Of a stretch of 37,417 nucleotides of DNA, positions 1 through 37,417 are shown piece by piece. Both the position numbers and the translations under genes were made by a program. The DNA is taken from contig CASFKR010000008.1 of assembly GCA_949295265.1 (NCBI GenBank), positions 1 through 37,417 of the forward strand, read 5' to 3'. Position 1 is the stretch's first letter, and each line of letters starts with the position of its first letter. The DNA comes from an uncultured Verrucomicrobiota bacterium. Lineage in GTDB: Bacteria; Verrucomicrobiota; Kiritimatiellia; RFP12; UBA3636. The notes beneath the pieces are model-generated. The model did no database searches. It had not been told where the DNA came from and saw only the letters and a list, made by a program, of their open reading frames with translations.

Positions 1-16
1 AAAGGTGAACGCTTCC

Positions 17-84
17 GCGCCGCGCCAACGGCGCGGCGCCCCCGTCAGTTGGCCGCCGCGCGCGAATGCGCGCGGGGCCAACTG
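17..84. repeat. Two strong GC-rich hairpins at window edge
   Basis: Positions 17-26 and 30-39 form a perfect 10-bp inverted repeat with an AAC loop. Positions 46-54 (CAGTTGGCC) pair with 76-84 (GGCCAACTG), and 56-63 pair with 68-75 around a GAAT loop, giving a stem of about 17 bp with one bulge. There is no T-run, so this is not a textbook terminator. It could end a gene lying left of the window or be structural repeat DNA. No gene is visible in 1-311. Confidence 0.6.
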
Positions 85-105
85 CGTTATTTAGGGTTAA
101 GATAA

Positions 106-220
106 TTGAGCCACACGGAGGGGCGAAGCCCCTTTTTGAGTCTCCACTAACGTTCCGACCAAGGTGTCAAATAAGGACTTTTTCTCGGCGGCAGAGCCGC
201 CTGAACGTAGTCAGCGCAAC
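106..220 (-). repeat. Composite intergenic repeat, copy A (inverted)
   Basis: Read on the minus strand this holds, in order: a linker (220-202), a GGCGGC/GCCGCC hairpin (201-187), a 42-bp core (183-142), a GGGGC-GAA-GCCCC hairpin (132-120), and the tail CTCCGTGTGGCTCAA (120-106). The core matches 23152-23193 at 41 of 42 positions. The tail matches 23211-23225 exactly. The linker matches 35476-35494 at 18 of 19. The hairpin sequences differ between copies while the core and tail are kept. Confidence 0.8.
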
Positions 221-278
221 CATTGGAGCGACGGCAAAGTTATTTTACTGAACTTTCGGGTGAAAAAGTATTTGCGGG

Positions 279-306
279 CTTTTCAAGGGTTCCTAGTCTT
301 GAAAAG
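279..306 (-). terminator. Candidate terminator of the beta-galactosidase gene
   Basis: CTTTTCAAG (279-287) and CTTGAAAAG (298-306) form a perfect 9-bp stem with a 10-nt loop. It starts 6 bp past the minus-strand stop codon at 312. The stem carries the only T-tract, so termination strength is uncertain. Confidence 0.5.
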
Positions 307-311
307 TAGCT

Positions 312-3287
312 TCAGGAGCCATCTTTCAAGAAATCTGGATCAATTATCCCGGGAAAACCGGGATAAGCCTGGCACGGCGCTGCGGAGGCTCCCGCGGCCG
401 TCTGCGTGACGAGGAAGCGGATCAGGCCGGTGGCCCCCGGCGCGCCGGGCACAAGGCGGTACGCGTCTTCGGGCTGGGCACCCCAGCTGTTGTCGCCGCC
501 CACGCCGCGCATAGCGGCATCGAGCGTCAGCTCCCAAAGTTGCGGCGGCTCATCGGGTGCGGGCAGTTCATCCGCATGCATCGCCTCCGCCAGCTGCTCG
601 CTCAGATACGGGCGCAGGCAGAATCCGAAGGGCGCATCGGCGGAAATTTCGATGCAGGAACCGTCGGCCGCCCACAGGCGCAGCGTCCGCACATCGCAGC
701 GCTCTCCGTTTTCCTGCGGGCGCGTGTACGGAGTGGCGAGCGTTTGCGGGCGGTTGCAGCGGTGCCAGCCGAGCATGGCCGCCGTTTTGCGGTCCGGATA
801 ATTCTCGCCGGGGCCACGTCCGTGCCACGCCACTGCCACGACGGCCTCCGCGGGCAGGATGGTGCGGACGCCCGCGCGGGCGATTTCCGACCGGGCTTCC
901 CAGCGGAAACTCAGCAGCTCCGTGCGCTGCGTGCCGGGGTGCGCCGCGGCACCGGCGCCGAAACGGACCACCTCATTCCATGCGATGTGCGCGGTGGCAT
1001 GACCGGGCGTCACGAAGGCGCAGCCGCGGTCGTTGTCCGTCGGCACGCGGTCGAACACGGGGCGGACCGGGAGCAGCCCGAGGCTGGCATTGCCGGGAAT
1101 GGCGCGCGCCGCCGGATTGTCCGCCGGGAAGGGGTCGATGGACAGTTCGCACTCCGCCAGGACGGCGCGGTCCGCCAGCAGTCCGATGCGGAGCACGCGC
1201 TCGCCGCGCCCGGCGAACGGGCGGAAGTCGGGAACTTCCCAGGTCCAGGTGCTCTGCGGCGCGATGGTGTGCGGCAGATCGCCGACGCCGTCGGCGACGA
1301 CGAGGCCGTCGCAGAGCAGGCGCCAGCCGAGGCGGTGCTCCCGGGGTGTCAGGGGCGTGGCAAAGGTGCGGTTGCGCAGGCGCACGCGCGTGCCGTGCGG
1401 CGCATCGGGGTCCCACGCGACGGCGAGCGGCTGCTGCACGGCGCGCACTTCCGCCAGCCCCGGGTTGGGGGTGCCGTCGCCGCGCACGAGCCCGTCGCAG
1501 CAGAAGTTGCCATCGTTGGGGACGTCGCCGAAATCGCCGCCGTAGGCGCAGGGCGGGGTGCCCGGGCGGGCGCCGGGACGGCGCAGCGCGTGTTCGCGCC
1601 ACTCCCACACGAAGCCGCCGATGAGGCGCGGGGCGGCATCGATGAGCGCCCAGTATTCGGCGAAATTGCCCGTGCTGTTGCCCATGGCATGCGCATATTC
1701 ATTGGCGAGGTAGGGCTTTCCGGAGGGCTGGGGACCGTGCTGCCGCGCGCTCGTCGCCTCGCCGTGTTCGCCTTTGCGCTCGGCTCGCCCTTCGAGCCAG
1801 GCGCGGAGCCATGCCACGGTCGGGTACGTCTGCGAATCGGCATCCGCCACGGCATTCATGTCGGCATATTGAATGGGGCGCGCATCGAGGGCGCGCACGT
1901 GCGCGGCCGCCTGTACGAAGGCATTGCCGTAGCCGGCCTCGTTGCCGAGCGACCACATGACGACGCAGGGGTGATTGCGCAAGGTGCGCACCATGCGGTC
2001 GACGCGGTCGAGCACGGCGGGCGCCCAGGCCGGGTCGTCGCCCGGCAGGACGCACCGCAGATAGGAGAGCCCGTGCGACTCGACGTTGGCTTCCGCGAGA
2101 ACGGCCAGCCCGATGCGGTCGCAGATTTCGTACCAGAGCGGGTGGTGCGTCCCGTGCGCCGTGCGGACGGCATTGAAGTGCGCGGCTTTGATGGCGCGCG
2201 CATCCTTCTCCATGGCTTCGCGCGTCATGACGCGTCCCAGCTCGGGGTCGATTTCGTGACGGTTGACCCCCTGGAATTTGAAAGGGGCGCCATTGAGGCG
2301 GAAGATGCCGTTGCGGATTTCGGCATGGCGCAGGGCGACGCGCGCGTGGCGGATGTCGCGGATGCGCCCCGTGCCGTCGCGCAGGACGAGCCGCGCGGGC
2401 ACCGTGGCGGGGCGCTCCGGATGCCACGCGGGGAAGGCGCCCGAGGCGACGCGGAGCTGCAGCACCTGCGCCGGATCCATCTGCCCGTGCCACGCCGCTG
2501 CCACCTCCCTGCCACCGACGCGCAGTTCCAGACGTCCGTCCGGCGGCGGATGAGCGATGCGTACATGCGCGAGAATGGCGCGCTCTTCGAGGTTCGACGT
2601 GTAGACGGCGTCTTCGATGTGCGACTCGTCCAGAGAATACAGAAACACATCGCGGCAGATGCCGGAAAAGCGCCACGCATCCTGATCTTCCAGATACGTT
2701 CCGGAGGCGTATTTCCAGACTTGCAGGGCGAGCAGATTTTCGCCCGGGCGGCAGAGCCCGGTGACGTCGAACTCGGCGGCATCGGCGCTGTCCTGCGAAA
2801 GTCCTGCATAGACGCCGTTGACCCAGACGGCGACGGCGGCCTGTGCGGAGCCGACGAAGAGGCGAAGGCGGCGCCCACGCCACGCCGTCGGCACGGTGAA
2901 GCGGCGGCGGAGGCGTGCCGTCGGATTGGGCTCGTGCGCCGTGGTGCAGCCGCGTCTGCCCTTTGCGGGGATGACCGGCGGCGTCGGGCGGAAGGTCCAC
3001 CCGTTGTTGACGTAGAGCGGCGTCCCGAAGCCTTTCATTTCCCAGGTGGCCGGGAGGGTCATGCGCTTCCAGCCGCTGTCATCGAAATCGGGGGCCTGGA
3101 AGTGTGCCAGATCGCGGGGCACGGCGGCGTTGCTTCTCCAGAGGAACCGCCAGCCCGTATTCAGACTGATGCGCCAGTCCGCAATGTCGTACAGATATTC
3201 ATCGGAAGAAATTTCCAGCCGTTTCGAGGGCCAGGAAAGTCCGTGGGGTGACAGTTTTCGATCCGCAAAGGCCTGGGGAGTTTTCAT
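312..3287 (-). CDS. lacZ: Glycoside hydrolase family 2 beta-galactosidase
   Basis: This 991-residue protein matches E. coli LacZ (1024 aa) along its whole length. It has an N-terminal jelly roll (about 60-225), an Ig-like domain, a TIM barrel (about 335-620) and a C-terminal beta-sandwich of the Bgal_small_N type (about 740-960, with PTDND and GPGENYPDR). Catalytic residues are visible. The acid/base is E450 in SLGNEAG and the nucleophile is E530 in NEYAHAMGNS. Metal ligands are E403 and H405 in VESHGL. It should hydrolyse terminal beta-galactosides. No signal peptide is seen, so it is probably cytoplasmic. It stands alone, without a permease or regulator beside it, and is divergent from the pilus locus. 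The ATG at 3287 has no clear Shine-Dalgarno but sits well downstream of a candidate promoter. Beta-galactosidase versus another GH2 activity is well supported by the LacZ-specific motifs. Confidence 0.95.
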   Translation of the reverse strand: MKTPQAFADRKLSPHGLSWPSKRLEISSDEYLYDIADWRISLNTGWRFLWRSNAAVPRDLAHFQAPDFDDSGWKRMTLPATWEMKGFGTPLYVNNGWTFRPTPPVIPAKGRRGCTTAHEPNPTARLRRRFTVPTAWRGRRLRLFVGSAQAAVAVWVNGVYAGLSQDSADAAEFDVTGLCRPGENLLALQVWKYASGTYLEDQDAWRFSGICRDVFLYSLDESHIEDAVYTSNLEERAILAHVRIAHPPPDGRLELRVGGREVAAAWHGQMDPAQVLQLRVASGAFPAWHPERPATVPARLVLRDGTGRIRDIRHARVALRHAEIRNGIFRLNGAPFKFQGVNRHEIDPELGRVMTREAMEKDARAIKAAHFNAVRTAHGTHHPLWYEICDRIGLAVLAEANVESHGLSYLRCVLPGDDPAWAPAVLDRVDRMVRTLRNHPCVVMWSLGNEAGYGNAFVQAAAHVRALDARPIQYADMNAVADADSQTYPTVAWLRAWLEGRAERKGEHGEATSARQHGPQPSGKPYLANEYAHAMGNSTGNFAEYWALIDAAPRLIGGFVWEWREHALRRPGARPGTPPCAYGGDFGDVPNDGNFCCDGLVRGDGTPNPGLAEVRAVQQPLAVAWDPDAPHGTRVRLRNRTFATPLTPREHRLGWRLLCDGLVVADGVGDLPHTIAPQSTWTWEVPDFRPFAGRGERVLRIGLLADRAVLAECELSIDPFPADNPAARAIPGNASLGLLPVRPVFDRVPTDNDRGCAFVTPGHATAHIAWNEVVRFGAGAAAHPGTQRTELLSFRWEARSEIARAGVRTILPAEAVVAVAWHGRGPGENYPDRKTAAMLGWHRCNRPQTLATPYTRPQENGERCDVRTLRLWAADGSCIEISADAPFGFCLRPYLSEQLAEAMHADELPAPDEPPQLWELTLDAAMRGVGGDNSWGAQPEDAYRLVPGAPGATGLIRFLVTQTAAGASAAPCQAYPGFPGIIDPDFLKDGS

Positions 3288-3332
3288 GCTGGCGGAAAAG
3301 GAAGGTGGCGGGACGGGGAAATCGGTTCCGCC

Positions 3333-3362
3333 ATTGTACCGAAAGGGGTGTTCCGCCGTAAA
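3333..3362 (-). promoter_or_regulatory. Candidate sigma70 promoter for beta-galactosidase
   Basis: On the minus strand, TTTACG (3362-3357), an 18-bp spacer and TACAAT (3338-3333) resemble -35 and -10 elements. They place transcription start about 40 bp before the ATG at 3287. Confidence 0.45.
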
Positions 3363-3771
3363 CCGGGATGCGGGTGACCCGGCGTGCCGCCCGGGCCGCC
3401 CGGCAGCTCCGGACGCGTGGCACGGGTGTGGCTATGCGGCGGCCGCATGCGCGATGGCGGGAAACGCCCGGGCACCGGATGCGGAAAAGGGAGCCGGGAG
3501 AAGAAAAAGGAACAAAAAGATAATTCGTTTGCGCGCGCGAGGGTGCGAGCACGGCCCCAAATGGATGCTTTCCGGGCTTTGGGCGGCGTTTTTTGCCGGA
3601 AAGAGGGGCGTTTTCCGGACCGATTTCCGGGCTGCGGCGGGGAGGACGCGGACGGCGTTGGAAATGGGTAAGATGGCGCAGGTTGTGGATTTGCAGATGA
3701 AAAGACGGGGAGCAAATTCCGGTGGACGGACGCGTGCAGGGTCCGGTCTCCAGATTTCCCCAAAATTTGCA

Positions 3772-3800
3772 TTGAATTCTGTTGCTGTTTGGGCTATTAT
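3772..3800 (+). promoter_or_regulatory. Candidate promoter of the pilus-like operon
   Basis: TTGAAT (3772-3777), a 17-bp spacer and TATTAT (3795-3800) fit a sigma70-type promoter. Transcription would begin about 60 bp before the ATG at 3869. Confidence 0.55.
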
Positions 3801-3868
3801 CTGGAACGCACAGGGAAAATTTCATCTCGCGCCTTCTTTTCTTGTCGCGAAACATCAGGGAACCACAC

Positions 3869-4510
3869 ATGAAACTTTCTTCAGCCTTTCGAGTTTCCGG
3901 TCTCGTCGCCGTTCTATTGGCTTTTGCAGCGCCTCGTGCCGTTGCGCAACAGGAAGCTGTCGCTCCCGGAGCCTCGCCCACGCATTATAAAATCTCCAAA
4001 CTGACGTCTCTGGACAAGGATTACCGCCAGCGTGCGCGCGGTGTGAGCGGCTCGTCCGCGAAGTCGAAAGAGTGGGGCGTTTTCGATGTTACGTTTTTGA
4101 CGCAGCCCACGTGCATCAGCGAAATCAGCATTACCTATACGGTGATGCTCCAGCAGGACAAGTCGATGCTCCCCGGGGACAAGCCGATGACCGTGTTCCA
4201 GACGACGGTCGCCTATCCCGACATCGTCAATTTGAAGGGGAAGGAGCATACCGCCGGTGTGGTGTTGCAACCGGGTGCTTTGGCGCGTCATGGCAAGCCC
4301 ATCGGTTTTGCCGTTCAGATTTTCTTTGATGGTCAGGAAGTGGCTGCAGAGTCCGAGCAGCTTGGCATTCTGGCGAACCGCAAGTCGTGGTGGACCGATC
4401 CGGTCATCATGAATTCGCCGAATGTGGCCCGTCGCGACGGTTGCCTCATGGATCGCATGCAATCGCCCTTCCAGCTGATTGAAATTGATAACTACGAGGT
4501 CAGCCGCTAG
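3869..4510 (+). CDS. Amuc_1102-like secreted pilus-locus protein
   Basis: This 213-residue protein starts with a clear signal peptide (about 1-26, ending AVA-QQ). That selects the ATG at 3869 over an in-frame ATG at 3782; AGGGA lies about 8 nt upstream. The mature part is soluble and beta-rich, with no membrane segment. Position, size and order match Amuc_1102, the first gene of the Akkermansia Amuc_1102-1098 pilus-like cluster, and that synteny is the main basis for the call. Its role is unknown. A periplasmic or surface part of the complex is inferred. Its TAG stop shares a base with the next gene's GTG start, so translation of the two is probably coupled. Confidence 0.7.
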   Translation: MKLSSAFRVSGLVAVLLAFAAPRAVAQQEAVAPGASPTHYKISKLTSLDKDYRQRARGVSGSSAKSKEWGVFDVTFLTQPTCISEISITYTVMLQQDKSMLPGDKPMTVFQTTVAYPDIVNLKGKEHTAGVVLQPGALARHGKPIGFAVQIFFDGQEVAAESEQLGILANRKSWWTDPVIMNSPNVARRDGCLMDRMQSPFQLIEIDNYEVSR

Positions 4511-6390
4511 TGTCTTCTCAATCCCGAATTTTGGCGCTGGATATCGGCGCCAGCAAGCTTACACTGGCTGAGTTTTCCATTGGGAAAGGCTCGGCCGGTC
4601 CTGTTCTGCTGAATTATTCGTCCGCCCCGCGTCCTTCTGCGGAATCGGCGGGCACGTTCGCAGATCTGGCGCCCGTGGTCCAGTCGCTCATGACGGACAT
4701 GGGTGTGCGCCCGGCGCCGCTCGTTGTGCTGCTGCCGGGTCAATCCGTCTTCCCGCGCTTCTTCAAGCTGGCCACGGCCGCCGCCGACATGGTGGACCAG
4801 ATGGTGCAGGAGGAGGCCGCGCAAAATCTCCCGTTCAATCTCGATCAGATTGTCTGGGATTACGAGAAACTTCGTGAAAACGAGGCCGGTGAACTCGAAG
4901 CGCTGATTGTCGCGACGAAGGTCGAGACGGCGGAGGACGTCGCCTCGCTGGCGAACGCGCTTGCGCTTCCGCTCGAACGTGTGGAGGCGGGTCCGCTCGC
5001 GCTCTACAATGCGGTCCATGCGCAGGTGGCGGATCTGGAAGGGTGCACGCTCGTCCTGGACATGGGTTCGAAGACAACGGATCTGCTCTTCGTGGAAGGC
5101 GGCAAAGTCTTCATGCGCACCATCCCGGTCGCCGGCGGTGCGATTACGAACGAAATCGTCCGGAGCACAGGCGCCTCTTTTGAGGATGCCGAGGCCTACA
5201 AGATTGAATCCGGCTATGTGGCCCTGGGCGGCACATACGGAAATCCGGATGACGAGCAGGCGGAGCATGTTTCCAAGATTATCCGCAACGTGGTGACCCG
5301 GCTCCATGCCGAGGTGACCCGTTCCATCAATTTCTACCGCTCGCAGCAGGGCGGTTCGGCGCCCTCGCGCATTTTGCTGACGGGCGGCTCCGCGCTTCTG
5401 CGGTATCTGGACACCTTCTTCCGCGAAAAGCTGGGCGTTGACGTCTTTCTGTTCAACCCGTTTGACGGCAACAGCATTGCGCCGCAGCTGGGCGAAAATT
5501 CGCAGGCGTGGGGCGTGTTGGCATCGCTCACGGGCGTTGCGCTTTCGCATTCCGGCAAGGGTGTGCTGAGCATCAACCTGGTGCCGCCGGCCATCATTGC
5601 GGAGCAGCGGCTTACGCGTCGGATTCCCTTTTTCATCGCCGGCGCGGTGTGCTTCATCGCTGCCATGGTGTGCTGGCTCCTGTTTGCCGCGGCACGCGCC
5701 GATATCTATACGGATAACGAAGCGCTCACGCGGCAGCGGATCAACCGGCTCAAGTCCTTCGGCTCGGAGATTGAAAAGACGCGCGGCCAACTCTCGGCCG
5801 TTGAGGCGGAGGAGCAGTTCTACGCTTCGGCGGCGTTCTCGCGCGCTTCGTTCGCGAAGATGCTCGATGCCGTTCAGGGCGCCATGCTCCGGTCGACGTG
5901 GCTGACCGGGATGAGCTATGCGGCACCTGCTGCGGCTGCGGAGGTTCCCGACAATGCGCCGCCTCCGGCGCCCGGCAGCGAAAGCGGGGAAACGCCTTCG
6001 TACGGGACGCTCACGCTCTCCATCGCCGGTTTCAAGGGGGAGATGGACGCGCTTACGACGCGCGGCTCTCCCGCTGAAATGTTTGTGTCGCGGCTGGAAA
6101 AGACCGGGTATTTCGTTCCCGGTGCCAGCGTTGTCCGTACCGACGGCAGCGATCACAAAGAACGGATTGCCAACATCGTGATCCAGCTCCGGCTCGCGCG
6201 CCCCATGGGTGTGTTCAACCCCGTGTGGATTGATGCGGCGGCTCCCGCCGGGCCCGCTGCCGAGGAGGCTCCTGCGGAAGAAACTCCCGCTGATGAGGCG
6301 GCTGCGGAACCGGAGGCGGATGAGACCGCAGCGGAAGCCCCGGAGGCTGAAGAAGGCGCCGAAACGGCGGAAGAGGAGGTGGCAGAATGA
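4510..6390 (+). CDS. pilM: PilM-PilN-like fusion (Amuc_1101-like)
   Basis: The first 340 residues are an actin-fold PilM/FtsA-like ATPase: phosphate-1 motif LALDIGASK (about 8-16), phosphate-2 LDMGSKTTDL (about 184-193) and adenosine motif LLTGGSALL (about 289-297). A single membrane helix follows (about 372-395), then a coiled coil and a periplasmic PilN-like domain to about 575. The last 50 residues are an acidic Ala/Glu tail. Classical type IV pilus systems encode PilM (about 350 aa, cytoplasmic) and PilN (about 200 aa, bitopic) separately; here both lie in one 626-residue chain. It probably anchors the inner-membrane platform of the secretin complex. The start is GTG at 4510, overlapping the upstream TAG, and the stop overlaps the next ATG (ATGA). 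There is no pilB/pilT motor gene in this window. Confidence 0.8.
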   Translation: MSSQSRILALDIGASKLTLAEFSIGKGSAGPVLLNYSSAPRPSAESAGTFADLAPVVQSLMTDMGVRPAPLVVLLPGQSVFPRFFKLATAAADMVDQMVQEEAAQNLPFNLDQIVWDYEKLRENEAGELEALIVATKVETAEDVASLANALALPLERVEAGPLALYNAVHAQVADLEGCTLVLDMGSKTTDLLFVEGGKVFMRTIPVAGGAITNEIVRSTGASFEDAEAYKIESGYVALGGTYGNPDDEQAEHVSKIIRNVVTRLHAEVTRSINFYRSQQGGSAPSRILLTGGSALLRYLDTFFREKLGVDVFLFNPFDGNSIAPQLGENSQAWGVLASLTGVALSHSGKGVLSINLVPPAIIAEQRLTRRIPFFIAGAVCFIAAMVCWLLFAAARADIYTDNEALTRQRINRLKSFGSEIEKTRGQLSAVEAEEQFYASAAFSRASFAKMLDAVQGAMLRSTWLTGMSYAAPAAAAEVPDNAPPPAPGSESGETPSYGTLTLSIAGFKGEMDALTTRGSPAEMFVSRLEKTGYFVPGASVVRTDGSDHKERIANIVIQLRLARPMGVFNPVWIDAAAPAGPAAEEAPAEETPADEAAAEPEADETAAEAPEAEEGAETAEEEVAE

Positions 6391-7421
6391 AAAAGCCCCG
6401 CATCATTCTTTACGTTTTGGGCGGCGTTTTCGCCGTGGTCGTGCTCGGTGTGGGCGTGGCCGTCTATTTCCAGAGTCAAAAGGCATCCGAACTGCGCGAC
6501 CGTTTGAATCGCGAGGAGCGTCAGCTCCGCGCCGAGTACAACAAGGATATCTTCCCCTCGCAGGCGAACGTCGAGACGATTCAGAAGAATTTCTCCGCTG
6601 TTCAGGGCTTCTCCAAGGCGCTGCGCGATGAACTTCGCAAAGGCATGGTTCAGCCCGAACGGGCGAAGACCCCCGGCGATTTCTCCCGCCTCCGCGAGGA
6701 AATGATCGCTCAGCTGATTGCGGATGCGCCTTCGGGCATCGGCGATCAGAAGGTCGTCAAAGATGACGCGCAATTCGGCTTTGACCGGTATGCGACGGGC
6801 ATCCCCGCGGAAAAGGACGATGTTTCGCGGCTGCTCCGCCAGTTGCGCATAACGGACCGCCTCGTGCGTGCGCTGTACGATTCGGGCATCTTGACGCTCG
6901 ATCAGGTCGCCCGCGATGAGTTCGAAGGCGCCTCTGCAGCCTCCGCTTCGTCGGATTCCGGCGAAGGCCGCCGCCGCGGCGGTTCGCGCCGCACCACGCG
7001 TACGGCCGAGCTGCGCGTGACGCCTCCGGTCCTGCCGCCTGATGCGCCGCCCGGGCTCGATTGTCAACGGTTTGCCTTTCAGTTTACGACCCGCGAAGCG
7101 GGGCTCGTCAATGTGCTGAACAAGCTCAATGAGATGCGTCCCTTTGCGGTGGTTTCATCGTTGTCCTTCGAGAAGCAGGGGCAGGATGTCGTGTTCCCGG
7201 ATGAGGTGAAGGAGGAGGCGCAGTCTTCCGGTCGCCGTCGGGAAGCCGCGACCCCGGCGCCCGCCGCCCCGGCGGTCATCAATGCGCGTCCGGCTCCCCG
7301 TACGGCACGGCTCGTTTCGGGTCCGCTTCGCGAACGCCCCATCCGTGTCAATATGACGGTCGACGTTTACTCCATCCTGCCGGTTCAGTCCCAGGATTCT
7401 GAAGCGCGGGAGGAAGGTTAG
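6387..7421 (+). CDS. Amuc_1100-like bitopic pilus-locus protein
   Basis: This 344-residue protein has a short cytoplasmic start, one membrane helix (about 6-26), a coiled coil (about 32-100) and a periplasmic alpha/beta region. A proline/alanine-rich and arginine-rich linker interrupts the C-terminal half (about 190-215 and 280-310). Its layout (N-terminal helix, coiled coil, a phenylalanine/glycine/aspartate patch near residue 130, then a PilO/PilN-like domain) and its gene position match Amuc_1100 of Akkermansia muciniphila. That protein is known for Toll-like receptor 2 signalling. Immune activity must not be assumed here. It probably pairs with the two neighbouring bitopic proteins to link PilM to the secretin. 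It overlaps the previous gene by ATGA. Confidence 0.72.
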   Translation: MKKPRIILYVLGGVFAVVVLGVGVAVYFQSQKASELRDRLNREERQLRAEYNKDIFPSQANVETIQKNFSAVQGFSKALRDELRKGMVQPERAKTPGDFSRLREEMIAQLIADAPSGIGDQKVVKDDAQFGFDRYATGIPAEKDDVSRLLRQLRITDRLVRALYDSGILTLDQVARDEFEGASAASASSDSGEGRRRGGSRRTTRTAELRVTPPVLPPDAPPGLDCQRFAFQFTTREAGLVNVLNKLNEMRPFAVVSSLSFEKQGQDVVFPDEVKEEAQSSGRRREAATPAPAAPAVINARPAPRTARLVSGPLRERPIRVNMTVDVYSILPVQSQDSEAREEG

Positions 7422-7423
7422 CC

Positions 7424-8467
7424 ATGGTCCGTAAGCAAAAAGCCAATTTCCTTGTTCTGCACTACGACAAGCTGCTGCTCGTGCTTGCCGTGGTCTTTCT
7501 CGGCGTCTCGGTCTATTTCCTGTTGGCCGTCAAGGGTTCTGCAGAAGGTGAAAAGGCCGATTACAGGCGGACGCTTGACCGGCTGAAGCCGAAAAATGAA
7601 GCGGTCGCCCCGTTGGATGACGCGGCTTTCAATGAAGCCGTGGATGCTTTCCGGAATGCGTTTGCGCTGAGTTCCGAGAAGAAGCTCCTCGTTCCCGAGG
7701 AGCGTGTGCACTGCGTCAAGTGTTTCCACCCCATTTTGCAGAGCGTGGATATCTGCCCGTACTGCAATGAGGCGCAGCCCAAAGATCTCGATGAGGGTGA
7801 TGACTGGGATTCGGACGGCGACGGCATGCCCGATTCCTGGGAAAAACTCCATGGGCTGAATCCGCTCGATCCGAGCGACGCGCAAGGCGATTTGGACGGC
7901 GACGGCTTTACGAATCTCGAGGAATATCAGAGCAAGACCGATCCGTCGGATTCCGCATCGCATCCGCCGCGGTATGACTTCCTCCGGGTTGCGAAGATTG
8001 AATCGCGCACCTTCCCGCTGGTCTTCAACGGCAACAAGTCTCTCAAGAGGGGCGGCGTCTACGCCTTCGGTATCAAGGATGTGACGCAGGACCGCGATTA
8101 CTACGTGGTTCCCGGTGAACAGCTCGGCGACACGGGCTTCACGCTCAAGACGGCCGAATCGTACGAGAAGGAACAGCAGACGTCGACGGGTATCCGCAAG
8201 ACGCAGTACTTCCGCCTGACCCTTTCGCGCGGCCCCGACCAGATTGTCATCACCGATGAGCGCGGCGTCCCGCAGGAATCCTCCGTTTTCGAGGTCACCT
8301 TCATTTGCACGAAGGACCGCAACGGCGAAACCTACACGGCCAAGCGCGGTGAATCGTTCACGTTCGACAACGATACCTTCAAGCTCATCCGCATCGACCG
8401 GACGCGTGAAGATGCGATTGTCCAGCAGGGTTCCACCGGCAAGGAAATCACCATCCGCAAACAATAA
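7424..8467 (+). CDS. Amuc_1099-like bitopic protein with zinc-ribbon and calcium loops
   Basis: This 347-residue protein has one membrane helix (about 17-36). Residues 97-114 hold a CxxC-x10-CxxC set (C97, C100, C111, C114), as in zinc ribbons. Two Asp-rich loops follow at about 129-140 (DSDGDGMPDSWE) and 156-167 (DLDGDGFTNLEE), like thrombospondin-3/dockerin-type calcium sites. The C-terminal part is beta-rich. It starts 2 bp after the previous stop, behind the best Shine-Dalgarno in the window (GGGAGGAAGG, 7408-7417). Gene order makes it the Amuc_1099 equivalent. It presumably sits in the inner membrane with the metal-binding part in the periplasm, next to the secretin. Confidence 0.72.
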   Translation: MVRKQKANFLVLHYDKLLLVLAVVFLGVSVYFLLAVKGSAEGEKADYRRTLDRLKPKNEAVAPLDDAAFNEAVDAFRNAFALSSEKKLLVPEERVHCVKCFHPILQSVDICPYCNEAQPKDLDEGDDWDSDGDGMPDSWEKLHGLNPLDPSDAQGDLDGDGFTNLEEYQSKTDPSDSASHPPRYDFLRVAKIESRTFPLVFNGNKSLKRGGVYAFGIKDVTQDRDYYVVPGEQLGDTGFTLKTAESYEKEQQTSTGIRKTQYFRLTLSRGPDQIVITDERGVPQESSVFEVTFICTKDRNGETYTAKRGESFTFDNDTFKLIRIDRTREDAIVQQGSTGKEITIRKQ

Positions 8468-8473
8468 CCGCTT

Positions 8474-8514
8474 CGCCGGTCCCGGCTCTTCCCGCCTGAC
8501 CGGCGCCCCCTTTA
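8474..8514 (+). terminator. Hairpin in front of the secretin gene (possible attenuator)
   Basis: CGCCGGTC (8474-8481) and GACCGGCG (8498-8505) form a perfect 8-bp stem with a 16-nt loop, followed by CCCCC and a short T-run. It lies in the 95-bp gap inside the operon, so it may reduce read-through or act as a processing site that sets secretin level separately. Confidence 0.45.
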
Positions 8515-8562
8515 TAAACTCTCTTACGAAGCTTAGCTTTTCGAATCAGGAGCATCACAGGA

Positions 8563-11500
8563 ATGAAATCAAAACATCTGCTTGGCGTATCTGCATTGAC
8601 GGCCGTGGCACTGACCACCGTCATTGCGTTTGGCCAGCCTCCGAAGGCCGTTCTAAACGCCAGTCAGCTCGGTGTCGAAGATCTGGATTTGGACTTGGAT
8701 CTCGGCCTCGACGAAATCGAAACCACAACTGCGGCAGAGTCCGCTCAACCAGTCGCGGAAGCGGCTGCAGATGCGGACTTGGATCTTGCTGCCATTCTCG
8801 ATGATGCTGAAGATACCGCAACCGAAGCGGCTGAAACGGTAGAAGAGACGGCTGACGCCCTGCTGGAAGACCTCGATGTCGCGGATGCGGCAGAGGAAGC
8901 GGTTGAACCCGTAGAGGCAGCCGTTGAGGAAGTCGCGGAAACGCTCCCTGAGGCTGAGCCCGTCGTTGAGGAAGCGGTCGCCGAAGTCGCCGAGCCCGTC
9001 GTTGAGGAAGCCGCGGAAGCGGTTGAGGAAGTCGCGGAAGCGCTTCCTGAGGCTGAGCCCGTCGTTGAGGAAGCGGTTGCCGAAGTCGCCGAGCCCGTCG
9101 TTGAGGAAGCCGCGGAAGCGGTTGAGGAAGTCGCAGAAGCGCTCCCCGAGGCAGAGCCCGTCGCCGAAGCGGTCACCGAAGTCGCCGAGCCTGCCGTCGA
9201 GGAAGTTGCGGATGCACTTCCCGAGGCTGAGCCCGTTGTCGAGGAGGTCGCCGAAGTTGTTGAGGCGGCTCCCGCTCCCGCCGTTGCTCCCGCTGCGCTG
9301 GAGGTCGATGAAGACCTCGGCGAAACGATTGATGACATTCTCGATGCCAGCCTCTTTGGTGAGGCCCCGGCCGAGGCTCCTGCGGCTGTTGCCGTAGAGG
9401 CGGCTGAAGCGCCCGCCGCCGAGCCCGTCGCGGAAGTGGCCGTCGAGCCCGTCGCGGAAGTGGCCGAGGCTGCTCTCGAAGATGCACCGCCCGCCGCTGA
9501 ATCCGTCTCCGTTGCCGCACCCGCCGAGCCCGAGGTGATTGATCCGAGCGCTCAGGAAGATTCGGAAATGGCCAAGATTGAGTCCGTCCGCCGTCAGCTC
9601 CTGATCAAGCATGGACGCGACTGCCTCCAGCAGGGCAAAGACAATCTGGCCGTCGGCAACTGGCAGCGCGCCATTGACAAGTTTAACGACGTCATCCGTT
9701 TCCTCCCCGAAATGGATTCGACGCGCGATGATATTCTCGCGGCAGAAACCGGTCTCGGAGAAGCCTATTACCGCATTGCCTGTGATCTGCGGGATAAGCA
9801 GTCCTGGGAAGAGGCCGAGAAGAACTGCCGCGAGGCCCGTTCGCACCAGCACCCCAAGGCGGATGACCTGCTCAAGGAAATCCGCGATCTCCAGACGAAT
9901 CCGCCGCAGCCGCCGCCCAAAGTCGTGCTGCCCCGCAAGGATCAGCCCGAATACAAGGCGCAGGTCAAGGATATCGAGGAGCGCCTCAAGCTCGCCCGTC
10001 AGTACTATGCCACCGGTGAGTATGACCAGTGCGAGATGTATACGGAGCTCATCCTCCGCGATTACCCTTGGTGCCCCGAAGCCATTCGCATGCTCAAGAA
10101 GCTCGATCGCGCCATCAAGCGCTACAACTACGAAGAGCGCGAAATGACCCGCGACCGCATGATTTCCGATGTGATCAAGACCTGGGTTCCGCAGAACTAC
10201 GGCAATGATTACACCGAAACCGATGCCCTTATTTCTTCGGAAGGCGAAGGCACGCGCGGCACCGGCAGCCCCGAGCTGACTGCCGAGATGCGGATTCGCG
10301 ACAAGATGCGTCGCATCGTCATCCCTGAAATCGATTTCCGTCAGGCCAACATCACCGATGTGGTCGTCTTCCTCGGCGACTCCTCCCGTGAGTACGATGA
10401 TGAAGATGTCGCCCCCGAGGATCGTGGCGTCAACTTCGTTCTCGACCTCGGCGACGGCGGCGCTTCCTCCGCTCCCGCCGCGGCGGTTGTCGATGATCCG
10501 TGGAATGCCCCCGTCGAACCGGTTGCGGATGCGAATCCCAGCGGCGTTCCCGCCCTGACCATCAAGTCGCGCTACGTCTCCCTGCAGTCGACGCTCGACA
10601 TGATTATGGATATGTCCGGCCTCAAGTACCGCATTCAGGGCAACGTCGTCATGATCATGCCCAAGAACAAGGCTGAGGGCGAACTGATTCACCGCATGTA
10701 CAACGTGCTGCCGTCCATCGGCGAGCGCATCAACACCATCGGCGGCTCGGACAACCAGGGCTCCGGCGATTCCGGCGATCCCTTCGCCATGTCCGCCGGC
10801 ACCACGGAAACCACGACTGACTGGAAGGGCTTCTTCCAGAAGCTCGGCGTCAACTGGCCCGATGAGTCTTCCGTCACCTACATGCCCTCCATCGGCAAAC
10901 TGGTTGTGAAGAACACGGCGACCAACCTCGCCACCCTCGAGCAGGTCCTCGGCGCCCTTAACGTGACGCCGTTCCAGGTCGAAGTGGAAGTCCGCTTTGT
11001 CGAAGTTCAGCAGACGGACCTCACCTCGCTCGGTCTGGAGTGGATTCTCAACGACGACTGGGAGATGCTCGAGCACGATGGCGATTCTCATCTCTCGCCC
11101 GCCGCCCGCCGCCGCATCTCGATGCGTTCCGGCTCTATCAACAGCGGCTTCAACTACCTGAGCAACAACGCCAACATCGACATCAACGGCGGCAACCCGA
11201 TTGCCGACAACATCGCCACCTTCTCCTCGATTCTCACGAATCCGGAAGTGAGCATGGTCATCCACGCGCTCGCCAACAAGAGCAACGCAGACCTGCTCTC
11301 CGCGCCGAAGGTTGTCGCGATGAACGGCTCCCAGGCTACCGTCAAGACGGTCGTCGAATACATCTACCCGACCGAATACGATGTGGAAATGCTCGAGTCT
11401 GAGGACGAAGACGGCAACAGCTCCTACTCCGGCGCCGTCGTTGAACCGCAGAACTTCTTCACGCGCGAAGTCGGCGTCATCCTCCAGGTCACGCCTCGTG

Positions 11501-11937
11501 TCTCCGCCGATGGTACCCGTATCGGCCTCGACCTGACCCCGTCCGTCGTCTCTGAGCCGACGTGGAAGAACTACGGCTCCACCTATCCCGTCTGGAACAC
11601 GAACCCGATCACCGGCATCTCGGAGGCGGAGTACGTCCAGCTGATGATGGAGCAGCCCTTCTTCCCGGTCCGCTCGCTCGCGACCTCCGTTGAAATCTAC
11701 AACGGCTCCACGGTCGTCATGGGCGGCATGATTCGCGAAGAGCGCTACACCGAGGAAGACAAGATTCCGTTCCTGGGTGACATCCCGATTCTCGGCAACC
11801 TCTTCCGCTACAAGTCGGAGCAGTCCACCAAGCGGAACCTCCTGATTTTCGTGACGGCACGTCTGGTCGACCCGGCCGGCCGCAAGGTCAAGAACGACTC
11901 CAGCTCGCTTGTGTCCGCTGTCGACGACGAAATCTAA
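8563..11937 (+). CDS. pilQ: Secretin, type IV pilus/type II secretion outer-membrane pore (Amuc_1098-like)
   Basis: This 1124-residue protein begins with a signal peptide (about 1-24). Residues about 45-325 are a low-complexity Ala/Glu/Val/Pro region with 33-residue tandem repeats. A helical TPR-like region follows (about 343-526), then an STN/N0-like domain (about 584-702), an N1-like domain (about 706-800) and the secretin barrel (about 800-1105). The barrel carries the classic signatures: VEVRFVEVQ near 807, LSAPKVVAMNGSQA near 910 and IPFLGDIPILGNLFR near 1068. AGGAG at 8548-8552 precedes the ATG by 10 nt. It should form the multimeric outer-membrane channel served by the four genes before it. 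The long acidic N-terminal region is unusual for PilQ or GspD, which have AMIN or N0-N3 domains there. Confidence 0.93.
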   Translation: MKSKHLLGVSALTAVALTTVIAFGQPPKAVLNASQLGVEDLDLDLDLGLDEIETTTAAESAQPVAEAAADADLDLAAILDDAEDTATEAAETVEETADALLEDLDVADAAEEAVEPVEAAVEEVAETLPEAEPVVEEAVAEVAEPVVEEAAEAVEEVAEALPEAEPVVEEAVAEVAEPVVEEAAEAVEEVAEALPEAEPVAEAVTEVAEPAVEEVADALPEAEPVVEEVAEVVEAAPAPAVAPAALEVDEDLGETIDDILDASLFGEAPAEAPAAVAVEAAEAPAAEPVAEVAVEPVAEVAEAALEDAPPAAESVSVAAPAEPEVIDPSAQEDSEMAKIESVRRQLLIKHGRDCLQQGKDNLAVGNWQRAIDKFNDVIRFLPEMDSTRDDILAAETGLGEAYYRIACDLRDKQSWEEAEKNCREARSHQHPKADDLLKEIRDLQTNPPQPPPKVVLPRKDQPEYKAQVKDIEERLKLARQYYATGEYDQCEMYTELILRDYPWCPEAIRMLKKLDRAIKRYNYEEREMTRDRMISDVIKTWVPQNYGNDYTETDALISSEGEGTRGTGSPELTAEMRIRDKMRRIVIPEIDFRQANITDVVVFLGDSSREYDDEDVAPEDRGVNFVLDLGDGGASSAPAAAVVDDPWNAPVEPVADANPSGVPALTIKSRYVSLQSTLDMIMDMSGLKYRIQGNVVMIMPKNKAEGELIHRMYNVLPSIGERINTIGGSDNQGSGDSGDPFAMSAGTTETTTDWKGFFQKLGVNWPDESSVTYMPSIGKLVVKNTATNLATLEQVLGALNVTPFQVEVEVRFVEVQQTDLTSLGLEWILNDDWEMLEHDGDSHLSPAARRRISMRSGSINSGFNYLSNNANIDINGGNPIADNIATFSSILTNPEVSMVIHALANKSNADLLSAPKVVAMNGSQATVKTVVEYIYPTEYDVEMLESEDEDGNSSYSGAVVEPQNFFTREVGVILQVTPRVSADGTRIGLDLTPSVVSEPTWKNYGSTYPVWNTNPITGISEAEYVQLMMEQPFFPVRSLATSVEIYNGSTVVMGGMIREERYTEEDKIPFLGDIPILGNLFRYKSEQSTKRNLLIFVTARLVDPAGRKVKNDSSSLVSAVDDEI
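8923..9159 (+). repeat. 99-bp in-frame tandem repeat in the secretin gene
   Basis: Copy 1 (8923-9021) and copy 2 (9022-9120) differ at only three of 99 positions. Copy 3 starts at 9121 and drifts after about 40 bp, and a shortened relative starts at 9196. Each unit encodes 33 residues rich in Glu, Ala and Val (residues 121-153, 154-186 and onward). Being a multiple of three, copy number can change without breaking the frame. Confidence 0.9.
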
Positions 11938-11971
11938 GGAACCGGCGGGCCACACACCCCTCACCCATTCC

Positions 11972-12008
11972 AAACGCCCTGCCGTGCTCCAGACGGCAGG
12001 GCGTTTTT
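11972..12008 (+). terminator. Rho-independent terminator of the pilus-like operon
   Basis: A perfect 14-bp stem (11972-11985 with 11993-12006) has a 7-nt loop and runs into five T (12004-12008). It begins 35 bp after the secretin stop and is the strongest terminator in the window. Confidence 0.93.
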
Positions 12009-12035
12009 CACGGTTGAACCACCCATTCTCTTTTC

Positions 12036-12914
12036 ATGAACATTCTTCTGACCGGCGCCCATGGTCAGTTGGGTAAAGATTGTGTCCGCGTTTTTGGCCG
12101 GGATCCGCAGACACAGCTGACGTGTACCGATCTCCCGGAGGTCGATATTGCCGATGCGGCATGCGTGGACGCGCTGCTCACGCGCGTACAGCCCGATGCC
12201 GTCATCAACTGCGCGGCTTACACGGCGGTCGACAAAGCGGAGAGCGACGCGGCGGCATGCGACCGCGCGAACCGGCTGGGGCCCGCCGTGCTGGGTGCGG
12301 CTTGTGCCGCGCGCGGAATCCGCCTCCTGCATGTCTCCACGGATTACGTCTTTTCGGGGGACCGTTCCGTACCCGAGCCGTGGCTGGAAGGGGATGCCCC
12401 TGCGCCGCGGACCGTCTACGGCGAAACCAAACTGGCAGGGGAGCGCGCGCTGCTCGAAAGCGGGGCGGATGTCACGATTTTACGGACGGCCTGGCTGTAC
12501 GGCATCGACGGGCGCAATTTTCCGCGGACGATGCTCAAACTCGCGCGGAAGAATCCGGAGGATTCGGCGCGTGTTGTTGCCGACCAGTGGGGGTGTCCCA
12601 CGTGGTCGTTTCAGCTGGCTGAACAGCTGCGTGCCGTGCTGACGGCACCGAATGCTCCGCGCGGCGTATGTCATGCCGTCAATCAGGGCTATACCAACTG
12701 GTTTCACTTTGCGGAAACCTTTCTGACGCTGCTCGATGTTCCGCATCATTTTACGCCCTGCACGACAGCGGACTACCCGACCCCGGCGCACCGTCCTGCC
12801 AATTCCATCCTTCGGGATGTCCGGCTGGAAGAAGCCGGGTTGCTCGTCATGGAAGACTGGCGCATCGCGCTGTCCCGCTTCGTCTCCATCCTCGGCACCG
12901 CCTGGGACGAATAG
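12036..12914 (+). CDS. rmlD: dTDP-4-dehydrorhamnose reductase
   Basis: This 292-residue extended short-chain dehydrogenase has the Rossmann motif TGAHGQLG (about 6-13), the family-typical NCAAYTAVDKAE (about 58-69), STDYVFSG (about 104-111) and the active-site YGETK (Tyr and Lys about 128-132). It reduces dTDP-4-dehydro-L-rhamnose to dTDP-L-rhamnose, the last step of the precursor pathway for surface polysaccharide. The other rml genes are not beside it. Its size is normal for RmlD. The ATG at 12036 follows the operon terminator by about 28 bp. It is preceded by a pyrimidine tract (TTCTCTTTTC) rather than a Shine-Dalgarno, so its promoter must overlap the terminator or lie upstream. Confidence 0.92.
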   Translation: MNILLTGAHGQLGKDCVRVFGRDPQTQLTCTDLPEVDIADAACVDALLTRVQPDAVINCAAYTAVDKAESDAAACDRANRLGPAVLGAACAARGIRLLHVSTDYVFSGDRSVPEPWLEGDAPAPRTVYGETKLAGERALLESGADVTILRTAWLYGIDGRNFPRTMLKLARKNPEDSARVVADQWGCPTWSFQLAEQLRAVLTAPNAPRGVCHAVNQGYTNWFHFAETFLTLLDVPHHFTPCTTADYPTPAHRPANSILRDVRLEEAGLLVMEDWRIALSRFVSILGTAWDE

Positions 12915-12978
12915 TCTGCCGGCTCTGTATTTTTCGCTGCTCGCAGGATGGGACGACACAGGAGCCTCTGGGAATGCT

Positions 12979-12995
12979 GCGCCCGCACCCGCGCC
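12979..12995 (+). repeat. 17-bp direct repeat, left copy
   Basis: GCGCCCGCACCCGCGCC occurs here and again at 14134-14150, just after the stop codon of the AT-richer gene 13102-14130. The two copies bracket that gene. Confidence 0.6.
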
Positions 12996-13010
12996 ACGTC
13001 CGCCGCGCTG

Positions 13011-13026
13011 CCTGAGACAGGTTTTT
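13011..13026 (+). terminator. Weak candidate terminator after rmlD
   Basis: CCTG-AGA-CAGG (13011-13021) is followed by TTTTT (13022-13026). The stem is only 4-5 bp, so this is a weak call. Confidence 0.3.
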
Positions 13027-13101
13027 CCGGGGGTCCTTTGGCTGAAAACATCCCACGGCAGTATATGCAGAGAAGCGTGTAATCCCGGCAGAATCGTCAA
13101 A

Positions 13102-14130
13102 ATGATAAAACCGGTATCTGGGTATTGTTGCTTTCTGCTTTTATCAGGCGGACTTTACGCACAGGAAGGCGAAATTTCCCTTCTCTACCGTGAAAAAGAT
13201 CTGCTTTGGTACTGTAGTCCCCGCCAGCCCCCGTTGGCAACCGCAAAACTGTGGCTTTTTAACGAACGGTCTGCCAAGACGGAAATGCTTCCTTTACCAC
13301 TGCTTCCGAATCCTGATTACGGTTTGCATTCCCGGATTTCTTATCCGCCATTTACTTGTGCATGGTCATTAACCGGGGCGCAATTGATTGTTTTGGTGCC
13401 CGATTTGTTAACCGATGCCATCGGACGAATGGTTGTTTCTGCCTGGGAAGTCGAAAAGGACGCGCTTTTCCAAAATGGAGACAACGGGATTCCTGATCGG
13501 TTTCGCCCGGAGCAAATCCTCCGGCAAGCAGGTCCCTTTTCCATGATTACGGATCCCTTTTCTCAGGAAGAGAAAAATCCAGTACATTCCTTGTCGTTTT
13601 CCCCGGGGGCCAGTCTTCAGATGGACCGTACACAGGAAGTAATCTGGTACGGAATGGATAAGAAATACCTTATTGCGAAAATGCCATTATCAGCGAAAGG
13701 GAGTCCGGTTTGGACCCCTTGTGCAGAGCCGGTAGCGGTACGCTGGATTGAACTTGAATTTCGGGGACCCCGGTTTTCGGATGCAACTATTCGGCAGGAA
13801 GAAGAATTTCCGTGGGACGGGTTTCACCCTGTTGGATGTGCCCGGGTTTCCGGACGTCAGGTGGAGAGCGATGACGGTAGGATTGCGCTTCCACCGGATG
13901 CGTACTGGCTGATTTGGGAGAAAAGTACGAATGGGGTCATCCGGCTCTGCCAGAAGAAGGGCGGCTGCTGGTCGCCGGTCCGGGAAGTTGCGCGCGCCCC
14001 GCAGACGATCGTCATCGACAACGACACGGAAACGATTCATCTCTTTTACGATGTTGCCATCGACCGCGCCGATATCGCGGGGGCGCTCAAGCGGCTTGCC
14101 GCCCGCCTCAGAAAGCCGCCGGAACTGTAA
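13102..14130 (+). CDS. Secreted protein of unknown function
   Basis: The ATG at 13102 gives a 342-residue protein with a signal peptide (about 1-20, ending LYA-QE). In-frame ATGs upstream would bury that signal. I recognise no family. The mature protein has no membrane helix, has scattered tryptophans and ends in a basic helix (about 318-342). From the start to about 13960 the DNA is clearly AT-richer than its neighbours, with different codon choice. From about 13960 to the stop it returns to GC-rich. Together with the flanking 17-bp direct repeats this suggests acquired or recombined sequence. There is no Shine-Dalgarno. A possible -10 (TATATG) lies about 40 bp upstream. Periplasmic or surface location is inferred. 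Confidence 0.65.
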   Translation: MIKPVSGYCCFLLLSGGLYAQEGEISLLYREKDLLWYCSPRQPPLATAKLWLFNERSAKTEMLPLPLLPNPDYGLHSRISYPPFTCAWSLTGAQLIVLVPDLLTDAIGRMVVSAWEVEKDALFQNGDNGIPDRFRPEQILRQAGPFSMITDPFSQEEKNPVHSLSFSPGASLQMDRTQEVIWYGMDKKYLIAKMPLSAKGSPVWTPCAEPVAVRWIELEFRGPRFSDATIRQEEEFPWDGFHPVGCARVSGRQVESDDGRIALPPDAYWLIWEKSTNGVIRLCQKKGGCWSPVREVARAPQTIVIDNDTETIHLFYDVAIDRADIAGALKRLAARLRKPPEL

Positions 14131-14133
14131 ACC

Positions 14134-14150
14134 GCGCCCGCACCCGCGCC
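14134..14150 (+). repeat. 17-bp direct repeat, right copy
   Basis: This is an exact copy of 12979-12995, starting 4 bp after the stop codon of the gene it flanks. Confidence 0.6.
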
Positions 14151-14213
14151 GCGCTGACGTCAGGAGCGCCTTCGCCACGGTTCATTGCCGCTCCGGCGGC
14201 CCGGCGTGTGAGA

Positions 14214-14252
14214 CCGCTTTTCCGTGTTTCCAGCCAACAGAGCGGAAAACGG
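14214..14252 (+). terminator. Candidate terminator hairpin
   Basis: CCG(C)TTTTCCG (14214-14224) pairs with CGGAAAACGG (14243-14252) in a 10-bp stem with one bulged C. There is no clear T-run after it. It lies 84 bp after the secreted unknown gene. The rest of 14131-14412 holds no gene. Confidence 0.4.
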
Positions 14253-14339
14253 GTAATGCACTCTCCCCGCTTTGACTGAAATCCTGTTTCCACTGCGGCA
14301 ATTGCAGAAATCCTGGAAAATTCTCCGCCGGAAAGAGGC

Positions 14340-14369
14340 TTGCCAGAGCCGTGGAAAAGAAAGTAATAT
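14340..14369 (+). promoter_or_regulatory. Candidate promoter for the Gfo/Idh gene
   Basis: TTGCCA (14340-14345), an 18-bp spacer and TAATAT (14364-14369) lie about 45 bp before the ATG at 14413, in an AT-rich patch. Confidence 0.4.
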
Positions 14370-14412
14370 TAAAGCGTTTTATCAACCTACCCTTGGAATC
14401 CTCCTTTTCCCT

Positions 14413-15582
14413 ATGAGTAAACCTGAAGTTCGTTTGGGTGTCATCGGTCTGGGCAATATGGGTACGAGCCATATCGCCAACATCGAGGCCGGTAAGATCA
14501 AAGGCGTCAAACTCGTCGCCGTTTGCGATATCGTTCCGTGCAAGATGGACCGGTATGGCGACAAGTACAAGAAGTTCACGGACAGCGCCGCGATGCTCCG
14601 TTCCGGAGAAATTGATGCGGTCATGATTGAGACGCCGCACTATTCGCATACGACCATCGGTATCGATGCCCTGACGCTGGGCATCCATACGCTCGTCGAA
14701 AAGCCCATTTCCGTCCATAAGGCCGATTGCCAACGCCTCATTGCGGCGCACACCGACCCGAAAGTGGTCTTCTCGGCGATGTTCAACCAGCGCAGCGATC
14801 CCCACTTCATCAAGGTCCGCGACATCATCAAGAGCGGTCAGCTCGGTGAATTGACCCGCATCAACTGGATCATCACCAACTGGTTCCGCACGCAGGCCTA
14901 CTACGATGGCGGCGGCTGGCGCGCGACCTGGAAAGGCGAGGGCGGCGGCGTGCTGCTCAACCAGTGCCCGCACCAGCTCGACCTGCTCCAGTGGATGTTC
15001 GGCATGCCCTCGAGCGTCCGCGCCTACTGCGACATCGGCCGCTTCCACAACATCGAAGTCGAGGACAACGTCACGGCGTATCTCCGCTATCCCAACGGCG
15101 CGACGGGCGTGTTCGTGACGACGACCGGCGAAGCACCCGGCACCAACCGCCTCGAGGTCTGCGGCGAATACGGCAAGATTGTCGTCGAAGAAGGCAAGAT
15201 CAAGTGGACGCGCAACGTGGTGGGTCAGTCGGAGTTCCTCAAGACGAGCCCCACGAGCTTCGACACCCCCGAGGTGTGGAACATCGACATTCCCGTCAAT
15301 GGTTGCGGCGGTCAGCACGTCACGCTGCTGCAGAACTTCATCGACGCCATCCGCGACGGCGCCGAGCTCATCGCCCCCGCTGAGGAAGGCATCAACTCCG
15401 TCGAGCTGGCCAACTGCATGCTCTACTCCTCGTTTACGGATACGACCGTCGAGCTGCCGCTCGATCCGGCAGCTTACGAGGCCAAGCTCATGCAGCTGAT
15501 TGCCGGCTCCAAGTTCGAGAAGAAGGTGGTCGAGCACGCCGCTCCGGCCGCGGATATGTCCAGCTCCTTCTCCCGCGTCTGA
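14413..15582 (+). CDS. Gfo/Idh/MocA family NAD(P)-dependent oxidoreductase
   Basis: This 389-residue protein has an N-terminal Rossmann fold with GLGNMG (about 10-15) and the family motif EKPIS (about 96-100). The C-terminal alpha/beta substrate domain covers about 125-360, including GGGWRATWKGEGGG and QCPHQLDLLQW. Members oxidise or reduce sugars, inositols or their acids with NAD(P). The HQLD motif near 190 holds the usual catalytic histidine region. No signal peptide is seen, so it is probably cytosolic. The ATG at 14413 is preceded by a pyrimidine tract (CTCCTTTTCCCT) rather than a Shine-Dalgarno; an upstream in-frame ATG at 14272 would add residues unlike the family. It is paired with the isomerase-like gene at 15751, a common arrangement in sugar catabolism. 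The substrate cannot be told from sequence. Confidence 0.9.
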   Translation: MSKPEVRLGVIGLGNMGTSHIANIEAGKIKGVKLVAVCDIVPCKMDRYGDKYKKFTDSAAMLRSGEIDAVMIETPHYSHTTIGIDALTLGIHTLVEKPISVHKADCQRLIAAHTDPKVVFSAMFNQRSDPHFIKVRDIIKSGQLGELTRINWIITNWFRTQAYYDGGGWRATWKGEGGGVLLNQCPHQLDLLQWMFGMPSSVRAYCDIGRFHNIEVEDNVTAYLRYPNGATGVFVTTTGEAPGTNRLEVCGEYGKIVVEEGKIKWTRNVVGQSEFLKTSPTSFDTPEVWNIDIPVNGCGGQHVTLLQNFIDAIRDGAELIAPAEEGINSVELANCMLYSSFTDTTVELPLDPAAYEAKLMQLIAGSKFEKKVVEHAAPAADMSSSFSRV

Positions 15583-15600
15583 TCGCGTAAACAAAACCCC

Positions 15601-15740
15601 GTGGAAATGCGGCTGTCGGCTCACGTCGCATTTCCGCGCGGGTCCGGTCTTTCTCTCCCGGCAGGGAAAGACCGGAACCCGCCCACCCCTGCCTGAGCCG
15701 TTTCTTTTCCTAACGTTGCGGCGCTTGCGCCGCCTGTTTT
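15601..15740 (+). promoter_or_regulatory. Three successive hairpins between two sugar-metabolism genes
   Basis: Hairpin 1 is GGAAATGCG (15603-15611) with CGCATTTCC (15627-15635). Hairpin 2 is CCGGTCTTTC (15644-15653) with GAAAGACCGG (15666-15675). Hairpin 3 is GCGGCGC-TT-GCGCCGC (15718-15733), followed by CTG and five T (15737-15741), 10 bp before the next ATG. Hairpin 3 looks like an intrinsic terminator placed on the ribosome-entry region, so it could attenuate the downstream gene. Confidence 0.5.
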
Positions 15741-15750
15741 TCCTTTTCCC

Positions 15751-16641
15751 ATGTATTTCACCGGATTTGCCGACGAAGCCGCCAAGGGAATTGACGGCCA
15801 GATTCAAGCCACGCTCGATTTGGGCTGGAAAAATATCGAAGCCCGCGCCATCGATGGTGTCAATATCCACGATCTGGATGATGCCGCGTTTGATGCGGTC
15901 GCCGGAAAGCTCGAAGCCGCCGGCGTTCACATCAACTGCTTCGGTTCCGCCATTGCCAACTGGGGTAAATCCATCGAAAAGGAAGAGGATTTCCAGAAGG
16001 ATCTCGAGCAGACCCGCCGCGCCATCCCCCGGATGCAGCGCCTGGGGACGCATCTCGTGCGCATCATGAGCTATGCCGTCCTCGAGGACCGTTCGCCAGA
16101 GGATCAGTTCCGCGAAAAGCGCATTCAGCGTCTTCGCGAAATCGTCGACCTCTTCCTCGAGGCCGGGATTCAGCCGGTTCATGAAAACTGCATGAATTAC
16201 GGCGGCATGGGCTGGAGCTACACGCTGGATCTGATTGACAACGTTCCCGGGCTCAAGCTCGTGTTCGATACGGGCAATCCCGTGTTCAACAAGGACCGCA
16301 CCAAGAAAGAACCCTTCCCGATGCAGTCGAGCTGGGAGTTCTACAGTGCCGTCCGCGATTACGTCGCCTACTTCCACATCAAGGACGGCCGCATGACCGA
16401 CGGCAAAATGGTTTTCTCGTATTGCGGGGAGGGCGATGGCGACGTCCAGCGCATTCTCAACGATGCCTTTGCCGGCGGCTACAACGGCGGCATTTCCATT
16501 GAGCCGCATATCGGTGCCGTCTTCCACGATCCGAGCATCCAGTCGGATGCCGCCAAGTCCATGGCCATGTATCATGAATATGGACTCCGCATCCAGAAAA
16601 TCGTCGCCGAGGCGCAGCGTCTGGCGCAACAAGCGAACTGA
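15751..16641 (+). CDS. Sugar phosphate isomerase/epimerase-like TIM-barrel protein
   Basis: This 296-residue protein belongs to the xylose-isomerase-like/AP endonuclease family 2 barrel. The expected metal ligands can be placed: E145 in VHENC, D173 in VFDTGN, H209 in YFHIKD and E251 in SIEPH. The family includes 3-dehydroshikimate dehydratases, inosose dehydratases and ketose epimerases. Being next to a Gfo/Idh oxidoreductase points to oxidation plus isomerisation of a sugar or cyclitol, which is inference. No signal peptide is present. The ATG at 15751 follows a pyrimidine tract (TTTTTCCTTTTCCC), again without a Shine-Dalgarno. The three hairpins upstream may regulate it separately from the oxidoreductase. 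Confidence 0.88.
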   Translation: MYFTGFADEAAKGIDGQIQATLDLGWKNIEARAIDGVNIHDLDDAAFDAVAGKLEAAGVHINCFGSAIANWGKSIEKEEDFQKDLEQTRRAIPRMQRLGTHLVRIMSYAVLEDRSPEDQFREKRIQRLREIVDLFLEAGIQPVHENCMNYGGMGWSYTLDLIDNVPGLKLVFDTGNPVFNKDRTKKEPFPMQSSWEFYSAVRDYVAYFHIKDGRMTDGKMVFSYCGEGDGDVQRILNDAFAGGYNGGISIEPHIGAVFHDPSIQSDAAKSMAMYHEYGLRIQKIVAEAQRLAQQAN

Positions 16642-16699
16642 GGCGGCATCGTCCGCGCGCCCGCGGCTATGACGCAGTCTGCCTGGGCGGAATTTGTTT

Positions 16700-16738
16700 G
16701 CGGCTTGGTCCGGCCCGCCCCGGGCGAAGCCGCTTTTT
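16700..16738 (+). terminator. Intrinsic terminator after the isomerase gene
   Basis: GCGGCTT (16700-16706) pairs with AAGCCGC (16727-16733), with an inner GC helix, and is followed by five T (16734-16738). Confidence 0.75.
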
Positions 16739-16803
16739 CTTTCCGGGCGTTCATTTCTCCTTCTTCATCCGGCGCATTGACGCCGCCCTTTTGACCGGTC
16801 GCC

Positions 16804-17553
16804 ATGTTACTCATCGATTCTCACGTTCACGTCTACCCGTCGTACCGGCTGCCGGCCTTTTTCTCCGCCTTTCGGGCCCGGATGAAGGCTGCCGGTGCGC
16901 AGGAGGGGGCGCTCATGCTCGCGGAACGGGCGGGAACCGATGTGTTTTCCCGCTGGGAGCAGGGGCTCGAACTTCCCGATGGCGAACGGATGGTCCGCGC
17001 CGAAACGGGCGGACTCCTCCTCCGGCATGGAGAGCAGGGCGATATCGCGGTCATCGCGTGCCGTCAGGTCGTCTGTGCCGAGCGTATCGAAGTCCTGGCG
17101 CTGGGAATGCGCGAGGAAATTCCCGATGGCCTTCCGGCGGCGACGGTCATCGAGCGCATTGTCCGTGCCGACGGCCTTCCCGTTCTCGCCTGGGGCGTCG
17201 GCAAATGGCTCTTTTCTCGGGCGAGCGTAGTGGACAGGCTGCTGCGCCGTTTTGAGCCGGATGAGCTCTTCCTGGGCGATTCTTCGCTACGCCCCTGGCT
17301 GTGGGAAGAGCCGCTTCCCATGGTGCGTGCCCGTTCGCTGGGCCGCCGCGTCCTGCATGGTTCCGATCCGCTGGCACCCGCCTTTGAGGAGCAGCGTGTC
17401 GGGCAGTATGCGGATTTGGCGGATACTTCTCTCGGGGAAGACCGTCCGCTTCGGGAGCGGCTGCTCTGCATTCTCCGGACCGATGCGTTGCAGTGTGTCG
17501 GGCACCGCTCCGGTCCATTCCAGTTCCTGCGCCGCCAATTCGGCGCCCGTTAG
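16804..17553 (+). CDS. PHP/amidohydrolase-like putative metal-dependent hydrolase
   Basis: This 249-residue protein opens with LIDSHVHVYP (His 8 and His 10), the first metal-binding strand typical of PHP and amidohydrolase folds. Later conserved-looking segments are IACRQVVCAERIEVLALG (about 83-100), LPVLAWGVGKW (about 125-135), LGDSS near 158 and HGSDPLAP near 183. I know this pattern as a small uncharacterised PHP-like family; the substrate is unknown. There is no signal peptide. The ATG at 16804 has no Shine-Dalgarno. It has its own transcription unit, with a terminator upstream and repeat DNA downstream. It could be a divergent amidohydrolase rather than a true PHP protein. Confidence 0.65.
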   Translation: MLLIDSHVHVYPSYRLPAFFSAFRARMKAAGAQEGALMLAERAGTDVFSRWEQGLELPDGERMVRAETGGLLLRHGEQGDIAVIACRQVVCAERIEVLALGMREEIPDGLPAATVIERIVRADGLPVLAWGVGKWLFSRASVVDRLLRRFEPDELFLGDSSLRPWLWEEPLPMVRARSLGRRVLHGSDPLAPAFEEQRVGQYADLADTSLGEDRPLRERLLCILRTDALQCVGHRSGPFQFLRRQFGAR

Positions 17554-17591
17554 CGTTGCTCCGCGCTGGCTCCGTCCCGCGGCGTGTGGGG

Positions 17592-17644
17592 GCGAGCCGT
17601 CCTGTCTGTCGTGTACGTCCTGTACATCGTGTTTTTTGGCTCGC
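17592..17644 (+). repeat. Composite intergenic repeat, copy D (9-bp array hairpin, degenerate)
   Basis: GCGAGCC (17592-17598) and GGCTCGC (17638-17644) bracket four 9-bp units (17598-17633: CGTCCTGTC, TGTCGTGTA, CGTCCTGTA, CATCGTGTT). The arms are identical to those at 23047-23098 and 35401-35461. The units have drifted but kept their 9-bp spacing. The rest of 17554-17842 holds no gene that I can support. Confidence 0.7.
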
Positions 17645-17842
17645 GTTGCGCTTCCTTCGCTCCAAACATTCCGATTCCTCCGACGATTCCGCTGATTGCG
17701 TCAGCCTGACCCCGTCACAACCAGTCCGCGGGGGGGAAGTTCATTCGGATGAACAATTTCTTCTAACCCTTTCCAATTACGGAAGAAGAAACGCGCGCTG
17801 TACGTGACAGGGAAACCCGGATAAAACCCGCAAAATCAACCA

Positions 17843-17873
17843 TTGACAAAAGAATCGGGGCGTGGCAAACTAT
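17843..17873 (+). promoter_or_regulatory. Candidate promoter of the secreted unknown gene at 17960
   Basis: A consensus -35 (TTGACA, 17843-17848) lies in an AT-rich stretch. The -10 is less clear: AACTAT at 17868-17873 has a 19-bp spacer and only partial match. Confidence 0.4.
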
Positions 17874-17913
17874 GGAAAAATAGGGGCTGTCCTCTACACT
17901 GTTTGGCTTTAAT

Positions 17914-17945
17914 TTGGTAAATATTGACCAAAATCGGTAAATATT
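17914..17945 (+). promoter_or_regulatory. Palindrome and direct repeat, candidate operator
   Basis: TTGGT-AAATATTG-ACCAA (17914-17931) is an 18-bp palindrome with one mismatched pair. GGTAAATATT occurs at 17916-17925 and 17936-17945, exactly 20 bp or two helical turns apart. Both lie in the leader, just before the Shine-Dalgarno. They could bind a regulator or affect mRNA folding. Confidence 0.45.
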
Positions 17946-17959
17946 TAGGGTCCATGCTC

Positions 17960-18784
17960 ATGAAATCAGAATCATTCAAGACCGGTCGTTTTTGGGTTGC
18001 TTTGCTGGCAACCGTTGTTTGTGGTGGTTGGGTACAAGCGGGGGAGGTTATCCCTTACCGGTACTTGGATGGCAGGATTGGCATTGATTTCCGGAGCAAT
18101 CTGGAATCGAATTTGCTGAACTACTCCGAAGTTGCCGGTATTCCGGATGTGGAACAGGCGTATTGGAACCAGATGGTCGCCGTTACACCAGATGCCAACG
18201 GGTATGGCAACTACGCGAACCTGGATACCCTTTATGATGGCAACGGCAATTACGTGGATGGCATGTCGGTCAGGGCGTACGGTGAACGGGAGTCTCCGTT
18301 TGCAGCGTATCCTGACTATGACTTCCGGTTTTGGGGACAGATCAACTCCGGCTGGGGTATGAGCGGCAACAACTACAAGCTTCGCTATCAGGGCTTTGGG
18401 CCTTCCCCCGTCATTGAAATTACCGGGATTCCATACACGGCGTACGATGTCGTCGTGTATTATGCCGCCGGTCCGGATGGCGGCGGCATGTTTTCCGCGA
18501 TTCTGCCGATGAACGGGAATATGCAAACCGTGGCGGAAGATTCTTCCTTCTACGTGTACAGCTGCCATTTTTCCTCCGGAACCAATATCTGGAAATCGGT
18601 GAAGTTTGATACGGTGGCCGAAATTGATGGCTCTCAGGCCTCGAACTATGCCGTCTTCCACGGAAATTCCGCCAAGAACATCAAACTCTATTTTAACGGA
18701 ACGGTGCACCGGTCCTGGAACTGTATCTCGGCCGTTCAGATTGTCGAAACGCCGCCGCCCGCCACGGTGATTTTCCTTCTTTGA
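17960..18784 (+). CDS. Secreted beta-rich protein of unknown function
   Basis: The ATG at 17960 gives 274 residues and an excellent signal peptide (about 1-27, ending VQA-GE). AGGG at 17947-17950 is 9 nt upstream, which favours it over the ATG at 17954. The mature part is rich in Tyr, Gly, Asn and aromatic residues and looks like a beta-sandwich. The strand pattern IEITGIPYTAYDVVVYYAA and a C-terminal SAVQIVE resemble secreted modules common in Lentisphaerota, Kiritimatiellota and Planctomycetota. I cannot name the family. Codon use is less GC-biased than in the neighbours. The protein ends in a short hydrophobic stretch (VIFLL) with no sorting motif. Extracellular or periplasmic location is inferred. 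Confidence 0.7.
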   Translation: MKSESFKTGRFWVALLATVVCGGWVQAGEVIPYRYLDGRIGIDFRSNLESNLLNYSEVAGIPDVEQAYWNQMVAVTPDANGYGNYANLDTLYDGNGNYVDGMSVRAYGERESPFAAYPDYDFRFWGQINSGWGMSGNNYKLRYQGFGPSPVIEITGIPYTAYDVVVYYAAGPDGGGMFSAILPMNGNMQTVAEDSSFYVYSCHFSSGTNIWKSVKFDTVAEIDGSQASNYAVFHGNSAKNIKLYFNGTVHRSWNCISAVQIVETPPPATVIFLL

Positions 18785-18842
18785 TTCGAATCAGACGGAG
18801 CCGAACGCCCCTTTTGCCTGTCAAAATCGGGCAAAGAACGGT

Positions 18843-18872
18843 TCGCCGTTCGCCATTCCCGGCGAACGGCGA
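18843..18872 (+). terminator. Hairpin terminator before parB
   Basis: TCGCCGTTCGCC (18843-18854) and GGCGAACGGCGA (18861-18872) form a perfect 12-bp stem with a 6-nt loop, followed by the T-rich TTCTGTTCTT. Confidence 0.75.
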
Positions 18873-18880
18873 TTCTGTTC

Positions 18881-18909
18881 TTGAACACAGCATGGGCGGG
18901 TGTTAAAAT
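18881..18909 (+). promoter_or_regulatory. Candidate extended -10 promoter for parB
   Basis: TTGAAC (18881-18886), a 17-bp spacer and TAAAAT (18904-18909) preceded by TGT (18901-18903) fit an extended -10 promoter. Transcription would start near 18916. That is after the in-frame ATG at 18908, which supports 18938 as the translation start. Confidence 0.55.
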
Positions 18910-18937
18910 GCAACGCATCACCGCCCAACGAATTGCC

Positions 18938-20071
18938 ATGCCCACGAAAAAACCGAAACATCCGCGCGTCAGCGAACCCGGAAAAACGACGAAACCTCAG
19001 GAAACGCACCCTGCGGAAAAACGCTCCGCCAAGGCATCTGCCACGGGACGGAGCAAACCGGTCGTGCCTTTGAGCGGCGGCGTCCGGAAGCCTTCGCATC
19101 TCGGCGGGCTTGGCCGGGGCCTGGACTCGCTCATCGGGCGGGCGCAAACGGTCGCGCCCGCAGTGCCTGATGCCACGCCCCTGCCACAGCCGGAGGCTGC
19201 GGCGGCGGCAGGAACTGCAGAGGCGGCGATGGGCGCACAGAGCCCGGCGGCCGGACGCTCGGTGCTGGAAGTGGAGACGGGCCGCGTCCACAACAGTCCG
19301 TGGCAGCCGCGCCGCGTGTTTGACGATGAGGCGCTTCAGGAGCTGGCAGACTCCATCCGGGTGCATGGCATCATCCAGCCGCTTGTCTGTCGGTTGCGTC
19401 CCGACGGGGATTACGAGCTGATTGGCGGTGAGCGCCGTCTCCGGGCGGCTTTGCTGTTGGGGCTGGAGAAAGTGCCGGTCATCGTCATGGAAACCGCCGA
19501 CCATCAGGCGGCGGAACTGGCGCTCGTCGAGAACCTGCAGCGCGAGGACCTCAACGTCATTGAAGAGGCGGAGGGCTACAAGGCGCTGAGCGACCAGTTC
19601 AAGTTGTCGCAGACCGAAATCGCCGAGCGCGTGGGCAAGGCGCGTGCAACCGTGACGAATACGCTGCGCCTGCTGGAATTGCCGGATGAGGTCAAGAGCA
19701 TGCTGGGCGCCGGGCTGCTGTCCACGGGACACGCCAAGGTGCTGCTGAGCCTCGACGGCGACGCCGCGCGGATGGAGTTGGCGCGGCAGTGCCTCAATGA
19801 GGGGCTGACGGTCCGGGCGCTCGAGCGGCGCGTCCAGCGCAGGGACGAAGAGAGCCACAAACAGCCGCCCCAGCCGGATTTGACGCCGGAGTATCTGCGG
19901 ACACTTCTGGAAAAGTTGCACGAAAAATTTGCGACGTCTGTACGGCTGACGCCTTCGTGCACCTATGCGAACGGGCGTCACGGGCGCGGGCGCATTGAAA
20001 TTGATTTTGCCGACAACGACGGGCTGGGACGTCTGCTGGAGCTCTTCGGCATCGACGTCAATGCCTGGTAA
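18938..20071 (+). CDS. parB: ParB/Spo0J chromosome-partition protein
   Basis: Starting at 18938, this is 377 residues. A basic, Lys/Thr-rich tail of about 50 residues precedes the LGRGLDSLI box (about 58-66) that in other ParBs contacts ParA. After an Ala/Pro-rich linker comes the ParB N-domain (about 110-200) with the CTP-binding motif GERRLRAA (about 164-171). Next are the helix-turn-helix parS-binding domain (about 200-290) and the C-terminal dimerisation domain. It should bind parS, load as a CTP-dependent clamp and help segregate the origin. There is no parA beside it, although the two are usually adjacent. I found no TGTTTCACGTGAAACA-like parS site in the window. Confidence 0.93.
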   Translation: MPTKKPKHPRVSEPGKTTKPQETHPAEKRSAKASATGRSKPVVPLSGGVRKPSHLGGLGRGLDSLIGRAQTVAPAVPDATPLPQPEAAAAAGTAEAAMGAQSPAAGRSVLEVETGRVHNSPWQPRRVFDDEALQELADSIRVHGIIQPLVCRLRPDGDYELIGGERRLRAALLLGLEKVPVIVMETADHQAAELALVENLQREDLNVIEEAEGYKALSDQFKLSQTEIAERVGKARATVTNTLRLLELPDEVKSMLGAGLLSTGHAKVLLSLDGDAARMELARQCLNEGLTVRALERRVQRRDEESHKQPPQPDLTPEYLRTLLEKLHEKFATSVRLTPSCTYANGRHGRGRIEIDFADNDGLGRLLELFGIDVNAW

Positions 20072-20200
20072 TGCGGCGGGTTTCTTTTCCTTTACCTCCC
20101 GGCGGGAAGAGAATGAAATCCGCGCGGCACCGGTTCTCCGAAGGACCGTTCATCTGTGTGCGGACTTTTGCCACCGGGTTGATTCCTTTCTGAGTTGAAC

Positions 20201-20869
20201 ATGAAAATTGTCTGTTATGGCGATCCGGCTCTTCGCCGCAAAGCGGTTCCGATTAAGGAAATTACGCCGGAAATCCGTGAATTGGCGAAGGAGATGCTTC
20301 GGGTGATGTACGAAGCGGACGGCGTCGGGCTTGCGGCGGAGCAGGTCGGGCGCACGGAGGCAATCTGCGTCATTGACGTGCCGCGCGAGTCGCAGGAGCC
20401 GTATGCGGCGCAGCACGCCGGGATTGAGATGCCGATGGTGCTCATCAACCCCGTGGTCAGCGAGCTGGAAGGTACGCAGCGCGGCTCCGAGGGATGTCTG
20501 AGTTTCCCGAAAATCCACGGGGAAGTGACGCGCGCGCTTTCGTGCCGCGTCGATTACACGGGGCTGGACGGTCAGCATTATTCCGTGAAGACGTACGGTC
20601 TGCTGGCGCGGGCGGTGCAGCACGAGACGGACCACCTCAACGGGGTCGTCTTTATCGACAAACTCTCTTCCACGCAGACGCTGATTCTCAAGGGGCGCAT
20701 TGCAAAGCTGGCCCGGCAGACGAAGCAGCAGATGGCCGTGGAGGAGGCGATTGCGGAGGGTAAGCCGGTTCCGCAGCGCGGCAAGGGCGGACGCTGGATT
20801 ACGCCGCCGGGCGCGGCCGGGCATGCGCCTCAAGAGGCGAAAACTCCTCCGGCGGGAGATGCGTCATGA
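20201..20869 (+). CDS. def: Peptide deformylase
   Basis: This 222-residue protein removes the formyl group from the N-terminal methionine of new proteins. All three motifs are present: GVGLAAEQ (41-48), EGCLS with metal ligand C99, and HETDH with metal ligands H141 and H145 and catalytic E142. The C-terminus extends about 50 residues past the usual end in a Pro/Gly/Ala-rich tail. The start is the ATG at 20201; there is an in-frame TTG six bases earlier. It follows parB by 129 bp and overlaps the ArsR gene by ATGA. The usual fmt partner is absent here. Confidence 0.96.
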   Translation: MKIVCYGDPALRRKAVPIKEITPEIRELAKEMLRVMYEADGVGLAAEQVGRTEAICVIDVPRESQEPYAAQHAGIEMPMVLINPVVSELEGTQRGSEGCLSFPKIHGEVTRALSCRVDYTGLDGQHYSVKTYGLLARAVQHETDHLNGVVFIDKLSSTQTLILKGRIAKLARQTKQQMAVEEAIAEGKPVPQRGKGGRWITPPGAAGHAPQEAKTPPAGDAS

Positions 20870-21234
20870 CGGAGAAGGCTGCGGCGGGCGGCTGTCATTG
20901 CGGTGCTGCGGAGACGAAAGGCGCGGCATCCGCACCGGATTTACCCGTCATTCAGGACGAGGATGAGCTGGCCGATCTGGCGGAGCTGTTCAAAGTCTTC
21001 GGCGATTCGACCCGCATCCGCATCCTGGTCGCCCTGATTGAACGGGGGCACTGTGTGTGCGAACTGGCGGACGGGCTGGGGCTGACGCAATCCGCGGTTT
21101 CTCATCAGCTCCGCATTCTCAAGCAGGCGCGGCTGGTGCGCTCGCGCCGATCGGGCCGGAGTGTGCGGTATGTTCTGGCGGACGATCATGTCCGCACGAT
21201 TATTGATCAAGGGCGCAACCATATCGGAGAGTAA
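20866..21234 (+). CDS. ArsR/SmtB-family metal-sensing repressor (CadC-like dual site)
   Basis: This 122-residue winged-helix protein has FKVFGDSTRIRILVAL and the recognition helix TQSAVSHQLRILK. Two metal sites can be read. C10 and C12 near the N-terminus plus C63 and C65 in the CVCEL helix fit an alpha3N thiolate site. D106, H108, H119 and E122 (D-x-H-x10-H-x2-E) match the alpha5 zinc site of SmtB and CadC exactly. S. aureus CadC also has both. It probably represses until Zn, Cd or Pb binds. It overlaps def upstream, and its stop is 1 bp before the GTG of the membrane-protein gene. That gene is its likely partner. Confidence 0.9.
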   Translation: MTEKAAAGGCHCGAAETKGAASAPDLPVIQDEDELADLAELFKVFGDSTRIRILVALIERGHCVCELADGLGLTQSAVSHQLRILKQARLVRSRRSGRSVRYVLADDHVRTIIDQGRNHIGE

Positions 21235-21235
21235 G

Positions 21236-22966
21236 GTGAAGGACAGCTTTTTCCGAACCCTTTGGCATCGGATGGCAGGGGGTGAGAAGGGGGACGCGAA
21301 TCAGGGGCCGTCGGCAGCATCGACAGCCCCTGACGTTTCTCCTTCTGCAGACGCGACATCGCCCCGACCGGACCCGGGCGCCGTTGCGGAGCCTGTGACG
21401 CCCGCAACCCCCGGACGGCCCGCGCCCGCAGACGCTGCTGCAACGCAAGGTCCTGCTTCCAGCGAACCGGTGGCGCCTCAACCGGTAACAGAACCAGCGA
21501 ACCCGGAGGCCCCTGCTCCGGAGACGCCTTCCGCTGTTTCGGTACCTGTTGCGGAGGCTGCGCCCCCTGTGGAACCTGCGGAGGCCGCGCCTGCACCGCA
21601 ACCCTTTTTCGAAAAGTGGTTCGGCTCCTGCAAACTCCAGTGCGATATGGGGCGGTTCTTCATTCCGCTGGCCATTCAGGCGGCCTCGCAGAGCCTGACA
21701 TACCCGCTCGTGGCGAGCATCATTTCGCACGGCCGCCTCGGCACGCTCGAGTTTGCCGCCTTTGCGCAGGGGCAGGCGCTCATGTTCCTGCTGGGCGCAT
21801 TGGGCAGCGGCTCCATCACAACGGGCATGGTTTTTGCCCGGTCCCGCACCGGTTTCCTCAATTACAGCCGGCTGGTTTCCATCCTGACCATCACGACGGC
21901 GGTGTTGCAGATTCTCTGCTGCATTCCGCCGCTGGACCGCTTCATGTTCGGACGGGTTCTCGGGCTGTCCGGCGAGGCGATGATCGTGGCGCGCAATACC
22001 ATGTTCCTGTGCGTTCCGATGCAGGTCTTCTTTTATATCCGCGGCATTTCCCTGGCCACGCTGTTCATCGAAAAGCAGAGCGGAAAGGCGAATCTCGCGA
22101 CGCTCTGCCGCATCGGCGCGACGGCGCTGTGCTGTCCGCTGTTCGGCTGGATGGGCTTGAGCGGCTACTTCTGGGGCGCGGTTGCCATGACGTTGGGCGT
22201 CTGGCTCGAACTGGCGATGACGAAGCATTACGCGAAGCCCTACATGGAGAAGCTGACCGATGCGCCGGAGCTCGAGAAAGCCAGCACCGCCCGGCAGCTC
22301 CACTACATGATTCCGCTTTCCTTCGGCGGCATGATGCTCTCGGCGACCGGCTTCATGATTGCCATCTTCCTCTCCAAGGCGCCCCAACCGGAGATTGCGC
22401 TGCCCATTCACTACATTCTGATGGGCTTTATCAATCCGCTGGGGTTTGCGGCGTTGCGCATGCAGACGGTGACCATCTGCTTCCCGCCGGAGTCGGTCGG
22501 CCTCCGCCCCATGCAGAGCTTTGCCATCTGGGTGGGCGGACTGCTGTGCATGGTGTCCTTCCTGATGCAGATTCCTTCGGTTGCGGACTGGTATTTCGGC
22601 GAGGTGCAGAATCTGCCGCCGGAGCAGGTGAAGATGGCCATGCTGGCCGCGCTGTTTGTGGCGCCGTTCCCGCTCGTGCAGGCGCTGCGCGGGCATGCGG
22701 AGGGACTCGCCGCCGTGCGGCGGCGTCCCAACGCGATTCTGGCGAGCCAGGCGATTTTTCTGACCGTGCTGGTGCTGACGCTGGGCGCGCAGGTTACGCA
22801 CCCCGTCATACCCGGCTACCTGATGGGCGCCACGTCGCTGCTGGCCGCAAACTTCATGTCTTTTGTCACGCTCCGCATTGCGCTGATTGCCAACGATCTG
22901 GCCGACCAGTATCACGTTTCGGTCAATGTCCACGACCGCTGTTCTCCAACCGGCATCCGTTCCTGA
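21236..22966 (+). CDS. Polytopic membrane protein, MOP/MATE or ANK-like
   Basis: This 576-residue protein starts with GTG at 21236, with GGAGAG just upstream overlapping the end of the ArsR gene. About the first 115 residues are Pro/Ala/Glu-rich and disordered. About twelve membrane helices follow (about 135-560) in two similar-looking halves (PLAIQAASQSLTYPLVASI and IPLSFGGMMLSATGFMIAI), as in MOP-superfamily flippases and transporters. Segments such as INPLGFAALRMQTV recall ANK-type proteins more than NorM. The transported substrate is unknown. Coupling to a metal sensor suggests metal-stress response, but this is not a known metal exporter family. The long N-terminal tail is unusual. Confidence 0.6.
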   Translation: MKDSFFRTLWHRMAGGEKGDANQGPSAASTAPDVSPSADATSPRPDPGAVAEPVTPATPGRPAPADAAATQGPASSEPVAPQPVTEPANPEAPAPETPSAVSVPVAEAAPPVEPAEAAPAPQPFFEKWFGSCKLQCDMGRFFIPLAIQAASQSLTYPLVASIISHGRLGTLEFAAFAQGQALMFLLGALGSGSITTGMVFARSRTGFLNYSRLVSILTITTAVLQILCCIPPLDRFMFGRVLGLSGEAMIVARNTMFLCVPMQVFFYIRGISLATLFIEKQSGKANLATLCRIGATALCCPLFGWMGLSGYFWGAVAMTLGVWLELAMTKHYAKPYMEKLTDAPELEKASTARQLHYMIPLSFGGMMLSATGFMIAIFLSKAPQPEIALPIHYILMGFINPLGFAALRMQTVTICFPPESVGLRPMQSFAIWVGGLLCMVSFLMQIPSVADWYFGEVQNLPPEQVKMAMLAALFVAPFPLVQALRGHAEGLAAVRRRPNAILASQAIFLTVLVLTLGAQVTHPVIPGYLMGATSLLAANFMSFVTLRIALIANDLADQYHVSVNVHDRCSPTGIRS

Positions 22967-23030
22967 CGCCGTCACCGTTCCGCCGCGCTGCCTTCGCTGT
23001 CCGCTCCGCCGACTCCTCTTCACTGCGCTG

Positions 23031-23225
23031 CCTTCGCTGCGCGCTCGCGAGCCGTCCTGTCCGTCCTGTCCGTCCTGTTCGTCCTGTTTTCGGCTCGCGC
23101 CCCGCTGGCTTCGTTGCGCTGGCTTCGCCCCAGGCGGCCATACCGCCTTCTAAAAAGTCCTTATTTGACACCCTGGTCGGAACGTTAGTGGAGGTTTCAG
23201 AAGGGGGCTACTCCGTGTGGCTCAA
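23031..23225 (+). repeat. Composite intergenic repeat, copy B (most complete)
   Basis: Blocks in order: GC-rich lead (23031-23046); GCGAGCC arm (23047-23053); four 9-bp units CGTCCTGTC/T (23053-23088); GGCTCGC arm (23092-23098); linker (23099-23127); GGCGG-CCATA-CCGCC hairpin (23133-23147); 42-bp core (23152-23193); tail CTCCGTGTGGCTCAA (23211-23225). 23031-23127 equals 35385-35490 apart from one base and one extra 9-bp unit there. A second CTCCGTGTGGCTCA lies at 23265-23278. No gene is visible in 22967-23439. Confidence 0.85.
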
Positions 23226-23439
23226 ATTTCTAAACTCTTCGCGTGGCTGAGTTTCACAACCTTACTCCGTGTGGCTCACGACCCGGGATAAGCCTGTGAA
23301 AATGTTAACTGGAGAAGATGAGATTTTTTTGATAAACTGCTTTCCGGTCAAGCATGACCAGAGGCTTCCGCAAGGGTGCGAAAGTCTCCGCAACACGAAT
23401 CGGAGTGAAACTTCGATACCATCAAATCGGGAGAAGAAT

Positions 23440-23694
23440 ATGGCACCGACGAAAAAAGAATTGAAAGAGGCGGAAAACCGCGCCATCAAAGCCTTGAGCA
23501 AAGCGCTTCCGGAAATCCTGGACACCTGGCCGCTGCATGAATGTTCCGGGGCGACGGTTTCGGCGGAACAAATGGCCTGCGATCTCATCGAAGGCCTGAA
23601 AGAAGACGGATTTACGGTTCTGGATCACCCGTATTTCGTCATTCCGGCTTCCGAAACCAAGAGCGGCAAGGATGTGGAAATCCGCTGGGACTGA
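23440..23694 (+). CDS. Small acidic protein of unknown function
   Basis: The ATG at 23440 follows a good Shine-Dalgarno (GGGAG, 23429-23433) and gives 84 residues. An in-frame ATG at 23269 lies inside repeat DNA and is rejected. The N-terminal third is charged (Lys/Glu) and helical. The rest holds two Cys residues and ends with an Asp/Glu/Trp-rich strand. I do not recognise a family. It stands alone between repeat DNA and comM, and may be cytosolic. Confidence 0.65.
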   Translation: MAPTKKELKEAENRAIKALSKALPEILDTWPLHECSGATVSAEQMACDLIEGLKEDGFTVLDHPYFVIPASETKSGKDVEIRWD

Positions 23695-23862
23695 TTTCCG
23701 TTTCGTTTTTGCGGAAGGTTCTTCCTGCCGGCGACGGAGGAATCTTGATCCGTTGCTTTTCTTCAGAAGGAGCGTTTCCCTTTTGCGCCGGAAAATGGAT
23801 TGTCTGCGTTGAATCTGCTGCGGCAGATTGCGCCGTAAGGGTGTAACCACAGGAACGTTGTC

Positions 23863-25497
23863 ATGGGTTTTGCAAAGCTGCTTTCGGGTGCCGTCAATGG
23901 CATGGAGGCGATTCCCGTAGAAATCGAGGCGGACGCCTCGCGGACGGGCGATCCGCAAATGGTCATTGTCGGGTTGCCGGATGCGACGGTACGGGAAAGC
24001 CAGCACCGGGTTTCGACGGCGATTTCGAATTCCGGGTATGCGGCCTTTGACGGACGGGTGACGGTCAATCTGGCGCCGGCGGACATCCGGAAGGACGGCT
24101 CGCTGTTCGATCTGCCGATTGCGTTGGCGGTCCTGCTGGCTTCCGGCGCGCTCAATCCGCCGGGCAAACCCGCAGGGCGCGCCCCTTTGCAGCCGCCCCT
24201 GTTTCCGGAGAAGACGCCGCCGCCGGAAGCGGCTGCGAAGGCGCGGGCGATGTTCGATAAAACGGCGGTTGCGGGCGAACTTTCGCTGGGCGGCGAAGCA
24301 CGCCCCGTGCGCGGCATTCTGCCGCTGGCCATTTCCCTGCACAAGGCGGGCGTGAAACGGTTCCTCGTGCCCGAAGCCAATGCGCCCGAAGCGGCGGTGC
24401 TCCGCGGGCTGGATGTCTATCCGGTCCGTTCGCTCCGCCATGCGGCGGACATTCTCTCCGGCGCGGACGGCGGGCGCACGCAGCCGCTGCGCCTCAATCC
24501 GGATGAGCTGTATGCCTCTGCGGATACCTGTTCCGCGGATTTCGTGGACGTCAAAGGGCAGGAGCTCGCCAAGCGCGCCATTCAGGTCGCGGTGGCCGGC
24601 GGTCACAATATCCTGCTCATCGGGCCTCCGGGAACCGGCAAATCCATGCTGGCGCGCTGCATTCCCAGCATTCTGCCGCCGATGACGCAGGAAGAATCCC
24701 TCGACGTCACGAAAATTCAATCCATTGCGGGCATTCTCCCGCCGGGCACGCCCTTTTTGCGGGAGCGTCCCTTCCGCTCGCCGCATCACACGGTCAGCGA
24801 CGTCGGGCTTATTGGCGGCGGGACGCATCCCTCGCCCGGTGAAGTGACGCTCGCCCATCTGGGCGTTCTCTTCCTCGACGAACTCCCGGAATATTCCCGG
24901 ACGGCACTCGAGGTGTTGCGTCAGCCGATGGAGGACGGGTTTGTGACGATTTCGCGCGCCATGGGGTCGGCCCGGTTCCCGGCGCGTTTCATGCTCGTTG
25001 CCGCCATGAACCCGTGCCCCTGCGGCTATTTCGGCGATCCGCGCCGCCCCTGCCGCTGCACCCAGACGCAGGTGCACCGTTACCGCTCGCGCATCTCCGG
25101 TCCGCTGCTCGACCGCATCGATTTGCACATTTCCGTTCCGCTCATGGAACTGCGGGATCTGCAGAGCATCCCCGCCGGTGCCTCCAGCGCCGATTTGCGT
25201 GCGGGCGTTTTGCGGGCCCGCGCCATCCAGCGCGAACGCTACAAGGCGCGCCCGGAGCCGCGCACCAACGCCGCCATGACCCGCCGCGACGTCGAAAAAT
25301 ACTGCCATCTGAATGACGAATGCCTCCAGATTATGAATTTCGCCATTCAGCAGCTGCACTTCTCGCCGCGCTCCCACGACCGGATTCTCCACGTCGCCCG
25401 AACCATCGCCGACCTGGCCGGTCACGACCAAATCCAGCCCGTCGACCTCCAGGAAGCCCTGTCCTACCGCTCGCTCGACCGCTCCATCTGGACCTGA
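23863..25497 (+). CDS. comM: ComM/YifB-family AAA+ ATPase (Mg-chelatase-like)
   Basis: This 544-residue protein has the ComM layout. The N-terminal Lon-like fold (about 1-190) carries VIVGLPDATVRESQ and RVTVNLAPADIRKDGS. The AAA+ core has Walker A GPPGTGKSM (about 254-262) and Walker B LFLDELPEY (about 335-343). The C-terminal Mg-chelatase domain has PCPCGYFGD and a paired Cys motif. ComM is a hexameric helicase that promotes branch migration during natural transformation in Vibrio and Haemophilus; in other bacteria its role is less clear. A Pro-rich insert at about 105-130 lengthens it compared with the roughly 505-residue E. coli protein. No other competence genes are in view. It converges with the export operon. 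Confidence 0.94.
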   Translation: MGFAKLLSGAVNGMEAIPVEIEADASRTGDPQMVIVGLPDATVRESQHRVSTAISNSGYAAFDGRVTVNLAPADIRKDGSLFDLPIALAVLLASGALNPPGKPAGRAPLQPPLFPEKTPPPEAAAKARAMFDKTAVAGELSLGGEARPVRGILPLAISLHKAGVKRFLVPEANAPEAAVLRGLDVYPVRSLRHAADILSGADGGRTQPLRLNPDELYASADTCSADFVDVKGQELAKRAIQVAVAGGHNILLIGPPGTGKSMLARCIPSILPPMTQEESLDVTKIQSIAGILPPGTPFLRERPFRSPHHTVSDVGLIGGGTHPSPGEVTLAHLGVLFLDELPEYSRTALEVLRQPMEDGFVTISRAMGSARFPARFMLVAAMNPCPCGYFGDPRRPCRCTQTQVHRYRSRISGPLLDRIDLHISVPLMELRDLQSIPAGASSADLRAGVLRARAIQRERYKARPEPRTNAAMTRRDVEKYCHLNDECLQIMNFAIQQLHFSPRSHDRILHVARTIADLAGHDQIQPVDLQEALSYRSLDRSIWT

Positions 25498-25498
25498 C

Positions 25499-25693
25499 GG
25501 GGGGCGAAGCCCCCTTTTCTGCCGGGCGGCGTTAAACCGCCCGGTCTTGGCCGCTGGCTGAACGGTCGCCCCGGCACTCCGAGGCCGGACGAGTGCGCCG
25601 CCGAATGTTGCGGTTTTTGATGGGGCCTCCGGAACCGGCGGTGAACCGCCATCCGTGGCAGCCGCGCGGCAGCTGCGGGGGCTTTTCCGCCCC
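25499..25693. repeat. Cluster of four short hairpins between convergent genes
   Basis: GGGGGC-GAA-GCCCCC (25500-25514) with TTTT after it can terminate comM. CCGGGCGG/CCGCCCGG (25522-25544) has loop CGTTAAA. GGCGG-TGAA-CCGCC spans 25637-25650. GGGGC-TTTTCC-GCCCC (25678-25693) lies just past the stop of the minus-strand ABC gene. Similar short hairpins recur at 120-132, 187-201 and 33396-33417. Confidence 0.65.
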
Positions 25694-25695
25694 GG

Positions 25696-27774
25696 CTAGG
25701 CGGAGGTTTGGGTGGTGACGAGGCGGGCGTAGAAGCCGGGGGCGTGCGCGAGGGCCTCGTGGGTGCCATGCTGGGAGATGTGGCCGTCTTCGAGCACGAT
25801 AATCTGGTGGCATCGTGCGGCCATGGAAACGCGCTGGGAGACGATGATGGCGGTCTTGCCCTGCATGAGCTGCGTGAGCGTTTCCTGGATTTTGCGCTCG
25901 GTGTCGGCATCGAGGGCGGAGGTCACATCGTCGAGGATGAGAATTTCCGGATCGGTGATGAGGGCGCGGGCGATGGATATGCGCTGCCGCTGACCCCCGG
26001 AGAGGGTCGTCCCTTTTTCGCCGATGATGGTCTCGTACTGCACGGGAAGCCGCATGATGAAATCGTGGCAGTCTGCGGCCTTGGCGGCATTCATGATCTG
26101 CGTGGGGCTGGCATTCGGCGAACCGTAGATGATGTTCATTCGGACGGTGCCGCTGAGAATCTGCGCCTCCTGCGGAACCATGGAAACGCCGCGGTGCAGG
26201 GTCTGCTGCGTAAACTTGTCGAGCGGAGTCTGATCGATGCGGATGACGCCGGTTGTGGGATCGTAGAGACGCGCCAGCAGATTGACCAGCGTCGTTTTAC
26301 CGGCGCCGGAGGGACCCATGATGCACGTCCATTTACCGGCGGGGATAAAGGCGTTGATATTGGAGAGAACCAGCGGCGAGCGTTCGCTGTAGCGGAAGGA
26401 GAGATTTTCGATGAAAACGCCCTGCCGTACCGGCGGCTGGAAAGGAACGGCATCCGGCGCATCGGGAATCTCGTTTTTGTTTTCGAGCGTGTAGGCGACG
26501 CGCTGAATGACCGCAAAAAGCCCGGCGATATCCGACGAAACCTGCGTCAGCTGAACGATGGGCGTGAAGAGGTTCACCGCGGCGCCGTAGATGAACATCA
26601 TCTTGCCGAGCGTCATGGAGCCGTCCAGCACGCAGTAGGTGCAGTAGATGAAGATGCCCTGCGAAACGAAGGCGGTGAGCAGCTGGGCAAAGCGCCCGAT
26701 GCCGGCGGCGAGCCGCTGCTGCGCCAGCGTGTCGCGCTGCAGGACCGCCGAAAGCCGGTAGAAATTGCGCCGCTCCGCGCCCTCACGCCCGTAGGCGAAA
26801 ATGGCTTTGATGGCGTCGAGCTTCTGGGAGACAAGCCCCCAGAGGCAGGAATTGGAATGCCGCGCCTCTTTGTGGAATTCCTTGACGCGGATCTGGTTGT
26901 TGCGCATCACCAGCGTGTACGGCACGGCGGCGGCAACCACCGCCAGCGCACAGACCCAGTCGAGCGTAAAGAGAATGACGAGGCCCACCAGGAACATGAA
27001 CGTCTGCGAAACAACCGTGGCAATGACGTTGAGGAGCATGCCCTGGATGAACCCGACATCGGACATCACACGCGCGAGCAGGCGCCCGGGCGTCGTCGCC
27101 TGGTGATACCCGCTGGAAAGGCCAACAATCTTCTGGTGGACGGCGCCGCGCAGCGCAACGGTCATCCGGTGGGCGACTTTGTGCCGGGAACTGATGGCGA
27201 TGCGCCCGCCGACATTGAGCAGGATGACCGTCGAGAGGTAGATGACGAAGAGCCCGAAGAGGCGCAAGCCCGCATCGGGCGGACGCGCGGAGGCGGATTT
27301 CTCGAGGCGGTACGCCTCCGAAACGCGCCCTTCGGTGCGGCGCGCCCGCTCCTCGGAGACGGGCGCCACGAAGGCGCTCAGCGCGGAACTTTCATCGCGG
27401 TCGCGCACATACGGGGCGTCGGCAACGCGGTCCGGCGCCGTGGCGCGCGCCCGCCAGTCCTGCACGACGGCGGGCGGATCGACGACGAGAATTTTGTCGA
27501 TGACGACCTGCCCGTAGTAGGACATCAGATACACGGAGCAGGCGGAAGCCGTCGTAATGAGCAGATAGATGAGAAGCGGGACCTTGTGCGGCCAGATGTA
27601 GCCGAAAAAGAACATCGAGAGCAGCCGCAGCGGCTTGGTGTAGGTGTACACCTCGCGCGGCGGGCGGTACGGCACGTCGCGGTCCGCCCAGCGCGGGCGG
27701 CGCCGGCGGAAGCCGCCGCCGGTGCGCTCTTGCGGCGGCGGATTGGCGGCGGGGGCGTCATTCATCGGTTTCAT
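25696..27774 (-). CDS. ABC exporter half with degenerate ATPase motifs
   Basis: From the ATG at 27774 this is 692 residues; ATG at 27765 is an alternative. Six membrane helices precede a nucleotide-binding domain with Walker A GPSGAGKTT (about 485) and signature LSGGQRQ (about 590). Walker B is ILILDDVTS (about 613), where Asp replaces the catalytic Glu. At the H-loop, SQRVS (about 644) has Gln instead of His. These are hallmarks of the degenerate subunit in heterodimeric exporters such as TM287/288. Between helices 1 and 2 there is an added external segment of about 75 charged residues. Its start overlaps the end of the partner gene, so the two are translationally coupled. It is the last gene of the export operon. 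The substrate is unknown. Confidence 0.9.
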   Translation of the reverse strand: MKPMNDAPAANPPPQERTGGGFRRRRPRWADRDVPYRPPREVYTYTKPLRLLSMFFFGYIWPHKVPLLIYLLITTASACSVYLMSYYGQVVIDKILVVDPPAVVQDWRARATAPDRVADAPYVRDRDESSALSAFVAPVSEERARRTEGRVSEAYRLEKSASARPPDAGLRLFGLFVIYLSTVILLNVGGRIAISSRHKVAHRMTVALRGAVHQKIVGLSSGYHQATTPGRLLARVMSDVGFIQGMLLNVIATVVSQTFMFLVGLVILFTLDWVCALAVVAAAVPYTLVMRNNQIRVKEFHKEARHSNSCLWGLVSQKLDAIKAIFAYGREGAERRNFYRLSAVLQRDTLAQQRLAAGIGRFAQLLTAFVSQGIFIYCTYCVLDGSMTLGKMMFIYGAAVNLFTPIVQLTQVSSDIAGLFAVIQRVAYTLENKNEIPDAPDAVPFQPPVRQGVFIENLSFRYSERSPLVLSNINAFIPAGKWTCIMGPSGAGKTTLVNLLARLYDPTTGVIRIDQTPLDKFTQQTLHRGVSMVPQEAQILSGTVRMNIIYGSPNASPTQIMNAAKAADCHDFIMRLPVQYETIIGEKGTTLSGGQRQRISIARALITDPEILILDDVTSALDADTERKIQETLTQLMQGKTAIIVSQRVSMAARCHQIIVLEDGHISQHGTHEALAHAPGFYARLVTTQTSA

Positions 27775-29533
27775 CGGTGATGACCCCCTTTCCGGCATGC
27801 TTCTCGTAGAGTTCACGGTAACGGCCGCCCGGAATGGCCATGAGCTCGTCGTGGGTTCCGGTTTCGGCGATGACGCCGCCGTCGAGCAGGATGATCCGGT
27901 CGGCGTTGCGGATGGTGCTCAGGCGGTGCGCGACGATGAACGAGGTGCGCCCCTCGAGGAAGCGGTCCATGGCGCGCTGGATCGCTTTTTCGGACTCGCT
28001 GTCGAGGGAACTGGTCGCCTCGTCCATGATGATGATGGCGGGGTTGGCGAGGACGGCGCGGGCGATGGAAATGCGCTGTTTCTGCCCGATGGAGAGCTGC
28101 ACGTCGCGGTCGCCGATGACGGCATCGTAGCCGTTGCGGATGGCGAGGATGTCCTCGTGGATTTCGGCGATTTTCGCGGCGTTGACAACCTCGTCCATCG
28201 TGGCGTCGGGGCGCGCGTAGCGGATGTTGTCCGCAATGGAGACGGTAAAGAGGAGCGACTCCTGCAGTACGATGCCGAACTGCGAACGCAGGGAATCGAG
28301 CGCCACGTCGCGGATATCGTGCCCGTCGATGCGGATCGTACCGGCGGAAACATCGTAGAGCCGCATGATGAGCGAGAGAATCGTCGTTTTGCCGCAGCCG
28401 GTCGGCCCCACCAGGGCGATGGTCTGCCCGGGCTTCACGTGGACGTCGAGGTCGCGGATGACGGGGCGCCCCGGAATGTACGCGAAAGAGATGTGGTCGA
28501 GGTCGACCTGCCCGCGGACGCGCGGAAGGCGGAGCGCATGAGGCTTGGAGACGATTTCCGGTTTCTGGTCGAGAATCTCGAACAGGCGGTCGGTGGAGAT
28601 GCGCACATTCTGGAGCTGTTCGGCGAGCTGGGAAAAGCGGACGGCCGGCCAGAGAATCTGCATGGCGTACGTGGTGAAGGCCGTGACGTCGCCGTAGTTG
28701 GCGGAGCCGTCGAGCACCATGGCGCAGCCGAGGAAGTAAATCGAAACGCGCCCGATTTCCTGCAGCAGCTGCGTGTTGTACGAAAAGGTGGTGGAGGCTT
28801 TCCAGCTTTCGTGCGCGTGTGTGGTGGTTTCTTCGGACTGTTCGTCGAAATGGAAATTCTCGCGGTTTTCCGCGGCATAGGTCTTCACCGTCAGGTTGGC
28901 CACGAGGCGGTTCTGAACGCCGGCCGAAAGCCTGTCGTTCATGTTCTGCCAGCGGCGCGTCGCCTTGCGGATGCGCGCGATGCTCAATTTGAAATTGACG
29001 ACGAAGAGGGCGACGACGATGAGAATCGGCAGGGCCAGGCGCCAGTTGATGTAGAGCGTGGCGGAAATGGCGAAGAGCGAGCAGACGAGGTCGGAGACGA
29101 CCTGGATGGAATTGGCACCGAGGATCTGCTGCATCGTGGTGCTGTCGCCCATCAGCCGGTTGATGAGTTTGCCGGTGCTGTATTTTCCGAAGAAGCCGAT
29201 GTGGAGTTTGAGCAGATGGCTGTAGACGTGCATGCGCACATCGAGCACGAATTTCTGCCCGATGTACGCAATCCCGAGGACCTGCAGAAAACTGACGAAC
29301 GCATGCAGGACGGGCGTTGCGAAAATCAGCACGATGAGCCCCGGGAGAATCTCCGTGTGCCGCTCGCCGATGACGTCGTTGATGACGGCGCGCGTGAAGA
29401 GCGGCGGCAGCATCGCCAGGATGGAGATGACGCCAGTGGCGAAAATCAGCTGGAGAATGCGCCGCCGGAAAGGACGCATGAACGGAAGAATCTTCCGCAG
29501 CGTACTTTGCCCGGATTCCTCCGGGACCATCAT
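27758..29533 (-). CDS. ABC exporter half with catalytic ATPase motifs
   Basis: This 591-residue half-transporter (ATG at 29533; a GTG at 29554 is possible) has six membrane helices and then Walker A GPTGCGKTT (about 375). Walker B is IIIMDEATSSLD with the catalytic Glu, and the H-loop AHRLS is intact. Its signature is LSIGQKQ rather than LSGGQ. In a heterodimer that altered signature would face the partner's degenerate Walker site, giving one active and one inactive site, as in known asymmetric exporters. The family exports lipids, peptides or drugs. It follows the adaptor gene by about 80 bp and overlaps the second half by 17 bp. Confidence 0.92.
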   Translation of the reverse strand: MMVPEESGQSTLRKILPFMRPFRRRILQLIFATGVISILAMLPPLFTRAVINDVIGERHTEILPGLIVLIFATPVLHAFVSFLQVLGIAYIGQKFVLDVRMHVYSHLLKLHIGFFGKYSTGKLINRLMGDSTTMQQILGANSIQVVSDLVCSLFAISATLYINWRLALPILIVVALFVVNFKLSIARIRKATRRWQNMNDRLSAGVQNRLVANLTVKTYAAENRENFHFDEQSEETTTHAHESWKASTTFSYNTQLLQEIGRVSIYFLGCAMVLDGSANYGDVTAFTTYAMQILWPAVRFSQLAEQLQNVRISTDRLFEILDQKPEIVSKPHALRLPRVRGQVDLDHISFAYIPGRPVIRDLDVHVKPGQTIALVGPTGCGKTTILSLIMRLYDVSAGTIRIDGHDIRDVALDSLRSQFGIVLQESLLFTVSIADNIRYARPDATMDEVVNAAKIAEIHEDILAIRNGYDAVIGDRDVQLSIGQKQRISIARAVLANPAIIIMDEATSSLDSESEKAIQRAMDRFLEGRTSFIVAHRLSTIRNADRIILLDGGVIAETGTHDELMAIPGGRYRELYEKHAGKGVITDETDE

Positions 29534-29611
29534 TTTGCGGGCGGCGGCACACACGGCGAAGAGGTGGCGGCGGGTCCGCCCTGCTACATGCGGCGGGGCG
29601 GGCGGGGCGGT

Positions 29612-30649
29612 TTAGGGCTGGAAGATGAGTGACCAGAGCGAGACGCGCCCGATGCGGATGCGCGCATTGGCGGAGGTGCCGGGCGCCACGGGCCAGTCTT
29701 TGCGGTCGAACGAGCAGTACACCACGCGGTAATTGTTGTCGCCGGAGCCTTCGACGACGTCGCGCATGGCTTCGACCTGCCCGTAGAAGCGCGTCGGAAT
29801 CAGCGTCCGGTAGGTGCCGAGGCGGAGTTTGACGCGCTGCCCGGGTTTCACGCGGGCGGCGTAGCGTTCCGGGACGCGGAGCTTGAGCAGGTTCACTTCG
29901 CCGTCGAACACTTCGTAGAGCACCATGTCGGGGCGCAGCAGTTCGCCCACGTAGAAGGTGTAGCGGAAGGCGCGGCCCGCGATGGGGGCGCGGATGGTGC
30001 GGTCGCGCAGCGCCGCCTCGGCGCGCTCGAGGGCTTCGCGCTTCGTGGCGAGTTCCTGCTTGAGCACGTCGATTTCAATCTGCCCGATGGTGAGGTCCGT
30101 CTCGCGGAGCGAACGCAGCGTCTCGCGGGAACGGGTGACGCCGAATTCGTCGTCCGAGAGCTTGCGGCCGGAGACGAGCCCCTTGTCGTGCAGGAGGCGC
30201 GTGAGCTTAAGCTGCTCTTCGGCATAGGAGAGCTCGAGCTCGGCGAGGCGGAGCCGCTCGTTGTGGGCGCGGAGCGTTTCCGCCACGGAGGCGGACTTGA
30301 GCGAGAGGCGCGACTCGGCTTCGGCGACCTGGCTGCGCGCTTCGCCGACGGCGGCGCGCTCCGCATCGTCCTCGAGCCGTACCAGCGGGTCGCCCGCTTT
30401 CACGTCATCGCCGGAAAAGACGAGGATTTCCGCAATGCGCCCCGTTGTGGCGCTCCGGGTTTCCGCATAGACCGACGTCGTGGCGTAGCCGGACGCTGCC
30501 GCGTACTTGGGCACGCGGATGAGGAAGCCGGTCGCGACGACGACGGCCGCAATGAGCAGCGCAACGCCGAGGTTGCGCAGGAGGCGGGAGGAACGTTCCG
30601 ACCGGGTCGACGGCATTTCCTCGCCGGCAGTGGTTCTGATGTCACCCAT
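29612..30649 (-). CDS. HlyD/membrane-fusion family adaptor
   Basis: This 345-residue protein has an N-terminal membrane helix (about 26-46). Split biotinyl-lipoyl-like halves lie at about 68-95 and 218-248, separated by a long coiled-coil hairpin (about 95-215), followed by a beta-barrel (about 250-335). It should bridge the inner-membrane ABC exporter and the TolC-like outer-membrane protein. GGAGA about 6 nt before the ATG at 30649 supports this start. It lies between the Cys-rich protein gene (30 bp upstream) and the ABC genes. Confidence 0.9.
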   Translation of the reverse strand: MGDIRTTAGEEMPSTRSERSSRLLRNLGVALLIAAVVVATGFLIRVPKYAAASGYATTSVYAETRSATTGRIAEILVFSGDDVKAGDPLVRLEDDAERAAVGEARSQVAEAESRLSLKSASVAETLRAHNERLRLAELELSYAEEQLKLTRLLHDKGLVSGRKLSDDEFGVTRSRETLRSLRETDLTIGQIEIDVLKQELATKREALERAEAALRDRTIRAPIAGRAFRYTFYVGELLRPDMVLYEVFDGEVNLLKLRVPERYAARVKPGQRVKLRLGTYRTLIPTRFYGQVEAMRDVVEGSGDNNYRVVYCSFDRKDWPVAPGTSANARIRIGRVSLWSLIFQP

Positions 30650-30679
30650 GGGCGTCTCCGGTTTCTCCGCAGGGGGCGG

Positions 30680-31489
30680 TTATTTGCGTTTGGTGGAGAT
30701 GAAGTCCTTGGCCAGTGAGCGGTAGCCCTCCGTTTCGTCGAGGTAGCGCTTGACGCAGAGGTTGCAGTTTTCGCAGGCCGTTTCGTAGCAGTTGCGATGC
30801 ACGCGCGAGGGATACATAGCGCGGAAGGCTTCGTAGCAGTCGTCCGAGCAGAAGCAGAAGCGGTCCTGCGAAGCGCCGAACGCGATGTGCAGCAGGTGGA
30901 AGCCCTCCTTTTCCGGCGAGGTTTCTTTGCCGCACCAGCCGCAGGTGAGGTTGAGCCGCTCGAGAATCTGCTTGCGCCGCTCCTCCAGTTCGCCCTGCTC
31001 CCAGTCGTACGCAATCCAGTCGACCGCATGCGCCTGAATGCGCGCCACGACGGCATCGTGGCGCACGACGAGCGCCGTGCCGTCCTTGACGATGTAGCAC
31101 CGGTCGCCGCAGATCGGCTCCTGCCGTCCGTGGACGTACACTTTGACGGAGCCGCTTCTCGGCATCGAGTAGGCGTTCCAGCCGCAGGCGTCGCAGACGG
31201 AGACGAACAGGTGCTGCTGGAGGCTTTCGCCGCACTGCGGGCAGCGTCCGCGCTGGAGCACATGGAGGCGCTTGACCGACTGTTCGGCGGCCGTGCGCAT
31301 TTCCTTGAAGGCTTCCTGCTGAATGCGGTCTCCGGCTTCTTCCTCGGAGAGCATCTCCAGGTCCGTCTTGAATTTATCCGGGTCGTCGTTGAAGAGCGCC
31401 TCGGAGAGGGGCGAGGAGGTGTCCGGGATGGCGGCGGGCGTCGTGTTTTTCCGGAACGGGTTCAGGAGGTACTGAAAGGGATTTTTCAT
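30680..31489 (-). CDS. Cysteine-rich, multi-zinc-finger-like protein in export operon
   Basis: This 269-residue protein has 15 cysteines, nearly all in CxxC-type groups. C83, C86, C99 and C102 form a zinc-ribbon pattern (CPQC...CDAC). C127 and C131 follow. C183/C186 with C214/C218 (CGWC...FCFCSDDCYEAF) resemble the FCS/TRASH-type finger. C234, C239, C242 and C245 form a last group that could be a metal or Fe-S site. There is no signal peptide or membrane helix, so it is probably cytosolic. I cannot name a family for the full chain. It starts 12 bp after the TolC-like gene and ends 30 bp before the adaptor gene, which ties it firmly to export. It might mature, deliver or sense the substrate; none of these is shown by sequence. 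Confidence 0.75.
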   Translation of the reverse strand: MKNPFQYLLNPFRKNTTPAAIPDTSSPLSEALFNDDPDKFKTDLEMLSEEEAGDRIQQEAFKEMRTAAEQSVKRLHVLQRGRCPQCGESLQQHLFVSVCDACGWNAYSMPRSGSVKVYVHGRQEPICGDRCYIVKDGTALVVRHDAVVARIQAHAVDWIAYDWEQGELEERRKQILERLNLTCGWCGKETSPEKEGFHLLHIAFGASQDRFCFCSDDCYEAFRAMYPSRVHRNCYETACENCNLCVKRYLDETEGYRSLAKDFISTKRK

Positions 31490-31501
31490 GGAGCGGCTTT
31501 C

Positions 31502-33082
31502 TCAAGGGGTAGGGGCGGCGGGGCGATCTTCCGCTGCGGCGGGCGCGCCGGGCTCATCGGGCAGGCGCCCGACGGTGCGCAGGAGCTCTGTCATCGCGGA
31601 AACGACTTCGCCGGCGACGCTGATCTGGCGGCGCGTCGCGCTGGTGAGGTCCTGCTGCGCGTCGAGCACGCTGCGGCTCGAGCCGTCCCCGAGCGCAAAG
31701 CGGTCGTCTTCGGCGGAGAGGGCGTCGGAGGCCGCGAGTACGGCATCGTGCGCCGTCTGCAGCCGGGCGCAGGCATTGGTGAAGGAGACGAGCGCCCGTT
31801 CGCGTGCGATGCGCTCGGTCAGCAGCGTGTTTTCGTAGTCGCGCTGCAGGGCGCGGGCTTCGGCGGCATCCGCTTCGATGCGCGCTTCATCGCCGCCGCT
31901 GAAGAGGTTGCGCCGGAAGATGAGCGCGACGGTGTAGCCGGTATCATTCCCGGAGTCGGCGTCCGTTTCCGAACGCCAGCCCGCGGAAAGGTTGAGGTTG
32001 AGTTCGTCGCGCAGATCCTCGGCGGTATGGCGCGTGGCGGCGGCGGCGCTTTGCGCGAGGGCGTGCGCGCGGCGCACGGTCGGCGAGGTCTGCTCGAGGT
32101 CCAGCGCCGCCAGCGGCGCGATGTCCAGCTGCGCGAGGGCGTCCGCCCAGCGCAGCAGCAGCTCCGGGTTGTCCGGCATGTCGCCGGGCAACTGCGCGAG
32201 CCCCAGCGCCTGCGCGAGCGTCGCGCTCTGGGTGCGGATGGACTGTCGTGCGCTCTCGAGTTCTTCGCGCCGGAGCGTGGCTTCGTAGCGGGCCGGGTAA
32301 ATCTGGTATTGCGCGAGGTCTTTGAGGCGGACGCGCTCCGTGGACTGCTCGAGGAGTTTTTCGGCGCGCGTCATGGCTTTCTCGATTTCTGCGGCATCCG
32401 CCGCCTCGAGGAGCCATTGCGCATACTGCTTGACGATTTCCGCGGAAATGTCGATGAGTTCTTTTTGCACGGCGCAGAGCTGCGCCGCTTCATCGAAGGA
32501 GAGCTGCTCCATTTCGAGCGCATTGAGCGCAAACGCGCGGTCGCGCAGCAGCGGGACGCGGAGCATGGCGCCCAGCCCTGTTTCCGCCGAGTCGCTTTCC
32601 GCCTCGCCGGTCGCATCGCTGTAGACAAGGGCGCCGACCCCGCCGTAGACGCCGCGCACCAGCGGCGCCTCCACGCCGGCGCCCGCATAGTTCGAGTTGG
32701 CGTCGATGACGCGGGAGAAGGTCGTGTGCGGCACGCCGGAGGGATCTTCGGTGCGCCCCGCCGCCGCCGAGAGCGCGGGCGAGCGAAACTGCAGGTCGGC
32801 GGCTTTCAGCAGCAGGGAGGCGCGGTCGGCGCGGTCGAGCTGCGCGAGGTAGCGCGGATGCGTCATCCGGTACGTCTGCAGCCAGGTGCAGAGACGCCCC
32901 GCTTCCGGCACCATGCCCAGAAGCGCGGCCGGAGCCGCTTCCGCCGATGCGGGTTGCACCGGTGCGGGCAAAGCCGGGGCGTTGGTGGCCGCAGCCGGTT
33001 CCGCCGCCACAGCCGCCGTTCCCGCCGTCAGGGCGAGAAGGACCGGCACAAAGGAAAGACAACGATTCTGTCTGTTGTTCAT
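31502..33082 (-). CDS. TolC-like outer-membrane efflux protein
   Basis: The ATG at 33082 gives 526 residues with a clear signal peptide (about 1-27, ending AVA-AE). An in-frame ATG at 33238 would hide it behind 52 unrelated residues. After an Ala/Pro linker there are two OEP repeats with long helices (about 80-290 and 320-510). The TolC-type segment FALGDGSSRSVLDAQQDLTS lies near 463. It should form the trimeric outer-membrane tunnel of the export system. It is the first gene of the minus-strand operon and has a long leader of about 220 nt behind a candidate promoter at 33308-33336. Confidence 0.9.
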   Translation of the reverse strand: MNNRQNRCLSFVPVLLALTAGTAAVAAEPAAATNAPALPAPVQPASAEAAPAALLGMVPEAGRLCTWLQTYRMTHPRYLAQLDRADRASLLLKAADLQFRSPALSAAAGRTEDPSGVPHTTFSRVIDANSNYAGAGVEAPLVRGVYGGVGALVYSDATGEAESDSAETGLGAMLRVPLLRDRAFALNALEMEQLSFDEAAQLCAVQKELIDISAEIVKQYAQWLLEAADAAEIEKAMTRAEKLLEQSTERVRLKDLAQYQIYPARYEATLRREELESARQSIRTQSATLAQALGLAQLPGDMPDNPELLLRWADALAQLDIAPLAALDLEQTSPTVRRAHALAQSAAAATRHTAEDLRDELNLNLSAGWRSETDADSGNDTGYTVALIFRRNLFSGGDEARIEADAAEARALQRDYENTLLTERIARERALVSFTNACARLQTAHDAVLAASDALSAEDDRFALGDGSSRSVLDAQQDLTSATRRQISVAGEVVSAMTELLRTVGRLPDEPGAPAAAEDRPAAPTP

Positions 33083-33307
33083 GGAGGACGTTCTCCGGTG
33101 GGCAATCTGCCCCCGCAACACCGGAAAAGACCAGCTGGAGAGCCGGTTCGGGGCGCGGGCTTTGATTGCGGTCACGAATTGCTGAGAATAGAGGTTGAAA
33201 TCCGTGGAATGAACAGCTCTGATTTCGAAGGAATGCACCGCCTGGAGACCGGAAAAAGGCTCCCAGACAGGCGTATGGGAAATCGGACAGGAGGTCTGTA
33301 ACAGAAA

Positions 33308-33336
33308 AGTATGCCCTTCCCGTAAAGGAAAGGCAA
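33308..33336 (-). promoter_or_regulatory. Candidate promoter with overlapping dyad for the export operon
   Basis: On the minus strand, TTGCCT (33336-33331), a 17-bp spacer and CATACT (33313-33308) fit a sigma70-like promoter. The spacer holds a near-palindrome, CCTTCCC-GTAAA-GGAAAGG on the plus strand (33315-33333, one mismatch), placed where a repressor would block polymerase. The intergenic stretch 33083-33468 otherwise holds the long leader and the hairpins at 33396-33468. Confidence 0.45.
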
Positions 33337-33395
33337 CCGTTTTTCATTTTTTCATCCCTGTGCGCATCCGCCGCTCGCGCTCCGCTGGCTTCGCA

Positions 33396-33468
33396 GCGGG
33401 CGGTTAACGCCGCCCGCATCACCCGCGGGGGTTCCCCGCCCCCGCCCCCGCCGCCGCCGGCGGGCGGC
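33396..33468 (-). terminator. Hairpin cluster after the solute-binding protein gene
   Basis: Just past the stop at 33469 (minus strand) are GCCGCC/GGCGGC-type pairing (33450-33468), GCGGGG-GTT-CCCCGC (33425-33439) and GCGGGCGG-TTAACG-CCGCCCGC (33396-33417). None has a T-run. Together they form a strongly structured end and share their style with the hairpins at 25499-25693. Confidence 0.5.
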
Positions 33469-35202
33469 TCAGTCGATGCGGCAGCGCCAATGCTTTTCCA
33501 TGCCGAGCGGGAAATCGTGGAGCCGGAAATTGCGGAGGCGCGGGCGCAGCAGAACAATCTCGCGCTTGTAGTAGAGAAAGACCCACGGAAGGTCGTTGCG
33601 GACGATGTCCTGCATTTCGAGGCAGAGGGCGCGGCGGCGCTCTTCAGAGCGCGTGGTATTGGCCTCCTCATAAAGCGCGTCAAACCGGGGATTGGCGTAG
33701 TTCGTGCGGTTGGGTCCGGGAGAGGCGTTGCGCGAGTAAAACAGCTGCAGAAAATTGAGGGGGTCGGGGTAATCGGCGACCCAGCCGAGCTGGAAGAGCT
33801 GCTCCTCGCGTTTGGCGAGACTCTGCAGAAAATGCGGAAACGTGCGCATGTCCAGCGCAAGATCGATGCCGATGCGGGCAAAAAAGGAAGCCATGAGCTC
33901 GGCGCCTTCGCGGGTCTGCTGGTCGGCTTTGCCGAGCATCAGCGTGAGCCGGAGACGTCGGCCCGTTTGGGGGTCGATGCCTTCCGGGTAGCCCGCTTCG
34001 GCGAGGAGCGCGCGGGCGCGGTCGAGGTCGTAGCTGTACGGTTGCGGCGTTTCGATGCGGTTGGCGATGCCGGGCGGAATGGGGCCATCGGAGGGCGCGA
34101 TGCGTCCGCGGTTGAGCGCGACCCAGTCCGCGGCATGAAAGGCGCAGGAAAGGGCGCGGCGCAGCAGGAAGTTGGTGCCGACGACGGGGTCGTCCATGTT
34201 GAACCCGAGAAAGTAGCTTTCCAGCGCGGGCTGGGCTTCCATGCGGATGCCCTGCGAGGCCAGCTCAGGGCGCAACCCGCCGCGCTCATCCAGAACGGCA
34301 TCCCAGTTGTCGCGGGAGATTTCCGTCGCCAGATCGAACGTGCCGCGCAGAAACGAAAGCCACTGCGTGGAGGCATCCTGCATGACCCAGTATTCGACCG
34401 CCTGAAACGGCGTCGTTCCCTCGAAAGGGTCGAGAACCGGCGTGTGGTCGCGCGCGGGGTCGCGCCCGGGGCGCCGCTCGAGGCGCATGCGGTGGCCGCG
34501 CCGCCAGCTCGCCAGCCGGAACGGACCCGATCCCGCCTCATGCTGCCCGAAGCGCTCTCCGTAGCAGGCGACGGCTTCGTGCGGCACAATGGCGCTGAAG
34601 GTCATCGCCAGACGCCAGAGAAAATCGGGGGCGGGGCGCGTCAGCCGGATGACGAGCGTGCGGTCATCCACCGCCTGAAGTCCGGCAATCTCCCGTGTGT
34701 AATCAGTGGGGGTCGTCACATCGCGGCTCGCCTCGTAGAACGCGTGGAAGCCCTCAATCAGGCCGTCGAAAATCCAGAACCCGGAAGAGGTCAGCTTGGC
34801 GTCGGCGAGCCGTTTCCAGGAAAACACGACGTCGGCGGCAACCAGCTTGCGCCGTCCGTCGGGCGTCTGGAAACAGGCGTCCGGACCAAACCAGACGTCA
34901 TCCCGCAGGGTGACGGTGAGGGTGCGTCCATCTTCGGAAAGGGCGGGCATTTCCGCCGCCACGTAGGGAATCAGGCGGTAGGGGCGCGCCGCATAATCGT
35001 ATTGGAGGAGCGTTTCGTAGACGAGCAGAACGGGACGTCCCGCCGCCATCGAAGCGGCTTGCACGGGGTCGAGACTCGAAACGGACAAATCGGAGCGCCG
35101 GAAAACGGCCTCCGTTTCAGCCGCGCCGCTCACGGCCGGAAGACAGCAGATGCCCGCCCAAAGCGCCATCAGGCGCAAAACTAAAAATCGACCTCGTTTC
35201 AC
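33469..35202 (-). CDS. Family 5 extracellular solute-binding protein (peptide/nickel type)
   Basis: This 577-residue protein starts at GTG 35202 with a signal peptide (about 1-27). The ATG at 35169 is an alternative with a shorter signal. It follows the SBP_bac_5 pattern: LDPVQAASMAAGRPVLLVYETL near the start, the opening binding segments, GSGPFRLASW (about 215-225) and a C-terminal lobe with YPDPLNFLQLFYS (about 490-503). Proteins of this family bring oligopeptides or similar ligands to an ABC importer. There is no lipobox cysteine at the cleavage site. No importer permease or ATPase genes are beside it, so it may serve components encoded elsewhere. A TAGAAT -10-like site at 35209-35214 lies very close to the GTG, leaving the start slightly uncertain. 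Confidence 0.88.
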   Translation of the reverse strand: MKRGRFLVLRLMALWAGICCLPAVSGAAETEAVFRRSDLSVSSLDPVQAASMAAGRPVLLVYETLLQYDYAARPYRLIPYVAAEMPALSEDGRTLTVTLRDDVWFGPDACFQTPDGRRKLVAADVVFSWKRLADAKLTSSGFWIFDGLIEGFHAFYEASRDVTTPTDYTREIAGLQAVDDRTLVIRLTRPAPDFLWRLAMTFSAIVPHEAVACYGERFGQHEAGSGPFRLASWRRGHRMRLERRPGRDPARDHTPVLDPFEGTTPFQAVEYWVMQDASTQWLSFLRGTFDLATEISRDNWDAVLDERGGLRPELASQGIRMEAQPALESYFLGFNMDDPVVGTNFLLRRALSCAFHAADWVALNRGRIAPSDGPIPPGIANRIETPQPYSYDLDRARALLAEAGYPEGIDPQTGRRLRLTLMLGKADQQTREGAELMASFFARIGIDLALDMRTFPHFLQSLAKREEQLFQLGWVADYPDPLNFLQLFYSRNASPGPNRTNYANPRFDALYEEANTTRSEERRRALCLEMQDIVRNDLPWVFLYYKREIVLLRPRLRNFRLHDFPLGMEKHWRCRID

Positions 35203-35260
35203 ACCCCCATTCTACCAGAAACCACAGCCCCGCGCCTCCCGCCCTCGCGCCCGCTGTCTC

Positions 35261-35494
35261 CGCTGCGCTCCCTCCGCTGCGCTGGCTTCGCCTCCGCCCC
35301 GCTGGCTTCGCTGCGCTGGCTTCGCCTCCCTCCGCTGCGCTCCCTCCGCTGCGCTCCCTCCGCTGCGCTCCTTTCGCTGCGCTCCCTTCGCTGCGCGCTC
35401 GCGAGCCGTCCTGTCCGTCCTGTCCGTCCTGTTCGTCCTGTTCGTCCTGTTTTCGGCTCGCGCCCCGCTGGCTTCGTTGCGCTGACTTCGTTCA
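35261..35494 (+). repeat. Composite intergenic repeat, copy C, with 14-bp tandem lead
   Basis: The left part (35261-35400) is built of repeats of CGCTGCGCTCCCTC/CTTCG units of about 14 bp. Then come the GCGAGCC arm (35401-35407), five 9-bp units (35407-35451), the GGCTCGC arm (35455-35461) and the linker (35462-35494). 35385-35490 is 106 bp against 97 bp in copy B: the same sequence with one extra 9-bp unit and one substitution. The hairpin, core and tail blocks of copies A and B are missing. It lies between divergent genes, and no gene is seen in 35203-35599. Confidence 0.85.
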
Positions 35495-35506
35495 GATCGC
35501 CGCCTG

Positions 35507-35535
35507 TTGATGGGAGAGAGAGGTTTCTTTATACT
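35507..35535 (+). promoter_or_regulatory. Promoter of the radical SAM gene
   Basis: TTGATG (35507-35512), a 17-bp spacer and TATACT (35530-35535) form a good sigma70-type promoter directly after the repeat. The leader to the ATG at 35600 would be about 58 nt. Confidence 0.6.
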
Positions 35536-35599
35536 GGAAAAGCCGTTGTGCGTTGACGCATGATGGCTCTCTTTTTCCGGTTTTTCCTTTTGCTGTTTC

Positions 35600-37123
35600 A
35601 TGAAAATCCTCATCGGGTACGTACCGCTGGAGTCATCGCTTGGCATTCCGCTGCTGTCGCAGAACCGGCAGTTCCAGTGGTTCTCAAAGCCGACGTATGT
35701 GTATCCGATGGTGCCGGCATCGGCGGCGACGCTGCTCCAGCGTCGCGGACATGAAGTCTTGTGGCTCGACGGCATTGCGGAGGAATTGACGCAGGAGGCG
35801 TTCGACCGGCGGTTCCTCGCGTTTCGTCCCGACGTCTTTCTGCTGGAAACCAAAACGCCCGTCGTGCGGCAGACTTGGCGGAAAATCGACCACCTCAAGG
35901 GCCTCCTGCCGTCCTGCCGCATGGTGCTGTGCGGCGATCACGTCACGGCCATGCCCGAGGAAACGCTGCGCGCCTGCCGCGTCGATTTCGTGCTGCGCGG
36001 CGGCGACTACGATTTTTCGCTCGATGAACTCGTCGCCTGGTTTGCGGAGAACGGGCTCCACACGGCGCCGGACCACGCCGGTGCCACGCCCCTGCCACCG
36101 GGCTTTACCTGGCGCACGGCGGAGGGCGCGGTGGCGGACTCCGGCCCGTTCTGCAATGCACGGCACAAGCTCACCGAACTGCCGGAAATCGACCGCGAAC
36201 TGACCTGCTGGCGACTCTACAGCCGCGAAAACGGCAATTTCCGGCGGACGCCCGGCGCGTACACGATGGCGGCGCGCGACTGCTGGTGGGGCAAATGCTC
36301 TTTCTGCTCGTGGACGACGCTCTATCCGGAATGGCGCACCCGCACACCCGCGCAGCTGCTCGACGAAATCGGCCGCCTGATCGAGCATTGCGGGGTCAAG
36401 GAAATCTTCGACGATTCCGGATGCTTCCCGGCGGGCGCCTGGCTGCGCGAATTCTGCGAAGGCATGGTTGCGCGCGGCTATCACCGCAAAGTGCGGCTGG
36501 GCTGCAATATGATCCCCGGCGTCCTCGATGCGGATCTCTACCGCGCCATGGCCAAAGCCGGCTTCCGGTTTGTGCTCTTCGGCCTCGAGTCGGCGCAGGT
36601 GGAGACGCTCCGGCGCATCAACAAATGCCCCAAGGCAAAAGACATCGAGGACTCGATGCGCCTCGCGCACGAAGCCGGGTTGCGCCCGCATGTGACGTGC
36701 ATGATCGGCTACCCGTGGGAGACCGCGGACGATGCGCGCCGCACCATCGCGCTCACGCGCTCGCTTTTCGACCGCGGCTGGATCGACACCCTGCAGGGCA
36801 CCATCGTCATTCCCTATCCGGGAACGCCCCTGTTCCGGGAATGCCGCGAAAACGGCTGGCTCCGGACGGAGGACTGGGACCGCTACGACATGCGCGAGCC
36901 CATCATGAAATGCCCGGTTCCGGATGAAGAACTGCGCAAACTCGTGCGCGGCCTGTACGAATCGTTCCTGACGCCGCGCTTCATCGTGCGCCAGCTGCTT
37001 TCCATCCGCTCGTGGGCGGATATTGCGTTTCTGGGGAAGGCGGGGTTGCGCGTGCTCGGCCACCTGCTCGACTTCCGGTCCGGCCGGGAGACGAAGGACG
37101 GTACCTCCCGCCCGGCGTCATGA
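35600..37123 (+). CDS. B12-binding-domain radical SAM protein
   Basis: This 507-residue protein has an N-terminal Rossmann-like cobalamin-binding-type domain (about 1-150, with ASAATLLQRRGHEVLWLDG). A radical SAM barrel follows (about 215-440). The cluster motif is CWWGKCSFC with C228, C233 and C236, i.e. C-x4-C-x2-C instead of C-x3-C-x2-C. FGLESA (about 334) and MIGYPWE (about 372) are typical later strands of these enzymes. The N-terminal domain lacks an obvious DxHxxG motif, so B12 may bind base-on or not at all. Function is unknown; methylation or another radical rearrangement is possible. The ATG at 35600 follows a pyrimidine-rich leader without a Shine-Dalgarno. Its stop overlaps the gluQ start by ATGA. 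Confidence 0.88.
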   Translation: MKILIGYVPLESSLGIPLLSQNRQFQWFSKPTYVYPMVPASAATLLQRRGHEVLWLDGIAEELTQEAFDRRFLAFRPDVFLLETKTPVVRQTWRKIDHLKGLLPSCRMVLCGDHVTAMPEETLRACRVDFVLRGGDYDFSLDELVAWFAENGLHTAPDHAGATPLPPGFTWRTAEGAVADSGPFCNARHKLTELPEIDRELTCWRLYSRENGNFRRTPGAYTMAARDCWWGKCSFCSWTTLYPEWRTRTPAQLLDEIGRLIEHCGVKEIFDDSGCFPAGAWLREFCEGMVARGYHRKVRLGCNMIPGVLDADLYRAMAKAGFRFVLFGLESAQVETLRRINKCPKAKDIEDSMRLAHEAGLRPHVTCMIGYPWETADDARRTIALTRSLFDRGWIDTLQGTIVIPYPGTPLFRECRENGWLRTEDWDRYDMREPIMKCPVPDEELRKLVRGLYESFLTPRFIVRQLLSIRSWADIAFLGKAGLRVLGHLLDFRSGRETKDGTSRPAS

Positions 37124-37417
37124 GTGCGGACGGCGCAGCATCGGCGCCCCCGGTCGGCCGGCTGGCGCCGAGTCCGACGGGCGCGCTCCATCTGGGCAAT
37201 GCGCGCACGTTCCTGCTCGCCTGGCTGTCGGTCCGCTCGCAGGGCGGACGCCTCCTGCTGCGCATGGAAGATCTCGATCACCCAAAGGTCAAACGCGATG
37301 CGGCGCGTGCTGCGCTCGAGGATTTGCGCTGGCTCGGGCTGGACTGGGATGAGGGCCCCGACTGCGGCGGACCCTCGGCGCCGTACGTGCAGAGCGCGCG
37401 GCGCGCGCACTACGCGG
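37120..37417 (+). CDS. gluQ: Glutamyl-Q tRNA(Asp) synthetase (5' part, runs off window)
   Basis: The ATG at 37120 opens a frame that continues past the window end; 99 codons are visible. It shows the class I synthetase start LAPSPTGALHLGNARTF (the HIGH motif as HLGN), RMEDLDHPKVKRDAA and DLRWLGLDWDEGP. These match GluQ, the short GluRS-like enzyme that attaches glutamate to queuosine in tRNA(Asp). GluRS itself cannot be fully excluded because the C-terminal half is missing, but the short N-terminus and the LDHPKVK segment favour GluQ. It overlaps the radical SAM stop, so the two are co-translated. Confidence 0.85.
   Translation, partial: MSADGAASAPPVGRLAPSPTGALHLGNARTFLLAWLSVRSQGGRLLLRMEDLDHPKVKRDAARAALEDLRWLGLDWDEGPDCGGPSAPYVQSARRAHYA

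Follow-up and report, generated by a model that had tools for sequence, protein, structure and literature searches.

ABC exporters are usually thought to act without dedicated soluble cytosolic partners, fused domains aside. In the exporters TM287/288, TmrAB and TAP one half has an Asp in place of the Walker B Glu, and none of them is known to need a zinc-finger partner. At the degenerate sites of heterodimeric ABC exporters, ATP hydrolysis is too slow to support transport (PMC7756269). In tripartite type I secretion of the HlyB-HlyD-TolC type, an ABC exporter is combined with an HlyD adaptor and a TolC channel, and the C39-like domain of HlyB tethers the cargo (PMC8277102). In the MlaFEDB lipid transporter, the small protein MlaB binds the subunit MlaF and is needed for the stability of MlaF and for the assembly of the complex (PMC7367683). 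Another unusual cytosolic protein associated with genes of the HlyD/TolC type occurs in the secondary SecA_DEAD/HlyD module of PVC bacteria (PMC4452313), the superphylum to which the bacterium studied here also belongs.

We analysed a window of 37,417 nucleotides, the whole stretch of contig CASFKR010000008.1 examined from an uncultured Verrucomicrobiota bacterium. Five genes on its minus strand encode, in this order, a TolC-type outer-membrane factor, an undescribed accessory protein rich in cysteine (hereafter the Cys protein), an HlyD-type periplasmic adaptor and two ABC half-exporters (ABC1 and ABC2). As in the HlyB-HlyD-TolC systems, exporter, adaptor and channel are thus encoded in one operon, but the locus differs from them in having two different half-exporters, an added Cys protein that is predicted to be cytosolic and no recurring cargo gene. 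It differs from the SecA_DEAD/HlyD module in that the latter has no ABC transporter and uses a SecA-type ATPase instead of a zinc protein. The components are of known kinds, whereas their combination is not.

The Cys gene occupies positions 30680..31489 (minus strand), as defined by the ORF translation and by homologues, and is present in one copy in the source 2.8 Mb draft genome. The 15 cysteines in 269 aa reported by the sequence-only reading were confirmed by counting them in the translation, and the placement of the gene between the outer-membrane and adaptor genes was also upheld, since Pfam assigned OEP/TolC, HlyD and two ABC_membrane+ABC_tran proteins to the four transport genes around it. 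The distances given earlier were likewise correct: the TolC stop (31502) lies 12 bp and the HlyD start (30649) 30 bp away. The TolC-type gene (31502..33082, minus strand; PF02321 OEP, E 1.7e-15) leads the recurring operon; its ORF is open from 33238, but the likely start of the protein is the ATG at 33082 and not 33238, which gives it the signal peptide MNNRQNRCLSFVPVLLALTAGTAAVAA. Upstream of this gene lies a terminator-like hairpin (33312..33335, minus strand, read from 33335 to 33312), identified by a consensus match only in a region where 10 such hairpins were observed and 7.0 expected; it likely parts the operon from the upstream solute-binding-protein gene and would mark the upstream operon boundary. 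The HlyD-type adaptor (29612..30649, minus strand; PF13437/PF16576) has the N-terminus MGDIRTTAGE.

Several repeats were observed elsewhere in the window. A 9-bp tandem repeat, CGTCCTGT[C/T], occurs at 23052-23088 and 35407-35451 with the C-then-T unit order in both places; seven two-unit matches were counted against 0 expected by chance, and none of the 244 loci compared had the three-unit form. A long imperfect tandem repeat at 8910-9212 has three copies of a 99-bp period with nested periods of 21-54 bp and units like GTTGAGGAAGCCG, and a G+C-rich array of about 10 copies of a 14-bp unit (35258-35396) lies between the solute-binding protein gene and a B12-binding radical SAM gene.

A single-protein query of genome contigs gave nothing, and homologues of the Cys protein were found with an alignment query. 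They were present in 54 genomes of the Verrucomicrobiota-phylum samples, with frequencies of 6/19 in the family, 11/162 in the order, 31/346 in the class and 41/388 in the phylum sample, the closest named relatives being Kiritimatiellae and Lentisphaeria. A scan of 84,980 species detected 77 loci, nearly all in Kiritimatiellae and Lentisphaeria, the others in Latescibacterota and Spirochaetota. The cultured Oligosphaera ethanolica DSM 24202 has the five-gene operon (L173). A full Lentisphaeria-type operon was also seen on a contig named Candidatus Paceibacterota (L144), which is probably mis-binned.

Wherever contigs are long enough, nearly all loci show the order TolC-Cys-HlyD-ABC1-ABC2, with the Cys gene in the same slot across the phylum, and 39 loci contain all five genes at strong scores. 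The sequence-only reading had proposed examining how often the gene accompanies the exporter genes in other genomes. No operon of this type without a Cys gene was found: at an HlyD profile cutoff of E 1e-45, all HlyD-positive genomes of the class (27/27) and of the phylum sample (40/40) also had the Cys gene, and the same was true of all 50 of 50 genomes carrying an HlyD orthologue. Among the 346 genomes of the class, both genes occurred in 27, the Cys gene only in 4 and HlyD only in 0; the corresponding numbers for the 388 genomes of the phylum sample were 40, 1 and 0. The Cys-positive genomes without HlyD were G180 and G298, where the gene lies at contig ends, G219, and G334, where a solitary Cys gene lies between gmk and fabF. 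TolC-Cys and HlyD are split between contigs in G475 and G535, the ABC pair is on a separate contig in G612 (the genome of L165), and four loci (L203, L204, L206 and L207) have the order ABC1-ABC2-Cys without TolC or HlyD. The contig with the solitary gene of G334 is also locus L205; its genome (G608) contains, at another site, a tandem ABC pair that shows the Walker B asymmetry described below. In one operon that is otherwise intact (L075:3704-8000 in G227), HlyD is separated from ABC1 by a stretch of some 5 kb with sugar-metabolism-like genes. Beyond the five genes, the neighbourhood survey revealed no conserved cargo or biosynthetic gene beside the operon; in some genomes the Cys gene adjoins recO.

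The picture is different outside the Verrucomicrobiota. In Spirochaetota, with three Cys loci, the Cys gene lies 3' of an ABC1-ABC2 pair that has neither TolC nor HlyD; in the spirochaete order the Cys gene and the ABC1 orthologue were found in the identical 2 of 26 genomes. The Cys gene is present in 29 of the 64 genomes of Latescibacterota, where it is often a convergent neighbour of ABC1: 28 genomes had both genes, 1 the Cys gene only, 3 ABC1 only and 32 neither (Fisher p 1e-13, a value that overstates independence because the genomes are related). The exceptions are G606, which has a Cys gene but no ABC1 that passes the cutoff, and three genomes with ABC1 and no detected Cys gene (G638, G668 and G670). 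The E-value cutoffs used here and above (1e-45, 1e-120 and 1e-130) were our own choice, made to part orthologues from the many ABC paralogues. The two genes can be unlinked on one contig, about 11 kb apart in G671 and about 86 kb apart in G649. In the same phylum, each of G651 and G652 carries two ABC1 orthologues, the Cys gene of G651 is in several pieces or copies (G651:C21:10162-11533), and an ABC1 orthologue of G644 (G644:C35:4869-6578) has internal stops (3 TGA, 1 TAA), perhaps reflecting a decayed gene or an assembly error. Since Spirochaetota keep the Cys protein without TolC and HlyD, and since in Latescibacterota it co-occurs with ABC1 even when sometimes unlinked, its constant partner is the ABC pair. 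The association with the exporter noted earlier thus holds, whereas the TolC/HlyD conduit is not an essential partner, as other phyla keep the Cys protein with the ABC pair alone. The similarity of distance matrices among the operon genes (r 0.73-0.92) was considered as contact evidence and set aside, as it mostly reflects shared ancestry.

The two half-exporters differ in their catalytic residues. ABC1 (27758..29554, minus strand; PF00664+PF00005) has a canonical Walker B Glu, an H-loop His and the signature LSxGQ, and motif counts over 59 sequences gave D-E in Walker B and AHR in the variants listed. ABC2 (25696..27816, minus strand; PF00664+PF00005) has the signature LSGGQ and degenerate catalytic residues, with D-D in Walker B in the commonest variants listed and an H-loop Gln (QR) in nearly all sequences of the window's type; ABC2 of Latescibacterota retains the H-loop His and has the Walker B Asp. 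The adjacency of the genes and their complementary defects suggest that ABC1 and ABC2 pair into an asymmetric heterodimer in which one ATP site is degenerate, similarly to TM287/288, TmrAB and TAP; PMC7756269 reviews this class of exporters. No C39 or peptidase-like N-domain was present among the listed Pfam matches of either protein.

We compared 42 homologues to define the conserved parts of the Cys protein. All motifs claimed from the sequence alone were present, and their interpretation as a zinc ribbon, an FCS/TRASH-like finger and a C4 group was retained: C83-x2-C86-x12-C99-x2-C102 in the ribbon-like module (residues 81-104; 31178..31249), C183-x2-C186 with FC214-x3-C218 in the finger (residues 183-226; 30812..30943) and C234-x4-C239-x2-C242-x2-C245 in the C4 group (residues 234-245; 30755..30790), all on the minus strand. 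The last eight of these cysteines (183, 186, 214, 218, 234, 239, 242 and 245) were invariant in the 42 homologues and also constant across three phyla (16 sequences), and the four ribbon cysteines were nearly invariant. Because C127, C132 and C212 vary, 12 of the 15 cysteines matter, as three four-Cys sites. This conservation exceeds chance and is accompanied by low dN/dS (0.03-0.13 in seven close pairs), indicating that the gene is under strong purifying selection. The median identity of the Cys protein (0.49) was higher than that of HlyD (0.44) and TolC (0.32) and about equal to that of ABC2 (0.48). Although its gene lies inside an export operon, the Cys protein is hence most improbable as the exported cargo itself: it is conserved above TolC and HlyD, inspection of its sequence revealed neither a double-glycine leader nor an RTX repeat, and its gene also occurs at sites remote from the exporter. 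We therefore rejected this as a lead explanation.

Further residues were invariant in the 42 homologues, namely W185, F213, Y226, R229, R232, Y235 and R248, and H231 was nearly so. That R229, R232, Y235 and H231 exceed the needs of zinc sites, together with the operon position, would be compatible with an enzyme that modifies or matures the exported compound before export. However, no enzyme family was matched, the ribbon, small barrel and treble-clef-like finger are typical binding modules, and natural short forms reduce the core to about 100 residues, so that we regard an enzymatic role as quite unlikely. In these short forms the operon slot is unchanged: the protein of G045 lacks the entire N-terminal half, and those of G172, G173 and G178 have half a ribbon left, no barrel and an intact C-terminal module. 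Since the short forms keep essentially the C-terminal module only, the working core of the protein corresponds to residues about 183-249.

AlphaFold2 run on the single sequence gave an unusable model (pLDDT 36), and a 42-row alignment was used instead (mean pLDDT 75.7; about 94-97 for residues 111-170). The model comprises, in order, a long helix (49-79), the ribbon, a confidently predicted barrel at about 105-163 (31001..31177, minus strand), a helix (165-179), the finger and the C4 group, the last of which is modelled poorly. In this model the barrel is Sm/SH3-like, and its best PDB matches in Foldseek were YgdR/DUF903-type and Sm-like barrels with E 0.05 or weaker; searches with the whole chain against PDB and BFVD returned weak barrel matches only and no whole-protein relative. 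The resemblance to Sm folds could point to a general cytosolic protein outside export, for instance an RNA-binding one, co-inherited through lineage history, and this would agree with those genomes in which the gene adjoins recO or is flanked by gmk and fabF. Yet the patchy presence of the gene (31/346, 41/388, 2/26 and 29/64 genomes) tracks the exporter in each group, and some in-operon copies have neither barrel nor ribbon; we consider such a role very unlikely. A clear match to a housekeeping family, which would have spoken against an undescribed protein system, was not found in Pfam, NCBIfam, PHROG or PDB searches, and the housekeeping explanation was rejected as the lead one.

More specifically, the Cys protein had no match at curated cut-offs in Pfam and NCBIfam, none convincing in PHROG and none among PDB sequences, and no member among those scanned was shown to reach a Pfam gathering score. 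The protein of the window scored 12.2 bits against YHS (Pfam cut-off 30.3), which was sub-threshold in 29 of 42 members; the best members reached E values of about 1e-3 to 1e-4 for YHS and zf-FCS (zf-FCS best 3e-4) and 3e-5 for DUF7576. In PDB the nearest relatives of the finger were a phenol hydroxylase PhN chain (E 0.03) and ZMYM5 chains, all sub-threshold, and the ribbon module had sub-threshold zinc-ribbon matches and a bL32-like PDB match (E 0.004). The finger agrees with TRASH, YHS and zf-FCS (MYM-type) fingers in the C-x2-C ... FC-x3-C spacing and in the F after the last Cys. Unlike in those families, a ribbon and a barrel come before it and the invariant group R-x-H-R-N-C-Y-x3-C-x2-C-x2-C comes after it, which gives a different architecture. 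A literature search limited to open-licence papers found no description of such a protein.

The relatedness of the finger to TRASH/YHS domains, which are proposed transition-metal binders, raises the question of a metal or redox sensor or metallochaperone, in which the finger or the C4 group would bind a labile metal (Cu, Zn, Fe) or an Fe-S cluster and switch an exporter of a metal chelate or thiol compound. The hosts are largely anaerobic lineages, and Fer4_21 was found sub-threshold in 7 of 16 members. One YHS domain has been shown to render an adenylyl cyclase copper-activated (PMC4626032). Nevertheless, every match is below or near threshold, the eight invariant cysteines are grouped in fours as expected of structural sites, no metal-resistance gene was seen to recur among the neighbours, and the Rfam scan of the window found no element such as a metal riboswitch. 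We thus regard sensing as unlikely, though less so than the other alternatives.

Directly supported by the data are the co-inheritance of the Cys protein with the ABC pair, its place in the operon, the purifying selection on it, its invariant core and the existence of short forms. The near-constant joint presence or absence of protein and pump in three bacterial groups suggests that the Cys protein is probably a hitherto missing functional component of the pump, and we favour, as rather likely, its role as a dedicated cytosolic accessory subunit of the asymmetric heterodimeric ABC exporter. A cytosolic location is suggested because no signal peptide was seen in the Cys protein, nor was an obvious transmembrane segment. 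Its three four-Cys sites, probably occupied by zinc, would hold the fold together, and the protein could dock on the ABC pair from the cytosol, close to the inner membrane. From there the C-terminal double-finger module (residues 183-249) would load cargo or control the ATPase cycle, and the ribbon and barrel would provide extra contacts that are dispensable in some lineages. In the lineage of the window, HlyD and TolC would join the exporter so that it spans both membranes. By analogy, the Cys protein may act on its exporter as MlaB acts on MlaF, or as the C39-like domain serves HlyB; the proposed parallel with MlaB is that of a small protein in the cytosol serving a single ABC machine, although MlaB is a STAS domain and the Cys protein has no STAS match among the families listed and no sequence relation to it was found. 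Two possible contacts found little or no support. The N-terminus has a positive start and an acidic linker, but its hydrophobic moment (z 0.44 above shuffles) is weak for an amphipathic membrane anchor, and the HlyD N-tail (MGDxRTTxGE), a candidate docking site, does not exceed the remainder of HlyD in conservation. A wider role of the Cys protein is possible because G334 and several Latescibacterota carry its gene away from ABC genes.

In a broader perspective, we see about an even chance that the Cys protein represents a new class of subunit for ABC exporters: a cytosolic adaptor structured by metal and present in at least three phyla, which an asymmetric heterodimeric exporter requires for cargo loading or gating and whose entire essential function lies in a module of ~65 residues and eight invariant cysteines. 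The idea is testable since O. ethanolica is cultured and carries the operon. If it is true, a protein that accompanies the same heterodimeric exporter in three phyla, also where the genes are unlinked, would imply a controlled or adaptor-fed exporter, and it would offer a handle on the purpose of asymmetric ATP sites.
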